A stretch of DNA of 64,000 bases from Cyanobacterium sp. HL-69 (GTDB taxonomy: Bacteria; Cyanobacteriota; Cyanobacteriia; Cyanobacteriales; Cyanobacteriaceae). How positions within the stretch are numbered: position 1 is the stretch's first letter; every line of letters starts with the position of its first letter. The notes under the pieces are model-generated. The model worked only from the letters and a program-made list of their open reading frames with translations, was not told the DNA's origin and did no database searches. The stretch lies in the NCBI GenBank assembly GCA_002813895.1, contig CP024912.1, positions 1,426,001 through 1,490,000 on the forward strand, in the 5' to 3' direction. This document shows, one piece after another, positions 1 through 64,000 of this stretch. Made by a program: the position numbers and the translations under genes.

Positions 1-2
1 AA

Positions 3-1319
3 ACCACTGCTCTTCGGGAAATCGCCAGAGTTTTGGCCGATGAACTGGAAAAAAGAGTGGTCATCATTGATACCTCCAACGAAATTGCAGGGGATGGGGA
101 TATACCTCACCCCGCCATCGGTAGGGCAAGGAGAATGCAGGTAGCTCACCCCGAATTACAACATCAGGTAATGATTGAGGCGGTGGAAAACCATATGCCA
201 GAGGTGATTATCATTGATGAAATTGGCACAGAATTAGAGGCGCTCGCCGCCCGTACCATCGCCGAGAGGGGGGTTCAATTGGTGGGTACCGCCCACGGTA
301 ACTACTTGGAAAATTTGATCAAAAACCCCACCCTTTCTGATCTAATTGGGGGCATTCAATCTGTTACCCTAGGAGATGATGAAGCCCGTCGTCGTGGTTC
401 TCAGAAAACGGTCTTAGAAAGAAAAGCCCCTCCTACCTTCGAGATTGCGGTGGAGATGTGGGAGCGCCAAAAATGGGTAGTCCATGAGGAAGTGGCTCAG
501 ACGGTGGATAATATTTTGCGTGGTAGGCAGATTATTCCTCAGTTACGGCAGGTGGATGATGCAGGGCAGGTTTCCATTACCAGAGATCCTAATTTAGCTC
601 CTAGTAACAGCGAAATTTCTAAGGTGTCTGAACCTCAGTGGGAAACTATGATGAATACTCCTAGCAAACCTTCGGGGTTGAGGGCATCGGGAAAAATGTA
701 CCCTCCCAAAACTGAAACTCCTGCCCAAGTGGAATTTAACCAGCTGTTGGATAAATCTTGGTATCAGGCGGATGAGGTGAATAAAATTCGTACTCCAGGC
801 CCTAATGGGGAGGATTGGCCGGTTTATCTTTATCCTTACGGTGTGGGGCGATCGCAATTAGAACAGGTCATAAACGTTCTTAAAATGCCCATTTCCCTTA
901 CCAAAGACCTAGATTCTGCCGATGCAGTGTTAGCTTTGCGATCGCAAGTTAAACACCATGGGAAACTACTTCAGTTAGCAAAAAATAGTGAAGTACCCAT
1001 CTATAGCATCAAATCCAACAGCATCCCCCAAATTACCAGAGCCCTGCGCAAACTGGTGAACATGGACAACCCAGACAACCCAGAATCAGCGGATTTACGC
1101 CTATTTACCAAAGCAGGTAGTGACGACGAAATAGAAGCCCTAGAGGAAGCTAGACTCGCCGTAGAGCAAATAGTTATTCCCCAAGGGCAACCCGTGGAGT
1201 TATTACCACGCAATGCCAAGGTTCGCAAAATGCAACATGAGCTTATCGAACATTATCGTCTGCGTTCTGATAGTTTTGGTAATGAGCCCAATCGTCGCCT
1301 CAGAATTTATCCAGCTTAG
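3..1319 (+). CDS. Ycf45-like AAA ATPase with C-terminal R3H domain (5' end outside window)
   Basis: This protein resembles the cyanobacterial/plastid Ycf45 family, related to SpoIIIAA-type ATPases, with a nucleic-acid-binding R3H domain at the C-terminus. The frame is open to the left edge: upstream of a TTG at 33 it still reads TTALREIARVLADELEKRV, which is the segment just after a Walker A GKT, so the start and P-loop lie outside the window. A Walker B-like strand (VIIIDEIGTELEA) is visible near residue 70. After a variable linker, the end carries an R3H-type segment (KMQHELIEHYRLRSDSFG). The cellular role is not established; RNA or ssDNA binding is inferred from R3H. It converges with vipp1. 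Confidence 0.85.
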   Translation, partial: TTALREIARVLADELEKRVVIIDTSNEIAGDGDIPHPAIGRARRMQVAHPELQHQVMIEAVENHMPEVIIIDEIGTELEALAARTIAERGVQLVGTAHGNYLENLIKNPTLSDLIGGIQSVTLGDDEARRRGSQKTVLERKAPPTFEIAVEMWERQKWVVHEEVAQTVDNILRGRQIIPQLRQVDDAGQVSITRDPNLAPSNSEISKVSEPQWETMMNTPSKPSGLRASGKMYPPKTETPAQVEFNQLLDKSWYQADEVNKIRTPGPNGEDWPVYLYPYGVGRSQLEQVINVLKMPISLTKDLDSADAVLALRSQVKHHGKLLQLAKNSEVPIYSIKSNSIPQITRALRKLVNMDNPDNPESADLRLFTKAGSDDEIEALEEARLAVEQIVIPQGQPVELLPRNAKVRKMQHELIEHYRLRSDSFGNEPNRRLRIYPA

Positions 1320-1336
1320 GGGATAGGGAATATTAC

Positions 1337-1361
1337 AAAAAAAAGGGGGTTGTACCCCCTT
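1337..1361 (-). terminator. Intrinsic terminator of vipp1
   Basis: The stem AAGGGGG / CCCCCTT (1343-1349 with 1355-1361) has a 5-nt loop. On the minus strand it is followed by eight T residues (A-run 1337-1344 on plus, partly within the stem). It lies between the convergent Ycf45-like gene and vipp1, so it best serves vipp1 and may also stop plus-strand transcription. Confidence 0.8.
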
Positions 1362-1402
1362 AATCTTTATCATCTTAAAGCTCTGTGAACTATGTATGAT
1401 AC

Positions 1403-2182
1403 CTAGGAATTGAGTTGACGGCGTAATTCTTCCAAATCATCATCTACGGCACTACTAGAAGCCCCAGAAGCCACATGACTATCTTGGGGTTGACCTTCAG
1501 GAAGGGCGGCCGCAGGCTCTGAGCCTCCAGACATTTGTAATCTCATTTGTGCTAATTCATCATCCACATCAGAACCACCCTCCAAGGCTGCCCAGCGAGA
1601 TTCTTCCCCAGCCCCTGCCAATTCCCCAGCAGACTCAGAAACCGCTTCCATTTGTAATACCTTGTCTTCCATGCGCTCGAAAGCAGCACTAGCAGAGCTA
1701 GTATTAATATTGCTGATGGTGCTTTGTAATTGTTGATTTGCCTTGGCCGCACTGTAACGGGCTTTAAGCATATCTTTTTTAGTTTTTGCCTCAGAAATTT
1801 TGCTTTCCAAGGTAACGAGGTTTCTTCTTAACCCATCTACCTGAGTGCTTTGAGAATCCAACTGAGTTTTGAGGGTAGTTGCTACATCAGCAAAGGACTT
1901 TTTGCGCACGAGGGCTTCTCTGGCTAAACCTTCATCCCCTTTACTAAGAGCTAATTGAGCGCGTTGTTGCCATTTATTTGCTTCTGCTTGATTTTTTTGG
2001 TACTGTTGTTCTGTCCTTTTCTGAGATGCGATCGCCTGTGCCACTGCCTGACGCATTTTGATCAAGTCTTCGCTCATTTCCCGAATACTTTGTTCTAGGA
2101 CTTTTTCAGGATCTTCGGCTTTATCGATTAGATCATTGACATTGGCTTTTACAACTCTTCCAAGGCGCTCAAATATTCCCAT
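1403..2182 (-). CDS. vipp1: Vipp1/IM30, PspA-family ESCRT-III-like membrane remodelling protein
   Basis: Vipp1 forms large rings and rods on membranes and is needed for thylakoid biogenesis and maintenance. The 259-residue product starts with the amphipathic helix MGIFERLGRVVKANVNDLI, then long helical hairpins rich in Q, K and E. A PspA-like end (VDDELAQMRLQMSGG) is followed by a linker and the extra C-terminal helix VDDDLEELRRQLNS that separates Vipp1 from PspA. Its length fits the family (about 260 residues). It is a single gene with its own terminator on the left; the divergent spkB gene starts 246 bp away. The assignment is by recognition of sequence and architecture. Confidence 0.95.
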   Translation of the reverse strand: MGIFERLGRVVKANVNDLIDKAEDPEKVLEQSIREMSEDLIKMRQAVAQAIASQKRTEQQYQKNQAEANKWQQRAQLALSKGDEGLAREALVRKKSFADVATTLKTQLDSQSTQVDGLRRNLVTLESKISEAKTKKDMLKARYSAAKANQQLQSTISNINTSSASAAFERMEDKVLQMEAVSESAGELAGAGEESRWAALEGGSDVDDELAQMRLQMSGGSEPAAALPEGQPQDSHVASGASSSAVDDDLEELRRQLNS

Positions 2183-2428
2183 AATCTCTTTAACCTTTTA
2201 CTATACTGGTGAACTTTTGAATAACTGTAACTTAATCTATCTTATCTTTAATAATATAGTAGCCTTAAGGAAAGTTGTAGCAAAAAAGTAAAACAACATT
2301 AATATCCTATAATGATGGTAAAGGCTCTAACCCTTATTAATCAAATCAAAAATAAAATTTCTTTACTTTCCACCATGGAAATTCCTCAGAAATTTTGAGA
2401 CTAAAAATGCAAAAATGGGAAACGCTGA

Positions 2429-3949
2429 ATGATTGTAAGCTATTGTGTGAATCCTTCCTGTCCTGAACCTGAGAATCATCCCAACCTCAAACAGTGTCGG
2501 GCTTGTGGTAGTGATTTGATCTTACATAATCGTTATCGTGCCTTAAGAAAAATCGGTAAGGGTGGTTTTGGTTCGACTTTTTTAGGAATGGATTTACGTT
2601 TGCCGGGTAATCCTTATTGTGTCATTAAACAACTGCGTCCTAATGCTGAAGATCCTGATACTTTTAGTATGGCATTAGATTTATTTGAAAGGGAAGCTAA
2701 AACTTTAGGAAAAATAGATCATCCTCAAATTCCTCGCCTTCTTGATTATTTTGAAGATCAAAAAAAGTTTTATCTCGTCCAAACCCTAGCCAAAGGTATT
2801 ACTTTACAAAAAGAAGTACAAAAGTATGGAGTATTAAGCGAAAACGCCACCAAACGCTTTTTAGTAGAAATGTTACCCATACTAAAATATATCCACTCCA
2901 TCAAGATGATTCACCGAGACATAAAACCTGCTAATATCATCCGTAGGGAACAAGATAAAAAGTTAGTTCTCATTGATTTTGGAGCAGTAAAAGACCAAGT
3001 CAACACCCAACTGGCCGCCAGTAATTATGGTCAAACAGCCTTTACTCAGTTTGCAGTCGGTACTATGGGTTTTGCACCCCCCGAACAACTTGCCATGCGC
3101 CCCGTATATTCTAGCGATATTTATGCCTTGGGTTCTACTTGTTTATATTTACTAACAGGTAAGGCCCCCAAGGATTTGTTGTGTGATGAGGTAACGGGGG
3201 AGTTATTGTGGGAGCAGGAAGTGAAGGTAAGCGCTAACTTTGCCAAAATCCTCGGCAAAATGTTGGAGGTAGATTTGCGAAATCGCTACCGAATGGTAGA
3301 TGAGGTGATTAATGATTTGGATATGATGCCCTATGATATAGAGTTACAACAGGGTTTAATCTCCAGTCCTAAAAAGTTTGAATCAAAACCCAAGGAGGCG
3401 CAAGAGTCAGAGGATAATGTAGATAGTGAAAATCGTTCTAGTACCAGTGCATCTCGCTTGGCGGAAGCTATTCGGGCGAGAAAAGCTCGTCAGGGTAAAT
3501 CTAAGTCTTTATCACCCACTAAAATTACCCCTGAAACCTTGTTAAGTTCCTATGCCATGGGCCGTGATGATTTTAGTAATCAGTGTTTTAATGGTTTTAA
3601 TTTGAGTGGTGCTAATCTGCCTCGGGTAAATTTTAATCATGGTAAGTTCATCAAGACGAATTTTGAGGATGCTAATTTGGAGAGTGCTAATTTTTACCAT
3701 GCTGATTTTAGTCGAGCGGCATTAGGTAGGGCGAATTTAAGGAAGGCTCATCTTCTGAAAGCGGAGTTACAGTATGCGGATTTGCGCAATGCTGATTTGA
3801 CGGGGGCTAATTTGGACGGGGCGAATCTTTATAAGGCGAATTTGTGTGGTGCTAATTTGACGGATGCCCATGTGGATGAGTTTCAGTTGCAGGAGGCTGA
3901 GACTAATTGGGCGACTATTTTTCCTGATGGTAAGAAGCGTTTGTGGTAA
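2429..3949 (+). CDS. spkB: Serine/threonine protein kinase with N-terminal Cys motif and pentapeptide repeats (SpkB-like)
   Basis: This Hanks-type kinase matches the architecture of Synechocystis SpkB. The N-terminus has a zinc-ribbon-like C-x4-C...C-x2-C pattern (CVNPSC, CRAC). The kinase domain spans roughly residues 35-300, with glycine loop GKGGFGSTF, catalytic HRDIKPANI near residue 161 and DFG near 182. A charged linker follows, then from about residue 385 a run of pentapeptide repeats of the A(D/N)Lxx type (for example ADLRNADLTGANLDGANL), which fold as a right-handed beta helix. In the family the Cys motif is linked to redox or oxidative-stress signalling; substrates are not inferable here. 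The next gene starts 7 bp after the stop, so the two are probably co-transcribed. Confidence 0.9.
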   Translation: MIVSYCVNPSCPEPENHPNLKQCRACGSDLILHNRYRALRKIGKGGFGSTFLGMDLRLPGNPYCVIKQLRPNAEDPDTFSMALDLFEREAKTLGKIDHPQIPRLLDYFEDQKKFYLVQTLAKGITLQKEVQKYGVLSENATKRFLVEMLPILKYIHSIKMIHRDIKPANIIRREQDKKLVLIDFGAVKDQVNTQLAASNYGQTAFTQFAVGTMGFAPPEQLAMRPVYSSDIYALGSTCLYLLTGKAPKDLLCDEVTGELLWEQEVKVSANFAKILGKMLEVDLRNRYRMVDEVINDLDMMPYDIELQQGLISSPKKFESKPKEAQESEDNVDSENRSSTSASRLAEAIRARKARQGKSKSLSPTKITPETLLSSYAMGRDDFSNQCFNGFNLSGANLPRVNFNHGKFIKTNFEDANLESANFYHADFSRAALGRANLRKAHLLKAELQYADLRNADLTGANLDGANLYKANLCGANLTDAHVDEFQLQEAETNWATIFPDGKKRLW

Positions 3950-3956
3950 AAAAAAT

Positions 3957-4757
3957 ATGTTTTTTTTTGATGGTCAATTGATTGAAGGGGATTCCATTTG
4001 TTTGCCTGTAAATGACCCTGGTTTTCTGTATGGGGCGACGATTTTTACGACTTTGAGGGTTTATAACCAGTCTTTGGAACATCCTCTGACTAACTGGGAG
4101 GCTCATTGCGATCGCACTTATAACAGCATAAAAACTTTTGGTTGGGTAATGCCAGACTGGCAGAGAATTAAAGAAGAAGCTCAATATTTAACTAATCATT
4201 ATCCTGTGTTGCGAGTTACCGTTTTTCCTGATGGAAAAGAGTTAATTTTAGGAAGGCAACTACCTGCTGATTTAGAGCAAAAACAACGGTCAGGAATTGC
4301 AGGTAAACTGATAATAAATAATCAAAATATGCGTTCTTTACCGTTACATAAAACAGGGAATTATTTAACCCCTTTTTTATGTTTAAATCAAGCAAAAAAA
4401 GACGGTTTTCAAGAAGCTATTTTAACCGATAAAAATGGTAATTTCTTAGAAACTACCACAGGTAATTTGTGGGCTTATGCCGATGAATGCTGGTTTACAC
4501 CCTTGTTATCCGAGGGAATATTACCCGGTATTGCTAGAGATGTAATTATAAAAAATGCTAATTTTTCTATTAAACAAAATGTTTGGACAGCGGATTTTAT
4601 TGCACAAATAGAGGCGATCGCCCATAGTAATAGCGTTATAGAAATTGTGCCTTTCCACACTATTAGCACCCAAGAAAAAATATTAAACTTTGACCCCTTG
4701 CACCCAGCTATTCAACTATTAAAAAATATATTTGCTGATTTTTACATTGATAATTAA
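3957..4757 (+). CDS. pabC: Class IV aminotransferase, probable aminodeoxychorismate lyase (PabC-like)
   Basis: This is a fold-type IV PLP enzyme. The family converts 4-amino-4-deoxychorismate to p-aminobenzoate and pyruvate for folate synthesis. Support: the N-terminal MFFFDGQLIEGD, the KTGNYL stretch with the likely PLP lysine, LTDKNGNFLETTTGNLWAY, and the EGILPGIARDVI loop. I chose ATG 3957, 7 bp after spkB, because an upstream in-frame start would lie inside spkB and add a non-homologous tail; the resulting 266 residues fit the family. Branched-chain or D-amino acid transaminases share the fold, so the exact reaction is inference. Probably translated from the spkB message. Confidence 0.8.
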   Translation: MFFFDGQLIEGDSICLPVNDPGFLYGATIFTTLRVYNQSLEHPLTNWEAHCDRTYNSIKTFGWVMPDWQRIKEEAQYLTNHYPVLRVTVFPDGKELILGRQLPADLEQKQRSGIAGKLIINNQNMRSLPLHKTGNYLTPFLCLNQAKKDGFQEAILTDKNGNFLETTTGNLWAYADECWFTPLLSEGILPGIARDVIIKNANFSIKQNVWTADFIAQIEAIAHSNSVIEIVPFHTISTQEKILNFDPLHPAIQLLKNIFADFYIDN

Positions 4758-4813
4758 TAGCGAAAAAAAGTATCAACTATCCATCCTAAAACATCGATGA
4801 TTACTAACGTAGC

Positions 4814-5224
4814 TTATTCGTCATTCTCTTTTTTTAGTTGCCTCATTTTATAACCAACAAATTCCCTAAACTTGAATAAATTAAAAGAATGTCCCAACTT
4901 CAGAGGCAACAAAGAAATGCCCTCTAGGCTAGACTGCACCCAACCATCACCCCAACACCACTCTTGATAACCATCAATACCCCCACTCAAGAGGAAGCGG
5001 ATACAATTATTCTCAATACACTGCACCTCATGGTTAACCTCTACCAAACCAATATAGGCTTTAAACTTAGCTCCCGTAGTCAACTTAGAAGACAACTTTT
5101 TATCTAATTGAAAAGGGAAAAACCACTTACTAACATTATCCACCTCTAAAATAGATTCACGAAGAATATTCTCCTCGGCTTCAACCTCAATCCGTAATTG
5201 ACTACTTTGGAATTTCCCTAACAT
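4814..5224 (-). CDS. Conserved-looking protein of unknown function, possibly SRPBCC-like
   Basis: This 136-residue soluble protein has no signal peptide or membrane helix. It contains alternating hydrophobic strands, an aromatic-rich central segment (GIDGYQEWCWGDGWVQSSLEG) and a basic C-terminus (YKMRQLKKENDE). I recall similar WGDGWVQS-type proteins in cyanobacteria that are annotated as hypothetical or as SRPBCC-like lipid-binding folds, but I cannot confirm the fold by eye. It converges with the pabC-like gene (56 bp apart), and tRNA-Gln lies divergently upstream. No function is proposed. Confidence 0.6.
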   Translation of the reverse strand: MLGKFQSSQLRIEVEAEENILRESILEVDNVSKWFFPFQLDKKLSSKLTTGAKFKAYIGLVEVNHEVQCIENNCIRFLLSGGIDGYQEWCWGDGWVQSSLEGISLLPLKLGHSFNLFKFREFVGYKMRQLKKENDE

Positions 5225-5387
5225 AAGAATTACTCAGCAATAACAAGGTCATCTTCTATATTGACATATTTTTCAGGATGAAACACTTACTCAATTCACC
5301 ATAACTACTTTATTCCTATGGAAACTTAAAATATTTCATTCTTTGGCTATCCCAAAATGAAAAACCTAAAAAAAAATTAAATTTCCC

Positions 5388-5418
5388 TTGACAATATATA
5401 GGTAGGATTCGCTATAAT
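5388..5418 (+). promoter_or_regulatory. Sigma70-type promoter of tRNA-Gln
   Basis: A perfect TTGACA (5388-5393) and a perfect TATAAT (5413-5418) are separated by 19 bp, slightly longer than the 17-bp optimum. The tRNA begins 20 nt after the -10 box, which suits a short 5' leader. Confidence 0.75.
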
Positions 5419-5437
5419 TGTTTATGTGCCCAAGCGA

Positions 5438-5509
5438 TGGGATGTCGCCAAGCGGTAAGGCAGCGGGTTTTGGTCTCGCCATTCCTAGGTTCGAATCCTA
5501 GCATCCCAG
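5438..5509 (+). tRNA. trnQ: tRNA-Gln(TTG)
   Basis: The 72-nt cloverleaf is complete. The acceptor stem is TGGGATG paired with CATCCCA, with discriminator G. The anticodon loop TTTTGGT carries TTG, which reads CAA/CAG. The T arm is CTAGG-TTCGAAT-CCTAG. CCA is not encoded. A strong promoter precedes it and an intrinsic terminator follows, so it is a stand-alone transcription unit. Confidence 0.97.
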
Positions 5510-5522
5510 CTCAATAATAAAG

Positions 5523-5552
5523 CAAGGTCGATTTTCTGACCTTGTTTTTTTT
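5523..5552 (+). terminator. Intrinsic terminator of tRNA-Gln
   Basis: A 7-bp perfect stem CAAGGTC / GACCTTG (5523-5529 with 5538-5544) is followed directly by a run of T residues. It ends just before the RluA-family start at 5559, so that gene must use read-through or a promoter overlapping the tRNA unit. Confidence 0.85.
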
Positions 5553-5558
5553 GCCTTT

Positions 5559-7214
5559 ATGATAAACTATTTTGCTGATACCCTCGAAAATTTTGTCCCT
5601 CCTGAGTTACTGAATGGGGATAGTAAAGTTACTTATTGGTATGAAGGATATTGTCCAAAAACTAATCAACTTCTTAGATTACCTCGTACAACATTAGCGG
5701 AAAAAGTTGCTTGTCTGTTAATGGATTATCTAAGACAGAATGGCAGTTTTGATGAGGAGGGCAAGATGTATGGAATATTATTATGTGAAGATAGCAAGGG
5801 GCAGTTAAAGGTTATCAAGGCTTTTTCTGGGTTGTGGAAGGGAAGGGATAATGTGGAGGGATGGGTAAATCAAATTCCGGGGCGTAAAAAATTTGCTATG
5901 GCGGAAAAGATTACTCTCAGGGAGTTGGATAGGATAAAAAATGAAATTATTGCGTTAAATACTTTAGGGGTAAGAGAAGAATATAGTAATTTACTAGATA
6001 AACATAGTCATGATTATCAGGTTTTAAAAGACACTCATCGCCAACGGAAAAGATTAAGGGATGAGAAGAGGATATATTATCAAGAAAATTTCCTAGGAGA
6101 TTTATTAGATGAGAGGTTATCTAATTTAGCCCAAGAGAGTAGAAAAGATGACTGGGAAAGGAGAAGTTTTAAAAAGGAATGGCAAGATAAATTATCATCT
6201 TTTAAGCAACAAGTAGAGAATGCTGATAGGCAAATTCAAGAGTTAAGAAAAGAACGGAAAAATCTTTCTCGTCAGTTACAAAGTCAAATGCAGGGAGCTT
6301 ATTCTTTAACTAATTTTGCGGGAGAAACCTTGAGTTTGTCGGAGTTGGTAAATAAGTCTTTTATTCCTACTGGTACGGGGGATTGTTGTGCGCCTAAGTT
6401 GCTACATTATGCGGCCGTCAATAATCTTCAACCGACGGCAATGGCTGAGTTTTGGTGGGGAATTTCTTCTCCTAATGGGGAAAGAGTATCAGGAAAATTT
6501 TATCCTGCTTGTGTGGAACGTTGTGAGCCTATAATGGGTTTTTTGCTGTCGGGTTTACAGAATAATGCTGTTAAAAATAATGACTATCAAATTGAAGTTG
6601 TTTATGAAGATAATTATTTTTTAGTGATTAATAAACCTAGTGGTTTGTTGTCGGTGCCTGGAAGAGGAAGTGATAATTTTGATAGTGTGGAATCTCGTTT
6701 AAGAGTTAATAATAAAGATGATAATTTTTTTAAGGCAGTTCATCGTTTGGATCAAGATACTTCTGGTATATTAGTTATTGCTAAAAGTGCGGATGTTCAT
6801 CGTAATTTATCTAGTCAGTTTGCGAGTAGGCAGGTGAATAAGATATATGAAGCTGTATTGGCGGGAGTGATAGCTGAAAATGAGGGCAAGATTGATTTAC
6901 CTTTATGGGCTAATCCTGATAATCGTCCTCTACAGGAGGTTAATTATGGGTTTGGGAAGGATGCTGTGACTGGTTTTCGGGTAATGGCTTGTGATGGTAT
7001 TACTACTAGGGTGGAGTTTTTTCCTGTGACGGGGCGCACTCATCAGTTACGGGTACATTCTTTGATGGGTTTGGGTTTTCCTATTAAGGGCGATCGCCTT
7101 TACGGCTTTATAGGGGATAATAGAGATAGACTCCATCTCCATGCCCGTGAGATTAGCTTTTATCATCCCCACAGTGGAGAAAAAGTATCTTTTACAATTC
7201 CTTGCCCTTTTTAG
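5559..7214 (+). CDS. RluA-family pseudouridine synthase with long N-terminal extension
   Basis: The C-terminal half (about residues 340-551) is an RluA-type pseudouridine synthase, which isomerises specific uridines in rRNA or tRNA. It shows YEDNYFLVINKPSGLLSVPG, the catalytic motif HRLDQDTSG with the active-site Asp near residue 398, and the RTHQLRVH motif. The first 340 residues are a separate region: a small N-terminal domain, a long highly charged coiled coil (about residues 130-250), then GTGDCCAPKLLHYAA. At 551 residues it is far longer than RluA/RluC/RluD (220-330), but related long forms exist in other bacteria. The target uridine is unknown. It lies just behind tRNA-Gln. Confidence 0.9.
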   Translation: MINYFADTLENFVPPELLNGDSKVTYWYEGYCPKTNQLLRLPRTTLAEKVACLLMDYLRQNGSFDEEGKMYGILLCEDSKGQLKVIKAFSGLWKGRDNVEGWVNQIPGRKKFAMAEKITLRELDRIKNEIIALNTLGVREEYSNLLDKHSHDYQVLKDTHRQRKRLRDEKRIYYQENFLGDLLDERLSNLAQESRKDDWERRSFKKEWQDKLSSFKQQVENADRQIQELRKERKNLSRQLQSQMQGAYSLTNFAGETLSLSELVNKSFIPTGTGDCCAPKLLHYAAVNNLQPTAMAEFWWGISSPNGERVSGKFYPACVERCEPIMGFLLSGLQNNAVKNNDYQIEVVYEDNYFLVINKPSGLLSVPGRGSDNFDSVESRLRVNNKDDNFFKAVHRLDQDTSGILVIAKSADVHRNLSSQFASRQVNKIYEAVLAGVIAENEGKIDLPLWANPDNRPLQEVNYGFGKDAVTGFRVMACDGITTRVEFFPVTGRTHQLRVHSLMGLGFPIKGDRLYGFIGDNRDRLHLHAREISFYHPHSGEKVSFTIPCPF

Positions 7215-7238
7215 GAGTCAAAAGAATTTTAAGGGCAA
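7202..7238 (+). terminator. Hairpin at the end of the pseudouridine synthase gene
   Basis: TTGCCCTT (7202-7209) pairs with AAGGGCAA (7231-7238) across a 21-nt loop. The left arm overlaps the end of the coding sequence. A short T-rich run (TTATTTTTT) follows about 7 nt later. The long loop makes this a moderate terminator candidate. Confidence 0.45.
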
Positions 7239-7301
7239 ACTAAAGATTATTTTTTGATAGTTATAGTCAATCTTTTAAAAAACCATTGCCCATTCCCTAA
7301 T

Positions 7302-8060
7302 ATGAGATTTTTAACGTATCGAATTAGTAAACACAAAAAACCCCTATTCATCTATCTACCAGGCATGGATGGCAGTGGCAAATTATTGGAAACTCAAAGG
7401 GATTTATTCCGAAATTTTGAGGTGCGTTGTCTCGATTTTACCCACGATAGGGCATCAAACTGGCAAGAGTTAATTAAGCCTTTAATGTTGTTATTGGAGA
7501 AGGAAGTTGATAAAAATAATTATCCCCAGATATATCTTTGCGGAGAGTCTTTTGGGGCTTGTATCGCTTTGAAGTTGATGGAGATGATTCCTGATTTTTT
7601 CGATAAAGTAATTCTGATTAATTCCGCATCTAGTTTTTATCGTCGTAGTTGGTTAAATGTTGGCACTTATATCACTTCTTTGATGCCTAATAATATTTAT
7701 AATGGCACTACTTTCATTTTGTTTCCTTTTTTGGTTAAAATAAATGCGATCGCACATTCTCAACGGGTAGCCCTTCTGAATACCCTCCAATCCATACATC
7801 CCCTCACGGTATCCAATCGCATCAAACTTCTTAATCAATTCCGTCTCAACCTGCACAAAATTAAACAGTTTTCCCAACCAGTATTAATCATCGCCTCAGA
7901 AGAAGATAATCTTTTGCCCTCCGTAGAAGAAGCCCAACGATTACAACAATTTTTTAGTCAAAGTTTTGTGAATATTTTGCCCTATAGTGGTCACTGTTGC
8001 CTATTAGAAAAAGAAATAAATTTACTTACAATTATGTATAAATACTCATTTCTGAATTGA
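7302..8060 (+). CDS. Alpha/beta hydrolase (phytyl-ester-synthase-like N-terminal type)
   Basis: This is an alpha/beta-fold hydrolase. It shows the oxyanion-hole segment IYLPGMDGSGKLL, the nucleophile elbow GESFG (Ser near residue 83), an acid candidate in ASEEDNLLPS near residue 200 and the catalytic His in YSGHCCLLE near residue 231. The LPGMDG motif is typical of the cyanobacterial and plastid group that includes the hydrolase part of phytyl ester synthases/acyltransferases; acyl-lipid chemistry is inference only. I use ATG 7302 because the upstream alternative is TTG 7254 and overlaps the preceding hairpin region. About 250 residues is usual. No membrane helix or signal peptide is seen. 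Confidence 0.85.
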   Translation: MRFLTYRISKHKKPLFIYLPGMDGSGKLLETQRDLFRNFEVRCLDFTHDRASNWQELIKPLMLLLEKEVDKNNYPQIYLCGESFGACIALKLMEMIPDFFDKVILINSASSFYRRSWLNVGTYITSLMPNNIYNGTTFILFPFLVKINAIAHSQRVALLNTLQSIHPLTVSNRIKLLNQFRLNLHKIKQFSQPVLIIASEEDNLLPSVEEAQRLQQFFSQSFVNILPYSGHCCLLEKEINLLTIMYKYSFLN

Positions 8061-8634
8061 TAAGAATAGATGTAAAGTTTTGTAAAAACCCATAGCATTG
8101 GAGGAAAAAGGTTGTTATATTATATATATAGAAGGAAAAAGATCCTTCTTCCGTTAGACTAAACAACGATAGAAACCCATTGAAAAAGTGAGGTAACTTA
8201 ACTGAATAAGATACGTTGTATTATCCGTCTTTCGAGTGCCGAAACAGCTTTTCGTTTTCTGTTTCATTTTTCCTAAAGTGCCACAACTGAGAGCAAGGGA
8301 ACTGGATCAATTAATAAATTGAATAGTAAATTGGTTTTCAGTGCAACTCTGTTAAATATCGATGTAGGTAAGGAAAATAATTAAATCAAAATAGTAAACA
8401 CAAGGAGGTTAAACAAGCTGTTAACGGTTAGTTTCATTCTCAAAGGTCAAAAAAAAGTAGCAGTGGTTATTACTTCCGCTCTGATTTCCTAAAATGTGCT
8501 GACTCAGGAAGCAAGGGAACTATTGATATATAATTTAATTATCTCAGTGGTGCAACTTCGAGTATTATCAACAACCATAGGAAGTGATTGAGTCAAGTAA
8601 AATTCGGACCACTGTTATTTTTTTGTATATTATT
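8061..8634 (+). promoter_or_regulatory. 574-bp non-coding leader with tandem structured motif (candidate regulatory RNA)
   Basis: This long gene-free region precedes a 73-codon gene. Two copies of one motif are visible. Copy 1 (about 8241-8365) has the hairpin GAAACAG / CTGTTTC (8241-8247 with 8259-8265), then TTTCCTAAAGTG-type sequence, GCAAGGGAACT at 8293 and CAGTGCAACTCTG at 8339. Copy 2 (about 8470-8580) has TTTCCTAAAATG at 8485, GCAAGGGAACT at 8511 and CAGTGGTGCAACTTCG at 8545. Order and spacing are conserved while the loops differ, as in tandem aptamers. The GGGAAC and GTGCAACT blocks faintly recall the ydaO (c-di-AMP) core, but I cannot assign the family. An AT-rich TATATTATATA at 8117-8127 could be a -10 region. 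Confidence 0.5.
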
Positions 8635-8856
8635 ATGATTAAAGTTTCTGGAAAAGTTGAATATCGAGCCATTGCCGTTGGTGCATGGGCTTTAGTTACA
8701 AAAGAGGGTAAAATCTACGAATTATATAACCCTCCCCAAGATTTGAAGCAGGATGGCATTACCATCGAAGTAGAAGGAGTCATTCGAGATGATGTGATGA
8801 CTATTTCTATGATAGGTAAAATACTTGAGGTGCGATCGTTTACCATTAAGTCTTAG
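8635..8856 (+). CDS. Small protein of unknown function, possibly OB-fold-like
   Basis: This 73-residue protein (MIKVSGKVEYRAIAVGAWAL...) is made of predicted short beta strands with a GxW-type turn (VGAWALVTKEGKIYELYN) and a C-terminal strand ISMIGKILEVRSF. This suggests a small beta-barrel, but the fold is inference. I use ATG 8635, where the homologous-looking MIKVSGKV begins; a GTG at 8584 in the same frame would add 17 residues unlike the rest. Its interest lies in the long structured leader upstream, which suggests control by a small molecule or RNA element. No biochemical function is proposed. Confidence 0.65.
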   Translation: MIKVSGKVEYRAIAVGAWALVTKEGKIYELYNPPQDLKQDGITIEVEGVIRDDVMTISMIGKILEVRSFTIKS

Positions 8857-8896
8857 TTTTTTCTCCCTAAGACGTAGATTCAAGAAATACAAAGGG

Positions 8897-8920
8897 AAGG
8901 GTTAAGAATTTTAACCCCTT
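8897..8920. terminator. Bidirectional terminator hairpin
   Basis: AAGGGTTAA (8897-8905) pairs with TTAACCCCTT (8911-8920, one C bulged) around a short loop. It lies between two convergent genes and can serve both. Confidence 0.6.
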
Positions 8921-8937
8921 TATATGGTCAAAATTAA

Positions 8938-9525
8938 TTATGTTTGAGGTAAGACATCCGTTAAACCATAACCATCTTTTCCTGTTTCACCAGAATTCTC
9001 CGCTACAAAACTGTAATAGTCTTGCACCAACTGAGACATCAATCTTTGTTTAATACGCATTAAAACACCCCTTAATAACCCATTTCCCGTGCTTCTTAGC
9101 AATGATTGGGGAGTTAACCATAGTGGAGGGGGTAAATCTACCTTTACTTGTAAATCTACTTTACCTGTTAGGTAAACATTTCCACCCACTTCTTCAGGGG
9201 TTAGGTTTCCTTTTAGGTATAAAAAAAAACGACGGTTAATATATTCGATGCCTTTAATTTCGCAGGATTCAGAATTTACATAGACTCGTCCAGAAGCCCC
9301 TGCCCACACTTTTAACACTACTATGGGTTGAAAATGATAAATATCTAAAAAATTAAGGGGGTGCATTCTCAACTTATAGCAATCATTGGCTAAGGGAGTC
9401 ATTAATTTTTCATCGGCAATGGCCTTGACAAGTCGTTGCGGTTGCCTTAGATAATGCTGAAGAGGAGTCGATTTTTGCTCTACTTTTAACCTAACTCCCT
9501 CTGTTGCCTCAAAACAAATATTCAT
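8938..9525 (-). CDS. DUF1997 family protein
   Basis: This 195-residue protein matches the cyanobacterial/plant DUF1997 family as I remember it: an N-terminal EATEGVRLKVEQKSTPLQHYL, a central FQPIVVLKVWAGASGRVYVNSE and a C-terminal amphipathic stretch ending in helices (RIKQRLMSQLVQDYYSFVAEN). It looks soluble, with a possible START/SRPBCC-like lipid-binding fold, which is inference. I use ATG 9525; a TTG four codons upstream is the only in-frame alternative. It ends at a shared terminator with the 73-residue protein gene. The biochemical role is unknown. Confidence 0.75.
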   Translation of the reverse strand: MNICFEATEGVRLKVEQKSTPLQHYLRQPQRLVKAIADEKLMTPLANDCYKLRMHPLNFLDIYHFQPIVVLKVWAGASGRVYVNSESCEIKGIEYINRRFFLYLKGNLTPEEVGGNVYLTGKVDLQVKVDLPPPLWLTPQSLLRSTGNGLLRGVLMRIKQRLMSQLVQDYYSFVAENSGETGKDGYGLTDVLPQT

Positions 9526-9666
9526 ATTGTTAAACAATGATTGATGTCCTTTTCTAATCTTACTTTACATTTCTTCATATTCATGTTCGGTATTCCCTCA
9601 TCCTACATTTAATCTGTACTTTTTTAGTATCCTTTCTTAGAAGTTTGTAATATTAGTTGAGGTTTT

Positions 9667-9687
9667 AGGGATGATTTAACCATCCCT
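9667..9687 (+). terminator. GC-containing hairpin downstream of msrA
   Basis: A 7-bp perfect stem AGGGATG / CATCCCT (9667-9673 with 9681-9687) has a 7-nt loop. The T run (TTTTT) follows on the plus strand only. It lies 25 bp beyond the msrA stop, so it may end msrA transcription, but the U-tract orientation is wrong for a classical minus-strand terminator. Confidence 0.4.
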
Positions 9688-9711
9688 TTTTAAATAACGA
9701 CTGATGATTTG

Positions 9712-10293
9712 TTATTCTCCCCAAATTTCATTTAAACGCCGATCGCGCCCACACCGACTACGATAAAATTTGTAAAGGAGGGTACTAGTCTGGTAATAAT
9801 TTTGGTGATAATCTTCTGCAGGATAAAACTCACTAGAAGCAGTTATTTCGGTATAGATATTAGTATCTAATTCTTGGGCAACCTTTTCCTTAGAAGTCTG
9901 GGCAAGGGCTTTTTGCTGCTCATCATGGTAAAACACCGCACTACGATATTGATTACCGACATCACAAAACTGTTTATTTCTAACGGTGGGGTCAATGTTA
10001 TGCCAAAATACATCCAATAGTTGCTCATAACTGACCTTGTCGGCATTGTACTCTATTTCTACGGATTCGGCGTGTCCTGTCCTACCTGCGCTAACTTGTT
10101 TGTAGTTGGGGTTAGCAACATTCCCTCCAGTATAACCAGAAGTGGTGGAGATAACTCCGTCGAGTTCGTCAAAAGGCTCTTCCATACACCAAAAACATCC
10201 CCCTGCAAAAGTTGCTTTGGCAATGTTGTCGGCTTGGGCTATGGGGGCGAGAGTAAACCAGCAGAGGAGAATGATTAATAATAGCTTTTTCAT
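9712..10293 (-). CDS. msrA: Peptide-methionine (S)-S-oxide reductase MsrA, exported form
   Basis: MsrA reduces the S epimer of methionine sulfoxide in proteins. The catalytic motif GGCFWCMEEPFD is intact, followed by the family blocks TSGYTGGNVANPNYKQVSAGRTGHAE and HNIDPTVRNKQFCDVGNQYRS. I chose ATG 10293, which gives a clear signal peptide (MKKLLLIILLCWFTLAPIAQA) and lies 7 bp after the msrB stop; the longer TTG start would overlap msrB. The product is probably periplasmic, lumenal or membrane-anchored. It is transcribed with msrB immediately upstream, so both sulfoxide epimers are repaired in the same compartment. Confidence 0.95.
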   Translation of the reverse strand: MKKLLLIILLCWFTLAPIAQADNIAKATFAGGCFWCMEEPFDELDGVISTTSGYTGGNVANPNYKQVSAGRTGHAESVEIEYNADKVSYEQLLDVFWHNIDPTVRNKQFCDVGNQYRSAVFYHDEQQKALAQTSKEKVAQELDTNIYTEITASSEFYPAEDYHQNYYQTSTLLYKFYRSRCGRDRRLNEIWGE

Positions 10294-10300
10294 CAAAAAA

Positions 10301-10807
10301 TTAAGTTTCAGGTACAAAATTAAGGGCTAAACCATTGTTACAGTAACGTTTCCCAGTGGGTGCAGGGCCGTCATTAAAAACATGACCTTGATGACCACCA
10401 CATCTTCGGCAATGGTACTCAGTACGGGGTATGATTAGTTTAAAGTCTGTTTTAGTTTCAACGTTAAGGGCGATCGTATCATAAAAACTAGGCCAACCAG
10501 TACCACTATCATATTTCATACTGGACTTAAATAGGGGTAAATCACATCCAGCACAAACAAAAGTACCTTCACGTTTTTCATCATTTAACTTACTAGAAAA
10601 AGGTCTTTCTGTACCTTCTTCCCTTAATATATGATATTGATCAGGGGTTAATTTTTCTTGCCATTGAGCATCAGAAAGGGCAATTTTATCTTTACCATTA
10701 CTTTCTGATTTTGGTTGAGGTTTTATTAATGCCATCAAGAATGTGGGTGCAAAACTTGCCTGGAAAATTGCACCTATGCTTAAACCAAAAAATGTTTTAC
10801 GATTCAT
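10301..10807 (-). CDS. msrB: Peptide-methionine (R)-S-oxide reductase MsrB, exported form
   Basis: MsrB reduces methionine-R-sulfoxide. It has the two zinc CxxC pairs (CAGCDLPLF and CRRCGGHQGH) and the catalytic cysteine in GKRYCNNGLALNF. Residues 1-30 form a hydrophobic leader (MNRKTFFGLSIGAIFQASFA), so it is likely exported, matching the signal peptide on msrA. At 168 residues it is a normal MsrB domain plus leader. It is the first gene of an msrB-msrA operon. No paired-Cys or heavy-metal regulator is adjacent. Confidence 0.95.
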   Translation of the reverse strand: MNRKTFFGLSIGAIFQASFAPTFLMALIKPQPKSESNGKDKIALSDAQWQEKLTPDQYHILREEGTERPFSSKLNDEKREGTFVCAGCDLPLFKSSMKYDSGTGWPSFYDTIALNVETKTDFKLIIPRTEYHCRRCGGHQGHVFNDGPAPTGKRYCNNGLALNFVPET

Positions 10808-11149
10808 AACAAGTAAATATTTAATAATAGCTCAGTGTATTAAACTTATTGTTACATATAACCATAACATTTTGTTAAAATATTAATATAAAGTCTAATT
10901 TTAAATTATATTTAAATCACAAATACAATTATTTATTCTTCATTAATTAAGTCTAAATAAAAATAATAATGTGAGTTGTTTTGCTCCATAAAATTTGTTT
11001 TTTTAAAAGGTTTTTAGAATATTATAGAGCAAATATTTTTATTTAATAATCGGGGATTACAGTGACGATAAATAGACAATATTAGTCAAAACTTATATTC
11101 AATGCTCGACACCCCGATAACCCAACACCTAAACTTCCTAATACCTTTT
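10808..11149. other. AT-rich spacer between acs and msrB
   Basis: This 342-bp spacer is downstream of acs and upstream of msrB, both on the minus strand. It is dominated by A/T runs. I see no open reading frame with family features, no strong hairpin and no recognisable operator. It must contain the msrB promoter. Confidence 0.5.
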
Positions 11150-13123
11150 TTATGCTCCCTCTCTGAGTTTATCTAAGACGCTACGATCTTCTAAAGTAGA
11201 GGTATCCCCTGCAATCTCTTGTCCAGAAGCAAGACTACGTAAAAGGCGACGCATGATTTTACCAGATCTGGTTTTGGGCATTCCCTCAGTAAATCTGATT
11301 TCTGCAGGACGGGCGATCGCACCGATTTCCTGTACTACATGGGCTTTAAGCTGATTAGCCAAATCATCATTGGGTTCAAAACCACCCTCAAGGGTAACAA
11401 AAGCGCATATATCCTCACCCTTAACCTCATCAGGTTTACCAACCACCGCAGCCTCAGCTACTGCAGGATGGGACACTAGGGCAGATTCTACCTCCATAGT
11501 ACCAAGACGATGACCCGAAACATTAATCACATCATCCACACGACCCATTACCCAAAAATAGCCATCTTCATCCCTTCTCGCTCCATCCCCAGCAAAATAG
11601 AGGTAATTACCATCTTTAGGGGCAATATGCTCCCAGTAGGTATTGCGGAAGCGATCTGGATCACCATATACCGTCCTCATCATTCCAGGCCAAGGATGTT
11701 TCACCACCAAATAACCCCCTTGATTATCCGCCACGGGATTACCATCTAAATCCACAATATCCGCCATAATGCCAGGAAAGGGATGGGTAGCCGAACCTGG
11801 TTTGGTTGGAGTCGCCCCTGGTAAGGCTGTAATCATCACCCCCCCTGTTTCCGTTTGCCACCAAGTATCGACTATAGGGCATTTTTCCTTCCCAATTACC
11901 TTGTGATACCACATCCATGCTTCAGGGTTAATGGGTTCGCCTACGGTGCCAAGAAGTCTCAGGGAAGATAAATCACGGGCGTTGGGATGGTGTTCCCCCA
12001 TTTTTATAAAGGCACGGATAGCCGTGGGAGCCGTATAAAAGATATTTACCCCATATTTTTCCACCACATCCCAGAAACAGCCTAAATTAGAAGGGCGTGG
12101 CACTCCTTCATACATTACCGTAGTGGCACCGTTGGAAAGAGGCCCATAAACGATGTAACTATGCCCCGTAATCCAGCCCACATCAGCGGTACACCAGTAA
12201 ACATCATCATCCTTGAGGTCAAAAATCCATTTGCTGGTAATATGAGCATAAAGGTTATATCCCCCCGTGGTGTGGACTACCCCTTTGGGTTTGCCCGTGC
12301 TGCCGCTGGTATAGAGAACAAATAACATATCTTCACTGTCCATGGGTTCGGCGGGACAATGGGCGCTAACCCCTGCCTGTAAGTCATGCCACCAATGATC
12401 GCGCCCTGCTTCCATATGGACTTTTTCTTTGGTGCGCTCTACCACTAAAACATTATCCACACTGGGTGCTTTGTTGTCTTCGAGGGCTAAATCAACCTGT
12501 GGTTTGAGGGCGATGGTTTTATCTTTACGGAAACCACCATCGGCGGTAATGACTAATTTTGCCTCAGCGGCATTGAGTCTATCCCGTAGGGCTTCGGCAC
12601 TAAATCCCCCAAATACGACGCTATGTACTGCCCCAATTCTGGCACAGGCCAACATGGCGATCGCACTTTCGGGAATCATCGGCATATAAATAGCTACCCG
12701 ATCACCTTTTTTAACCCCCAACTGCTTAATCACATTAGCCATCTGGCACACCTCACGGTGTAACTGAGCATAGGTAAGGGTGCGACTATCCCCCGGTTCC
12801 CCTTCCCAAATAATAGCGGCCTTATTACGTCTCCAAGTGGTGAGATGACGATCTAAACAATTGTGGGAAATATTAATTTTACCGTTAACAAACCATTTGG
12901 CAAAAGGGGGGTTACTCCAATCTAGTACCTGATCCCATTTTTCAAACCAATCTAATTCTGATTCTGCTAACTCTCCCCAAAACTCGGAGGGATTTTCCGA
13001 GGCTTTTTGATATAACTCTTGATATTTTTCCCAACTATCGATAGTTGCCTTACTAGCAAACTCCGCAGAGGGTTTAAAAGTTCTTTTTTCCTTTAGGATT
13101 GATTCTATAGTAGGTTGTGACAT
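11150..13123 (-). CDS. acs: Acetyl-CoA synthetase (AMP-forming)
   Basis: Acs activates acetate with ATP and CoA to acetyl-CoA. The 657-residue length is typical. Diagnostic parts are the P-loop-like [14 protein letters not shown], the WWQTETGG motif, the [34 protein letters not shown] hinge region (read in parts), and the C-terminal [14 protein letters not shown] with the catalytic lysine that is acetylated in many bacteria. It is a single gene; a secreted-protein gene lies upstream on the same strand, 146 bp away. It lets the cell recover acetate formed by fermentation or amino-acid breakdown. Confidence 0.97.
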
Positions 13124-13268
13124 AGATAATTATGATCTTTAAAAATAGTCTCAACCCTTTACTCTACGACATTTCCAAGTTTTTAATTATTAAATTTTGT
13201 TGATTGCCCGTACTATATAGTCTGAAAACTCTTATCCCCACACCATACACAAAACAGAAATAGCAAAT

Positions 13269-14180
13269 TTAACTATCATAATCCTCTGATTGTAGATGTT
13301 TCTTGGAAAAAAGTATTAATCCTAAAGAAAATAAACTCAAAAGAATCTTAGAAGGCTCAGACACTTCTACCGCCACCGTGTTAAATTCTGTGAAGAAAAC
13401 ACTGCCGATTGCACCACTACGACCACTAAAGTCAACTTCTAAATAATCGACTTGACCATCGGTGGGATTGTAGGTGCTTAGCTCATTTTCCTCTGTTAAA
13501 TTAAAAGTGGGATTAAAATTGGAAGTGCCATCGGTATAGGTTACTAAAATTGAACCTCTAACATCATCAACTAAAGTGATTTCTCCAATCTTCACACTGG
13601 AGAGAATACTACGATCAAAGTTAATCCTAATTTTACCACCGTTGCCTAGATCATCGGGAATACCATTGCCAGCATTCTCTTCTATAATCAAGAGAACCCC
13701 TTGAGAAGGCGTATCATAACTCACACTCCCATAATTACCTTTTCCCGTGGCCAAGTCTGGATCTCCGAGAGATGCAGTTGTGTTACAAGGAACAGTAAAA
13801 CCATTATTTGATGTTCCAGTATTACTGCCGAAATTAGTAGTTGTAAAATTACCTGTGTTTGGTATTGGCGTCCCCACTGGAGGATTAGGGAGACAATTAC
13901 TTTGAAATAATCCCACACGAGCAGGATTATTACTTGAATTAACAGCAGTTATACTAATCCCAATAGAACTCCATATTTGTCCAACATTATTGTTGTTCGT
14001 GCTGTATGTTGTCGAGCCTATTGTTTGTCCGGCACCGTCGATTAAATAAGGATCTAGGACGGTGCCATCGGGAGCATTGTTCAAATTGAAAGTAAAAGTA
14101 GCCGCATTAGCTGTTTGTAGCACGGAAGCACTTAAAGTGGATAAGATAGCTATGGTTGCTATTTTAAATACGTTATTCAT
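13269..14180 (-). CDS. Secreted protein with PEP-CTERM-like C-terminus
   Basis: This 303-residue protein has a signal peptide (about residues 1-26, ending TANAATF). A long Asn/Thr/Gly/Ser-rich beta-type body follows with two cysteines about 30 residues apart. The C-terminus has sorting-signal order: a short motif SEPSKILL, a hydrophobic segment LSLFSLGLILF and a basic tail SKKHLQ. Canonical PEP-CTERM proteins have VPEPS before the helix, so this is a variant. By family knowledge such proteins are processed by exosortase and exported with extracellular polysaccharide; that is inferred here. The role is unknown. Confidence 0.7.
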   Translation of the reverse strand: MNNVFKIATIAILSTLSASVLQTANAATFTFNLNNAPDGTVLDPYLIDGAGQTIGSTTYSTNNNNVGQIWSSIGISITAVNSSNNPARVGLFQSNCLPNPPVGTPIPNTGNFTTTNFGSNTGTSNNGFTVPCNTTASLGDPDLATGKGNYGSVSYDTPSQGVLLIIEENAGNGIPDDLGNGGKIRINFDRSILSSVKIGEITLVDDVRGSILVTYTDGTSNFNPTFNLTEENELSTYNPTDGQVDYLEVDFSGRSGAIGSVFFTEFNTVAVEVSEPSKILLSLFSLGLILFSKKHLQSEDYDS

Positions 14181-14500
14181 TTTTTATTATTGAAAAAGTT
14201 AATAACTTTTATGTAAGAATTTAAAGGAATGTTTTTGTCGATAAAGTAATCGTAAATTAATTTTTCAGTCTTGAATAAAAAGATTTGATGAAGATAATTG
14301 CATTTTTGTTAAAGATGTTAAAAATAATGATCTTTATCGAGTGTTCAAAAAGCAAAACAAAAAAAATTCGGCATTACTTAATCATCGTATGAAATACAAT
14401 TGAATGATGCTAGAAATTGAGACATCAAAATATTATCACCATTGCCTCTTCCCTATTCCCTGCTTCTATGAAAAATCATATCTAAAATAGACGCTATTAT
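14181..14500. other. Spacer holding one copy of the dispersed ~100-bp repeat
   Basis: This 320-bp spacer lies between the FGGY kinase and the PEP-CTERM-like gene. The left part in plus orientation (14181-14370) is AT-rich without features I can name and should include the promoter of the secreted protein. The right part (14371-14470) is a dispersed-repeat copy. Confidence 0.6.
14371..14470. repeat. Dispersed intergenic repeat, copy A
   Basis: The unit begins ATTACTTAATCATCGTATGA, passes through TTGAATGATGC and GAGACATCAAAATATTAT, and ends CCATTGCCTCTTCCCTATTC followed by CCTGCTT. It aligns almost base for base with copy B at 33984, which is why I read the two as one family. Confidence 0.75.
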
Positions 14501-15748
14501 TTATTTTTCTCCCTTGGCTAAAAGGGCAACTCCATAACAGGCTTCCGTGTGCGGAGATTTTGCTACAGGTACATTTAACTTTAATTCCCTTATCTGTCGC
14601 CATGGTTCATTTATCGCACCTCCCCCAGCGGTATATACTTTAGTGAGAGGATTTGCCCCTAGTTGTTGTAATAATTGATAACCTTGTTGTTCAATGTCCG
14701 CAATCCCTTCTAAAATTCCTTGTAAAAAAAGAAGAGAAGTATCAGGTTTTGGTTCTAATTTTGGGCTTAATTCAGGATTATTAATAGGAAAACGATCGCC
14801 CTTATTTATTAAGGGATAATAATGGTAATTAAGAAGATTATTAGGGTTAATATTATTAGTCAACTCCTGTAACTGTTGAGGAGAAAAAAAATGTTTTAAA
14901 ACCGCACCGCCCGTATTAGAAGCCCCCCCAGTTAACCACAAATTTCCTAAGCGATGGCTATAGATACCATAACGACTATCATCGATTTTCTTGTCACTAA
15001 GAAGTTTTAAAACAAGGGTTGAACCCAAGGAAGTTACCCCCTCCCCCGTATTTTTGACTCCACTAGCTAAAAAAGCGGCGATACTATCGGTAGTGCCTGT
15101 TTTTATGACACATTGGGCATTGATATTAAATTTTTTACTAATATTTGCCATGATAGGGGCAACGGTTTCCCCTGGGTGTTTAATGGTAGGTAAAAGATGG
15201 TAAAAAGGTTTATTTTTTAGCCATGAAGGATAGGTTAAATTTTCCACGTCATAACCTAATTTGAGGGCATTATGATAATCGCTAATACCTAGTTTTCCAT
15301 GTAACAAAAAACCGAGATAATCTGCTTGATGGAGAAAATAATGGGCTTGGTTAAAAATAGGTTGTTGATACCACCAATAAAGTTTGGCAAGGCTAGAAGT
15401 AGCACTGAGGGTAAGATTATTCTCGGGGACAAATTCTTGCAGTTGAGGGAGTACATTTTTTCCTCGACTATCGTTATACCAAAGGGCATTGGTGAGGGGT
15501 TTTCCTTCTTTGTCGCATAATAAAACAGTGCTGGATGTGCCAGAAACTGCGATCGCCCTTAAATTTTGTTTTATATTGAGGGGGAGTTGAGAAAAAACCT
15601 CTTCAAAAATTTCTCGCCACTGGGAAAAATGGTCATAGTTTTGGCATGGTACTTTGATAATATCACTACATTGATAATTTTGATCAAGGGCGATCGCCCT
15701 TACCCCCGAAGTACCAAAATCAAAACCTAAATAAAAATTATCTGCCAT
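14501..15748 (-). CDS. FGGY-family sugar kinase, probable D-ribulose kinase
   Basis: This FGGY kinase closely resembles the Synechococcus elongatus/Arabidopsis XK-1 type sugar kinase, reported to phosphorylate D-ribulose. Seen features are the N-terminal phosphate loop FDFGTSGVRAIALD, VSGTSSTVLLCD, the catalytic segment GTTDSIAAFLASG, SLGSTLVLKLLS and the adenosine loop TAGGGAIN. At 415 residues it is shorter than xylulose or glycerol kinases (about 500), matching the compact cyanobacterial group. Substrate is inferred from family knowledge. It is a single gene with no transporter or sugar regulator beside it. Confidence 0.85.
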   Translation of the reverse strand: MADNFYLGFDFGTSGVRAIALDQNYQCSDIIKVPCQNYDHFSQWREIFEEVFSQLPLNIKQNLRAIAVSGTSSTVLLCDKEGKPLTNALWYNDSRGKNVLPQLQEFVPENNLTLSATSSLAKLYWWYQQPIFNQAHYFLHQADYLGFLLHGKLGISDYHNALKLGYDVENLTYPSWLKNKPFYHLLPTIKHPGETVAPIMANISKKFNINAQCVIKTGTTDSIAAFLASGVKNTGEGVTSLGSTLVLKLLSDKKIDDSRYGIYSHRLGNLWLTGGASNTGGAVLKHFFSPQQLQELTNNINPNNLLNYHYYPLINKGDRFPINNPELSPKLEPKPDTSLLFLQGILEGIADIEQQGYQLLQQLGANPLTKVYTAGGGAINEPWRQIRELKLNVPVAKSPHTEACYGVALLAKGEK

Positions 15749-15803
15749 AACACCTCAATTTCACAGCAAAACACGAATATATAAATGCAAAGGTTTTAGC
15801 ACA

Positions 15804-15860
15804 ACATAATTGTTAATTGTCCATTGTTCATTGTCAACTGTTAACTGCTCCCTATGTTAG
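15804..15860. repeat. Short TTGTCCATTG-type repeat tract
   Basis: Here a low-complexity series of related 7-9-mers reads TTGTTAATTGTCCATTGTTC followed by ATTGTCAACTGTTAACTG. A similar tract occurs near 24583-24615 (TTAATTGTCAATTTTCCATT) and traces near 51888 and 17190. Such short tandem tracts are common between cyanobacterial genes. Confidence 0.55.
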
Positions 15861-15921
15861 AATAGGCATTATTCTTGACCGTCCATGGTGATTACTAATC
15901 CTATAAAAAAATAACCCTGTT

Positions 15922-17181
15922 ATGACAGTAACTCAAGTAAGTGCGATCGATCCCAACATAAAAAAAGATTTTCCCATCCTTGACCAAGAAATCAACGGGC
16001 ATCCCCTAATTTACTTCGATAACGCCGCCACATCTCAAAAACCCACCGCCGTTATCAACGCCCTCAGAAACTACTATGAGTTAAACAATGCCAACGTCCA
16101 TAGAGGCGCCCATAGTCTTAGCGGAAGAGCAACCGATGATTACGAAGGGGCAAGGGATAAAGTAGCAAAATTCATTAACGCCCGTAGTCGGAACGAAATC
16201 GTCTATACCCGTAACGCCAGTGAAGCCATTAATGTGGTTGCCTATACCTGGGGTTTAACCAACCTCAAAGAAGGTGACGAAATTATCTTGAGCGTCATGG
16301 AACACCATAGTAACATAGTTCCTTGGCAAATTATCGCCCAAAAAACAGGGGCAAAAATCCGTTTTGTCGAACTTACCGACACCGAAGAATTTAACCTTCA
16401 ACAATATAAAACCTTCCTCAACGAAAAAACCAAATTAGTATCCATCGTCCATGTTTCCAATACCCTCGGTTGCATCAACCCCGTAGAAGAAATCATTGAT
16501 TTAGCCCATAAGCAGGGGGCAAAAGTATTAATTGATGCCTGTCAGAGTCTTCCCCATCTCCCCATCGATGTCCAAGCCATGGATTGTGATTGGTTAGTAG
16601 GCTCAGGACATAAAATGTGTGCTACCACAGGGATAGGATTTTTATACGGTAAGGAAGAATTATTATTAGAAATGCCCCCTTTCCTTGGGGGAGGAGAAAT
16701 GATTGGGGAGGTATATCTTGACCATTTTACCTGCGGTGAATTACCCCACAAATTTGAAGCAGGTACCCCTGCCATCGGTGAAGCCATTGCCCTCGGTGCG
16801 GCGGTGGATTATTTAACGAATATTGGCATGGATAAAATTCACGCCTATGAGGAGGAATTAACGGCTTATTTATTTGAGAGGTTAAACAAAATTCCTAACC
16901 TAAAAATTTACGGCAATCAACCCACCCCAGAGGGTAAAGGAAGGGCTTGTTTAGCTGCTTTTAATGTTCAGGGTATCCATGCTAGTGATTTGGCTACACT
17001 CCTTGATAATGAAGGGGTTGCCATTCGTTCTGGGCATCATTGCACCCAACCTTTACACCGATATTTAGAAATTTCTGGTAGTGCGAGGGCTAGTCTTTAT
17101 TTTTACAATACTTTTGAGGAAATAGATGTGTTTATTAAAGCTCTTCAAGAAACCATTGATTTTTTTACACAAATGATGTAA
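15922..17181 (+). CDS. sufS: Cysteine desulfurase SufS
   Basis: SufS takes sulfur from cysteine as an enzyme persulfide for Fe-S cluster assembly. This group II desulfurase shows the [11 protein letters not shown] start, [10 protein letters not shown], the PLP lysine in [19 protein letters not shown], and the persulfide cysteine in [13 protein letters not shown]. The 419-residue length is right. In many cyanobacteria sufS follows sufBCD; here it stands alone, with the FGGY kinase divergent and flotillin convergent. SufU or SufE partners are not in the window. Confidence 0.95.
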
Positions 17182-17338
17182 GGGAATAATTGATAATGGA
17201 TAATACAATTTTTTAGTAAAAAATACAGCTTTAATTTCTCAGTTTAGGGTGATTAACTTTATTGTTTTGATTTTGTCAAGATTGATAGATAAACACTCAA
17301 TTCAAATAGTATTATTCATTGTTATTTGGATGGAATTT

Positions 17339-17359
17339 GGTTGGGCAAAAAACCCAACC
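17339..17359. terminator. Hairpin between sufS and flotillin genes
   Basis: A perfect stem GGTTGGG / CCCAACC (17339-17345 with 17353-17359) has a CAAAAAA loop. It lies between convergent genes, 20 bp past the flotillin stop. Neither side has a long T run, so termination is probable but not certain. Confidence 0.5.
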
Positions 17360-17379
17360 GAGAAATTTTAACGGGATGG

Positions 17380-19485
17380 TTACTTACCCATGGCGCTATC
17401 TTCATCCTCTACCCAAAGGGAAAAGTCCATGTCTTCATTTTCTTCCATCGTAGAAGATTCTTGAACATCATTATTTTGAGTTAATTCTGGAGAGTCTTCG
17501 AGGGCTTCCATGGTTTTATTTTCTGGGTTAAAATCAGCTTGAGTGTAATCATTCTGGGTACCATTATTAGTATTTAACAAGCCTTTTATTTGCCCTAATA
17601 AACTGCCTAATTTTCCTTCATCCATGAGGGTATTTATCAAGGATAAACCACTGGTGGAAAACAGTAATTTATTGATGTCATTTCCGTTGTTTTGCCCATT
17701 ACCGTTACCATTATTGGCGCCGGGGAAGGAATAGATACGGGCATCTCCTAAAATGCCAGGTTGAGGGGCGATCGCCTTTAACAATTCGGGCAATTGGGGG
17801 GCTATTTCGGGGAAAATGAATTTTATGATCTCCGCTGTGCGGTTTGCGTCACTGAGACTATTTTCTGCATTAATGAGAGCTTTTTTACCTTCGGCTTCAG
17901 CTATCAATTTATACTTCTGAGCATCCGCTAGGGTACGGATAGATTCGGCTTCTAATTCTGCTGCCTGACGGGCAATTTCGGCTTGACGACGACGACGGAA
18001 AACATCAATTTCCACCACGTTTTGATCAGTAATACGTTTTTCAGCCGCTTCCCTTTCTGCCACAATTAAGGATAGTTGTTTTTGTCTTTCGGCATTTTCT
18101 ACCTCTCGGGCGGTTTTAACCCCTTCCTCTGCTTCTGCCCTTTGGGCTTCGGCGGCAAATCTTTCTTTTTCCTTATGGGCGATGGCAATGGAGGCTTGTT
18201 GTTGGGCAATTTGTGACTCTTGCTCGGCTTCAGCAATAGCAATTTGAGCGAATAACCTGGTGGCTTCTACGGTGCGCTGACGGTCAATTTGAGCCACTTC
18301 CGCTTCTTGCTCTTGCAAAGTCTGAGCCACACGGAACTTTTTATTTTGCTCCTCTAGAGTTATGTTAGCTTGGATTTGACTTTGTTGTACCGCCAACTGT
18401 TGCTTAATTCTTTCCTCCTCAATGGCCTGTTGTTGTAAAATCTTATTACGCTCAACCTTCGCTTGTTCTTGATCCCGTGATTCTTGAACTTCCCTCTCCC
18501 GTTGGGCTTTGAGAAATTCAATCTCCTTCATCTTGGTTAATTTCGCCTCCTCTTTCTCCTTGCCGATAGATAAACTTTGTTTCTCCGCCGCCAATTCCTG
18601 TTGCTCGATAGCTACCCTTGTATCTAACTCAATTTCGCTCTTTTCCCGACTCATTTCCAATTCCACATCCAATTTTTGCTTAATGGATTTTTGGATGGTT
18701 TCAGTACGTAACCTCACTCCTTGAGCATCAAAATAGTTATTTTCATCATAGGTATCGCTTTCCTCAATTTCCGAGATAGCAATGTTATTGAGGGTTAAAC
18801 CCACCTTCCGTAAATCCTGCTGAATCAGGTTTAAAACCTCCTCCGCAAAACCGAGTTTATCCGAGTCAATTTCGGCAATACTCTTCTTTTTCGCCGCCGC
18901 CCGAATGGCATCATCCGCCCGTTTTTCAAGGGCATCTTTTATATCAATTTCCGAGATTTTACCCTGTTTTGATAATCGTTGGGCTGCTGTCAATACGGAA
19001 TCTTTATCGGCACTAATGCACACATAGAAAGTAACCCGCATATTTGCCCGTAAATAGTCTCGGGTGCGCACTGCCAAGTTACCCTGTCTCACCACATCAA
19101 TGGAAATCTCCCGTAATGGCACTCTGGTTAACTCGTGGAATCCGGGGATAACCATACAACCACCGTTAAGGATAACTTTTTTATCCTTGGTGAAAATACC
19201 CCCTGTGCGCACGAAGGCTTCATTGTTAGGAGTGATGGTATAAACTCTGGTGTAACCCCAAATGGCAATTACACCCAAGACGACTAAAGCCGCAATTAAG
19301 CCCCCAAAAAAGGTAATATTTCCTATGTTTAATTGCCCCATAACAGGGGTACTATTAATAGGTATTGTGGCGGTGGTTTCGTTCAAATTTCTCTGTTGAA
19401 TTGGTAGAGATTGAGTGTTATTTTCTAATTGATCGACATTAATGGTGGGTAATTGTTGGATAAAATTAAGCCAAAAGTTGTTCAT
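17380..19485 (-). CDS. Flotillin-like SPFH protein (YqiK type)
   Basis: This 701-residue flotillin is a membrane-microdomain scaffold. One transmembrane helix (about residues 50-75, NITFFGGLIAALVVLGVIAI) is followed by an SPFH/band-7 domain (FVRTGG...VILNGGCMVIPGFHELTRV). A very long Ala/Glu/Gln-rich coiled coil (about 250-530) precedes the conserved C-terminal region with FIFPEIAPQLPELLKAIAP. The tail (about 590-701) is Asn-rich then acidic and looks disordered. It follows the YqiJ-like gene by 35 bp, the same pairing as yqiJ-yqiK in E. coli; the two proteins probably form one membrane complex. Its role in this organism is unknown. Confidence 0.9.
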   Translation of the reverse strand: MNNFWLNFIQQLPTINVDQLENNTQSLPIQQRNLNETTATIPINSTPVMGQLNIGNITFFGGLIAALVVLGVIAIWGYTRVYTITPNNEAFVRTGGIFTKDKKVILNGGCMVIPGFHELTRVPLREISIDVVRQGNLAVRTRDYLRANMRVTFYVCISADKDSVLTAAQRLSKQGKISEIDIKDALEKRADDAIRAAAKKKSIAEIDSDKLGFAEEVLNLIQQDLRKVGLTLNNIAISEIEESDTYDENNYFDAQGVRLRTETIQKSIKQKLDVELEMSREKSEIELDTRVAIEQQELAAEKQSLSIGKEKEEAKLTKMKEIEFLKAQREREVQESRDQEQAKVERNKILQQQAIEEERIKQQLAVQQSQIQANITLEEQNKKFRVAQTLQEQEAEVAQIDRQRTVEATRLFAQIAIAEAEQESQIAQQQASIAIAHKEKERFAAEAQRAEAEEGVKTAREVENAERQKQLSLIVAEREAAEKRITDQNVVEIDVFRRRRQAEIARQAAELEAESIRTLADAQKYKLIAEAEGKKALINAENSLSDANRTAEIIKFIFPEIAPQLPELLKAIAPQPGILGDARIYSFPGANNGNGNGQNNGNDINKLLFSTSGLSLINTLMDEGKLGSLLGQIKGLLNTNNGTQNDYTQADFNPENKTMEALEDSPELTQNNDVQESSTMEENEDMDFSLWVEDEDSAMGK

Positions 19486-19520
19486 CTTTTTTTCCTCTTT
19501 TTTTATTAAATAAAATACGA

Positions 19521-20258
19521 TTAATTATTACTTGCATTAAGCCATTTATCTTCGTCGGAGGTATCTTTGGCGATCGCAATGTAGCAATGTTGTTGACGGT
19601 CAATAATTAAAATTTCTTGTCCTCGATGGGGAATCACTTTCGCCCAGTCAGGGAGGGCAACTTCAATGGTGACAAGGTTTCGGGCGTTATCTAATACATC
19701 GGCTTGGGCTACTTTGCCATCCACGAGATAAGGTAATTTGATAGAGGTTACATTGCCCGTACAACCAATTAAACGCTCTCCATCTATTTCTTCCCCAAAA
19801 TTAGCAAAAATTTTACCGATGGGGTTCGATAATATCCGTCCAATCCAAAGGCTAAAACCTAGAGATACCAGAAAGATCAAAAGTGCGATCGCCCCTTGAG
19901 GTATTTCCCCTATCACCCCGCCAATCATCACATTGAGAAACCAACCAATCACCCCCCAACTACAAAAATCAATGGCCAAAAGAATTAATAAAGGACTTTT
20001 GCCAACCCCAAACCACGACAAAAATAAGAGAAAATTACCCTCAAAACTCTCATCAGCCTCCATGTCGGCATCAAAATTACTTTCCGCATCGACATCGGCA
20101 TCCATATCGAAATCAGCCTCAGCATCCACATCAAAATCGGCATCAGTATCAATATCTTGGTCATCACCTCCCCCAGAAATAATTACCAGCAAAAACAAAA
20201 ATACCCCAATTCCTAAAAATATCCAATAGGTAAGATTATTGATGTCAAATAGCAACAT
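19521..20258 (-). CDS. YqiJ/NfeD-like membrane protein with Asp-rich loop
   Basis: This 245-residue protein has an N-terminal membrane helix (WIFLGIGVFLFLLVII), a strongly acidic loop of about 40 residues built on Asp-Ala-Asp repeats (for example DADFDVDAEADFDMDADVD), then two or three more helices (LLILLAIDFCSWGVIGWFL and ALLIFLVSLGFSLWIG). A C-terminal OB-fold-like region follows (CTGNVTSIKLP...GQEILIIDRQQHCYIA). This is the architecture of YqiJ/NfeD-type partners of flotillins. It is the first gene of a two-gene operon with the flotillin. The acidic loop could bind Ca2+ or other divalent cations; that is inference. Confidence 0.85.
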   Translation of the reverse strand: MLLFDINNLTYWIFLGIGVFLFLLVIISGGGDDQDIDTDADFDVDAEADFDMDADVDAESNFDADMEADESFEGNFLLFLSWFGVGKSPLLILLAIDFCSWGVIGWFLNVMIGGVIGEIPQGAIALLIFLVSLGFSLWIGRILSNPIGKIFANFGEEIDGERLIGCTGNVTSIKLPYLVDGKVAQADVLDNARNLVTIEVALPDWAKVIPHRGQEILIIDRQQHCYIAIAKDTSDEDKWLNASNN

Positions 20259-20659
20259 TGAGCCTGATTCCTTTTATGAGCAGATAAAAACTGGTTTTTC
20301 AGGTAATAAGAAATATTTTTATTACACCTATCAGCATAACTCCAAACCTCACAAAGGTTATCAACGTTAACTTTTTCGTAACAAAAACCTGTAACCTAAG
20401 GGCTAATTAGTAAAAATAATTTAGAAGTTTCCAGACATTATATCCACACAATAAAACCTCATAACCATCCATCCTTAAAAACCTAACCCTCAAATCTTTT
20501 CTATCTTCTGGAAAAGCCTATTATGTAATAACCCTATTTATAGAATGTAATAAATACATTAGTTTTCAAAATTTAGTAGTAAAACTGACAAAATAAAAAG
20601 GATGTGATTGATACTCTATGGTCACGACAAAATAAAAAATATATATAAATGGAGTAACC
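20259..20659. promoter_or_regulatory. Divergent promoter region nirA / yqiJ-like
   Basis: This 401-bp region separates the divergent YqiJ-like gene and nirA. It contains the inverted repeat GTAATAA / TTATTAC (20303-20309 with 20319-20325) and a direct repeat ATGTAATAA at about 20523 and 20545. Scanning every GTA on this strand I find no exact NtcA box GTA-N8-TAC. The nearest match is GTAATAAGAAATAT at 20303. GGAG five bases before the nirA ATG is a good ribosome binding site. Confidence 0.5.
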
Positions 20660-22210
20660 ATGACGGTGACGACAGAAAAAAAAATAAAACTAAATAAAAT
20701 AGAAAAAGTAAAAGCCGCCAAACATGGCCTAGATGTCAAACAAGAAATCGAACATTTTGCCCAGATTGGCTGGGAAGCCCTTAGCGAAGATGATTTAATT
20801 GTCCGACTGAAGTGGTTAGGAATCTTTTTTCGCCCTGTAACCCCCGGCAAATTTATGTTGCGCCTGAGAATACCCAACGGCATTTTAAATAGTCAACAAT
20901 TAACCACCCTTGCTCAAATCATTCAACGATACGGAGATGATGGCAGCGCAGACATTACCACCCGTCAAAATCTTCAACTCAGGGGCGTACTACTCGAAGA
21001 CATCCCCACTATTTTTAGTCAACTGGAGGCGGTGGGCTTAACTTCTATCCAATCAGGGATGGATAATGTACGTAACCTTACGGGTTCTCCTACCGCTGGA
21101 ATTGATCCCCATGAATTGTATGATACTAGGGAGGTTAACTATAAGTTACAGGCTATGATTACCAATAATGGACAAGGTAATTATGATTTAAGTAACCTAC
21201 CCCGTAAGTTTAACATTGCCGTGGAAGGGGCAAAGGATAACTCTATCCATGCGGAAATTAATGATGTAGCTTTTATCCCTGCTTATAAGGATGGGGAGTT
21301 GGGTTTTAACGTGTTGATTGGGGGTTATTTATCTGCCCAAAGGTGCGCTGAGGCGATTCCCATGGATGTGTGGGTAAGGGCGGATGATGATGAAATTGTG
21401 GAACTTTGTCGGGCTATTTTGACGGTATATACGGTTAATGGTTTGGATGAAAGGTTAAGGGAAAACCGTGGTAAAGCCCGTTTGATGTGGTTAATTGATA
21501 GATGGACGATGAATCGTTTTCGTATTGAGGTAGAGAAGGAGTTGGGTAAATCTTTGGAATTTGCTGCCCCTACCGATGAGATTACCATGGAAAAACGGGA
21601 TCATTTGGGGGTACATCCTCAAAAACAGGAGGGGTATAATTATATTGGCATCCATGTACCTGTAGGGCGTTTGGATGCGGAGGGAATGTTTGAAATTGCC
21701 CGTCTGGCGGATGTTTATGGTAACGGAGAAATTAGAGCCACGGTAGAACAGAATTTTATTATCCCCTATGTGGCGGATGATAAGGTAGAAGCCTTTTTGA
21801 GTGAGCCTATCTTACAGCGTTATCCCCTTAATCCTAGCACGTTGGTGCGATCGCTCATATCCTGTACCGGGGCAAGATATTGTAATTTTGCCTTGGTGGA
21901 AACAAAGGCTAGGGGCTTAAAATTAGCTCAAGAATTGGATGAGGAGTTAAATATACCTGAAAAAGTGCGTATTCACTGGACAGGTTGTCCTAACTCCTGC
22001 GGACAAGCCCAAGCGGGAGATATTGGCTTGATGGGTACAAAAGCGAAAAAAGATGGCTCTGTGGTGGAAGGAGTTAATCTTTTCCTTGGTGGCAAGGTTG
22101 GCAAGGATGCGAAGTTAGGGGAGTTATCACAAAAAAGTATTCCCTGTGATGATCTTAAACCTATTCTCAAGGATTTGTTAATCAATCAATTTGGTGCAAC
22201 GGCTAAATAA
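20660..22210 (+). CDS. nirA: Ferredoxin-nitrite reductase
   Basis: NirA reduces nitrite to ammonium with six electrons from reduced ferredoxin, the second step of nitrate assimilation. The 516-residue enzyme has the tandem half-domain layout, including RYGDDGSADITTRQNLQLRG, GMDNVRNLTGSPTAGID and NLPRKFNIAVEG. The four [4Fe-4S]/siroheme cysteines lie in SCTGARYC and TGCPNSCGQAQ. These features fit NirA better than ferredoxin-sulfite reductase. Unlike the common nirA-nrtABCD-narB operon, no transporter or nitrate reductase follows; the next gene is convergent and unrelated. Confidence 0.93.
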   Translation: MTVTTEKKIKLNKIEKVKAAKHGLDVKQEIEHFAQIGWEALSEDDLIVRLKWLGIFFRPVTPGKFMLRLRIPNGILNSQQLTTLAQIIQRYGDDGSADITTRQNLQLRGVLLEDIPTIFSQLEAVGLTSIQSGMDNVRNLTGSPTAGIDPHELYDTREVNYKLQAMITNNGQGNYDLSNLPRKFNIAVEGAKDNSIHAEINDVAFIPAYKDGELGFNVLIGGYLSAQRCAEAIPMDVWVRADDDEIVELCRAILTVYTVNGLDERLRENRGKARLMWLIDRWTMNRFRIEVEKELGKSLEFAAPTDEITMEKRDHLGVHPQKQEGYNYIGIHVPVGRLDAEGMFEIARLADVYGNGEIRATVEQNFIIPYVADDKVEAFLSEPILQRYPLNPSTLVRSLISCTGARYCNFALVETKARGLKLAQELDEELNIPEKVRIHWTGCPNSCGQAQAGDIGLMGTKAKKDGSVVEGVNLFLGGKVGKDAKLGELSQKSIPCDDLKPILKDLLINQFGATAK

Positions 22211-22300
22211 GGAATTCAGTGTTAGGGAGATGAGGAGATAAAAAACTAATTATCGTTCATTATCTATTACTTTTTGTTTCTCTCCTTGCATATCAATTAT

Positions 22301-22324
22301 AAAAGGCTGGTTTCCCAGCCTTTT
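22301..22324. terminator. Strong bidirectional terminator
   Basis: A perfect 10-bp stem AAAAGGCTGG / CCAGCCTTTT (22301-22310 with 22315-22324) has a TTTC tetraloop. A and T ends on both sides make it suitable for both nirA (plus) and the DUF1830 gene (minus). Confidence 0.85.
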
Positions 22325-22334
22325 ATGGTGAATA

Positions 22335-22685
22335 TTAAGCCGAAAGTAGTTCGAGACTGTCTTCTTGGGAGTCAGGGTTTTGGTCAATTTTTTCACTCTG
22401 ACTTGCTTCTTCATTATCCCCTGTTGTTTCTTGTTGAATGGATAAAGTGCCACAGGGAATGGTATCTGATAAAATGGAACTTGCCATCATCCCCGAATGA
22501 ATTTCTAATAAGGCTTCAGGTAGTGCTTCAAATATAAGTCTTTGTCCTGGAAATACAACTCTTTCAAAATACCAATTTGCTACGTTTGTAATTCTTGCTA
22601 CTTGAATTTGACTGGTGGCATTGACATAGCAACACATCATTTTATTACTATCATCGTTGGGAATTGCATCTAATATCTGAGCCAT
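22335..22685 (-). CDS. DUF1830 family protein
   Basis: This cyanobacteria-specific small protein matches the DUF1830 pattern: CCYVNATSQIQVARITNV, NWYFERVVFPGQRLIFEA and LEIHSGMMASSILSDTIPC. At 116 residues, its family core occupies residues 15-85, followed by an acidic Gln/Asp/Glu-rich tail of low complexity. It looks soluble. The function is unknown in the family. It converges with nirA at a shared terminator. Confidence 0.8.
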   Translation of the reverse strand: MAQILDAIPNDDSNKMMCCYVNATSQIQVARITNVANWYFERVVFPGQRLIFEALPEALLEIHSGMMASSILSDTIPCGTLSIQQETTGDNEEASQSEKIDQNPDSQEDSLELLSA

Positions 22686-23118
22686 AATAATTATGATATT
22701 TTTTATTTATATTTATCTTTACATCTTCTAAGTTAACACTCCTTGATCCCAACTAGCTGTAAAGATAATTACCAATTTGATTAAATTTATTATTTTTCTT
22801 AGACATAGAAAATTCTTTAAAAAATATTAAGTGTTTTTTGTTATTAAAAAATAGATTTAATTTTGATAAAAAAGAACTAAGTTTCTTTGTAAATGGATAA
22901 AATGTTGATTGGAAGAAGTAATGGTTAATTTTTATCAATCATTGATAAAGATGGTTTGCAGATCTCACGGAGTATGCAAAAATAATATGGTTGCCTCTTA
23001 AGGGATTAGATTTTCTAAATTCTGGTCTTGTTAAATGAGGTTTTTTTGCTCTTATCTGAGGCTTGTTAGCTAAAACACACTAAAAGAGTTAATTTATTCA
23101 AATCATTATATCTAAATT
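22686..23118. other. AT-rich spacer upstream of ftrV with 9-1-9 inverted repeat
   Basis: This 433-bp region separates the divergent DUF1830 gene and ftrV. It is strongly AT-rich. The only clear structure is the perfect inverted repeat TTTATCAAT-C-ATTGATAAA at 22931-22949, about 170 bp before the ftrV ATG, which could be an operator. A 61-codon frame on the minus strand (22753-22938) is not convincing as a gene. Confidence 0.5.
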
Positions 23119-23346
23119 ATGAACGTAGGCGATCGCATTAAGGTAACTGAATCGGTAATTGTATATCATCACCCTGAGCATAAAAAGACTGCTTTTGATA
23201 TTAAGGGCATGGAAGGAGAGTTAATAGAAATTGTAACAGAATGGCAGGGAAGACCTGTAAGCGCTAATTTCCCTTATTTAGTTAAATTTAGCAAAAAGTT
23301 TAAGGCTCATTTTCGGGAAGATGAGATTTCTAACATTGACAGTTAA
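23119..23346 (+). CDS. ftrV: Ferredoxin-thioredoxin reductase, variable subunit
   Basis: FtrV is the small SH3-like beta-barrel subunit that supports the catalytic Fe-S subunit (FtrC) in passing electrons from ferredoxin to thioredoxin, linking light to enzyme regulation. The 75-residue sequence has the family pattern MNVGDRIKVTESVIVYHHPEH, GMEGELIEIVTEWQGRPVSA and FPYLVKF...FKAHFREDEI. Length and motifs fit well. ftrC is not in the window. A HIP1 octamer overlaps codons 4-7. Confidence 0.93.
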   Translation: MNVGDRIKVTESVIVYHHPEHKKTAFDIKGMEGELIEIVTEWQGRPVSANFPYLVKFSKKFKAHFREDEISNIDS

Positions 23347-23367
23347 AGTTTAGGTTTTGCCCCTCAA

Positions 23368-23385
23368 TCCCCCAAAATTGGGGGA
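23368..23385. terminator. Hairpin terminator between ftrV and cysteine lyase genes
   Basis: TCCCCCAA pairs with TTGGGGGA (23368-23375 with 23378-23385); the innermost pairs form the loop. CTTTGTTTT follows on the plus strand. It sits between convergent genes, 22 bp past ftrV. Confidence 0.65.
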
Positions 23386-23392
23386 CTTTGTT

Positions 23393-24544
23393 TTAGACAA
23401 TAGAGCGAATTTGTTTGATGAGGCTTTCAATTTCTGATTCGAGGGTGAAGTAATGCACACAAGCCCTAACGCAGGAAGGATAAGCAAGGGTGCGTAGATA
23501 ATATCCTTTTGATTCTAAGCTAGACACTAATTGACTAGGATTTTCGGTGTTGAAGGAAACTAATCCTGATGGGGGAGGGCTATTCTTTAAGCATTTTATT
23601 CCTTCTATTTTGTTTAATTCTTCCCAGAGATAGGCACTTAGTTGGCAAATTCGTTGGTAACGTTTTTCGGGGTTACCCCATGTTTGGTGAAGGGCGATCG
23701 CCCTTGTCAGTCCTGTGTATAATGGATATGCTGAGGTGGCCACTTCGTATCTACTACCATCTTGAGCAAAAGGTAACCCAGATTTACTAAAATCAAGGCT
23801 ACGCCAACCGATAAAGGTGGGATGAAGAGGAGTTTCTAAATTTTCTTTGACGTATAAAAAACCTACCCCCGTAGGGCCGCATAACCATTTATGCCCTGTG
23901 CATCCATAAAAGTCAACTTCTGTATCAGGAAGATTGAGGGGAATTAGCCCAGCGGATTGGGCGCCATCTACAAGAATTTGAATAGGTTTATTGCTAGGGT
24001 AGTGGTGACATACTTGGCTGATTTCTTTGAGGGGTAATACCTGCCCTGTATTCCACAAAACATGGCTAATGACAACTAGGCGAGTTTGGGGGGTGAGGTG
24101 ATTTTTGATTACTTCCACAGGGTTTCCTTGGTTTAAGGTATCCACAATGGGAAAGGTGGTAACTTTAACACCAAATCTTCTTTTAATTTCATTAATACTA
24201 GCAATGATTCCGGGGTGTTCGGCATCGCTGAGTAATATTTCATCATCGGGCTTCCACTCGATGCCCCAAAGGGCTATATTGCAACTATCGGTGACATTTT
24301 CACTCAGGGTAATAGTTTCTATTTTACTATTAGTTTCAAGGGCGATCGCACTTTTGGTATTAGCAATATTTTCGTTAATCCAACTATTTATTTGTAACCC
24401 AAAAGGCCCTATTTTTTCTACATATCTATAAGTATCAATAATTGTTTCTAGTACAGATTGGGCAAGGATTCCTTGACCACCAAAATTAAAATATTGTTTA
24501 TCTTCTAAGCCTTTAAAATCTTTTCTTAATTCTTTAATGTCCAT
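23393..24544 (-). CDS. Class V aminotransferase-fold enzyme, probable L-cysteine/cystine C-S lyase (C-DES-like)
   Basis: This PLP enzyme resembles the Synechocystis cysteine/cystine lyase C-DES, which cleaves cystine to pyruvate, ammonia and a persulfide for Fe-S assembly. It has the class V fold marks: YFNFGGQGI at the N-terminus, SDAEHPGIIASI, VDGAQSAGLIPL and the PLP lysine in CTGHKWLCGPTGVGFLY. The SufS/IscS active-site loop with RSGHHC is missing; the end reads RACVHYFTLESEIESL as in C-DES. At 383 residues it is close to the family. A second desulfurase, sufS, lies 7 kb away. Other class V enzymes are possible. Confidence 0.75.
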   Translation of the reverse strand: MDIKELRKDFKGLEDKQYFNFGGQGILAQSVLETIIDTYRYVEKIGPFGLQINSWINENIANTKSAIALETNSKIETITLSENVTDSCNIALWGIEWKPDDEILLSDAEHPGIIASINEIKRRFGVKVTTFPIVDTLNQGNPVEVIKNHLTPQTRLVVISHVLWNTGQVLPLKEISQVCHHYPSNKPIQILVDGAQSAGLIPLNLPDTEVDFYGCTGHKWLCGPTGVGFLYVKENLETPLHPTFIGWRSLDFSKSGLPFAQDGSRYEVATSAYPLYTGLTRAIALHQTWGNPEKRYQRICQLSAYLWEELNKIEGIKCLKNSPPPSGLVSFNTENPSQLVSSLESKGYYLRTLAYPSCVRACVHYFTLESEIESLIKQIRSIV

Positions 24545-24625
24545 AAAATTAGGGGTTGAACATTGTCCAACCCTTTGAAAGTTTAATTGTCAATTTTCCA
24601 TTGTACATTGTCAGTTTTAGAAGCC

Positions 24626-24868
24626 CTAATCATTCTCCCATTCTTCAGCCCCTAAAAGATCACAAATGCGATCGCGCAATAGAAAATCTTGCTGTTCGAG
24701 ATTTTTTTCAACTCCCATCCATTCCCTAGCAGGAATAAATTGAGCTAGGCTATAAATAGGTTGATGACGACTTAGCACACCTTTTTCGACCAAGGCTCGA
24801 ATTTCATCTCGGATAAAATCGAAGGTATATCCATAGGAGGATACATTCGGAAATATTTGAATACTCAT
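24626..24868 (-). CDS. DUF4327 family small protein
   Basis: This 80-residue cyanobacterial protein matches DUF4327: FIRDEIRALVEKGVLSRHQP, IYSLAQFIPAREW and a C-terminal DFLLRDRICDLLGAEEWEND. It appears all-helical and soluble. The function is unknown. It lies 81 bp upstream of the cysteine-lyase gene on the same strand; a short TTGTCAATT repeat tract and a small hairpin lie between them, so co-transcription is uncertain. The stop codon TAG falls in a CCCTAAT string, as at several other repeat-flanked gene ends here. Confidence 0.8.
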   Translation of the reverse strand: MSIQIFPNVSSYGYTFDFIRDEIRALVEKGVLSRHQPIYSLAQFIPAREWMGVEKNLEQQDFLLRDRICDLLGAEEWEND

Positions 24869-25039
24869 AATAATATAATTACTGATGTTTAAGTTGCTAC
24901 TAAAAAGTAATAACTTTCTGTTAAATTCTATACTTTTCGTCTTAAAAGTCGCAACTCTTTCCTCTTTTTTATTCTATTAATGGAAATACTTTTATTTGAG
25001 TGTTATAATTGTTTACTATTTTTTTTATAATTATTTTTT

Positions 25040-25921
25040 ATGGATTTATTGCGATCGCTCCCTATTGGCTTATATGTAGAAAAACCTTTTTCTTGGCTTC
25101 ATAGATTAGATTCGAGGGTAAAATTAGGATGGTTAATGAGTTTAATTTTATCTCCCCTATTAGCCAATGGTCCATGGCGTATTTTTTTAGTAGTTTTTCT
25201 ATTATTAATTACTTGGTTATCTTTTATTCCTTGGAGAGTACAAAAAAAACAAATTACATGGCTATTATTAATAGGAATACTGAGTTTTGTTTTAACGGCG
25301 ATCGCCCCGGATGGATTAAGTCTTACTTATCAGCCACGCCTACCAGAAAGCGAAATTATCATTAATCAACCCACAGATTATCAATATATATTATACAACT
25401 TTGGGAATGTAAATATCACCAGAAGATCCTTTGATTTAGCCATTAGAGTAAGTACCTTATTTTTTACCTTAATTTATAGCAGTAACATCTTTTTATTAAC
25501 CACTGCCCCCGAAGAAATTACCACAGGAATTGAAAATTTATTATCTCCCTTAAACCGTTTTAAATTTCCCGTTACAGAAATGATTTTGACCCTGACTCTT
25601 TCCCTCCGTTTTATCCCTTTAGTATTAGAAGAAATCCAAAATTTAATTAGATCCATTAGAACCAGAGCTATAAAATGGCGTAAATTAGGCATTAAAAAAA
25701 GTATTCAAATTTGGGTAATTGTCATGGAAAAATTACTAGAAAATATCTTATTAAGAGCCGAACAAATTGCGATCGCCATGGAAGCCAGAGGTTTTACAAC
25801 TCCGCAAACCCATCAAGTAAAGTGGCACGAATCAAGAATAAAAACTAACGATACAGTAGCCTTATTTTTTCTTGTTATTTTTTGGGTATTTCGATTAACA
25901 ATTGGGCAAATGGCAATTTGA
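25040..25921 (+). CDS. EcfT-type transmembrane protein (CbiQ family), orphan
   Basis: This is the T component of energy-coupling factor transporters, which links substrate-binding S components to ATPases. The 293-residue protein has about five to six membrane helices, an N-terminal SWLHRLDSRVKL typical of EcfT, the coupling-helix motif IRTRAIKWRK and the second Ala-Arg-Gly motif in MEARGFTTP. ATPase and S-component genes are not adjacent, as is usual for group II ECF systems. The substrate cannot be told from sequence. TATAAT at 25004 may be its -10 box. Confidence 0.88.
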   Translation: MDLLRSLPIGLYVEKPFSWLHRLDSRVKLGWLMSLILSPLLANGPWRIFLVVFLLLITWLSFIPWRVQKKQITWLLLIGILSFVLTAIAPDGLSLTYQPRLPESEIIINQPTDYQYILYNFGNVNITRRSFDLAIRVSTLFFTLIYSSNIFLLTTAPEEITTGIENLLSPLNRFKFPVTEMILTLTLSLRFIPLVLEEIQNLIRSIRTRAIKWRKLGIKKSIQIWVIVMEKLLENILLRAEQIAIAMEARGFTTPQTHQVKWHESRIKTNDTVALFFLVIFWVFRLTIGQMAI

Positions 25922-26133
25922 GTAATTTTCCTCAAATCAACCATATTTATCATCAAAAGTTATTAGGTTTTAAACAAATAATTAACAGTAAATAACAAAA
26001 AATATTCTCATTTATTATTAATTTTTTATGGAAACTATGGATTATAGGTGATGAGTAAAATAAATTGACAAAAAAATACTTTATTCATCTTTTTAAACTA
26101 TACTATAATTACATAAAATAATCCTAATATTTT

Positions 26134-27672
26134 GTGTTTTTACAGCGACTGAAAGAAGATAAAAACTCTAATTTGTTTTCCATTGGCATCAACCTAATGA
26201 CGCTAATACTCTACGTTGCGGGTATTCATGCCAGTCACACATTTACCACCCTTCATTCAGAAGTTGCTTCACTGTGGTTTCCCTCCGCCATTACTTTACC
26301 CTTAGTGTTGAAATATGGTATTCAAGTTTTTCCAGGCATAACTCTAGCTTCTATTATTGGGCTTACCCCTTCCCTCCAAAGGATTAGCCCCAATTTATCC
26401 TTTATGGGTTTTGCTTTTATCCAAATAAGTTGTGCCTTAGCAAACTGTTTTCAACCCATGATTGCTAAATATATCATTCAAAGATTTGCCAAAAGCAAAG
26501 ATATTTTTATCAACATTCAATCCGTATGTGTTTTTATTGGGGCGGCTATATTTTCCCCTATTATTTCAGCTTTTATGGGAGTTTCAGCCTTGCTGAGTTT
26601 AAATGTTATCAGTGCAGAAGAATATTTTTATTCCTTGCTTACTTGGTGGTTGGGTAGTGCCTTAGCCCATCTAATTTTTTCCCCCACTATTATGCAATGG
26701 AAGAGAAAAGATTTTATTTCTCAAGGTGCCAGTGTTGGGGAAGTTGTCATTATTGCTTTGACTGTTTTACTCATTTGTAGTTTTACTTTTATTTTGATTT
26801 ACCCAGTGGAATATTTGCTTTTTCCTCCTCTCATCTGGGCTGTTTTTAGACTTAAGCGTTTTCAGGCTAGTTTATTGGTAAGTATTATTGCTTTGATTGC
26901 CATTGTATCTACCAGTTTGGGATATGGAACTTTTGCGAAAGATTCGGTTAATTTATCTTTAATTTTATTACAGTCATTTACGGCAGTAATTTCGGTTATA
27001 ACTCTAATTCTTTCTGCTGTTTTAGCAGAGAAACAAATCACTAAAAATCAATTATATGAAACCTTAGAACATTTAGAAGAAAAGGTTTTAGAACGAACTA
27101 AAGAGCTAGAAAACATACAAATTGATTTACAAAATGCCAACAAAGTTCTTGAAAAAATGGCATATATTGACAGTCTTACTCAAGTAGCCAATAGGGGTTG
27201 TTTTGATAAAATTTTAGAACAACAATGGGATTCTTTAATGAGGCAAAAAGAATGTTTATCTTTATTATTATTGGATGTGGATTATTTTAAAAAATATAAT
27301 GATTTTTATGGTCATCCCCAAGGGGATGAATGTTTAATCAAAATTGCTCAGTGTTTACAGTCTGTCGTGCGTAATACTTCTGATACAGTTGCTCGATATG
27401 GTGGAGAAGAATTTGTTATTATATTACCTTATACCAACCTTGAACAAGCCACGGTGGTTGCTAAAAAAATTCAAAGTGCGATCGCACTTTTAGCCATTCC
27501 CCACGAGGTTTCAAAGGTATCAAAATATATTACTTTTAGCATTGGTATTGCCACCACCATTCCAGGCTATGACAACATCCCCAATGACTTAATAACAAAA
27601 GCGGATCAGGCTTTATACTTAGCAAAAGAAGACGGTAGAAATAGATTTAAAATTTTTGATAAAGACTGTTAA
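26134..27672 (+). CDS. MASE1-GGDEF diguanylate cyclase
   Basis: The N-terminal half (about residues 10-310) has eight or so membrane helices with the MASE1 sensor pattern (SLWFPSAITLPLVLKYG). A short coiled coil (about 315-350) follows, then a GGDEF domain (about 350-512) with DSLTQVANRGCFD and the active-site RYGGEEFVIILPY. The intact GGEEF predicts c-di-GMP synthesis. The inhibitory I-site, normally RxxD five residues before GGEEF, reads NTSD, so product inhibition is probably lost. There is no EAL domain. The start used is GTG 26134 and is uncertain. The MASE1 ligand is unknown. Confidence 0.88.
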   Translation: MFLQRLKEDKNSNLFSIGINLMTLILYVAGIHASHTFTTLHSEVASLWFPSAITLPLVLKYGIQVFPGITLASIIGLTPSLQRISPNLSFMGFAFIQISCALANCFQPMIAKYIIQRFAKSKDIFINIQSVCVFIGAAIFSPIISAFMGVSALLSLNVISAEEYFYSLLTWWLGSALAHLIFSPTIMQWKRKDFISQGASVGEVVIIALTVLLICSFTFILIYPVEYLLFPPLIWAVFRLKRFQASLLVSIIALIAIVSTSLGYGTFAKDSVNLSLILLQSFTAVISVITLILSAVLAEKQITKNQLYETLEHLEEKVLERTKELENIQIDLQNANKVLEKMAYIDSLTQVANRGCFDKILEQQWDSLMRQKECLSLLLLDVDYFKKYNDFYGHPQGDECLIKIAQCLQSVVRNTSDTVARYGGEEFVIILPYTNLEQATVVAKKIQSAIALLAIPHEVSKVSKYITFSIGIATTIPGYDNIPNDLITKADQALYLAKEDGRNRFKIFDKDC

Positions 27673-27781
27673 CCAGACAGCATTAGTAGTTGTAATGTAC
27701 TATTTATTAAGCAATGTGAGATCTAGAACTAGGTTAAAATAATAATATAGCCACAGCAATAAAAGCATTTTAGAATTAATC

Positions 27782-28174
27782 ATGAAAAGTCCTTCCCCTA
27801 GTATTACTCACTCAAACAATGAACTAATTCCTTGCTCACCCCATGAAGTGGATAATCACGTGTGTGAAGTGTTTGAGGGAAAAATTTTAAGTCATGAAAA
27901 ATCCCAAAAAATGGCTGATTTTTTCGGGTTATTAGGAGACGCTAATCGTCTCAGAATTTTGTCTGTATTAGCCCAAGAAGAATTATGTGTTTGCGACTTA
28001 GCCAATATGTTGCAGATGAGTGAATCGGCAGTTTCTCATCAGTTAAGAACTTTAAAATCAATACGTCTAGTTGCTTACCAAAAAAGAGGCAGAAGAGTGT
28101 ACTATCGTCTTTTAGATCACCACGTTTTTGAATTATATCGTGCCGTAGCAGAACATTTAGACGAGATTGATTAA
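27782..28174 (+). CDS. ArsR/SmtB-family metal-sensing repressor (ZiaR/SmtB-like)
   Basis: This 130-residue winged-helix repressor resembles ZiaR and SmtB, zinc sensors that release DNA on metal binding. It has a Cys/His-bearing N-terminal arm (IPCSPHEVDNHVCEVFEG), the alpha3 ELCVCDLA motif, the recognition helix MSESAVSHQLRTLK and an alpha5 site DHHVFELYRAVAEHLDE with the Asp/His...His/Glu ligands. Alpha3 Cys plus an intact alpha5 site is the ZiaR pattern. ZiaR normally sits beside its target, a zinc-exporting P1-type ATPase; no such gene is near, so the target is elsewhere or it regulates itself. Confidence 0.88.
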   Translation: MKSPSPSITHSNNELIPCSPHEVDNHVCEVFEGKILSHEKSQKMADFFGLLGDANRLRILSVLAQEELCVCDLANMLQMSESAVSHQLRTLKSIRLVAYQKRGRRVYYRLLDHHVFELYRAVAEHLDEID

Positions 28175-28267
28175 AACCGAAAAAATAACCATTATAGAAA
28201 AACGATAACCTTTGTAAGTCAACAAAAGAAAGTCTAAATATCTAGGTTGAATTTAAATAATTAAAAA

Positions 28268-28297
28268 CCTACACCATAATCTCTCATTGGGTGTAGG
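28268..28297 (-). terminator. Terminator of the DUF3155 gene
   Basis: CCTACACC (28268-28275) pairs with GGTGTAGG (28290-28297). On the minus strand the stem is followed by TTTTTAA. It lies 17 bp past the DUF3155 stop. Confidence 0.7.
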
Positions 28298-28313
28298 ATA
28301 ATTTTGCTCAAAA

Positions 28314-28640
28314 TTAATTGCTTAGGGAGAGGGCAGGATTTATGACGGCACTTTTAACCTGAGGTTTGATAGTACGAAGACTAGGGAAAAGAAAATGATT
28401 TTCCTCCACATACTGGGCGCCAAACAAACCCTTTTCTGCCCAAAAATAACGATCTGTTGTATGCTCGTTTCTTTTTACCACTAATAAAGCAGGAGGAGTG
28501 ATACCATTAGCCCGAATATGTTTTCTGGCGGCTGTTACGGGTTTGTCTTCGCCACTTTCAATATGATAATGGGGTACTAACTCTAATATTTTTCTTCCCT
28601 CAAGACGGCGACGGCTTTTGCGCTTTCTCTTTCTAGCCAA
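28314..28640 (-). CDS. DUF3155 family basic protein with TTG start
   Basis: This small cyanobacterial protein begins with a very basic stretch (MARKRKRKSRRRLEGRK), as in DUF3155, then has LVPHYHIESGEDKPVTAARK, TTDRYFWAEKGLFGAQYVEE and NHFLFPSLRTI. The start codon is TTG, decided by a strong ribosome binding site (AAGGAGG, eight bases upstream) and by the family N-terminus beginning exactly there; there is no ATG nearby. The basic N-terminus suggests nucleic-acid or ribosome contact, which is inference. The function is unknown. Confidence 0.82.
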   Translation of the reverse strand: MARKRKRKSRRRLEGRKILELVPHYHIESGEDKPVTAARKHIRANGITPPALLVVKRNEHTTDRYFWAEKGLFGAQYVEENHFLFPSLRTIKPQVKSAVINPALSLSN

Positions 28641-28959
28641 GTTTATTTCCTCCTTGTTATTTTTGTCTCAAATGTCTTACAGGTCACATTTGATTGCATG
28701 GGGTGATTATATAATTTTTATCCGAATCTGTCAATGGGTAAAGTTATTTTGTCAACTACCCTTTTCCCCAAGGGCGATCGCACCTTAAAACCACAAAAAT
28801 AAAATAATAGAAAGTCATCATTTCAAGACATAGTGAGCATTATAGACATCAAAGGAGAAACGTGATGGAGGTATAATAATATTTTGGTTAAAAGTCAAAA
28901 AGAAAGCAAAAATTGACCAACCAAATTTATTTTGAGCCTAGAGAGTATAAAGAATTTTT
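28641..28959. promoter_or_regulatory. Divergent promoter region DUF3155 / argZ
   Basis: This 319-bp region lies between divergent genes. It contains the DUF3155 ribosome binding site at the left end, a HIP1 octamer near 28775 and TATAATA at about 28873, a likely -10 box for argZ about 80 bp before its ATG. I see no clear inverted repeat or riboswitch. Confidence 0.5.
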
Positions 28960-31077
28960 ATGAGTGACAATATCCGTATTTTAATGTGCGCTCCAGACCA
29001 TTATGATGTTGACTATGTGATTAACCCTTGGATGGAAGGAAACATTCACAAATCCAGTCAAGAAAAAGCCGTTGAGCAATGGCAAAACCTCCACAATATT
29101 ATTAAAGAATATGCCATTGTTGACCTAGTAAAACCCGAAAAAGGTGTGCCTGACATGGTATTCACTGCTAATGCTGGATTAGTATTAGGAGACAACGTTG
29201 TTCTCAGTCGTTTTTTCCACCCAGAAAGACAAGGAGAAGAACCCTTTTTCAAAGCATGGTTTGAGCAAAATGGCTTTACCGTCCATGAGTTACCCCAAGA
29301 TTTACCCTTTGAAGGGGCAGGGGATGCCCTGTTTGACAGGGAAGGACGTTGGTTATGGGCCGGTTATGGTTTTCGTTCAGAGTTAGATTCTCACCCCTAC
29401 ATAGCCAAATGGTTAGACACCGAAGTTTTATCCCTCAGATTAATTGATAATCGTTTTTATCATCTCGATACCTGTTTTTGTCCCTTAGCCAACGGCTACC
29501 TACTTTACTACCCCGATGCCTTTGATAGTTACTCCAATCGCTTGATCGAAATGCGAGTACCCGAAGAAAAGCGTATCGTAGTAGAAGAACCTGATGCGGT
29601 TACTTTTGCTTGTAATACCGTTAATATTAATGATGTGGTAATCATGAATAATATTAGCAAAGACCTTGAACAACGCATCACAGCAAAAGGTTTTAAAGTT
29701 CGTCAAACTTCCCTAACCGAGTTTCTCAAAGCAGGGGGTGCGGCCAAATGTTTAACCCTAAGAGTAACAGAGCCTATTTTAGAAGATGTTCACGCTAGTA
29801 ACTATGTCGAAAGTCGAGTTATTAAAATGGAAGGGCATCTGCTCGATACAGGTATGATGAATCGTGCCTTAGATTTAATCGTGTATGAAGGCGGTAGTTT
29901 CAAGGTTCTTAATTTTAATTTAGGGGTTGAGCGTCAAAGTCCTTCCTGTGCGGAGGTGCGTATTTCGGCACCTTCTAAGGATGTCATGGAAGATATTATC
30001 AGTCAGTTGATTGATTTGGGGGCAGTGTCAACCCCCGAAAAAGAGTCTGATGTGACTTTGGAAACTGTGGTTAAAGCAGGTGTTTCCCCCGATGATTTCT
30101 ATGTAACGACTATCTATCCTACAGAAGTTCGGCTCAATGGGAATTGGATTAGGGTAACGGATCAAAGAATGGACGGTGCGATCGCCCTTAGGGAAAAAAA
30201 TGGTACTTTTATCGCCAGTTGCAAACTATTGCGTGATTTAGAAGTAGGAGAGCAAGTGGTAGTAGGAGTAGATGGTATTCGTACCATTAGAGCCACCCAA
30301 TCCCGTGAGCAACGCAATAAACCCCAAGAATTTAGCTTTATGAGTGGTGGGGTGTCTAGTGAGCGTCGAGTAGAGCTATTAGTCGAGCAAATTGCTTGGG
30401 AAATGCGCCACATCAGAGATCAAGGGGGTAAAGTTACTGTGGTAGCTGGTCCTGTAGTTATTCATACAGGCGGTGCAGAGCATCTTTCCAAATTGATTAG
30501 AGATGGTTATGTTCAATGTCTGTTGGGGGGAAATGCGATCGCAGTTCACGACATGGAACAAGCTATGATGGGAACTTCCCTTGGAGTTGATATGTACAAA
30601 GGTGTGCCCGTAAGCGGAGGACATCGTCACCACCTCAAAGTTATCAACATGGTACGCCGTGCAGGGAGCATTGCCAATGCCGTAGAGCAAGGATTAGTCA
30701 CAAGGGGAGTCATGTATCAGTGCGTTAAAAATAACGTCCCCTTCTGCCTAGCGGGTTCAATCCGTGATGATGGGCCTTTACCTGATACCGAAATGGACTT
30801 AATCAAAGCTCAAACCGAATATTCCCGTCTGGTACAGGGTTCAAACATGATTTTGATGCTCTCTACCATGCTACATTCCATCGGAGTGGGTAACATGACT
30901 GCCGCAGGGGTAAAAATGGTCTGTGTGGACATTAACCCCGCTGTAGTAACCAAACTGAGCGATCGAGGTTCTGTGGAATCTGTGGGCATTGTCACCGATG
31001 TAGGTTTATTCCTAAGTCTTTTAGTTCAGCAGTTAGACAAACTAACTAATCGTTATGAACTAGCAGAAACTGTTTAA
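28960..31077 (+). CDS. argZ: Bifunctional arginine dihydrolase / ornithine cyclodeaminase (ArgZ/AgrE)
   Basis: The N-terminal arginine dihydrolase domain (about residues 1-280) converts arginine to ornithine, CO2 and two NH3, the cyanobacterial route for using cyanophycin nitrogen. Asn71, the residue tied to dihydrolase rather than deiminase activity, is present in FTANAGLV, and a catalytic Cys is likely in GGAAKCLTLRVTEP. The C-terminal region (about 280-705) matches the TIGR00300-type ornithine cyclodeaminase-like module, which yields proline in Anabaena AgrE; activity varies between species. At 705 residues the length is normal. It ends at a strong terminator. Confidence 0.93.
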   Translation: MSDNIRILMCAPDHYDVDYVINPWMEGNIHKSSQEKAVEQWQNLHNIIKEYAIVDLVKPEKGVPDMVFTANAGLVLGDNVVLSRFFHPERQGEEPFFKAWFEQNGFTVHELPQDLPFEGAGDALFDREGRWLWAGYGFRSELDSHPYIAKWLDTEVLSLRLIDNRFYHLDTCFCPLANGYLLYYPDAFDSYSNRLIEMRVPEEKRIVVEEPDAVTFACNTVNINDVVIMNNISKDLEQRITAKGFKVRQTSLTEFLKAGGAAKCLTLRVTEPILEDVHASNYVESRVIKMEGHLLDTGMMNRALDLIVYEGGSFKVLNFNLGVERQSPSCAEVRISAPSKDVMEDIISQLIDLGAVSTPEKESDVTLETVVKAGVSPDDFYVTTIYPTEVRLNGNWIRVTDQRMDGAIALREKNGTFIASCKLLRDLEVGEQVVVGVDGIRTIRATQSREQRNKPQEFSFMSGGVSSERRVELLVEQIAWEMRHIRDQGGKVTVVAGPVVIHTGGAEHLSKLIRDGYVQCLLGGNAIAVHDMEQAMMGTSLGVDMYKGVPVSGGHRHHLKVINMVRRAGSIANAVEQGLVTRGVMYQCVKNNVPFCLAGSIRDDGPLPDTEMDLIKAQTEYSRLVQGSNMILMLSTMLHSIGVGNMTAAGVKMVCVDINPAVVTKLSDRGSVESVGIVTDVGLFLSLLVQQLDKLTNRYELAETV

Positions 31078-31085
31078 TCAAAAAA

Positions 31086-31116
31086 GGGTGGGCAATGCCC
31101 ACCCTGTGTTTTTTTT
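31086..31116 (+). terminator. Intrinsic terminator of argZ
   Basis: A perfect 8-bp stem GGGTGGGC / GCCCACCC (31086-31093 with 31097-31104) has a 3-nt loop and is followed by TGTG and eight T residues. The T run reaches the stop codon of the convergent secreted-protein gene. Confidence 0.88.
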
Positions 31117-31594
31117 AATCACAACCGATGCAAATTTCAATAGTTACTCGACGAAGACGAATAGTAATCTTGATACTTATTTTTGCCAAATCCCCTTCTG
31201 CTTTATCAATATTCTCTCCCAAAATTTTGAGATCAACTTCATCTAACTGACGTAAGGCTCTGATTTCCTCATCCGATAACTCCGCTCTTTCAGCCCAATT
31301 AATTAAAGCGACCTCAATATCGCCACTTCTTACGGCTTCTAACAAAAGATTTTGTACCGCTTCATTTTCAGTGTCTAATTCAACCTGTGTTATTTGCTGC
31401 TCTGGGCGAGAAGGGGTAATTGGGCGAATGGGTGCAGGATTTACAGGTCTAGTGGGGGTTGATGGTCGAGGATTGGGGTTAATTTGGGCATAGGCTAAGG
31501 GTGCAAAACTGCCCCCGATGCTCAAACTCATAGTAATGGTGGCTATTTGAAACAATCTTTTTTGAAGAGATTTTTTTTGATTTTGTATAGACAT
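31115..31594 (-). CDS. Secreted protein of unknown function, proline-rich linker and Cys tail
   Basis: The 159-residue product has a signal peptide (about residues 1-36, ending PLAYAQ), then a Pro/Arg/Asn linker (PNPRPSTPTRPVNPAPIRPI), an acidic helical region (about 70-130) and a C-terminal amphipathic basic strand (KISIKITIRLRRVTIEICIGCD) with two cysteines at the end. I do not recognise a family. It is probably periplasmic, lumenal or extracellular. The stop codon directly abuts the argZ terminator T run. No neighbour suggests a function. Confidence 0.65.
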   Translation of the reverse strand: MSIQNQKKSLQKRLFQIATITMSLSIGGSFAPLAYAQINPNPRPSTPTRPVNPAPIRPITPSRPEQQITQVELDTENEAVQNLLLEAVRSGDIEVALINWAERAELSDEEIRALRQLDEVDLKILGENIDKAEGDLAKISIKITIRLRRVTIEICIGCD

Positions 31595-31949
31595 ATGAAC
31601 TCCTTTTTTTTCGCATTTAGTATAAATAAAGCTATCAATATTTATGAGTCAACGAATCTTTATAAGATATAATTGTTGAATATTTTTAATTCAAGAAATA
31701 TGCTTAATATTCATCATTGACAGTAAAGTATTAATTTTCGTTAAAATCTCTTAGTTTTTTTTAATCATATTAGAAAATATAATTTGTTTTTTTTAGAGAT
31801 TTATTATTAAGAAAATAAATAATATTCTTAAAACATTTGTAATGACAAATGATAGAGTATGTTGTAGGTTTTTAAATTTTCTTATGTTTTTTAAGACTAA
31901 TACGATTGTTAATATGTTCCCCAAAAAAATAAATTAATTTATGGGATAG
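31595..31949. other. AT-rich spacer between cbiQ and secreted-protein gene
   Basis: This 355-bp spacer is very AT-rich. One small hairpin, CATTTGT-AATG-ACAAATG at 31834-31851, is visible. No coding frame resembling the missing CbiO ATPase is present on either strand. Confidence 0.6.
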
Positions 31950-32714
31950 CTACAATAAATACTGTACAACCATTAAACCAATGCTTATAGTAACCACCGC
32001 ATAACAACTTAACCAATGAAGATAATTAATTTTATTGGTGGAATTTTTGTCGTTAATTTTTGCTCCATAACCTCTTAGGATCATCGCTTGATATACTAAT
32101 TTGGAGTCTTCATAACTTCTAATTAACAAATTGGCAATTAAATTTGCAATTATTTTTAAGTTTCTACGGTTCAATTTTTTACCATTAAATCCCTTTAGTT
32201 GTAACGCCCTTTCCATGGTTAAAAGGCGATCGCCCATTTGCTCCAGATAGCGATAAGTCAACAACATCATATCGTTAATGATGGGAGATATACCAAGGGA
32301 TTGAAAAGTTTTTAAAGTAGTAGTAAAAGGTGCACTGCCAAACAAAATTAAACTAATAGTAAGAATACAAAAAAAACGAACTACAATTAAAATTACCGTT
32401 AAAATTCCCTCTAGTTTTAAATTCAGGAAACCCCAATTAAATATAACCGTCTCCCCCGCCAAAAAAGGCAACACAATTACAACTCCTAAAATAAATATAC
32501 CAGGATAACGTAACCTAGAAATAAGGAAATGTAAAGGTAAATTAGATAAGCAGAAAAAAATAGAAGTAATAATAGTTAAAATAGGCAGTAAAAATAAACT
32601 TTGCGTAAAAGCAAACGCAAAAATTAAGCTCATCAGAGCGATAAACTTAGGCTTTTGTTCCCAGCGATGAATAGGAGAATTTAAACTAGCATATTTATCT
32701 AAAAATAACTTCAT
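31950..32714 (-). CDS. cbiQ: Nickel/cobalt ECF transporter T component CbiQ
   Basis: CbiQ is the transmembrane coupling subunit of nickel/cobalt ECF importers. The 254-residue protein has N-terminal LDKYASLNSPIHRWEQKPK, four or more membrane helices, and the two coupling-helix motifs visible as ALQLKGFNGKK and AMILRGYGAK. Its start codon overlaps the cbiM stop by one base (32714), so translation is coupled. Gene order is cbiL-cbiM-cbiQ on the minus strand. The cbiO ATPase that normally follows cbiQ is absent; 355 bp of AT-rich DNA follows. Confidence 0.9.
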   Translation of the reverse strand: MKLFLDKYASLNSPIHRWEQKPKFIALMSLIFAFAFTQSLFLLPILTIITSIFFCLSNLPLHFLISRLRYPGIFILGVVIVLPFLAGETVIFNWGFLNLKLEGILTVILIVVRFFCILTISLILFGSAPFTTTLKTFQSLGISPIINDMMLLTYRYLEQMGDRLLTMERALQLKGFNGKKLNRRNLKIIANLIANLLIRSYEDSKLVYQAMILRGYGAKINDKNSTNKINYLHWLSCYAVVTISIGLMVVQYLL

Positions 32715-33352
32715 TAATTATTAATTATTTCTGGCTTAACCTTTTCAAAAAAAGTAATAATCATCACAGTAAGGATAGCTTCAACAATAGATTGAATACC
32801 ATAAGTAATAAGAGATGTAAAAATTGCGGCTCTTTCTAAATCAATGTCTAAATCAGGGGAAATAGTGCTAAGAATTACCCCTACAAATAACAAAGCTGAA
32901 AGAAATATACCTAAACCACCACAAAGAAACATTAGGAAATTTTTACCTCTTACCGATTGAAAACTATTAATTTTTTTAAAATTCCATAAATAATAACAAA
33001 TCAAAGCAGGAAAACCCATAATAACAGCATTGATTCCCAAGGTAGATAACCCCCCATGCTGGAAGAAAACAGCCTGAAAAAATAAACCAATTAAAATACC
33101 AATAAATGAAAAATAACCTAACACAATACCCATTAGTCCATTTAAAATCAAGTGAATATTAAAAGGAGGTACAGGAATATGAATCAAAGATGAAACAAAA
33201 AAAGCCGCCGTTAATAAAGATGCTTTAGGTATTTGCTCTTGATAGTTAGGAATTTTGTTAATTTGCTTGAGGGAAAACCATGTTAAACCCCCTGTGATGG
33301 CATAGCCAGAGATAGATGCTGCAGGAGGTAATAAACCGTCGGGAATGTGCAT
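32714..33352 (-). CDS. cbiM: Nickel/cobalt ECF transporter substrate-specific component CbiM
   Basis: CbiM is the metal-binding S component. It starts with the invariant MHIPDGLLPP, whose N-terminal His coordinates Ni2+ or Co2+, and has the internal HIPVPPFNIHLILNGLMGIV with two further conserved His residues. Six or seven membrane helices are apparent in 212 residues. Metal preference (Ni or Co) cannot be read from sequence alone. Cells need nickel for urease and hydrogenase and cobalt for cobamides. It lies 30 bp after cbiL and overlaps cbiQ by one base. Confidence 0.93.
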   Translation of the reverse strand: MHIPDGLLPPAASISGYAITGGLTWFSLKQINKIPNYQEQIPKASLLTAAFFVSSLIHIPVPPFNIHLILNGLMGIVLGYFSFIGILIGLFFQAVFFQHGGLSTLGINAVIMGFPALICYYLWNFKKINSFQSVRGKNFLMFLCGGLGIFLSALLFVGVILSTISPDLDIDLERAAIFTSLITYGIQSIVEAILTVMIITFFEKVKPEIINN

Positions 33353-33382
33353 TGCAACTGAATAATTAGTATCGTTAAATTG

Positions 33383-33895
33383 TTATGTTTTAGGGCGAGA
33401 AAAAAATAGTGCTGTACCAACAAATCCCCATACTCCAGATACTGCCATTAATAATCTTTGGGCTGTATTGGGGGATGATTGTCCTTGGGTTTGACTAGAA
33501 TTTTGCCTTGATTTGGTATTGTCATCACTATTAATAGAATTATCTCCAGACATTGCTGTTGAGGTATCGAATTCCATTGGAATGTTAATAATACTACCAT
33601 GACCCGCAGTTGTTACCCTTACTGTCCAATTTCCTGCAATATTTTCATCAGGGGTAAAAGAAAAATTACCATCTTCGTCCGCTACTCCTCGTAAATAGGG
33701 CTTATCAGCATTGTTCGGGGCGTGTACAATTATTTGGGCATTGCTCATGGGTTCTCCTGTATCATATTGTGCGACAACAGAGATGGTTTTTAATTTTTCA
33801 TATTCTACAACTACTCCATGGGCAAAGGTTTTTAAGGGGGTAGTTGTTATGGAGATAATCAAAGCAGAGCTAAACCATAATAGTTTTTTTAACAT
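33383..33895 (-). CDS. cbiL: Periplasmic accessory component of nickel/cobalt ECF transporter (CbiL/NikL-like)
   Basis: This 170-residue protein has a signal peptide ending TFAHG, so His may be near the mature N-terminus. A beta-sandwich domain of the DUF4198 kind follows (VVAQYDTGEPMSNAQIIVHAP...GVADEDGNFSFTPDE), then a Ser/Asn/Gln-rich linker and one C-terminal membrane helix before SRPKT. This is the layout of CbiL/NikL, the extracytoplasmic partner of CbiM/NikM. It is the first gene of the operon. The inverted repeat AGGAAT-N8-ATTCCT lies 12 bp upstream. Confidence 0.85.
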   Translation of the reverse strand: MLKKLLWFSSALIISITTTPLKTFAHGVVVEYEKLKTISVVAQYDTGEPMSNAQIIVHAPNNADKPYLRGVADEDGNFSFTPDENIAGNWTVRVTTAGHGSIINIPMEFDTSTAMSGDNSINSDDNTKSRQNSSQTQGQSSPNTAQRLLMAVSGVWGFVGTALFFSRPKT

Positions 33896-33907
33896 TAGAG
33901 AATGCAG

Positions 33908-33927
33908 AGGAATAATATGCCATTCCT
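33908..33927. promoter_or_regulatory. Inverted repeat upstream of cbiL (candidate operator)
   Basis: A perfect 6-8-6 inverted repeat AGGAAT-N8-ATTCCT (arms 33908-33913 and 33922-33927) is centred about 22 bp before the cbiL ATG. Position and symmetry suit a metal-responsive operator, but it does not match the E. coli NikR site as I know it. Confidence 0.35.
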
Positions 33928-33983
33928 ATGGTTTAACATTATCTTTATTTTTTCAATACCCCTGTAGGGCATATGAAAGAATG

Positions 33984-34090
33984 GTATTGCTTAATCATTG
34001 TATAAATATAATTGAATGACCCTATAAATCGAGACACCAAAATATTATTACCATTACCTGCTCCTTGTTCCCTATTCCCTGCTTAAAATA
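33984..34090. repeat. Dispersed intergenic repeat, copy B
   Basis: It reads TATTGCTTAATCATTGTATA, ATTGAATGACCC, GAGACACCAAAATATTATTA and CCTTGTTCCCTATTCCCTGC in order. It is the closest relative of copy A at 14371 and lies between the divergent cbiL and prxQ genes. Confidence 0.75.
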
Positions 34091-34122
34091 GATAATATTG
34101 ATCCATAAATAAATTATTAATT

Positions 34123-34578
34123 ATGTCTGCATTAAAAATAGGCGATCGCATTCCTAACTTTACCTTACCCTCTGCTAGTGGTGAAAACGTTAATATAGGA
34201 GACTTTATCAGTCAAAAATATCTCGTTATTTATTTTTATCCCAAAGATGATACCCCCGGATGTACTGCCGAATCCTGTGCCTTTAGAGATAGCTACGAAG
34301 TATTTACCGATGCAGGGGCAGAAGTAATTGGCATTAGTGGAGATAGCCCCCAATCTCACCAACAGTTTGCCAAGAAATATGACCTTCCTTTCATCTTACT
34401 CAGTGATCAAGGAAACAAAGTAAGGAAATTATTTGGAGTACCCTCTACCCTATTTATCCTTCCTGGTAGAGTTACCTACGTCATCGACAAAGAAGGTATC
34501 GTCAAACATATTTTTGACTCCATGCTAGACTTCAACGCTCACGTTGGCGAAGCCATAAAAACCATCAAATCCATGTAA
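34123..34578 (+). CDS. prxQ: Thioredoxin-dependent peroxiredoxin, PrxQ/BCP type
   Basis: PrxQ reduces hydrogen and organic peroxides using thioredoxin. The 151-residue protein has the peroxidatic cysteine and the resolving cysteine five residues later in PKDDTPGCTAESCAFRD, the hallmark of atypical 2-Cys PrxQ. It also has GISGDSPQSHQQFAKKY, LLSDQGNKVRKLFGV and TYVIDKEGIVKHIF. There is no signal peptide. A 20-bp perfect palindrome lies just behind its stop codon and probably serves as terminator. Confidence 0.95.
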   Translation: MSALKIGDRIPNFTLPSASGENVNIGDFISQKYLVIYFYPKDDTPGCTAESCAFRDSYEVFTDAGAEVIGISGDSPQSHQQFAKKYDLPFILLSDQGNKVRKLFGVPSTLFILPGRVTYVIDKEGIVKHIFDSMLDFNAHVGEAIKTIKSM

Positions 34579-34585
34579 CAGTAAA

Positions 34586-34605
34586 CAAGGGGTTTAAACC
34601 CCTTG
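34586..34605. repeat. 20-bp perfect palindrome CAAGGGGTTTAAACCCCTTG, copy 1
   Basis: This complete 20-bp palindrome lies 8 bp after the prxQ stop. An identical 20-mer occurs at 41792 behind ndhN. It can form an 8-bp stem with a TTAA loop and probably acts as a terminator-like hairpin, although no T run follows. Confidence 0.8.
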
Positions 34606-34660
34606 CCAACAAACCTTGTAAATTATTAATACAGTACTTCTCTAACACCTAATACCCAAT

Positions 34661-35554
34661 CTACTGAGCCTTAATATTATCAATTACTTCCCGTAAATGG
34701 TCAGGACTAGCATGGTAAACCTCATTGCAAAAATGACAAGTAGCCTCGGCGCCGCCATCGGTGACAATCATATCCTCTAACTCATCCACCCCCAACATTT
34801 TCAAAGCCCCTAACATACGGTCAAAAGAGCAACTACAATCAAACCTAACCATTTGTACTTCGGGGAAAATATGTAAACCAAAATCTCCCAACAAATCATT
34901 AAAAATATCAGTCAAACCTTTACCCTGTCTAAGTAGAGGAGTAAAACCTTTTAATTGCCCTACTCGCTCTTCCAAAGTAGCAATTAAATCCTCATCATGG
35001 GAAGCCTTGGGTAATACCTGCAATAACATTCCCCCAGAAGCCGTTACTCCATCTTTGCCCACAAATACTCCCACCAATAAAGCCGAGGCGGTTTGCTCAG
35101 AATTGACTAAATAACTGGCGATGTCTTCCCCTACTTCCCCAGATACAAGCTCAACGGTACTAGAATAGGGATAACCATACCCCACGTCTTTGATTACATA
35201 CAAAAAACCTTCATTACCTACGGCCTTGCCAACATCTAATTTTCCCATGGCATTGGGAGGTAATTCTACTGAAGGATTAGCCACATAACCTCTCACTGTG
35301 CCATCCATCCCTGCATCAACTAAAATGCCTCCTAGAGGGCCATTTCCCTTAATTTTTATATTAACTCTTGAGCCTTCTTGTTTCATACTAGAAGCCAGTA
35401 ACAACCCTGAAGACATTGCCCTTCCTAGGGCTGCGGTGGCAACATAGGAAAGGTTGTGTCTATCTTTGGCTACTTGCACACTTTTGGTGGTGATTACTCC
35501 TACTGCACGAATACCACCATCGGCGGCGGTTGCTCTAATTAATTGATCTGCCAT
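34661..35554 (-). CDS. hslO: Redox-regulated chaperone Hsp33
   Basis: Hsp33 is a holdase activated when oxidation releases zinc. The 297-residue protein has the N-terminal ATAADGGIRAVGVITT and ALGRAMSSGLLLASSMK, the central GNGPLGGILVDAG, and the four redox-switch cysteines as CxC (DCSCSFDRM) and CxxC (TCHFCNEVY). This C-x-C...C-x2-C arrangement is complete, so redox control should be intact. It converges with prxQ, another oxidative-defence gene, across a palindrome. Confidence 0.95.
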   Translation of the reverse strand: MADQLIRATAADGGIRAVGVITTKSVQVAKDRHNLSYVATAALGRAMSSGLLLASSMKQEGSRVNIKIKGNGPLGGILVDAGMDGTVRGYVANPSVELPPNAMGKLDVGKAVGNEGFLYVIKDVGYGYPYSSTVELVSGEVGEDIASYLVNSEQTASALLVGVFVGKDGVTASGGMLLQVLPKASHDEDLIATLEERVGQLKGFTPLLRQGKGLTDIFNDLLGDFGLHIFPEVQMVRFDCSCSFDRMLGALKMLGVDELEDMIVTDGGAEATCHFCNEVYHASPDHLREVIDNIKAQ

Positions 35555-35928
35555 TTGTTTACATTTCTCAACATTTACTCATTTTATTATCGATTATTGA
35601 CGGGAAAATCGCCAAAAAGATTAAGCTGAAAATAGTTCAAAAATTAGCAGTTGGTTTATTTTTTGATAAAAGTATATTAGTAATTATCCTTTTTTTCTAA
35701 TTTATCTTGTTTTATTGTAGCAGTTATTATTTTTATTGAAATACTATATAAAATGTTTTTTTTTAGTTCATATAATTGAAATGTCAATAACTTATTATAA
35801 AAGCATATTTTAATAAAATCAGGTCAATTATGCTAACAAAGCTATCGTTATCTTGTTATAAATAAATAAGCTATGATGGCTATTTTAAATCTATTTTTTT
35901 GTTTTTTATTAATTTTTAAATCCTTAAA
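35555..35928. promoter_or_regulatory. AT-rich divergent spacer hslO / CPBP protease
   Basis: This 374-bp spacer between divergent genes is made largely of T and A runs. It must contain both promoters, but I find no pair of good -35/-10 boxes or a clear operator. Confidence 0.45.
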
Positions 35929-36513
35929 ATGAGTGATAATCAGAGTAATTTAGAGTCTTTAAGTCGTATTCAAATTTTAGTTTTTATGGGGGTAACGGCG
36001 GTTATTTTTCTTTTAATCGCCCAAATTTGGCATCGGGCAGGATCGATCGCCCTTATCCCTGTACAATTCACTGTATCAGCTATAATCACGGGAATATTGT
36101 TAGGAATCGGAGTTTTGTTAGCCAGTGCGCTGTTAAGCAAATTTTGGACTCCCTACCGTGTCAGTGCGGAAAAATATATGAATCTGATTGTATCTCCTCT
36201 CATCATCCCTGATTTAATTTGGGTGGGTTTGTTACCCGGGTTGAGTGAAGAATTATTATTTAGGGGAGTGATGATTCCAGCCTTTGGTTATGGTTATGGT
36301 GCGATCGCCATTTCGAGTATTCTTTTCGGTGTCTTGCATCTCAGCGATGCCCAAAACTGGCATTATGTCCTTTGGGCGACTATCATTGGCTCTATTCTCG
36401 GATATAGCGCCTATGCCACCGATAATCTTTTAGTACCCATCACCGCCCATATCCTAGTTAATTTTAGCTCTAGTTTAATCTGGAAATTGAACCAAAATCG
36501 AGAGTTACAATAA
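35929..36513 (+). CDS. CPBP family intramembrane metalloprotease
   Basis: This CAAX-protease/bacteriocin-processing (CPBP, Abi) family membrane protein has 194 residues and five or six helices. All three family motifs are intact: EExxxR in SEELLFRG, FxxxH in FGVLHL and HxxxN in HILVNF, which bind zinc or hold the catalytic Glu. Cyanobacteria carry many such proteins; substrates are mostly unknown. It is followed 28 bp later by the creatininase-family gene on the same strand and is probably co-transcribed with it. Confidence 0.88.
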   Translation: MSDNQSNLESLSRIQILVFMGVTAVIFLLIAQIWHRAGSIALIPVQFTVSAIITGILLGIGVLLASALLSKFWTPYRVSAEKYMNLIVSPLIIPDLIWVGLLPGLSEELLFRGVMIPAFGYGYGAIAISSILFGVLHLSDAQNWHYVLWATIIGSILGYSAYATDNLLVPITAHILVNFSSSLIWKLNQNRELQ

Positions 36514-36541
36514 AGAATAGAATAACAACCATAAATTGAGA

Positions 36542-37282
36542 ATGCAACTACATCAATCTACTTGGCAAGAAGTCGAAACATATTTATCCCAATCTAAAGG
36601 TATTATTATTCCTATTGGCTCCACTGAGCAACACGGGCCCACAGGATTAATAGGCACCGATGCCATTTGTGCGGAAAAAATAGCTGACGGGGTAGGCAAA
36701 GAAGCCTCCGCCATGGTAGCGCCCACCATCAATGTAGGCATGGCATTACATCATACCGCCTTCCCCGGCACCATTAGCCTACGCCCTAGCACCCTCATTT
36801 TGTACGTCAAAGACTATCTAACATCCCTTGTAAGGGCTGGGTTTCAGAGTTTCTTTTTCATTAATGGCCATGGGGGTAATATCGCCACCCTCAAAGCAAC
36901 TTTTTCTGAGTGTTATAATCATTTTGCCACCCTCAATATTCCAGACCATGAAAATATAAAATGTACTGTAGCTAATTGGTTCATGGTTCGGGATGTATAT
37001 ATGTTAGCAAAAGAATTGTATGGCGATCAAGAAGGTTCTCACGCTACCCCCTCAGAAGTGGCCCTAACCCAGTTTGTTTACCCCGATATGATAAAGACAG
37101 CCCCCTTAGAAAAAGACGTGGCAAAAGGGCATCCTATTTATGGAGCGAGTAATTTTCGCAGGTGCTACCCTGATGGTAGAATGGGATCAAATCCTAGTTT
37201 AGCAACACCAGAACATGGTCAAAGATTTTATGAGTTAGCGGTTAAAAGTTTAAATCAAAGTTATCTCGAATTTATTAGTTAA
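36542..37282 (+). CDS. Creatininase family protein
   Basis: This metal-dependent amidohydrolase-fold protein has the motifs PIGSTEQHGPTGLIGTDA near the N-terminus, GMALHHTAFPGTISL and FFINGHGGNIATLK, which carry the conserved Glu, His and Asp metal ligands. At 246 residues it is typical. Known family members cleave creatinine, formamidopyrimidine intermediates or mycofactocin precursors; the cyanobacterial substrate is unknown. I start at ATG 36542, as the alternative TTG two codons earlier has no support. The Nit1-like amidase follows 39 bp later, so two C-N hydrolases sit together. Confidence 0.85.
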   Translation: MQLHQSTWQEVETYLSQSKGIIIPIGSTEQHGPTGLIGTDAICAEKIADGVGKEASAMVAPTINVGMALHHTAFPGTISLRPSTLILYVKDYLTSLVRAGFQSFFFINGHGGNIATLKATFSECYNHFATLNIPDHENIKCTVANWFMVRDVYMLAKELYGDQEGSHATPSEVALTQFVYPDMIKTAPLEKDVAKGHPIYGASNFRRCYPDGRMGSNPSLATPEHGQRFYELAVKSLNQSYLEFIS

Positions 37283-37321
37283 ACAGGTTTGGGTAGGTTA
37301 ATTTTTTAGATTTAAGTATAA

Positions 37322-38140
37322 ATGAAATCATATTTGGCGGCGGCAGTTTGCATGACAAGCACTCCTGATGTGGAGGCAAATCTCAATCAGGCAGAAGAGT
37401 TAATCGAGTTGGCAGTTAATCAGGGGGCGAAGTTGATTGGCTTGCCTGAAAATTTCTCTTTTTTAGGTAGAGATGAAGAAAAAATTGCCCAAGTGGAAAC
37501 TATTGCCACCAAAAGCGAAAAGTTTTTGATTCGTATGGCCCAGCGTTTTCAGGTTACTATCCTTGGGGGTGGTTTTCCTACTCCCCTTGAGGGCGATCGC
37601 ACTAAGGCATATAATACAGCTATGCTAGTGGATGCTAACGGTACGGCATTGGGCTGTTATCACAAGACACACCTATTCGATGTCAATGTACCTGATGGTA
37701 ACAATTATCAAGAATCAAAAACCGTCATGGCAGGGGATGACTTACCCCCCGTATGTGGCACTGAAGACTTAGGAAAAATAGGGCTTTCCATCTGTTACGA
37801 TGTTCGTTTTCCCGAGGTGTTTCGTCACCTTTCCCGTCAAGGGGCAGAAGTTATGTTTATTCCTGCGGCCTTTACTGCCTATACTGGAAAAGACCATTGG
37901 CAGGTATTATTACAAGCAAGGGCCATCGAAAATACTTGTTATGTGGTAGCCCCAGCCCAAACAGGAAATCATTATGCCCGTCGTTGTAGCCATGGCCATG
38001 CGGTAATAGTAGATCCTTGGGGTAGTATAATCGCTAGTACCGGCTCTCAAATTGGGGTTGCCATCGGTGAGATTAATCCTCAGCGTTTACAACAGGTGCG
38101 TTTACAGATGCCTAGTTTACAACATCGGGTTTTTAGTTAA
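37322..38140 (+). CDS. Carbon-nitrogen hydrolase, Nit1-like (deaminated glutathione amidase type)
   Basis: This nitrilase-superfamily amidase has the Glu-Lys-Cys triad in GLPENFSFLG, CYHKTHLFDV and LSICYDVRFPE. The motif context (FSFLG, HLFDVNVPDG, RHLSRQGAEVMFIPAAFT) fits the Nit1/omega-amidase branch, which repairs deaminated glutathione. The 272-residue length is normal. The assignment to deaminated glutathione rather than another omega-amide is inference from branch resemblance. It probably forms one unit with the creatininase gene and the small membrane-protein gene that starts 7 bp after its stop. Confidence 0.88.
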   Translation: MKSYLAAAVCMTSTPDVEANLNQAEELIELAVNQGAKLIGLPENFSFLGRDEEKIAQVETIATKSEKFLIRMAQRFQVTILGGGFPTPLEGDRTKAYNTAMLVDANGTALGCYHKTHLFDVNVPDGNNYQESKTVMAGDDLPPVCGTEDLGKIGLSICYDVRFPEVFRHLSRQGAEVMFIPAAFTAYTGKDHWQVLLQARAIENTCYVVAPAQTGNHYARRCSHGHAVIVDPWGSIIASTGSQIGVAIGEINPQRLQQVRLQMPSLQHRVFS

Positions 38141-38147
38141 CCTCAGT

Positions 38148-38342
38148 ATGTCCGTAAAAATTTTAGAAGGAATTAATCTAGGACAAAAAATAAATACCCG
38201 TTGGCTATTTGTCATAACCTTTGCGATCGCTTCTGCCAGTGCATTAGGTACATTAGGGGTAGTATTATTAACATGGATAGCCCTTACCACCCTCAACCAT
38301 CAACTAAAAATAGAGATTATCAATAGTCACCGCAAAAAATAG
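38148..38342 (+). CDS. Small single-pass membrane protein
   Basis: This 64-residue protein has a short hydrophilic N-terminus (MSVKILEGINLGQKINTR) and one long membrane helix (WLFVITFAIASASALGTLGV and VLLTWIAL following), ending in a basic tail SHRKK. ATG 38148 lies 7 bp after the nit1 stop; the longer frame upstream runs inside nit1 and is not used. No family is recognised. It is likely co-translated with the amidase gene. It is directly followed by a dispersed repeat. Confidence 0.6.
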   Translation: MSVKILEGINLGQKINTRWLFVITFAIASASALGTLGVVLLTWIALTTLNHQLKIEIINSHRKK

Positions 38343-38473
38343 GCGTTGCTTAATTAACGAGATGAAACATAGTTAAAGCACAATAAGCATTTGATGACGT
38401 TCAAAATATGATTACTATTGCCCGTTGCCCATTCCCCACCTTCATGACTCACTTTTTCACCAACTCCTAATTA
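38343..38473. repeat. Dispersed intergenic repeat, copy C
   Basis: It begins GCGTTGCTTAATTAACGAGATGAA after the small-protein stop, then has ATTACTATTGCCCGTTGCCC, CCCCACCTTCATGAC and CACTTTTTCACCAACTCCTA followed by ATTA. The final TTA (38471-38473) is the stop codon of asd read on the minus strand, so the repeat end and the gene end coincide. Confidence 0.65.
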
Positions 38474-39493
38474 CTTTCCAAGCCAGTTTTTCTCCATTAA
38501 CAACTCCGCAATTTGTACCGCATTAAGGGCAGCCCCCTTACGAATTTGATCACCGCATAACCATAACTCAATATTATTAGAGCTAGATATATCTTGACGG
38601 ATTCTGCCCACCAATACATCATCCTTACCCGTCGCATCTATGGGCATAGGGAAATAATTATTCGCCCAATCATCCACCAAAGTTACTCCCTCAGCTTCAC
38701 CAATAGCTTTTTTAGCCTCATCCACCGCAAAAGGTTGTTCAAACTCTAAATTAATCGCCTCCGAGTGCGCTCGTAAAACAGGCACACGAATACAAGTAGC
38801 ACTAATGCGAATACCGCTATCGCCAAAAATCTTTCTAGTTTCATTAACCATCTTCATCTCCTCCTCACAGTAATGATTATCGAGGATAGGGGAATTGTGA
38901 GGAAATAAATTAAAAGCGAGGGGATAAGGCAATATTTCAGGTTTAGGGGTTTGCCCATCCAGAATAGCTTGAGCTTGATTTTTCACCTCCTCCATTGCCA
39001 TCGCCCCTGCCCCACTAGCAGACTGATAGGTGGATACAATAATCCGTTTAATGGGTTGAATTAAATGTAAAGGATAAATAGCAACCCCCATCAAAATAGT
39101 TGTACAGTTAGGGTTTGCAATAATTCCTTGATGTTTTTGGGCATCATGGGGATTAATTTCGGGTACTACCAAAGGCACATTTTCATCCATACGAAAAGCA
39201 CTGGAATTATCAATCATCACCGCCCCAGCATCAACGATCGCCCTTGCCCATTTTTTAGAAGTAGAACCACCCGCAGAAGCCAAGACAATATCCACGTCAT
39301 CAAAGGAATTTTCTGTCACCTCTTCTATGGTTAGGGATTGATCTTTAAATTGAATAGTTTTTCCCGCAGAACGACTAGAAGCAAGGAGTTTCAACCCAGA
39401 TAAAGGGAAATTACGCTCCATTAATAGGTTAATAATTTCCGTTCCTACTGCCCCTGTGGCTCCTAAAATGGCGACTCGAATATTGTTAGACAA
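38471..39493 (-). CDS. asd: Aspartate-semialdehyde dehydrogenase
   Basis: Asd reduces aspartyl phosphate to the semialdehyde, the branch point for lysine/diaminopimelate, threonine and methionine. The 340-residue protein has the NADP loop AILGATGAVGTEII, the active-site cysteine in IANPNCTTILM, the QSASGAGAMAMEE segment and the substrate His in RVPVLRAHSEAI. The start follows a good AGGAGG site. It is not followed by dapA, its frequent partner in cyanobacteria; the 3' end abuts a dispersed repeat. Confidence 0.95.
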   Translation of the reverse strand: MSNNIRVAILGATGAVGTEIINLLMERNFPLSGLKLLASSRSAGKTIQFKDQSLTIEEVTENSFDDVDIVLASAGGSTSKKWARAIVDAGAVMIDNSSAFRMDENVPLVVPEINPHDAQKHQGIIANPNCTTILMGVAIYPLHLIQPIKRIIVSTYQSASGAGAMAMEEVKNQAQAILDGQTPKPEILPYPLAFNLFPHNSPILDNHYCEEEMKMVNETRKIFGDSGIRISATCIRVPVLRAHSEAINLEFEQPFAVDEAKKAIGEAEGVTLVDDWANNYFPMPIDATGKDDVLVGRIRQDISSSNNIELWLCGDQIRKGAALNAVQIAELLMEKNWLGK

Positions 39494-39697
39494 CTATTTT
39501 TCCTCCTTGATGATGATAATTTTTTGTTCTTGACCAAAAAAAGTGTGTTATTTTTAATAATATTACAGTTATGCTGGATAATTATGTCTAAATTTTCTTG
39601 GTTACTAACTAAATAATCTGAAAAATTATTAGGGTGCGCTCTCATAAATGTTAATCCCTAAGAGTTAAGGCACATTGCAAATATCAAAAAATATACG

Positions 39698-39793
39698 ACG
39701 TTGCGTAATCATGGTATGAAATATTATTACCATTCCCCGTTCCCTATTCCCTGTTCCCCACCTTCACGACTTCACTTTCAGCACACCCTAGTT
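39698..39793. repeat. Dispersed intergenic repeat, copy D
   Basis: It reads CGTTGCGTAATCATGGTATG, then AAATATTATTACCATTCCCC, TTCCCTATTCCCTGTTCCCC, ACCTTCACGACTTCACTTTC and AGCACACCCTAGTTA. The last bases run into the ccs1 stop codon (39792-39794, minus strand). It lies between asd and ccs1, both on the minus strand. Confidence 0.7.
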
Positions 39794-41123
39794 ACAAAGA
39801 ATCAATAATAGTAAAAATTTCTCGCTCAAAAGTCACTTGGGCGCGATTAGTTTTCCCCCCAATGAAAGTAGAATCATCTTTTTCCAACACCCACACCTGA
39901 GAGAAAGAAACATAACTCATGACCACTCCCACCATCAAAAGAGCAAAACCAAAGTAAACTATAGGTACTCCAGGATCAGCTTTTATTTGTAAACCCGTAG
40001 AGCCAATTAAGTCCAACACCTTCAGATTAACGCCGTTTACCTCCACAGGCATCCCCGGGCGAGTCGCCCCCACCAATTGCCCTGACATATCATAAATAAA
40101 CATAGTACCCTGTAAGTCTTTGGTAATCAGAGATACTCCATTGCTCATATCAGGGCTAGTAGGTATCCATGTACCCCAGATGCGCCCTGTGCCTTTGGTG
40201 TCTAATTCTGCCATGGGTAGTTGAAAAATAGGGCTATTATTTAATTGTACTTTTACCCCCGAAATGCCCCAACTGGTTTGATAAAAAGTAACTCCTTTGT
40301 ACCTTAAGGGTTCATTAACAAAGATAGTTTTTTTGTCTAATTCTTTGCCTTCTTTATCTACAATAGAAAGGTCAGAATAAAATTGATCTACTGCTCCTTG
40401 AGGGGTATAATCAATTCTGAAATCATTTACTTTTACTGAAAAATCTTGAGGTTTTTTAAGATTAGTTAATGCCCCTGCTTCGATAAAATTTTTGATGGTA
40501 AAGGTTTGTCCTTCGGCGATCATTTCTTGGGCAAAAAATCCTGTAAATGCTCCCCAAATTGCCCCGAGTAAAATAAATATCATCCCTACATGAACTATGA
40601 TAGGGCCTACTCTACCAATTATTCCTTTCTGGGCATATAAACTATTATTATCTTGATTAATTTTATATCCCTTTTTAGTTAAACTATCTTTGATTTCTGT
40701 TAAGCCATTAACTGATAATTCGGCGCTAAGGGTTAATTTATTAAACTCTCTTGGCTGACGATAATATTTCCAGATTTTAGCAGCTTTGAGGGCTGGTAAT
40801 TGACGGCGAAATGTACAAGCAATAAGGCTAGTTCCAAAAAGTACCAAGATAGAAACATACCACCATGTAGTATAAACATGATCAAAACCTAAATTGAGTA
40901 ATAATTTCCATGTAAAAAAGCCCCATAACGCAGGATTTTCTGGGTAGTTTTCTTGATAGTAAGATAAGCCTTGATTTTGCTCGATGACAGTGCCACTAAT
41001 GCTAAAAAGTGCGATCGCCAATAACAGTATAATAGCTAATCTTAGGTCAGCCACTACCGCTAGGAGTTTACGGGAAAATTTACCAATTTGACTACTAAGG
41101 GATAAGGACGAAGAAATGCTCAT
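39792..41123 (-). CDS. ccs1: Cytochrome c biogenesis protein Ccs1/ResB
   Basis: Ccs1 (ResB, Ycf44) works with CcsA in system II cytochrome c maturation, keeping and delivering haem to apocytochromes in the thylakoid lumen. The 443-residue protein has N-terminal membrane helices ([37 protein letters not shown]), a third near residue 170 ([20 protein letters not shown]), a large lumenal domain and a last helix ([20 protein letters not shown]). The conserved His in IIVHVGM fits haem ligation. ccsA is not in the window. Confidence 0.93.
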
Positions 41124-41241
41124 AAATCAATAGCTTCAAAACTCTCTTAAACATCTAGGATACCACGGGAAGCCATTGCTTTGGGTGAAAACTCTGTGGG
41201 TAAATTTAACAAAATGATGAACAAACAAATACAGACCCTAC

Positions 41242-41247
41242 TATAAT
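41242..41247 (+). promoter_or_regulatory. Likely -10 box of ndhN
   Basis: A perfect TATAAT lies 46 bp before the chosen ndhN ATG (41294). Transcription would start near 41254, leaving too little leader for the alternative ATG at 41264 but enough for 41294. No good -35 box is seen. Confidence 0.45.
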
Positions 41248-41293
41248 CAGATTAGCTAAAAAAATGACATTATTAAGTATTAGTAAAAAAAAT

Positions 41294-41773
41294 ATGCCTT
41301 TATTAACTACAGGAAAAACATTTATTCGTGATTTAGAAAAAACAGGGGCATTAGCAGTATATGCTCCCCTAGAAGGTGGTTTTGAAGGACGTTATCAAAG
41401 AAGATTACGCACCAATGGCTATAATACCATGAACTTTTCTGCCCGAGGATTAGGGGATTTAAGTGCATATTTAATGGGTGTCCATGGGGTACGCCCTGCC
41501 CATTTAGGCAAGAAAAACATCGGGCAAGAAGGTGCTGTGGGGCCTACTTATTTTGTACCACCCATGGCATTATCTCAGGTAGAAAATTTACCACCCAAGT
41601 CCAAGGGTTTAGTTTTATGGATTATTGAAGGGTTTGTTTTATCCCGTCAGGAGAAAGAATATTTAGCGAATTTGAGTAAAATTGAACCTAAAATTAAAGT
41701 AATTTTGGAATTAGGGGGAGAGCGTTATTTCCGTTGGCAACCTCTTTCTGATGTCATTTCCACTGTTGCTTAA
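41294..41773 (+). CDS. ndhN: NAD(P)H-quinone oxidoreductase subunit N
   Basis: NdhN is a peripheral subunit specific to cyanobacterial/plastid NDH-1, which drives cyclic electron flow, respiration and CO2 uptake. The sequence MPLLTTGKTFIRDLEKTGAL, GGFEGRYQRRLRTNGYNT, FSARGLGDLSAYLMGVHGVR and GGERYFRWQPLSDVI matches the family closely. I prefer ATG 41294 (159 residues), where the family normally begins, over ATG 41264, which adds ten residues and lies only about 10 nt after the predicted transcription start. Confidence 0.95.
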   Translation: MPLLTTGKTFIRDLEKTGALAVYAPLEGGFEGRYQRRLRTNGYNTMNFSARGLGDLSAYLMGVHGVRPAHLGKKNIGQEGAVGPTYFVPPMALSQVENLPPKSKGLVLWIIEGFVLSRQEKEYLANLSKIEPKIKVILELGGERYFRWQPLSDVISTVA

Positions 41774-41791
41774 TTTTTTTTCAGCTAGAGG

Positions 41792-41811
41792 CAAGGGGTT
41801 TAAACCCCTTG
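41792..41811. repeat. 20-bp perfect palindrome CAAGGGGTTTAAACCCCTTG, copy 2
   Basis: It is identical to the palindrome behind prxQ at 34586, here 18 bp after the ndhN stop. Two identical 20-mers at different gene ends suggest a dispersed element that may double as a terminator. Confidence 0.8.
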
Positions 41812-41842
41812 TTAGATAGATAGAGTTTGACCACAAAATGTA

Positions 41843-41940
41843 GTCGTGAAGGTGTACAAAAGGTAATAATTAATTGTTGAGACTATTCCCCATTCCCCGC
41901 CCCAACCACAGCACTTTTTCACCATAGCCTAATTGCTTAT
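41843..41940. repeat. Dispersed intergenic repeat, copy E
   Basis: This is a degenerate copy: GTCGTGAAGGTGTACAAAAG, ATTCCCCATTCCCCGCCCCA and GCACTTTTTCACCATAGCCT followed by AATTGCTTA. It keeps the CCCCATTCCCC and CACTTTTTCA-CCTAATT parts of copies C and D. It lies between ndhN and valS. Confidence 0.5.
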
Positions 41941-42022
41941 ATGTTCAAGATATGGCAAAATCAACACAAAGAGAAAAGATTAATAAATAAGTGCGATCGC
42001 ACCTAGCAAAGAGAAGAAATCA

Positions 42023-45000
42023 ATGACTGGCATAGACATTAACTTACCCCCCCAGTATGAAGCCCAACAAACAGAAGCAAAATGGCAAAAATATTGGGAA
42101 GAAAATGAAACCTTCGAAGCAAATCCAGAAAAAAAAGGCGAACCCTATGCCATAGTAATTCCCCCTCCCAACGTAACGGGAAGACTACACATGGGCCATG
42201 CTTTCAACACCTCATTGATTGATACTCTCATTCGCTACCACCGCATGAAGGGTAAAAATACCCTTTGTTTGCCTGGTACTGACCATGCTAGTATTGCGGT
42301 ACAGACTATTATTGAAAAACAACTCAAAGCCAAAGGTAAAACCAGAGACGATTTAGGCAGAGAGAAATTTTTACAGATGGCTTGGGCATGGCGCGAAAAA
42401 TCTGGTGGTGCTATTTATAATCAACTCAAAAGAATGGGTTTGTCTGCCGATTGGAGTCGTCAACGATTTACCCTCGATGAAAAACTCTGTGATTCTGTTA
42501 AAACTGCCTTTGTAAAACTCTACGAAGAAGGCTTGATTTACCGCGGTAAATACATGGTGAATTGGTGTCCCCAATCCCAGTCAGCAGTATCAGATTTAGA
42601 GGTGGAAAATAAAGAGGTTAACGGCAGTCTTTGGCATTTTCGTTACCCCCTCACCGATGGCAGTGGTTTTGTGGAAGTAGCTACCACTCGCCCCGAAACC
42701 ATGTTAGGAGATACGGCTGTTGCGGTTAACCCCACCGATGAGCGCTACCAAGACATTATCGGTAAAACTCTTACTCTGCCCCTTGTGGGGCGAGAAATCC
42801 CCATCATTGCCGATGAATATGTAGATCCCACCTTTGGCACGGGATGTGTTAAAGTTACACCAGCCCATGACCCTAATGATTTTGCCATGGGGAAACGTCA
42901 TGATCTCCCTTTCATAAATATTCTTAACAAAGATGGCTCCATTAATGAAAATGGGGGAGAATATCAAGGGCAAGATAGATTTGTGGCTAGAAAAAATGTC
43001 GTTAAGGCTATTGATGAGGCAGATTGTTTAGTAAAAGTGGAAGCCTATAGTCATAGTGTACCCTATAGCGATCGCGGCAAAGTACCCGTTGAGCCTTTGT
43101 TATCTACTCAATGGTATGTAAAAATTAAACCCCTTGCCCAAGAAGCCCTCAAGGAATTAGACGATGATAAATCTCCCTTGTTTGTGCCTGAAAGGTGGGA
43201 AAAAGTATATCGTGATTGGTTAGTAAAAATTGAAGATTGGTGTATTTCTCGTCAGTTGTGGTGGGGGCATCAAATTCCCGCTTGGTATGTGGTGAGTGAA
43301 ACTAATGGGGAAATTAGTGATGATACTCCCTTTGTGGTTGCCCATGATGAGAGTGAAGCCCAACTAAAGGCGATCGCCCTTTACGGGGAAGATGCTAAAA
43401 TAATTCAAGATCCCGACGTATTGGATACGTGGTTTTCCTCGGGATTATGGCCATTTTCTACCATGGGTTGGCCCGAAGAAACCCCCGACTTAGCCACCTA
43501 TTACCCCAACGCCACCATGGTGACAGGGTTTGATATTATCTTTTTCTGGGTAGCCCGTATGACAATGATGTCAAAACACTTTACTGGGGAAATTCCTTTT
43601 AAAGATGTCTATATCCATGGTTTAGTAAGGGATGAAAACGGCAAAAAAATGTCCAAATCCGCCAACAATGGCATAGATCCTTTATTATTAAGTGATAGAT
43701 ATGGCACCGATGCCCTTCGTTATACCCTCATCCGTGAAGTGGCAGGGGCTGGGCAAGACATCAGCTTACAGTATAACCGTGATACTGACGAATCAGAATC
43801 CGTGGAAGCATCCCGCAACTTTGCCAACAAACTTTGGAATGCTGCCCGATTTGTCTTAATGAATTTGGATGGTAAAACCCCCCAAGATTTGGATTATCCT
43901 TCCCTAACTCAATTAGAAATGAGTGACAGATGGATTCTCTCTCGTTTTAATCAAGTAATTAAACAAACTGACGAATATTTAGATAATTACGGTTTAGGGG
44001 AAGCTGCTAAGGGATTATATGAATTTATCTGGGGTGATTTCTGTGACTGGTATATTGAGTTAGTTAAAACTCGCCTCAGACAAGACGCTGATTCTCCTTC
44101 CCGTATAGTTGTCCAACAAACCCTTGCCTATGTATTGGAAGGTATCCTCAAATTATTACATCCTTTCATGCCCCACATTACCGAGGAAATTTGGCATACC
44201 CTCACCCAAACCGAAGAAGGTAGTCTCGCCTTACAATCTTATCCTATGGTAGATGAGTTGTTAAATTTCTCTTCCGTGGTAGCAATAAACACCACCAAAG
44301 AAGAGTTAATTATTGATTTAAGCGACTCTAGGGAATTTTCCACCGATAACCCTACCATCGTAAAAGTAGGTAATCAGTTGATTAATTTATTAGACCAATT
44401 ACCAGAGCAATTTAGTTCTATCATAAAAAGGTATAAGCAACCCCTGACTCTATTGTTAGTTATCTTTTTAACTTTGGTAGTCTTACAGTTAGTGGTTTCT
44501 GTTTCCAATGCCATCTATGAGTTTCCCCTTCTTGCCCCTGTGTTGAGGTTAGTGGGTTTAAGTTATTCTGGTTGGTTTATCTATCGTAACTTGGTGTTTG
44601 TGGAAACCAGAAAGGATACTTTTAGACGTTTGAATGGTTTAAAACAAGAGATTTTTGGCTCTAAAAATGTTGCTGCTTCTTTGCAACAACCTAGTCAAGA
44701 AAAATTCATTGCCCCTGTTGCTATGAATAGTCTCATTTCTGAAGATTTAGAGACAAGTTTTACTTTACTTTTTGAAACTATCCGCGCCATTCGTAATTTA
44801 CGGGCGGAGGCAGAAATCAAACCAGGGGCACAAGTTTCTGTGATTCTTCAATCGGATAGTGAGGACGAAAGAAAGATTTTGGAAAATACTCGCCCTTACA
44901 TTGAGGGTTTAGCGAAGGTGGAGAATCTCTCTATCATAGATAGTCTAACTCAAGAAGTGCCAAAGGCGATCGCCTCGGTGGTTGGTACAATCCAAGTCTT

Positions 45001-45223
45001 GATTCCCCTAGAAGGAGTAATTGATGTAGATAAATTAACCGCCAAATTAACTAAAAAAATGAGTAAAATCGAAGGGGAGGTTAAATCCCTAGAAGGGCGT
45101 TTAAACAATCCTAAATTTACTCAAAAAGCCCCCCCTGAAATTATCAAAAATGCCCAAGATAATCTGGATGAGGCTAAAACTCAATTACAAATTTTACAAA
45201 ATAGACTAGCTTTACTTCAGTGA
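42023..45223 (+). CDS. valS: Valyl-tRNA synthetase with inserted membrane CAAD domain
   Basis: ValRS charges tRNA-Val. Class I signatures are HMGH near residue 56 ([15 protein letters not shown]) and KMSKS at about 542-546; the editing domain lies between. The anticodon-binding domain ends near residue 750. Then comes an insertion of about 130 residues with two membrane helices ([20 protein letters not shown], about 807-831, and [20 protein letters not shown], about 836-860). This is the CAAD domain known in some cyanobacterial synthetases, which anchors them to thylakoids. The usual C-terminal coiled coil (about 1000-1066) is kept. The 1066-residue length equals a normal ValRS plus the insert. 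Confidence 0.95.
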
Positions 45224-45662
45224 TTTTAGTTTTTTGAGCTAACATTTTAGGGGCTGAGGATAAAAAGAAGTAGCAAAATTTATGGTAATGGTCCTAATTT
45301 TGATTATTTATTTTCTATGATAAAAAACCTTTGTTTATAATTTATTGATGTCAATTTATTAATCAGGTGTTACTGATAAAGTAGAGTAATAAAAATGGGA
45401 ATTAGTAATAGGCAATAGTTTTTTAGAGTTGAAATACTCTAATATATTATTTTCAGTTTTACTTAATATTTTTATACAAAAAAACGTTATGTCTTGTGTT
45501 TTTTTGATATTGATAATATGCCCAAATCTTCTATATTTTTACACTCTATTTTATTAAGTAAATCCTAATTACTGATTCTGACTTTCTATATATTTAAGCA
45601 TCTATTTTAAAATAATTTTATCCTCTTTATTTCATTTCTGAAAATTACTCTTTTTATTCAAA
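45224..45662. other. AT-rich spacer after valS
   Basis: This 439-bp spacer has no convincing coding frame on either strand, no GC-rich terminator and no repeat copy I recognise. It must hold the promoter of the coiled-coil protein gene at 45663. Confidence 0.5.
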
Positions 45663-46091
45663 ATGTTGTACTTAGCTCAAGTAGTCGAAAATAATATCTC
45701 TCAAAAGTTAGAACTACATCTCTTGGCGAAGGAAGAGTCTAGCAATCAATGGTTTTTTTGTAATGAAGAATATGCTTTAATTGCTGATGATAATAAGTTG
45801 TGCAAATGGCTATTATTGCTGGTGGAAATAAATGAAAAAGGAGAAATAGTTCGTTATCGCCATGCAAAAGATTGGGTGTTAAATATAATCAGAGACTTTA
45901 TAAATAATGGAGGGGGAAAAAGCTCAGATTTTTTATTAGAAGAGCAGGTAAGAATTGAAAAATGGCGACAAGAATTAACTTTAGAAAGTCAAGATTTAAC
46001 TCGTCTAAAATTGGAAATGGAAACCCGTAGAGAAGAATTGCAACAATTAGAACATAATTTAAGTTTGGAAAGAAAAAAATTAAATGACTAA
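45663..46091 (+). CDS. Unrecognised protein with C-terminal coiled coil
   Basis: This 142-residue soluble protein has two parts. Residues 1-85 look globular (LYLAQVVENNISQKLELHLL, WFFCNEEYALIADDNKLCKW). Residues 95-142 form a continuous Glu/Leu/Arg coiled coil (TLESQDLTRLKLEMETRREE). Similar proteins exist as hypotheticals in cyanobacteria as far as I recall, without assigned function. It converges with psaM. Confidence 0.65.
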   Translation: MLYLAQVVENNISQKLELHLLAKEESSNQWFFCNEEYALIADDNKLCKWLLLLVEINEKGEIVRYRHAKDWVLNIIRDFINNGGGKSSDFLLEEQVRIEKWRQELTLESQDLTRLKLEMETRREELQQLEHNLSLERKKLND

Positions 46092-46100
46092 ATGTTTATC

Positions 46101-46131
46101 CCCCCTTCTCAAACAAAAAGAAAGAGGGGAT
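46101..46131. terminator. Imperfect hairpin between convergent genes
   Basis: CCCCCCTTCTC near 46101 can pair with GAAAGAGGGG ending near 46130, with one interior mismatch region. It is placed between the coiled-coil gene and psaM, so a bidirectional terminator is plausible. Confidence 0.4.
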
Positions 46132-46137
46132 GGAGAA

Positions 46138-46233
46138 TTATTTATATAATTCGGTAGATAAACGGAAAGCAAGAATAGCAGGTACTAAAGCAATTGCTAA
46201 AGCTACAAAAACTTGGGTATCGGAAATAGCCAT
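46138..46233 (-). CDS. psaM: Photosystem I reaction centre subunit XII (PsaM)
   Basis: This is a 31-codon gene. The product starts MAISDTQVFVALAIALVPAI and ends LAFRLSTELYK, matching PsaM over its whole length: one membrane helix with the conserved SDTQV start and AFRL-TELYK end. PsaM lies at the PSI trimer interface region. An AGGAG site eight bases before the ATG supports translation. It is monocistronic, with the HhH-protein gene divergent upstream and a weak hairpin downstream. Confidence 0.95.
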   Translation of the reverse strand: MAISDTQVFVALAIALVPAILAFRLSTELYK

Positions 46234-46344
46234 AAAAAAACTCCTTTTGTACAATAAAAATTGATAAAATTAAGCTAAATTATTATTTAATTTGCCCTAA
46301 TATAGGCACGGTGGCACATTTTCGTAATAATTTGCAACAAAATA

Positions 46345-46869
46345 ATGACTAAATTAGACTGGCGGGAAAGGGCGATCGCCCGTAAAATAGAACAAAATCC
46401 TTATTATCGTTTCCAAAATCTGTCTGAAATTAGAGTAGGGGCAAAATTGGGCATTTCCATAGACGTAAATCAAGCCAATGTGGATGATTGGTTAAGACTG
46501 CCTGGCATCTCCATCACCCAAGCCCGTACCCTTGTAGAAATGAATAATTCGGGCATCCAAATCCTTTGTATGGAAGATTTGGCAGCAGCCCTAGGCATTT
46601 CGGTGACGAAGATAGCTTTTTGGCAACCTGTGTTAAATTTTTCCTATTATGATCAAAATAGCTTCCATGCACCCCCCAAAATAAATCCCAATACTGCCAC
46701 CCTAGAGCAACTAGAAGGCATCCCAAACCTTGATCATTATACAGCTCTCAATATTATCCAAAACCGAGAAATAGGGGGCAAATATCGCAATCTTCCCCAC
46801 CTACAACAAAGATTATCTTTAGCCCCCGACTTTGTTTATCATCTAATGTATTATTTTCAATTTGATTAA
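46345..46869 (+). CDS. Helix-hairpin-helix protein, ComEA-like domains
   Basis: The 174-residue soluble protein has two helix-hairpin-helix regions: IDVNQANVDDWLRLPGISIT (about residues 38-57, continuing to about 66) and INPNTATLEQLEGIPNLDHY (about 111-130). The NxAxxxxLxxLPGI pattern is that of ComEA/OB-associated DNA-binding HhH modules. There is no signal peptide or membrane anchor, unlike competence ComEA, so a cytoplasmic DNA-binding role is more likely. The function is not established. Confidence 0.8.
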   Translation: MTKLDWRERAIARKIEQNPYYRFQNLSEIRVGAKLGISIDVNQANVDDWLRLPGISITQARTLVEMNNSGIQILCMEDLAAALGISVTKIAFWQPVLNFSYYDQNSFHAPPKINPNTATLEQLEGIPNLDHYTALNIIQNREIGGKYRNLPHLQQRLSLAPDFVYHLMYYFQFD

Positions 46870-46912
46870 TGGGGGAATAGGCAAAGGGCAAGAGATTGAT
46901 TGTTGTTAACGT

Positions 46913-47524
46913 CTATTTTTGAAAATATTGCCAAAGGGATGAACTACCGATGATTGCCCCAAAGAGGATAGAAGCAGATAAACATCCAGCAATAATACAA
47001 ACAATCAAACCCAAGAGACAGATAAAACCGTCATCCTCCTGTAACCCAAAAGCAGTAATAAAAATGCCTACGGCGGGGGCGGTATTGGTGCCAGGAATCG
47101 GAATCATCATAGAAATTGCCATAAGGGCGATCGCACTTCCTAGTACAATTTTACCTATTTTTGTGTTACAAATAGAAGTCAAACGGGGCTTAGTAATAGT
47201 TTCCAGACGTTTTAACCAAGGTAAACCCTTTTGCACAAATTGCTTTGCCTTAGAAGTTTTCATCTTGCCTTTTTTGACTCTATCAGGCAACCAAGGTATT
47301 TGATAACCCACCATAAACTGTATTGCCAACAAAAAAATTACCACCCCAAAAGGAATAGAATAGCCCGGGGCAGGAATCGGTAAAGCAGAAGGTAAAGACA
47401 AAATTACTAATAGAAAGCCAAAAATGCGATCGCCTGCCAAAAGAAGAATATCATCAAAACAAACAATCTCCTCCCTCTCCTCAAGCAAAAAATAACGCTC
47501 TAACTCAACCGATAACTTTGCCAT
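46913..47524 (-). CDS. ExoD family membrane protein
   Basis: This 203-residue protein matches the exopolysaccharide synthesis ExoD family: an N-terminal cytoplasmic segment, GDRIFGFLLVILSLPSALPI, PIPAPGYSIPFGVVIFLLAI and, after a hydrophilic middle, a mirrored half with LMAISMMIPIPGTNTAPAVG and two more helices. The family is linked to exopolysaccharide production in rhizobia, but the biochemical activity is unknown. It lies 26 bp after hisZ on the same strand and is probably co-transcribed with it. Confidence 0.87.
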   Translation of the reverse strand: MAKLSVELERYFLLEEREEIVCFDDILLLAGDRIFGFLLVILSLPSALPIPAPGYSIPFGVVIFLLAIQFMVGYQIPWLPDRVKKGKMKTSKAKQFVQKGLPWLKRLETITKPRLTSICNTKIGKIVLGSAIALMAISMMIPIPGTNTAPAVGIFITAFGLQEDDGFICLLGLIVCIIAGCLSASILFGAIIGSSSLWQYFQK

Positions 47525-47550
47525 ACATTTTCATCACCTAGCAAAAAAAA

Positions 47551-48762
47551 TTAAATAACTTCTATTCTTGGAGTGCCATCCACCCCAATCCAGGCCAAAC
47601 GCTTAATACCTTCATTCTCAGCATAAAGCCTAATTTGCTCCGCTGAGCGATACTGTAACTCTAATTCTACCCTGACAGTGGTTTCACCATTACGTAATTT
47701 TTGGGCATAATCAAAAGCCATTTTAGCCGCCCCAACATTTTCAGGAATTACCAACCAATCACTAGGGGGAGTTGTTTTTGGTAAATCAGCCCCCGACAAC
47801 AAGCAACTATGTAAATCCTCAATATTAAAAGAAAAACCAATACCAGGATAATTTTGCTTCTGAGGATGGTATAAACCCAATAATTGGTCATATCTACCCC
47901 CCTGCCCCAACACACGGGGTTGACTCTCACTAAAGCCCACCACCTCAAACACAATGCCCGTATAGTAATCAAAGGTTTGTACCAAACTTAAATCCAGCAC
48001 GATGGGCAAAGGTTTACCATAACTATGATTTACCAACTCCAATAAACCCTTAAGATGCTCAACAGCCTTCTTGGTATCCTCATCAATATCAAGGGTACTA
48101 ACTTGACTTAAAACCTGCTCAGGATTTCCTCTCAACTCGAACAACTGTAAAGCCTTAACCTTCAAGTGCTCATCTAATTCTAAATTAGAAAGGGCTATAC
48201 GATCCAAATTAGCTAAACAATTAAGAATATCTCCTCGCACAGAAGACGGAAATTGACTTAAAAGCCCCTTAGTTAAACCCGCATCCCCCAACAACAACTG
48301 CCATTGCCCAATACCTAATTTTTCCAAACAATTAGCCACTAGTAAAAGGGTTTCGGCATCAGCCAAAAGCCCATCAGTAAAAAGTAACTCTACTCCAGCT
48401 TGATAAAATTCTAACTGCTTACCATGATGCCCCTCCGCACTATTACGAAACACATTGGCACGATAACAAAGTCTTTGCACTGTGTCACCCTCCATTCTCG
48501 TCACTGCCGCCCGGGCAATGGATGCGGTTAATTCTGGGCGTAGGGCAAGATTACCTTGACCAATATTTTGTAAAGGTATAACCGTAGAAGGCTTGATTGC
48601 ACCTCCTGCCATTAAAGTATCTAACCATTGAATAGTAGAAGTGACAATTCTTTTATAACCCCAATTTTGGAATACTTCTTGAAGACAATCATTAATCCAA
48701 CTCTTTTGGGCAACCTCTAGGGGTAGTAAATCTCTAGCGCCTGCGGGGGCTTGGTGAAGCAT
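47551..48762 (-). CDS. hisZ: ATP phosphoribosyltransferase regulatory subunit HisZ
   Basis: HisZ is a catalytically inactive paralogue of histidyl-tRNA synthetase that joins the short form of HisG and provides histidine feedback in the first step of histidine synthesis. The 403-residue sequence has PAGARDLLPLEVAQKSWI at the N-terminus, LRPELTASIARAAVTRM, CYRANVFRN and the RVLGQGGRYDQLLGLY region. The HisRS anticodon domain is shortened, as expected. Its presence predicts a short-form hisG elsewhere. It is followed by exoD. Confidence 0.92.
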   Translation of the reverse strand: MLHQAPAGARDLLPLEVAQKSWINDCLQEVFQNWGYKRIVTSTIQWLDTLMAGGAIKPSTVIPLQNIGQGNLALRPELTASIARAAVTRMEGDTVQRLCYRANVFRNSAEGHHGKQLEFYQAGVELLFTDGLLADAETLLLVANCLEKLGIGQWQLLLGDAGLTKGLLSQFPSSVRGDILNCLANLDRIALSNLELDEHLKVKALQLFELRGNPEQVLSQVSTLDIDEDTKKAVEHLKGLLELVNHSYGKPLPIVLDLSLVQTFDYYTGIVFEVVGFSESQPRVLGQGGRYDQLLGLYHPQKQNYPGIGFSFNIEDLHSCLLSGADLPKTTPPSDWLVIPENVGAAKMAFDYAQKLRNGETTVRVELELQYRSAEQIRLYAENEGIKRLAWIGVDGTPRIEVI

Positions 48763-48811
48763 AGTCTGATTTTCGTTTTATTACTTGACAAGGGCAAATT
48801 CACCGTTTATC

Positions 48812-49810
48812 CTACCACAAACGAATACCAAAAACCGTCGGTCCTTCTTTTTTACCATCTTTTGTCTCTTTACCTTTACTTGTTCTGCCTTTCGTCGTTT
48901 TACCTTTTTGGGATTTTTCTTCTAAAAATTCTTTTTTAATTTCTTTAACTATGGGTTCGTTAGGATTAAGGGAAAATGCCTTATTGTAGTGGATTTTGCC
49001 ATAGGTTTTATTTCCTTGTTTATAATAATAAAAAGAGATTAAACCATGAACTTTACTATTAGCATTATCAATTTTTAGGGCTTCACGAAGATCTAAAACA
49101 GCTTGTTCCAGATTACCAATTTTAGCTGCTTCCTCTGCATTGTATATCAATCTATCTAATCTGTTGACAGTGGGTTCAGATTGTGAGCCAACTTCCGTTT
49201 CATTTTGTGATTGAGTGGCACCCCTCACCATAGTTTCTTCTTCTGGTTGTTGGGTTATGATAGCTTCGCTGGTTTGAATTTGACTAGAATTTGCTGAACT
49301 GCGGGAAACGTTTTGGCGACGTTGGGTTTCGTTTTGAGACATCAAATAAACCATGTTCAGTTCACTAACTAATGCTATCTTGGTCATAACAGTGTTGATG
49401 TCTTGATATTGGTCAACTGCTATTTTTTGCACTAATTCATGGTACAGTTTGTCTTTGTTTTTTTCCTCTTGATAGAGGGTTTTGGCAATTTCTGTACTAA
49501 TAGTAATGTCATTTGTCTGAGAGGCAAGTCTTCTACTCATCTCAGCAAAAACTAATTGGCATTCTTTCCTTAGCTTATCCTTATAAAGATTTTCATAAGC
49601 TGGATTCACTAATCTTGAGAGAATTTGACTTGCTTTTTCTTTTCCTTCAGGGGTATCGGCTTTACAGGTATCGGGATGTAGTTGATAGGCAATTTTGAGA
49701 TACCGTAAGCGAATCTCTTTGGGAGTAGCATCAATGGGTACACCTAAAATGGAGTAGTAGTCTTTTACTTCGTATTTGAATAGTCCATACTTGACATTGA
49801 TGTTCATCAT
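48812..49810 (-). CDS. J-domain protein with C-terminal TPR-like region
   Basis: This is a DnaJ-type co-chaperone. The J domain is at about residues 16-85 (KDYYSILGVPIDATPKEIRL) with the HPD motif in AYQLHPDTCK, which stimulates Hsp70 ATPase. The middle (about 85-220) is helical and Gln/Ser-rich. A TPR-like pair lies at about 225-295 (GNLEQAVLDLREALKIDNAN, ISFYYYKQGNKTYGKIHYNK), and the end is a Lys/Gly/Thr-rich basic tail. The Gly/Phe and zinc-finger regions of DnaJ are absent, so it is a type III J-protein. The client is unknown. Confidence 0.88.
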   Translation of the reverse strand: MMNINVKYGLFKYEVKDYYSILGVPIDATPKEIRLRYLKIAYQLHPDTCKADTPEGKEKASQILSRLVNPAYENLYKDKLRKECQLVFAEMSRRLASQTNDITISTEIAKTLYQEEKNKDKLYHELVQKIAVDQYQDINTVMTKIALVSELNMVYLMSQNETQRRQNVSRSSANSSQIQTSEAIITQQPEEETMVRGATQSQNETEVGSQSEPTVNRLDRLIYNAEEAAKIGNLEQAVLDLREALKIDNANSKVHGLISFYYYKQGNKTYGKIHYNKAFSLNPNEPIVKEIKKEFLEEKSQKGKTTKGRTSKGKETKDGKKEGPTVFGIRLW

Positions 49811-50003
49811 ATAATTGTGCTGTTTTATGGGTTGCCTATATTTGAATTATATATAAGTATTTACTGTTTATTTTGTGCTTAATTATATTCTGTCGTAGTT
49901 TTATTTTGCTAGGGTAAATTTACTAGGAGTTTGTTTAGTTTTCCCCCTGAGCAAAATATAATAGAATGTAAGACTGAAATTATTTGTAATATGCCCGATG
50001 TAA

Positions 50004-51230
50004 ATGTTTAACAACTCTTTGATTATAGCAGGTGCGATCGCGCTTATTTCCATTTTAGTAGTAGAAATAGTGCGAGATATATATCATTTTCTTGCCCATA
50101 TATGGCAACCCTTGTATCGTCTTCATGGTTGGCACCATCGCATTTTTAAACCTGATTTATCGGTAAAAAGTGAGGAAATCTATCGTCAAGCCAACTGGTA
50201 CAATGATTTACCAGAATCCCTCGTTATGCTTTTTTTTGGGGTGATTTTTGCCCAACTAATTATCATTAATGGTTTAATTACTGAGAATTATCAATGGTTG
50301 GTATGGACAGGGTGTATTTATACTATAACCTATAGTTTAGGGGCGATCGCACGGGGTTTGGGCATACCTTACGCCGATGCCATTACCGATGTTACCCACC
50401 GTCAAGGGGAATTTCAAAGTTTACCAGGTAACCTATTCGTAAATCGTACCTATCATTGGCGCCACCATTTCGATGATCAAGATGCTTATTTTTGTGGCAC
50501 ACTCACCTTTGTAGATAGAATTATGGGCACAGCACTTTCACTTAAAGGCAAAAAAATTGCCGTCACTGGTGCTAGTGGTAGTCTTGGGGAGGCTTTGATG
50601 ACTCAATTACATCAAAAAGGGGCAAAGGTAACCGCCCTCACCTCTAAACCTCAAGAATTATCTATCATGATAGATAATCAAACTATCCCCGTTAATACCG
50701 TTACTTGGGCAGTGGATAAAGAAGGAGAATTAAAGGAACTTTTCGAGAAAATTGATATACTGATTATTAACCATGGTATCAATGTTCATGGTGACAAAAG
50801 CCCCAGTGCGATCGTCACTTCCTACCAAGTTAATGCCTTTTCAGGTATTAAAATGATGGAATTATTCCTTGAAACAGTCCAAACCAATCGCCAAAAAGCC
50901 ACCAAAGAAATCTGGGTAAACACCTCCGAAGCCGAAGTAAATCCAGCCTTTAGCCCCCTCTACGAATTAAGTAAACGCACCATGGGCGACATCGTCACCC
51001 TAAGACGCACCAACGCCCCCTGCATCATCAGAAAGCTAATTTTAGGCCCCTTTAAAAGTAACCTTAACCCCATAGGGGTAATGTCAGCGCCTTGGGTAGC
51101 TAAACAAATTGTTAGCCTTGCCCAAAGAGACTTCCGAGACATCATCGTCACCATCAACCCCATCACCTATATTTTCTTCCCCATCAAAGAATTTACTCAA
51201 ACCATTTACTTCAAACTATTTACCAAATAA
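50004..51230 (+). CDS. Fatty-acid-hydroxylase-like / short-chain dehydrogenase fusion
   Basis: Residues 1 to about 180 form an integral-membrane sterol desaturase/fatty acid hydroxylase-like domain with His clusters (LHGWHHRIF, TYHWRHHFDDQD) that could bind a di-iron centre. Residues from about 185 onward form an SDR Rossmann domain with VTGASGSLGEALM, NHGINVHG and a YxxxK-like segment (YELSK). At 408 residues it is known in cyanobacteria as bifunctional sterol desaturase/short-chain dehydrogenase. Substrates are unknown; paired oxidation of a lipid or isoprenoid is inference. pdxH starts 6 bp after its stop. Confidence 0.85.
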   Translation: MFNNSLIIAGAIALISILVVEIVRDIYHFLAHIWQPLYRLHGWHHRIFKPDLSVKSEEIYRQANWYNDLPESLVMLFFGVIFAQLIIINGLITENYQWLVWTGCIYTITYSLGAIARGLGIPYADAITDVTHRQGEFQSLPGNLFVNRTYHWRHHFDDQDAYFCGTLTFVDRIMGTALSLKGKKIAVTGASGSLGEALMTQLHQKGAKVTALTSKPQELSIMIDNQTIPVNTVTWAVDKEGELKELFEKIDILIINHGINVHGDKSPSAIVTSYQVNAFSGIKMMELFLETVQTNRQKATKEIWVNTSEAEVNPAFSPLYELSKRTMGDIVTLRRTNAPCIIRKLILGPFKSNLNPIGVMSAPWVAKQIVSLAQRDFRDIIVTINPITYIFFPIKEFTQTIYFKLFTK

Positions 51231-51236
51231 TCAATC

Positions 51237-51881
51237 ATGGGCATCGACTACTTACCATCCCTACGGGAAAACTACCTCAAAGGAGGATTACTAGAAAGAG
51301 ACATCCTCCCCAATCCCTTCCAACAATTTCATATCTGGCTAGAAGAAGCCATCAACGCTCAACAAAAAGAGCCTAACGCCATGACTCTTGCTACCATCAA
51401 CCAAGATGGAAAACCCAGCGCCAGAATAGTCTTACTCAAAAATCTTGATAGCCATGGCTTTGTATTTTTCACCAACTATGACAGCCAAAAAGGACAAGAT
51501 TTAACCGCCAATCCCTCTGCCTCCCTTGTGTTTTGGTGGGGAGAATTGGAAAGACAAGTAAGGGTAGAAGGTGACGTAGAAAAAATTACCCCTACCGAAT
51601 CTGATGAATACTTTAACGTGCGCCCCCAAGGCTCAAAATTAGGCGCATGGGCATCTCCCCAAAGTCAAGTAATTCCCAATCGTGACGTATTAGACAACAA
51701 CCTAAAAAACCTCGAGGAAGAATATCAAGAAAAAACAGTGTCACGCCCAAGCCATTGGGGAGGATTTCGAGTTATTCCCCAGAAAATAGAATTTTGGCAG
51801 GGTAGAGCAAACCGTTTACACGATCGCCTCTGCTATACTCTAAAGGATAACCAGTGGATTATTGAGCGTTTAGCACCTTAA
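51237..51881 (+). CDS. pdxH: Pyridoxamine 5'-phosphate oxidase
   Basis: PdxH is an FMN enzyme that oxidises pyridoxine- or pyridoxamine-5'-phosphate to PLP. The 214-residue protein has NAMTLATINQDGKPSARIVL, FFTNYDSQKGQDL, the PRPQGS-like VRPQGSKLGAWASPQSQ, SRPSHWGGFRVIP, and the C-terminal GRANRLHDRL...WIIERLAP. All blocks are intact. It is co-transcribed with the hydroxylase-SDR fusion upstream (6 bp). Several PLP enzymes in this window (SufS, C-DES-like, PabC-like) depend on its product. Confidence 0.95.
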   Translation: MGIDYLPSLRENYLKGGLLERDILPNPFQQFHIWLEEAINAQQKEPNAMTLATINQDGKPSARIVLLKNLDSHGFVFFTNYDSQKGQDLTANPSASLVFWWGELERQVRVEGDVEKITPTESDEYFNVRPQGSKLGAWASPQSQVIPNRDVLDNNLKNLEEEYQEKTVSRPSHWGGFRVIPQKIEFWQGRANRLHDRLCYTLKDNQWIIERLAP

Positions 51882-51950
51882 ATAATTAATAATGGACAAT
51901 TGAGAATGGATAATAATTTCAATTTGTAGTTAATTAGTTTTGATTAGTAA

Positions 51951-51970
51951 CAATGGGCTTAAGCCCATTG
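51951..51970. repeat. 20-bp perfect palindrome CAATGGGCTTAAGCCCATTG
   Basis: It has the same length and layout as the CAAGGGGTTTAAACCCCTTG palindromes (34586, 41792) with compensating changes in both arms, as for a conserved hairpin. It lies 70 bp behind pdxH. Just before it, 51888-51925 is a short AATTGAGAATGGATAATAAT tract resembling 17187-17210. Confidence 0.7.
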
Positions 51971-52086
51971 CCCAAAATTTGAAACCGTTGCTCAAAATTA
52001 AGAAATATTGCGAGGGGAGTTTAATAACCTAAAAGAAGAGGTGATAATGAAACAGAGAACAATTCACCATTATCATATTTGCCATC

Positions 52087-52980
52087 ATGCTTCGCTATGC
52101 TTATTTTCCAGGTTGTGTTGCCCAAGGGGCTTGTCGAGAATTAGACACCTCCACCAAAGCTATCAGTGAGGCTTTAGGAATAGAATTAATAGAATTAAAA
52201 AAGGCTTCTTGTTGTGGCTCTGGTACTTTTAAGGAAGACTCTCAACTATTAGAAGATTCCGTTAATGCCCGTAATATTGCCCTAGCAGAATCTCTTAATT
52301 TATCCATGCTTACTCACTGTAGCACCTGTCAGGGCGTAATCGGTCATGTGGACGAAAGGTTAAAGGATGCTAAGGAAAATAACTCCGCTTATTTTGAGGA
52401 AGTAAATGGCTTTTTGGCAAAGGAAAATTGTTCACCCTATCAAGGTACAACGGAAGTAAAACATATTCTTTGGGCTTTGATTAGTGATTATGGTTTAGAG
52501 GCTTTACAGGAAAAAGTTACTAAATCTTTAAAGGGTTTAAAGTGCGCTGCTTTTTATGGTTGTTATCTGTTGAGGGTACAAAAAAATCTCCCTTTTGATA
52601 ATCCTTTTAATCCTCAATCTATGGAGAATGTTTTTAGTGCTTTGGGTGCTACTCCTGTTTATTATGATGGTAGGATAAAATGCTGTGGTTGGCCCCTTTC
52701 TAGTTATGCCACGGAAAAATCTTTTAAGATGGCAGGAAATAACCTACTCGATGCCATGGATAAGGGCGCTGATTGCATTGTTACTCCTTGCCCCCTGTGC
52801 CATCTCAATTTGGACTCTCGACAGCCTGAGGTTGCCAAAGTTCTAGGACAAAAGTTAAATATTCCTGTCTTACATTTACCTCAGTTAATTGGTTTAGCTT
52901 TGGGTATTCCTCCTAAAAAATTAGGGCTAAATAATCACGTTGTTTCTACTAAAAAAGTATTAGAAATTATTAATAATTAA
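52087..52980 (+). CDS. Heterodisulfide reductase subunit B-like protein (two CCG domains)
   Basis: The 297-residue protein has two cysteine-rich CCG domains. The first shows [21 protein letters not shown] and THCSTCQG; the second [18 protein letters not shown] and PCPLCHLN. Such domains hold non-cubane [4Fe-4S] clusters or zinc and occur in HdrB and in the SdhE/SdhC-like subunit of some succinate dehydrogenases. In cyanobacteria an HdrB-like protein has been proposed as the membrane-associated succinate dehydrogenase partner; that role is inference here. No other Hdr or Sdh gene is adjacent. There are no membrane helices. Confidence 0.88.
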
Positions 52981-52999
52981 ATTACAGTTTCCATTGGGG

Positions 53000-53105
53000 A
53001 ATTGCTTAATTATGGTATGAAATATTGTTTACGATAAATATCCGATATTATTATTAACATTGTCCATTCTCTATTTCCCATCTAAACTAAAAATCATATC
53101 TAAAT
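53000..53105. repeat. Dispersed intergenic repeat, copy F
   Basis: It starts AATTGCTTAATTATGGTATG and AAATATTG as in copies A, B and D, then has ATTATTATTAACATTGTCCA, TTCTCTATTTCCCATC and AAAAATCATATCTAAA, the last part also following copy A (14471-14485). It lies between the convergent HdrB-like and MFS genes. Confidence 0.6.
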
Positions 53106-53130
53106 TCAGCAATGCCAAAAAGTATTTTAT

Positions 53131-54363
53131 TTAGAAATAAGGCTGTTTATTTTTCTGCATATTATATTGTAAAAACAGAAGTATCATAATACCAATAAAA
53201 ACACTTGCTGAAGAAAATAACCAAAAATTGTGGGCATAATTTTCTCCTTTATCTAAGACAAAACCCCCTAGAGGTGGCCCGATTAAGTTGCCAATTGCCC
53301 AACATTGAGAATTAATAGCAAAATAAATTCCTCGTAATGAGGGGGGGGCTAATTTGACTATAAATCCAGATGCAGGGGGGTTATAGGTGGCAAGGGCGAT
53401 CGCACTCACCAATACTGCTAAAATAGCGGTTAAAAAGGCATACTGTGTCAAGTTTCCAGCCAACCAGATTAGAATAAAACCTACAGCCCAAAAAAGAAAA
53501 GATAAAATTAACCCCTGAATGTGGGTAAGACGGTTAAGAATTTTGACAATAGGTAATTGAAACAACGCCGCAAAAGCGATATGAAGACTAAATAAACCAC
53601 TGATACGAGTAATGGAAAAATGATCAGGGTTAACCGCAAAATTGGTTAAATAAAGGGGTAAAGTTGATTGCAACTGCATGATGTAGGTAGTAAATATAAC
53701 ATTTACCACACAAAAAATCCAAAGATTGTAATCCTTTAAAGTTTTTCTCCATCCCTGCCAAAAAGATTGGGCTATTCTTTCTTTTTCCCCTGATTCTTTT
53801 ATAGCCCAAAAAATAACTCCATAAAACACCACAAAAGAAATACCATCAATGATAAATAACAGTCGATAACTACCCGTTAAGGCAATTAAAGCCCCCCCAA
53901 TAGCTACCCCAAAACCTAAACCCACACTATCTCCTAAGCGATTGAGAGCAAAAGCAAAATTTCTTTGGTCTGAAGTCGTCAAATCCGCTATCATGGCTTC
54001 AGCAGGAGGCCAATAAAAACCAATACCCAAGCCCATTAACAAATTACCAATTAACAAGGACGGATAGTCAGAAGTAGAAGCCAGAAAAACATCAGCAAAA
54101 GCAGAGATGAAAGCTGATAGTAATAGGGTTTTTTTCCTTCCCCAAGTGGGGGAGTCACTCCAACTCCCCCCCAAAAAACGTCCTATAATCCCTGATACGG
54201 AAGCACTACCCAGGGCAACACCCACTGATGTAGGAGAAAATCCCAATTGATTAACAAAGAAAAGGGGAGCATAAAAAAGAGTAAAACCTGTGCCAAATTG
54301 TAATAACGTCCTACCCCCTGCGAGTATCCATACTTGTCTGTCTAGGGGAGTTTTATTTGTCAT
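53131..54363 (-). CDS. Major facilitator superfamily transporter
   Basis: The 410-residue protein has about 12 membrane helices. It shows the MFS motif A-like loop GRFLGGSWSDSPTWGRKKTL after helix 2, LLMGLGIGFYWPPAEAMIAD and the matching second half. It resembles drug/metabolite MFS carriers with a YhcA/MdtH-type layout, but the substrate cannot be told. It lies 104 bp downstream of lepA on the same strand with a strong hairpin between, so it is probably transcribed separately. Confidence 0.9.
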   Translation of the reverse strand: MTNKTPLDRQVWILAGGRTLLQFGTGFTLFYAPLFFVNQLGFSPTSVGVALGSASVSGIIGRFLGGSWSDSPTWGRKKTLLLSAFISAFADVFLASTSDYPSLLIGNLLMGLGIGFYWPPAEAMIADLTTSDQRNFAFALNRLGDSVGLGFGVAIGGALIALTGSYRLLFIIDGISFVVFYGVIFWAIKESGEKERIAQSFWQGWRKTLKDYNLWIFCVVNVIFTTYIMQLQSTLPLYLTNFAVNPDHFSITRISGLFSLHIAFAALFQLPIVKILNRLTHIQGLILSFLFWAVGFILIWLAGNLTQYAFLTAILAVLVSAIALATYNPPASGFIVKLAPPSLRGIYFAINSQCWAIGNLIGPPLGGFVLDKGENYAHNFWLFSSASVFIGIMILLFLQYNMQKNKQPYF

Positions 54364-54386
54364 TAGAATTTTTGAAAATATTGTGT

Positions 54387-54420
54387 GCGGAGGTTTTGTC
54401 CGTATTATAGGACACTCCGC
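54387..54420. terminator. Strong bulged hairpin between lepA and the MFS gene
   Basis: GCGGAG (54387-54392) pairs with CTCCGC (54415-54420), and TGTCC (54397-54401) pairs with GGACA (54410-54414). This gives an 11-bp stem with a 4-nt GTTT bulge and an 8-nt loop. It could be the lepA terminator (no T run), a processing site or a mobile hairpin element. Confidence 0.5.
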
Positions 54421-54475
54421 TATCTTTGATTCCCAATTGCTAACTAAATCACTTTTTCATCAAACCCTAATTGGT
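54421..54475. repeat. Dispersed intergenic repeat, truncated copy G
   Basis: Only the right end of the unit is seen: TTCCCAATTGCTAACTAAAT and CACTTTTTCATCAAACCCTA followed by ATT. It matches CACTTTTTCACCAACTCCTA in copy C and CACTTTTTCACCATAGCCTA in copy E. The CTA gives the lepA stop codon (TAG on the minus strand, 54467-54469). Confidence 0.5.
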
Positions 54476-56275
54476 AATTTTCAAAACAGCCATAAAAGCC
54501 TCTTGAGGTACATCTACTGTACCAAGAGATTTCATGCGCTTCTTACCTTTTGCTTGTTTTTGGAGGAGTTTTTTCTTACGACTAATATCACCGCCATAAC
54601 ACTTGGCTAAAACGTCTTTTCTAAGGGCTGGAATATGTTCACTAGCAATAACTTTTGCACCGATCGCCGCTTGAATAGGCACTTTAAATTGATGACGAGG
54701 AATCAATTCTTTTAGTTTTTCTGTCAAAGCTCGTCCAACCTGATAGGCTTTATCTCTATGGACAATCATGGCTAAAGCATCTACTGGCTCTTTATTTACC
54801 ATAATATCTAAGCGAATTAAGTTATTTTCTCGATAACCAATTAACTGATATTCCATACTAGCGTAACCACGAGAGCGGGATTTTAGTTGGTCAAAAAAGT
54901 CCGTTACCACTTCAGCGAGGGGTAATTCATAAATTAAATTAGTACGGTTGAGGGTAAAGTATTTCATATCGATGAATACTCCCCTTCGGGTTTGACACAA
55001 GTCCATCAAAGTACCCACGTAGGTTTCAGGAGTAATCATTTCAATTTTGATGTAGGGTTCTTCTATTTTTTGCCTTTTTTGAGGATCTGGCAATAAACTA
55101 GGATTATCAACCTTGATTATTTCCCCGTCGTTAGTGGTAACACGATAAATTACCGAAGGGGCTGTGGTAATTAAGTCTAAATTATATTCCCTTTCTAATC
55201 TTTCTTGGACGATTTCCATGTGTAGTAGTCCGAGGAAACCGCAACGGAAACCAAACCCCATGGCACTAGAGGTTTCAGGCTCATAGGAAAGGGAAGCATC
55301 ATTCAATTTTAGTTTTTCGAGGGCATCTTTGAGATCAGAATATTGATCCGCATCGATGGGGAAAAGCCCACAGAAGACCATGGGTTTGGCTTCGGTGTAG
55401 CCCGGTAATGGCTCTTTGGCGGGGTTGTTGACGAGGGTGATGGTATCCCCTACCCTTGCATCTTCTACGGCTTTGATGGAGGCGGCAAGATAGCCCACTT
55501 CCCCTGCATGGAGTTCATCCACGGGAATTTGGTTGGGAGATAAAATACCAATGTCATCTAAATCATACTGCTTTCCTGATGCCATTAATAAGATGCGATC
55601 GTTCTTTTTGAGAGAGCCATCGGTGACACGGAAATACACGATTACCCCCCGATAAGGGTCATAATAACTATCAAAAATTAACGCTCGAAAAGGCTTATGT
55701 ACGGTGTCAGCTGGAGGGGGAACACGATCAATAATAGCCTGTAAAATGTCATTAACACCAATGCCATTCTTTGCGGAAGCATGAATAATATTGGTACAGT
55801 CTAAACCGACAACTTCTTCTATCTCTTCAATGACTCGCTCAGGCTCTGCTCCTGGCAAATCAATTTTATTTAATACTGGAATAATCTCTAAATTATTCTC
55901 TAGGGCTAAATATACGTTGGCGAGGGTTTGAGCCTCTACCCCTTGGGAAGCATCCACCACCAACAAAGCCCCTTCACAGGCCGCTAGTGAGCGAGAAACT
56001 TCGTAGGAAAAGTCCACATGCCCAGGAGTATCAATTAAGTTTAAAACATATTCTTCGCCGTCCTTGCCTTTGTAGTTCATACGGGCGGCTTGGAGTTTGA
56101 TGGTAATGCCTCTTTCCCTTTCTAAATCCATGTTATCGAGAAATTGCTCTTTCATCTCCCGATCTCCTACCGTGTCGGTAGTTTGTAACATGCGGTCTGC
56201 CAATGTTGATTTACCATGGTCAATATGGGCAATGATGGAAAAGTTGCGCAGTCGTTTTACGGGAGCATCTGTCAT
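54467..56275 (-). CDS. lepA: Elongation factor 4 (LepA)
   Basis: LepA is a ribosomal GTPase that can back-translocate or aid stalled ribosomes and 30S biogenesis. The 602-residue length is typical. G1 is [16 protein letters not shown]2 [12 protein letters not shown]3 DTPGHVDF and G4 [11 protein letters not shown]. The LepA-specific C-terminal domain includes [16 protein letters not shown]-type sequence (here [20 protein letters not shown]) and [16 protein letters not shown]. All switch elements are intact. The stop codon lies in a dispersed-repeat end. Confidence 0.97.
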
Positions 56276-56405
56276 AGCTATTATTTCTTTCGATGTTTGT
56301 TTTAGAAGGTTTTGGTTTTAGTATTTCTTTCGTTTATTTTAATATTATTTTGCTCAGACTGGTTGAGGAATTAAGAATTAGGCTCAAAACTAATGTATTT
56401 GACAT

Positions 56406-57032
56406 TCAATCATTAAGCTCATAGTTGCCAAAACTATGTTTACGAACATCTATATCACTATTAATACCATTTATCGTTGTTAGATGATTTAAGGTTTCTT
56501 TTCTATAATCTAGGCAAATATAGTCAATGACTTCCAAAACGACTATTTTGACAAAAGAAAAATCCCTGTTATATTCTTCAAAATTATCATCTTGATAGCT
56601 TTTAACTCTTTTGAAGACACTCTGTTTATCTATTCTTATTAGCTCAATAGTATTTTGTACGAGATTATCAAAAATTTCTTGATCCTCTGAAGTTAACAAA
56701 AAAACTACATCTAAACATTCTGGAAAACTATTTTCAATAATTTCTAATAAATATTGATTGAATAAATCTCTTCTTTGCTTTTTACCTTCATAATTTAATA
56801 ATTTCCAAGAATCAACTGATTGTGCTGACAATCTAAATGGACAGTTTATATTATTATTAATAACTTTAAAATGAGCGAAATGAGGCTCTTTTTTTATTCC
56901 TTTTTTGAAAAAAACTTCTTCACCACAACTTACACATCTTAAACCCAAATTTCTATAAGACGAATAATTTAATTGTGGGTCACTTGCTTCGATGATTTGA
57001 CCACCAAGATATATTGATTTTGCATATAACAT
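56406..57032 (-). CDS. CoiA-like protein with N-terminal zinc finger, short form
   Basis: The first 60 residues match the N-terminal region of CoiA-type competence nucleases: LRCVSCGEEVFFKKGIKKEP, then HFAH, with CxxC and HxxH as probable zinc ligands, and INCPFR soon after. The rest (about 70-208) is helical and acidic without the clear nuclease D-ExK motif I would expect, and at 208 residues it is shorter than CoiA (about 330). It may be a divergent or shortened relative. It is more AT-rich than its neighbours, suggesting accessory origin. No competence gene is adjacent. Confidence 0.6.
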   Translation of the reverse strand: MLYAKSIYLGGQIIEASDPQLNYSSYRNLGLRCVSCGEEVFFKKGIKKEPHFAHFKVINNNINCPFRLSAQSVDSWKLLNYEGKKQRRDLFNQYLLEIIENSFPECLDVVFLLTSEDQEIFDNLVQNTIELIRIDKQSVFKRVKSYQDDNFEEYNRDFSFVKIVVLEVIDYICLDYRKETLNHLTTINGINSDIDVRKHSFGNYELND

Positions 57033-57145
57033 TGTTTAAGTTACTCAAACACAAACCATAAGTAATAGATTAATTATAGCTTTAAGTATTCAGGCAACAT
57101 CATATGATATTGAAGACATATAAAAAATAAATTTAATATCTATTA

Positions 57146-57472
57146 TCATTTTTTGCTAACATATTGCACCAGTGCCAAATCCAAAACTTCTTGGCGAAAA
57201 TATTTACTCAAGTCTTCAGAAGTTAATAAGTCCACTTGACGCTTGAGTATTGACGATAATTCTAGTTCCATTTTGGTAAGGGAAATTAAACCAGGAATGT
57301 GTTCTGGATTAAATTCTACTAATACATCTATATCACTATCTTTATTAAAATCTGCCCTGAGTATTGAGCCAAATAAAGAGAGTTTTTGGATATGATGTTT
57401 TTTGCAAAAGGTATCGATCACACTTTGGGAGATAATTTGATTAATTCGGTTTTTAAGAGTATCAGTGTTCAT
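57146..57472 (-). CDS. MNT-type minimal nucleotidyltransferase (MntA-like antitoxin candidate), lone
   Basis: This 108-residue protein has the minimal nucleotidyltransferase motif GSILRADFNKDSDIDVLVEF (G-S-x3-R...SDIDxLV), with the catalytic Asp pair intact. In HEPN/MNT modules such proteins AMPylate and neutralise a HEPN RNase toxin. Here no HEPN gene is next to it: upstream is ridA (33 bp) and downstream the CoiA-like gene (113 bp). It is either a lone survivor of a toxin-antitoxin pair or acts on a distant partner. Confidence 0.85.
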   Translation of the reverse strand: MNTDTLKNRINQIISQSVIDTFCKKHHIQKLSLFGSILRADFNKDSDIDVLVEFNPEHIPGLISLTKMELELSSILKRQVDLLTSEDLSKYFRQEVLDLALVQYVSKK

Positions 57473-57505
57473 CGTAGAATCAATGATTATTTACTATTAA
57501 TTCTA

Positions 57506-57895
57506 TTATCCCCTAACGGCTATACATTCAATTTCCACTAAAACATCTTTAGGAAGACGGGCAACTTCGACACAGGCACGGGCGGGGGGATTTTCGGGGA
57601 AATATTGAGCATAAATTTCGTTCATGGGAACAAAATTATTTAAGTCACTGAGGAAAACACTGGTTTTAACTACGGCGGAAAAGTCAACCCCTGCTTCTTT
57701 TAAAATGGCTGCTAAATTTGCCATTACCTGTGTGGTTTGGGCTTGTATATCTCCGTCTCCTACCATTTCACCTTGGGCATTGAGGGGAATTTGCCCGGCG
57801 ACAAAGATTAATTCTCCTGTAACTGCGATCGCCTGATTATAGGGGCCCACTGGTGCAGGGGCTTTATCAGTATAAATAACTTTTTTGCTGGTCAT
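57506..57895 (-). CDS. ridA: Reactive intermediate/imine deaminase RidA
   Basis: RidA hydrolyses reactive 2-aminoacrylate and other enamines/imines released by PLP enzymes. The 129-residue trimeric-type protein has APAPVGPYNQAIAVTGELIF, VAGQIPLNAQGEMV, the active-site Arg in PPARACVEVARLPKDVLVEI and the final IECIAV. All signature residues are present. It is the first of two minus-strand genes with the MNT protein 33 bp downstream, but a functional link between them is doubtful. Confidence 0.95.
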   Translation of the reverse strand: MTSKKVIYTDKAPAPVGPYNQAIAVTGELIFVAGQIPLNAQGEMVGDGDIQAQTTQVMANLAAILKEAGVDFSAVVKTSVFLSDLNNFVPMNEIYAQYFPENPPARACVEVARLPKDVLVEIECIAVRG

Positions 57896-58078
57896 GGTAT
57901 GAAAATAAATATGATCAAAGTTAATGATACCAGCTTTTGAAGAGTTATCAGCCAGTCATCTGCTTAAACAATTTAACAAAAACAAGACGAAATGAAACTT
58001 CAGCTATTTTGGGGCGGGGTTGGATAACCTAACACTTTTACCACTAACCCCAGAGAATAAAATAATATTATATTATTA

Positions 58079-58339
<261 letters not shown>

Positions 58340-58466
58340 TTACCGAGTTTTGTTTTTTATTAATGATTTCTCAATTTCAGCTTTACTTTATCGCAGTATA
58401 GGCTCTAGGCTACCTTTTCTGATATATAACTTTAAACTCTGTAACAATTTTTATTTTTTCTTTTCA

Positions 58467-59021
58467 TTATTCTCCATTCAGGCTACTATGATCTTTGGCG
58501 AAGCACACACCACAAACTCCCCATCTATCTAACTCGCCTGAGGGTGTTGGGCTATGGCAACGGGGACAGGGGGGAATGAGGTACGATCTCACCTTAATCT
58601 TATTTAACCACTGTTGTAGGGCCTCTTGGGGGGTGATGGGAGAAGATTCTACGGCGGTGGGGGTATCAATGCCCAAAATGGTGGGATTAACTAAGTTTGT
58701 TTCTTCTTCGGGTTCAACTAAACTTTTTTGATACCATTTAGCGGTAGTAAACCGTATATCCTTCACAGATTCATTTAAACGACGGTTTATTTTCTTGAGT
58801 AAAGTATATCTTTGGAGGGATAAATTTTGAGCATAAGCACTACTAGAAGTTGATACCCATAAAATATCATCCTTAAGGGCGATCGGTTTAGTATGTTGTG
58901 CTACCCTATGATTAACCACAGTAAACCAACACTTTACCAATAGCTGGTATCTTCTTTGGGTTTCCCACTGAGGTTGAGCTAAAATGGCATCTAATAACTT
59001 ATCAATTGATTCAAAAGTCAT
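58467..59021 (-). CDS. dciA: DciA-like (DUF721) protein with C-terminal zinc ribbon
   Basis: The N-terminal part (about residues 1-115) matches the DUF721/DciA family, the ancestral bacterial helicase loader or operator for DnaB: LDAILAQPQWETQRRYQLLV, VNHRVAQHTKPI and LWVSTSSSAYAQNLSLQRYT. The C-terminus (about 155-184) has CPRC...CGVCF, a probable zinc ribbon. I chose ATG 59021, where the family begins; the longer frame would run into the divergent SPOR-like gene. Only 6 bp separate the two start codons. DciA function in cyanobacteria is inferred from the family. Confidence 0.83.
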   Translation of the reverse strand: MTFESIDKLLDAILAQPQWETQRRYQLLVKCWFTVVNHRVAQHTKPIALKDDILWVSTSSSAYAQNLSLQRYTLLKKINRRLNESVKDIRFTTAKWYQKSLVEPEEETNLVNPTILGIDTPTAVESSPITPQEALQQWLNKIKVRSYLIPPCPRCHSPTPSGELDRWGVCGVCFAKDHSSLNGE

Positions 59022-59027
59022 GAGTTT

Positions 59028-59942
59028 ATGAGTGAGAAAGAAACATCCATACATCCCCTTGTTCAACTTACCTTAAAAAACATCGATTTCGATCTAAGTT
59101 TTGAACTTCAGCAATTTGAAGAATCCCAAAAACAGCCAGTGGAATCTTTGGCGGTAATGGAATCATCCCCCATACCTCGTGACTTACCAAAACAACCCAT
59201 CGATTATCACTTTGTTTCTCCTCCCCCATCCCCAGAAGATGATGATGATAATATTCCCGTTGCCTCCCGTATCATTACCGATAAATATAGTCTCAAGGAA
59301 ATTCTTTTTACCCCTTGGGCAATGTTTGGCTTAATTATTTTCATCGCCACCAACGCTCTAATTTTCATCACTTGGGATTTAAATTCTTCTCAAAGACAAC
59401 TAGCAGAAAATAATAATTCTGTGGCACAGGAGTTAGAAAATAATGAGACTATCGAAGAAAGTTTATCGGCAAATAACGGTGAAGAAATATCACCTCCTGC
59501 CACACCAGAGGAAGAAATTAGTTTTGAATTACCCTCCCCCCCTAACTTACCTTCTCCTCTACCCACAGATAACGGGGAAAATGTAGAGAATAGTCAGGGT
59601 GATAATAGTAATCTTTATCCTGATTTAAAAACCGCCCTCCTCAGTGAAGCGGTGATGTATTTAGCCCAAACAGATAGTCAAAATCTGCCGACAGTTAACC
59701 CAGGGCAAGGTAATGTGGATAGTAGCGCTAATTCTCCTCAATATCATCTGATTACTGATTATAAAAGTGCCGAACATTTTGCTAAAGTGCGGGAAATGAT
59801 TCCTAGTGCTGTGGTAACAAATATCAATCAGGAGATAAAAATTCAGTTAGGAGTTTTTAGTGATAACACAGAGGCACAGCAACAGGCACAAAGGTTGCAA
59901 CAAAATCAGCAGTTGCCTGTAAGTGTTATTGCTACTAGATAA
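59028..59942 (+). CDS. Single-pass membrane protein with SPOR-like C-terminus
   Basis: The 304-residue protein has a cytoplasmic acidic N-terminus (about 1-98), one membrane helix (PWAMFGLIIFIATNALIFIT, about 102-121), a long disordered Glu/Asn/Pro/Ser-rich stretch and a C-terminal fold (about 240-304, YHLITDYKSAEHFAK...EIKIQLGVFSDNTEAQQQAQ) with the QLGVFSDxxxAxxxAxxL pattern of SPOR domains, which bind denuded peptidoglycan at septa. The septal role is inference. It starts 6 bp from dciA, head to head. Confidence 0.78.
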   Translation: MSEKETSIHPLVQLTLKNIDFDLSFELQQFEESQKQPVESLAVMESSPIPRDLPKQPIDYHFVSPPPSPEDDDDNIPVASRIITDKYSLKEILFTPWAMFGLIIFIATNALIFITWDLNSSQRQLAENNNSVAQELENNETIEESLSANNGEEISPPATPEEEISFELPSPPNLPSPLPTDNGENVENSQGDNSNLYPDLKTALLSEAVMYLAQTDSQNLPTVNPGQGNVDSSANSPQYHLITDYKSAEHFAKVREMIPSAVVTNINQEIKIQLGVFSDNTEAQQQAQRLQQNQQLPVSVIATR

Positions 59943-59970
59943 TTGAGAATAAATAAAGGAAATATTAACT

Positions 59971-60201
59971 ATGCAGATTAGTGAAAAAATTACAATTCAA
60001 GTTACTCCCCAAATAGCAAAAGCCTATCAGTCAGCCACCGAAAAAGAAAAGCAGCATTTAAGTGCAATCGCTTCTCTATTTTTTGATGAAGATGTAAAAG
60101 AGGACATTGACTTTTTTGGTAAGATAATGGATGAAATTAGTGATAGGGCTATTTCTCGGGGCTTAACTCCTGAAATTTTGGCAGAGATTCTTAATGACTA
60201 A
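59971..60201 (+). CDS. Putative antitoxin of PIN-domain toxin
   Basis: The 76-residue acidic protein (MQISEKITIQVTPQIAKAYQ...SRGLTPEILAEILND) is helical and overlaps the following PIN gene by 8 bp, the usual arrangement for an antitoxin. The N-terminal beta-strand-like segment ITIQVTPQIAKAYQ could be a ribbon-helix-helix-type DNA-binding part. The C-terminal RGLTPEILAEIL recurs in antitoxins paired with COG1569-type PIN proteins. Promoter autoregulation is likely but not seen. Confidence 0.78.
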   Translation: MQISEKITIQVTPQIAKAYQSATEKEKQHLSAIASLFFDEDVKEDIDFFGKIMDEISDRAISRGLTPEILAEILND

Positions 60202-60619
60202 CCTACCGAAATATGTATTGGATACAAACGTTATAGTCAGTGCCTTATTGTTTAAAAACAGTCCGCCACGTCAACTATTAGACAGAGTAAGAAAATCAGG
60301 AATAATTTTAATGTCTGAAGAGATTTGGGCGGAAGTGGAAGAGGTTTTAAATAGACCAAAATTTAAGAAATATATTACTTCAGGTGAAAAAAAGTTATTT
60401 TTAATTGAATTATTTAATATTGTTGACTTTATCAAAGTTACTGAAAAAATTACAGCGTGTAGAGATGCCAAGGATAACAAGTTTTTGGAATTAGCAGTCA
60501 GTGGTTTAGCTACTGCAATTATTAGTGGGGATAATGACTTGCTCATATTACATCCCTTTCAAGGTATTTCTATTCTTAGTGTAAAAACATTTTTGGAATC
60601 AAACTATTTGACTGAATAG
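60194..60619 (+). CDS. PIN-domain ribonuclease toxin (COG1569 type)
   Basis: The 141-residue protein has the PIN fold acid residues: Asp in YVLDTNVIVSALL, Glu in MSEEIWAEVEEVL, Asp in CRDAKDNKFLELAV and Asp in IISGDNDLLIL. The set is complete, so it should be an active Mg2+-dependent RNase. With the upstream antitoxin (8-bp overlap) it forms a two-gene type II toxin-antitoxin module. Its cleavage target is unknown. Confidence 0.9.
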   Translation: MTNLPKYVLDTNVIVSALLFKNSPPRQLLDRVRKSGIILMSEEIWAEVEEVLNRPKFKKYITSGEKKLFLIELFNIVDFIKVTEKITACRDAKDNKFLELAVSGLATAIISGDNDLLILHPFQGISILSVKTFLESNYLTE

Positions 60620-60687
60620 TTAATGTCAATAAAGAATATTTTTCTTTTCTACTTTGTCTTAAAATACTTGAACAATTCAAAAATAAA

Positions 60688-61977
60688 TTAGTGAAGGTTA
60701 AATAATAAGATTAAACTAATATATTTACCCCAAAAAAGAATAAATATAAAGTATTCGTTTTGTTTATTAATAAGTATAAATGCTGTAAAAAAACAAATAA
60801 AATAAGAAGTTAAAATAGAAAATAAAGAGCTATGCCAATGGTTAAATTGGAGAAGATAAAATATGGCAATACCTAAAGTAATAAAGCTCAAGATACAAAA
60901 GAAATAACCCCAAGATTTGGGGTAGGGTATCCATGGAGGTTGTCTGACAATTTCCCCCAATACATAGCCAGATACGATCGCCATGGGAATGTATAATGAA
61001 ACTAGACTAATATAATTGTGAGATGGATTTAAAAATAAAGTTATAACAAGGGATAAAAAAAACCAAATTAAGCATAATTTTCCCCAACTATAGTTTTTAT
61101 TTTTGAGAGCAGAAATAAAACCGAAACAACCAATTACAATCCAAGAAGAAAATTTACTCAATACATTAACAATCGAATATTGAGAGTAATATAATGTGTC
61201 CAACGTTGGTAACTCCATGTCAATTAACGGGTAATTATCTTCCCTAGTGTGTAGATATTCCCCCCCATACCACAACATCGCTGGTATGATGCCCAACATT
61301 ATTCCCAACCAAAAATAACTAGAGTTTAATAAACGTGGAGTATCCCACCATAAAAAAATAAGTGCGATCGCACCTAACAATATCGCAATATCCCACCCCA
61401 AAGCAAGAGAAATTAAAGAAAGACTAATGCCCACCCCCAAAGCCCATCGTAAATCCCGACGAGAGATGAGAATAGATAGAAAGAAAAAAATCTCACAACA
61501 TAACCTTACCCCATCAAACATCGCCAAACGACCATAGAAAATGACAGGAGTAGTGGTAAGATAAACCAAAGCCGCAAACAGAGCATAGAAGCGGATAGGA
61601 AACAACTCCCTACCCAAACAATAAAGCAGAGGCACAGATAACGCCGTTAAAGTCGCCCCCACAATACGAGTAGCAAATTCATTAAAACCCCACACATCAT
61701 AAGCAACCGCCGTCAAAATGTGCATTAAAGGAGGTTTTGTACCATAAAAACTCTCTGTATAATGGGGAAATAACCAATTTAAATTATTAGAAAAAGACTG
61801 ATAAATTTCCGTTGTTATCTCTGCAAAAAAATATTCTCTGCCATCATAAAAGGGTAAATTACCAAGGTTAACGGTACATAAAAAAAAAGCTCCTAAAAAT
61901 AAAAAAGAAATTATCACTAACTCTTGTTTATAGTAAATAGAGCCGAACTTATAGCGAAATATTCCGCCTAAAAACAT
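60688..61977 (-). CDS. Membrane glycosyltransferase, GT39/ArnT-like
   Basis: The 429-residue polytopic protein has about 10-12 helices. It shows the N-terminal catalytic-type motif DGREYFFAEI and the loop FYGTKPPLMHILTAVAYDVW, which match the polyisoprenyl-phosphate-dependent transferases (ArnT/PMT group) that use a lipid-linked sugar on the outer membrane face. The large C-terminal soluble domain of ArnT is missing, as in many bacterial family members. Donor and acceptor are unknown. It is a single gene convergent with the PIN toxin. Confidence 0.8.
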   Translation of the reverse strand: MFLGGIFRYKFGSIYYKQELVIISFLFLGAFFLCTVNLGNLPFYDGREYFFAEITTEIYQSFSNNLNWLFPHYTESFYGTKPPLMHILTAVAYDVWGFNEFATRIVGATLTALSVPLLYCLGRELFPIRFYALFAALVYLTTTPVIFYGRLAMFDGVRLCCEIFFFLSILISRRDLRWALGVGISLSLISLALGWDIAILLGAIALIFLWWDTPRLLNSSYFWLGIMLGIIPAMLWYGGEYLHTREDNYPLIDMELPTLDTLYYSQYSIVNVLSKFSSWIVIGCFGFISALKNKNYSWGKLCLIWFFLSLVITLFLNPSHNYISLVSLYIPMAIVSGYVLGEIVRQPPWIPYPKSWGYFFCILSFITLGIAIFYLLQFNHWHSSLFSILTSYFICFFTAFILINKQNEYFIFILFWGKYISLILLFNLH

Positions 61978-62292
61978 CGAAAAATATAATTATAATTACT
62001 ATTAATAAAATTACAGAAGAATTAAAAACAAGTTCTTTGTCTTTAACAAAATATTCTTAATACTCTCTAGCCTAACACAATTTCAAATATTATTTCATTT
62101 CAACATTTATACATCAATCAATAAAACAGGGGGTTTAACCCCCTTGTCTCTAAATTTTTAATGGTTATTCTGCTACTAATTAATTATAAATTATTACTAA
62201 AAATTTACAAAAAAACAAAAATATTAGTTATAGCAAAATAACCTTAAATTATTCATTATCACTTCTCAATTATTGATTATCAATTATTAAAT
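61978..62292. other. AT-rich spacer with palindromic hairpin upstream of GT39-like gene
   Basis: This 315-bp spacer is downstream of argS and upstream of the GT39-like gene. AAGGGGGTTAAACCCCCT-type hairpin sequence (plus strand GGGGG at 62129-62133, CCCCC at 62139-62143) is of the same general type as the 20-bp palindromes. A TTATCACTTCTCAATTATTG tract precedes the argS stop. Confidence 0.55.
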
Positions 62293-63999
62293 CTACATTC
62301 TTTCTAATACAGAAATTCCTAACAAAGATAAACCTAATTTAATTACCTTAGCAGTCAAATCAGCCAAAATTAAACGAGATAACTTAATATCATCCTCAGC
62401 TTGTAAAATAGGACATTGGTCATAAAATTGATTAAACTTTTGACTCAATTCAAACAAATACAAACAAAGTCGATTCGGCAATAAATCTCGCTCAACTTCC
62501 TTAATAATAAAATCTAACTGTAAAAGATGTTTTGCTAAAACTAACTCACTCTCTTCTTTAATAATCAAAGATTGATTAATTTCCAGATTTTCTAAATCAA
62601 TATTACCTTTACGACTAATTCCCTGTACTCTCACATAAGCATACAAAAGATAAGGAGCAGTATTACCCTGTAAAGCCAACATTTTATCAAAGCTAAATTT
62701 GTAATCAGTGGTGCGATTTTGACTTAAATCAGCATATTTTACAGCACTCAAACCCACTACTTTACTAACATGATTAATAAAGGTTTCATCCTCATTTCTT
62801 TTCTCACTTTCAAGGCGACTTTCTAAGTCTTTTTTAGCTCGATTAATGGCTTCATCTAACAAATCTTTTAAGCGGATAGTTTCTCCAGATCTAGTCTTGA
62901 TTTTTTTACCATCTTCTGCTAAAACTAACCCAAAAGGAACATGGATTAATTCTACATTTTCGGGGATGAAATTAGCTTTTTGGGCTACTTGGAAAACTTG
63001 AGTAAAATGGTTACTTTGTCCCGCATCGGTAACATAAACAATTTTAGTGGCTTTATCTTCTTCGATGCGGTATTTTAGACACGCTAAATCAGTGGTTGCA
63101 TAGTTGTAACCCCCATCAGATTTCTGTACAATTAGGGGTAAAGGATCACCTTGTTTATTAACAAAGTTATCAAGGAAAACACACTTAGCCCCTTGATCTT
63201 CTACTAATAAATTTTCTTCTTCTAAAGCATTAATAACTGCGGGTAAAAAGGGATTATAAAAAGATTCTCCTCTTTCAGTTAATTCTATGTCTAAAAGATT
63301 ATAAATAACTTCAAATTCTTTTCTTGATTGTTCACACAAAAGTTGCCATGCTTTAATGCTTTCAGGATCTTTACTTTGTAATTTTACTACTTCTTGACGG
63401 GCTTCTTCTTTAAATTCAGAATCTTGGTCAAATTTTAATTTTGCCTGTTTATATAAAGTGACTAAATCACCAATGGCAACGGCATTGGCGGTGGTTAATA
63501 CTTCGGGTTTTTCTTGGCGTAAAAAAGCAATTAACATCCCAAATTGGGTACCCCAATCCCCCACATGGTTTAGTCTTAGGACATCATGCCCTCTAAATTC
63601 TAAAATTCGGGCAATGCTATCACCGATAATGGTTGAGCGTAAATGCCCTACGTGCATTTCTTTGGCGATGTTGGGGCTAGAAAAGTCGATGATGGTTTTT
63701 CCTTGAGAGTCAATTTTTGTTACCCCTAAACGCTCATCCTGATAGGCTGAGGTGATTTGTTGGGCGATATATTCGGGTTTGATGGTAATGTTGATAAATC
63801 CTGGCCCTGCAATTTGCAAAGGTTGACAAAATTCTTCTAAGTTTATATTATCAACTATACGCTGGGCGATCGCCCTTGGATTATCTTTCAACTCTTTGGC
63901 AAGGGGAAGAGCCACATTACATTGATAATCCCCAAATCGAGGATTAGTAGCAGGTACCACCAAAGGCTCCATAAGGGTAACATCATCCCCAAAAGTTTG
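62293..63999 (-). CDS. argS: Arginyl-tRNA synthetase (5' end outside window)
   Basis: ArgRS charges tRNA-Arg. The HIGH-type signature is HVGH in [15 protein letters not shown]. The N-terminal Add-1 domain begins in [20 protein letters not shown], and the C-terminal DALR domain ends [14 protein letters not shown]. An ATG exists at 63972, but the frame stays open to the window edge and reads QTFGDDVTL before it, as expected for the N-terminal domain, so the true start is a few tens of codons further. About 570 residues are visible of an expected 580-590. Confidence 0.95.
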
Positions 64000-64000
64000 T

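Follow-up and report, generated by a model that had tools for sequence, protein, structure and literature searches.

We found that the 574-base intergenic gap between an ORF ending at 8060 and the ATG at 8635, in a window of 64,000 nucleotides from Cyanobacterium sp. HL-69 (the window being the whole stretch of DNA that was analysed), contains at about 8130 to 8627 two units of one structured RNA. This conserved stretch is probably a fused tandem dimer of an undescribed cyanobacterial structured ncRNA, a reading in which we include the read-through, RpaB control and trans action proposed below. Comparison across genomes shows that the RNA element is conserved, base-paired, often multi-copy and built like an independent gene. 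The reading that fits best is that of an ncRNA in its own right; in the window's family, two fused units would precede a small conserved gene, in an actuaton-like arrangement.

The two copies share a series of sequence blocks. TTTCCTAAAGTG at 8269 in copy 1 and TTTCCTAAAATG at 8485 in copy 2 are accompanied by GCAAGGGAACT at 8293 and 8511 and by CAGTG...GCAACT at 8339 and 8545, one of each per copy. All of these blocks lie where a preliminary description of the leader, made from the letters of this DNA, had placed them, and the GAAACAG/CTGTTTC hairpin which it had noted in copy 1 was confirmed (8241 to 8247 with 8259 to 8265). The motif it had drawn at 8221 to 8580 was also found, but its extent was too narrow, as the conserved RNA covers about 8130 to 8627; a leader start near 8130, which it had suggested, agrees with the transcript start predicted here.

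Comparison with other loci shows that the normal unit is about 250 to 300 nt long and stands alone, in tandem arrays or fused into dimers. Its 5' part consists of an upstream block, GTAAAGTTTnnTTGCA, a -10-like TAAATT or TAATCT about 25 to 30 nt further on, and a 5' hairpin, GAAGC...GCTTC. Next comes a 5' domain, GGCAGAU...ACAGC...AAGAGGU...GCUGU...AUCUGUCUCGU, in which GCAGAU pairs with AUCUGU and ACAGC with GCUGU, and then a rod of four helices, P1 to P4, with the conserved internal loop GCAAUGCA / GUGCAA. The 3' end is moderately U-rich, with a mean T fraction of 0.36 over 20 nt. Features of the unit were counted over 75 loci, obtained by searching 80 sources, 79 of which matched (all but L153), and by removing 17 of the resulting 92 rows (4 duplicate loci, 9 further copies in the same locus, and 4 antisense matches). 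By a loose pattern, the upstream block is present in 63 of the 74 loci with enough DNA, at 73 to 93 nt before the model start in 59 of them, and 73 of the 75 units have a purine-rich SD-like stretch by a pattern also loose enough for chance to contribute; such motif counts are partly circular, since a 5'-domain pattern had served to fetch 44 of the loci from among the matches listed. The longest ORF inside any of these units encodes 45 aa.

The fused dimer in the window can be read against this plan. An HLR1-like box, that is, an RpaB-type direct repeat, lies at 8069 to 8086 (minus strand), about -60 to -43 from the predicted start, and agrees with 15 of 16 specified positions, a fit equalled by none of 200 shuffles. 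All the other parts are on the plus strand. A -10-like TATATT at 8116 to 8121, part of the putative RNA promoter, was assigned by eye, being aligned with the -10 conserved in other units, and the hairpin AGAAGGA/TCCTTCT at 8130 to 8149, a consensus fold with double changes at the predicted transcript start, resembles the GAAGC/GCTTC hairpin of other units. Unit 1 (8150 to 8371), delimited by model matches and alignments, comprises a 5' domain, where AGAC at 8156 to 8159 pairs by eye with GTCT at 8227 to 8230, and copy 1 of the module. The helices of copy 1 (8239 to 8427) are P1 (8239 to 8248 with 8417 to 8427, with one A-A in the window), P2 (8269 to 8274 with 8371 to 8376), P3 (8290 to 8293 with 8347 to 8350) and P4 (8301 to 8304 with 8339 to 8342). 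Unit 2 (8372 to 8627) contains the helices of copy 2 (8455 to 8620), namely P1 (8455 to 8468 with 8607 to 8620), P2 (8484 to 8491 with 8578 to 8585), P3 (8508 to 8511 with 8556 to 8559) and P4 (8519 to 8522 with 8548 to 8551).

Unit 1 seems to keep its promoter, 5' hairpin and 5' domain while its own P1 3' strand is apparently absent, and the partner strand of its P1 would be GCUGUU of the 5' domain of unit 2, as judged partly by eye. Such a unit 1 would result if a deletion had joined two neighbouring units of an array. Tight, overlapping pairs of matches are also found in L082, L086 and L102 (genus g56, family f2). The local hairpin of copy 1 (8241 to 8265) competes with P1, and in the source genome its duplex is calculated at -8.5 kcal/mol versus -11.8 kcal/mol for P1; it is weaker than P1 in 12 of the 14 family loci and stronger in two high-GC loci. 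A switch between the local hairpin and P1 is possible in copy 1, because the 5' strand of P1 can also form the hairpin.

Covariation supports the base pairing. The first alignment, A5, contains copy 2 from 14 family sequences with 30 pairs, and a covariance model, R1, was built from copy 2 alone. Changes on both sides were seen in 12 pairs and 35 cells, and 96.2% of cells were paired, values not reached in any of 500 shuffles; further pair types are no more numerous than usual (139 of 500 shuffles reach their number). Covariation in copy 1 is weaker, with double changes in 7 of 27 pairs (4 of 500 shuffles) and 14 cells (0 of 500), 92.2% of cells paired (1 of 500), and further pair types not above shuffles (490 of 500). 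That the leader holds two tandem copies, as had been proposed, was borne out by R1, which recovers copy 1 in 14 of 14 family loci at E values of 2.6e-9 to 0.012. This recovery is clear in 11 of the loci (E <= 7.9e-7) and not in L013, L006 and L014, since R1 matches its own antisense at E values down to 1.1e-5. When applied to 386 genomes of the phylum, R1 gave full-length matches in many other families, e.g. in L071 at E 3.2e-24; the matches L104 and L107 to L110 were dropped as coding, CRISPR or unrelated sequence by eye. The second alignment, A7, contains 22 sequences, none from the window's family, and 38 pairs, with the structure drawn from the same sequences. Here 89.8% of cells are paired, 23 of the 38 pairs and 70 cells show double changes, and 59 further pair types occur; none of the 500 shuffles equals any of these values, and slid controls give 40 to 47% paired. 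P1 is conspicuous, with double changes in 10 of 12 pairs, and P4 is the weakest, with 66.9% of cells paired.

R2, the covariance model built from A7, matches unit 2 of the window over its full length (model positions 1 to 234 of 234, E 4.3e-19) and, in unit 1, the core (E 0.0026). At E <= 1e-5 it has matches in 163 of the 195 sampled genomes of the window's order, which represent 84 of 94 sampled genera, with 1 to 10 matches per positive genome and one or two in 126 of the 163. There is no R2 match in the other 32 of the 195 genomes, six of which belong to family f13. At E <= 1e-3, R2 matches 109 of 386 genomes of the phylum, eight of which were discounted as probable chance matches (families f47 and f56, best E 5.2e-6). 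Carriers among the matches listed include Nostoc, Desmonostoc, Microcoleus, Oscillatoria, Crocosphaera, Laspinema, Spirulina, Hormoscilla and Prochloron. Homologues outside the source genome and covariation, to which the preliminary description had looked for support, were both found, the former as R1 and R2 matches and the latter in A5 and A7. R2 also weakly matches the antisense of its own loci L261, L267, L295, L297, L298 and L299 (E 5.9e-7 to 6.2e-5), a sign of the self-complementarity of the long rod which calls for caution with weak matches. Carriage by viruses was considered and rejected, as none of 17 pattern matches in viral contigs had a model match at E <= 1.

As given in excerpts of PMC9241938, HLR1 is a direct repeat of (G/T)TTACA(T/A)(T/A), 2 nt apart, and a position at -45 to -60 is compatible with activation. 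The HLR1-like repeat fits 14 to 16 of 16 positions in 13 of the 14 family loci, with scores reached by 5 to 10 of 200 shuffles in L005, L006 and L008, and 12 of 16 positions in L014, where 65 of 200 shuffles are as good. Outside the window's family, the upstream block fits HLR1 in part, by eye mostly with one good half-site. A sigma-70 consensus promoter for the RNA was rejected, as a consensus scan finds none at that place, and we infer the -10 from conservation only. At the other end, no plus-strand terminator-like site was found near 8620 in a scan limited to loops of 3 to 8, and an intrinsic terminator made of P1 and a U-run is not supported, as the pairing of P1 extends into the U-rich stretch and the U-richness is moderate.

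The gene downstream of the dimer (8635 to 8856, plus strand) encodes a 73-aa protein which is DUF5818-like but falls below the Pfam cut-off (17.6 versus 27 bits). Among the 15 genomes of the window's family that were searched, one, which is 67% complete, has no match to the gene, and in all 14 gene-bearing genomes, the source genome included, the leader is conserved upstream of it. Twelve of these leaders were found by DNA similarity and two high-GC ones by profile. When aligned (12, then 14), they are conserved from the promoter-like stretch onwards, for about 500 nt, until shortly before the ATG at 8635. Relatives of the 73-aa protein are present in 185 of the 195 genomes of the window's order. 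By R2 search, no such RNA lies beside the same gene in 19 loci of other families (L046 to L064; 0 of 19). An early reading of the RNA as a family-specific leader only was overturned by RNA matches elsewhere in many of those other families. At L056 (68 to 1498), a DUF5818-like relative lies directly 3' of a subtilase gene (Peptidase_S8 and DUF5942), and several other loci appear alike by eye.

In the 75-locus set, 53 loci have the next ORF of at least 80 codons on the same strand and 19 have it on the opposite strand; in 3 it falls outside the available DNA. The same-strand genes are unrelated to each other, including those for VWA proteins, GAF histidine kinases, a class II tRNA synthetase, which carries an editing domain and looks like ProS, and a protein of about 256 aa. 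The last family (proteins starting MSIIALRAWYL; e.g. L073 589 to 1356, reverse strand) is next in 28 of the 75 loci and has no Pfam match at E <= 0.01. At L290 (2240 to 5659), ten sense matches, one of them a fragment, follow each other in a single genome, mostly about 336 nt apart, and inspection by eye of 1.85 kb of the array, which is partly masked as N, shows units with a box of their own. The unrelated neighbours, the opposite-strand ORFs and the arrayed units with their own box are the grounds on which we read the RNA in general as a gene of its own. A cis role is possible in some lineages, given the 53 of 75 loci with a same-strand next ORF and the 28 in which one gene family follows.

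The RNA could also be an independent ncRNA that is without effect on the gene downstream, their linkage being an inherited neighbourhood. We consider this somewhat unlikely, even though units elsewhere do without a same-strand next gene and a TATAAT-like stretch lies between the RNA and the ATG in three family loci (L011, L012 and L015). The RNA and the gene stay linked in 14 of 14 family loci, with an upstream neighbour common to 9 and a downstream neighbour common to 2 of them; the pair was thus kept while neighbours changed in several family lineages, which argues against mere inheritance of the neighbourhood.

Much less probable is a two-aptamer riboswitch or a protein-binding autoregulatory leader, in which binding would stabilise P1 of copy 2 and block translation. 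The linkage in all gene-bearing family genomes, the covariation of P1, and the position of its 3' strand, P1', which in the window stops 14 nt short of the ATG, would suit such a leader. However, P1' and the ATG are about 33 to 110 bases further apart in L011, L012 and L015 than in the window, and the same gene does without the RNA in the loci of other families described above. The two-aptamer riboswitch of the preliminary description is not supported, as there is no Rfam riboswitch match, and relatives, which resemble complete transcription units with a conserved promoter-like block, lie beside unrelated genes, with an opposite-strand next ORF in 19 of 75 loci. A riboswitch of a known class was likewise rejected, there being no aptamer match in Rfam and no consistent cis position before related genes across lineages. 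It is highly improbable that the unit is a mobile or repetitive element which spreads as DNA and whose hairpins are relics of transposition: up to 10 matches in a genome, tandem arrays and transposase-like ORFs seen by eye beside L093, L112 and L119 would fit, but most positive genomes have only one or two matches, and the unit shows full-length conservation, compensatory changes across many families and a conserved promoter-like block.

Under the preferred reading of a fused dimer of an ncRNA, transcription would start from the conserved promoter-like block, and in the window's family one promoter would drive both units. The small downstream gene would be made by read-through, as in the actuatons of Synechocystis, and the HLR1-like box, a predicted site, may place the RNA under light or redox control via RpaB. 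Least certain is our guess that the RNA acts in trans via its conserved unpaired loops, with the dose set by copy number. We give about even chances to the broader proposal that this is a major new class of cyanobacterial ncRNA, found in most members of an order in 1 to 10 copies, controlled by light or redox, and acting in trans, perhaps on ribosomes (through a purine-rich GAGGU loop) or on a protein (through the paired internal loops), with dose raised via arrays and dimers. A structured RNA in 84 of 94 sampled genera of a well-studied bacterial order, without a match in Rfam 15, suggests an undescribed core part of cyanobacterial RNA biology. Because the RNA varies in copy number and forms arrays and fused dimers, deletion in laboratory strains could test its function, and the window adds a case in which an RNA unit has been joined to a second copy of itself ahead of a small conserved gene.

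At the gathering score, Rfam 15 has no match on the RNA in the window or in 20 relatives; a tRNA at 5438 to 5509 is the sole match at that score in the window. With permissive thresholds, the window stretch and five loci yielded nothing but weak matches, well under the gathering scores, and the sole one inside a canonical unit (L112, on the same strand as the minus-strand match of the unit) scores 22.5 versus 60 bits. A faint likeness to the ydaO (RF00379) or cobalamin (RF00174) riboswitch had been suggested earlier; both are absent at the gathering score and among matches up to E 10. 6S RNA is a long irregular rod with large internal loops that stands alone, and the new RNA is like it in all these respects. 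It was rejected as a relative, as RF00013 matches elsewhere in 18 of 18 genomes tested, in 17 of them above the cut-off. Searches of the open-access literature gave us no recognised description of the RNA; a bare transcript name may exist in subscription papers, supplements or transcript tables.

According to excerpts of PMC2662882 and PMC5386190, the Yfr2 family is also a multi-copy cyanobacterial ncRNA that is sometimes joined to genes. Its members in Synechocystis are 65 to 80 nt long (PMC5386190, in part), whereas the RNA described here has about 250 to 300 nt. The term actuaton is used for Synechocystis by Kopf et al. for an sRNA cassette which drives the next gene by read-through, as set out in the same excerpts of PMC5386190. 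None of the Synechocystis actuaton entries in these excerpts has a neighbour found here, and this RNA may differ from the actuaton sRNAs named there (Yfr2b, Yfr2c, Ncr0700 and others). The window's family shows the actuaton-like order, with the RNA upstream of a same-strand gene, along with a conserved promoter-like block from which the transcript start was predicted. Like the actuatons outlined in that source, the RNA would be an sRNA-type cassette with its own, here predicted, promoter, placed before changing genes.
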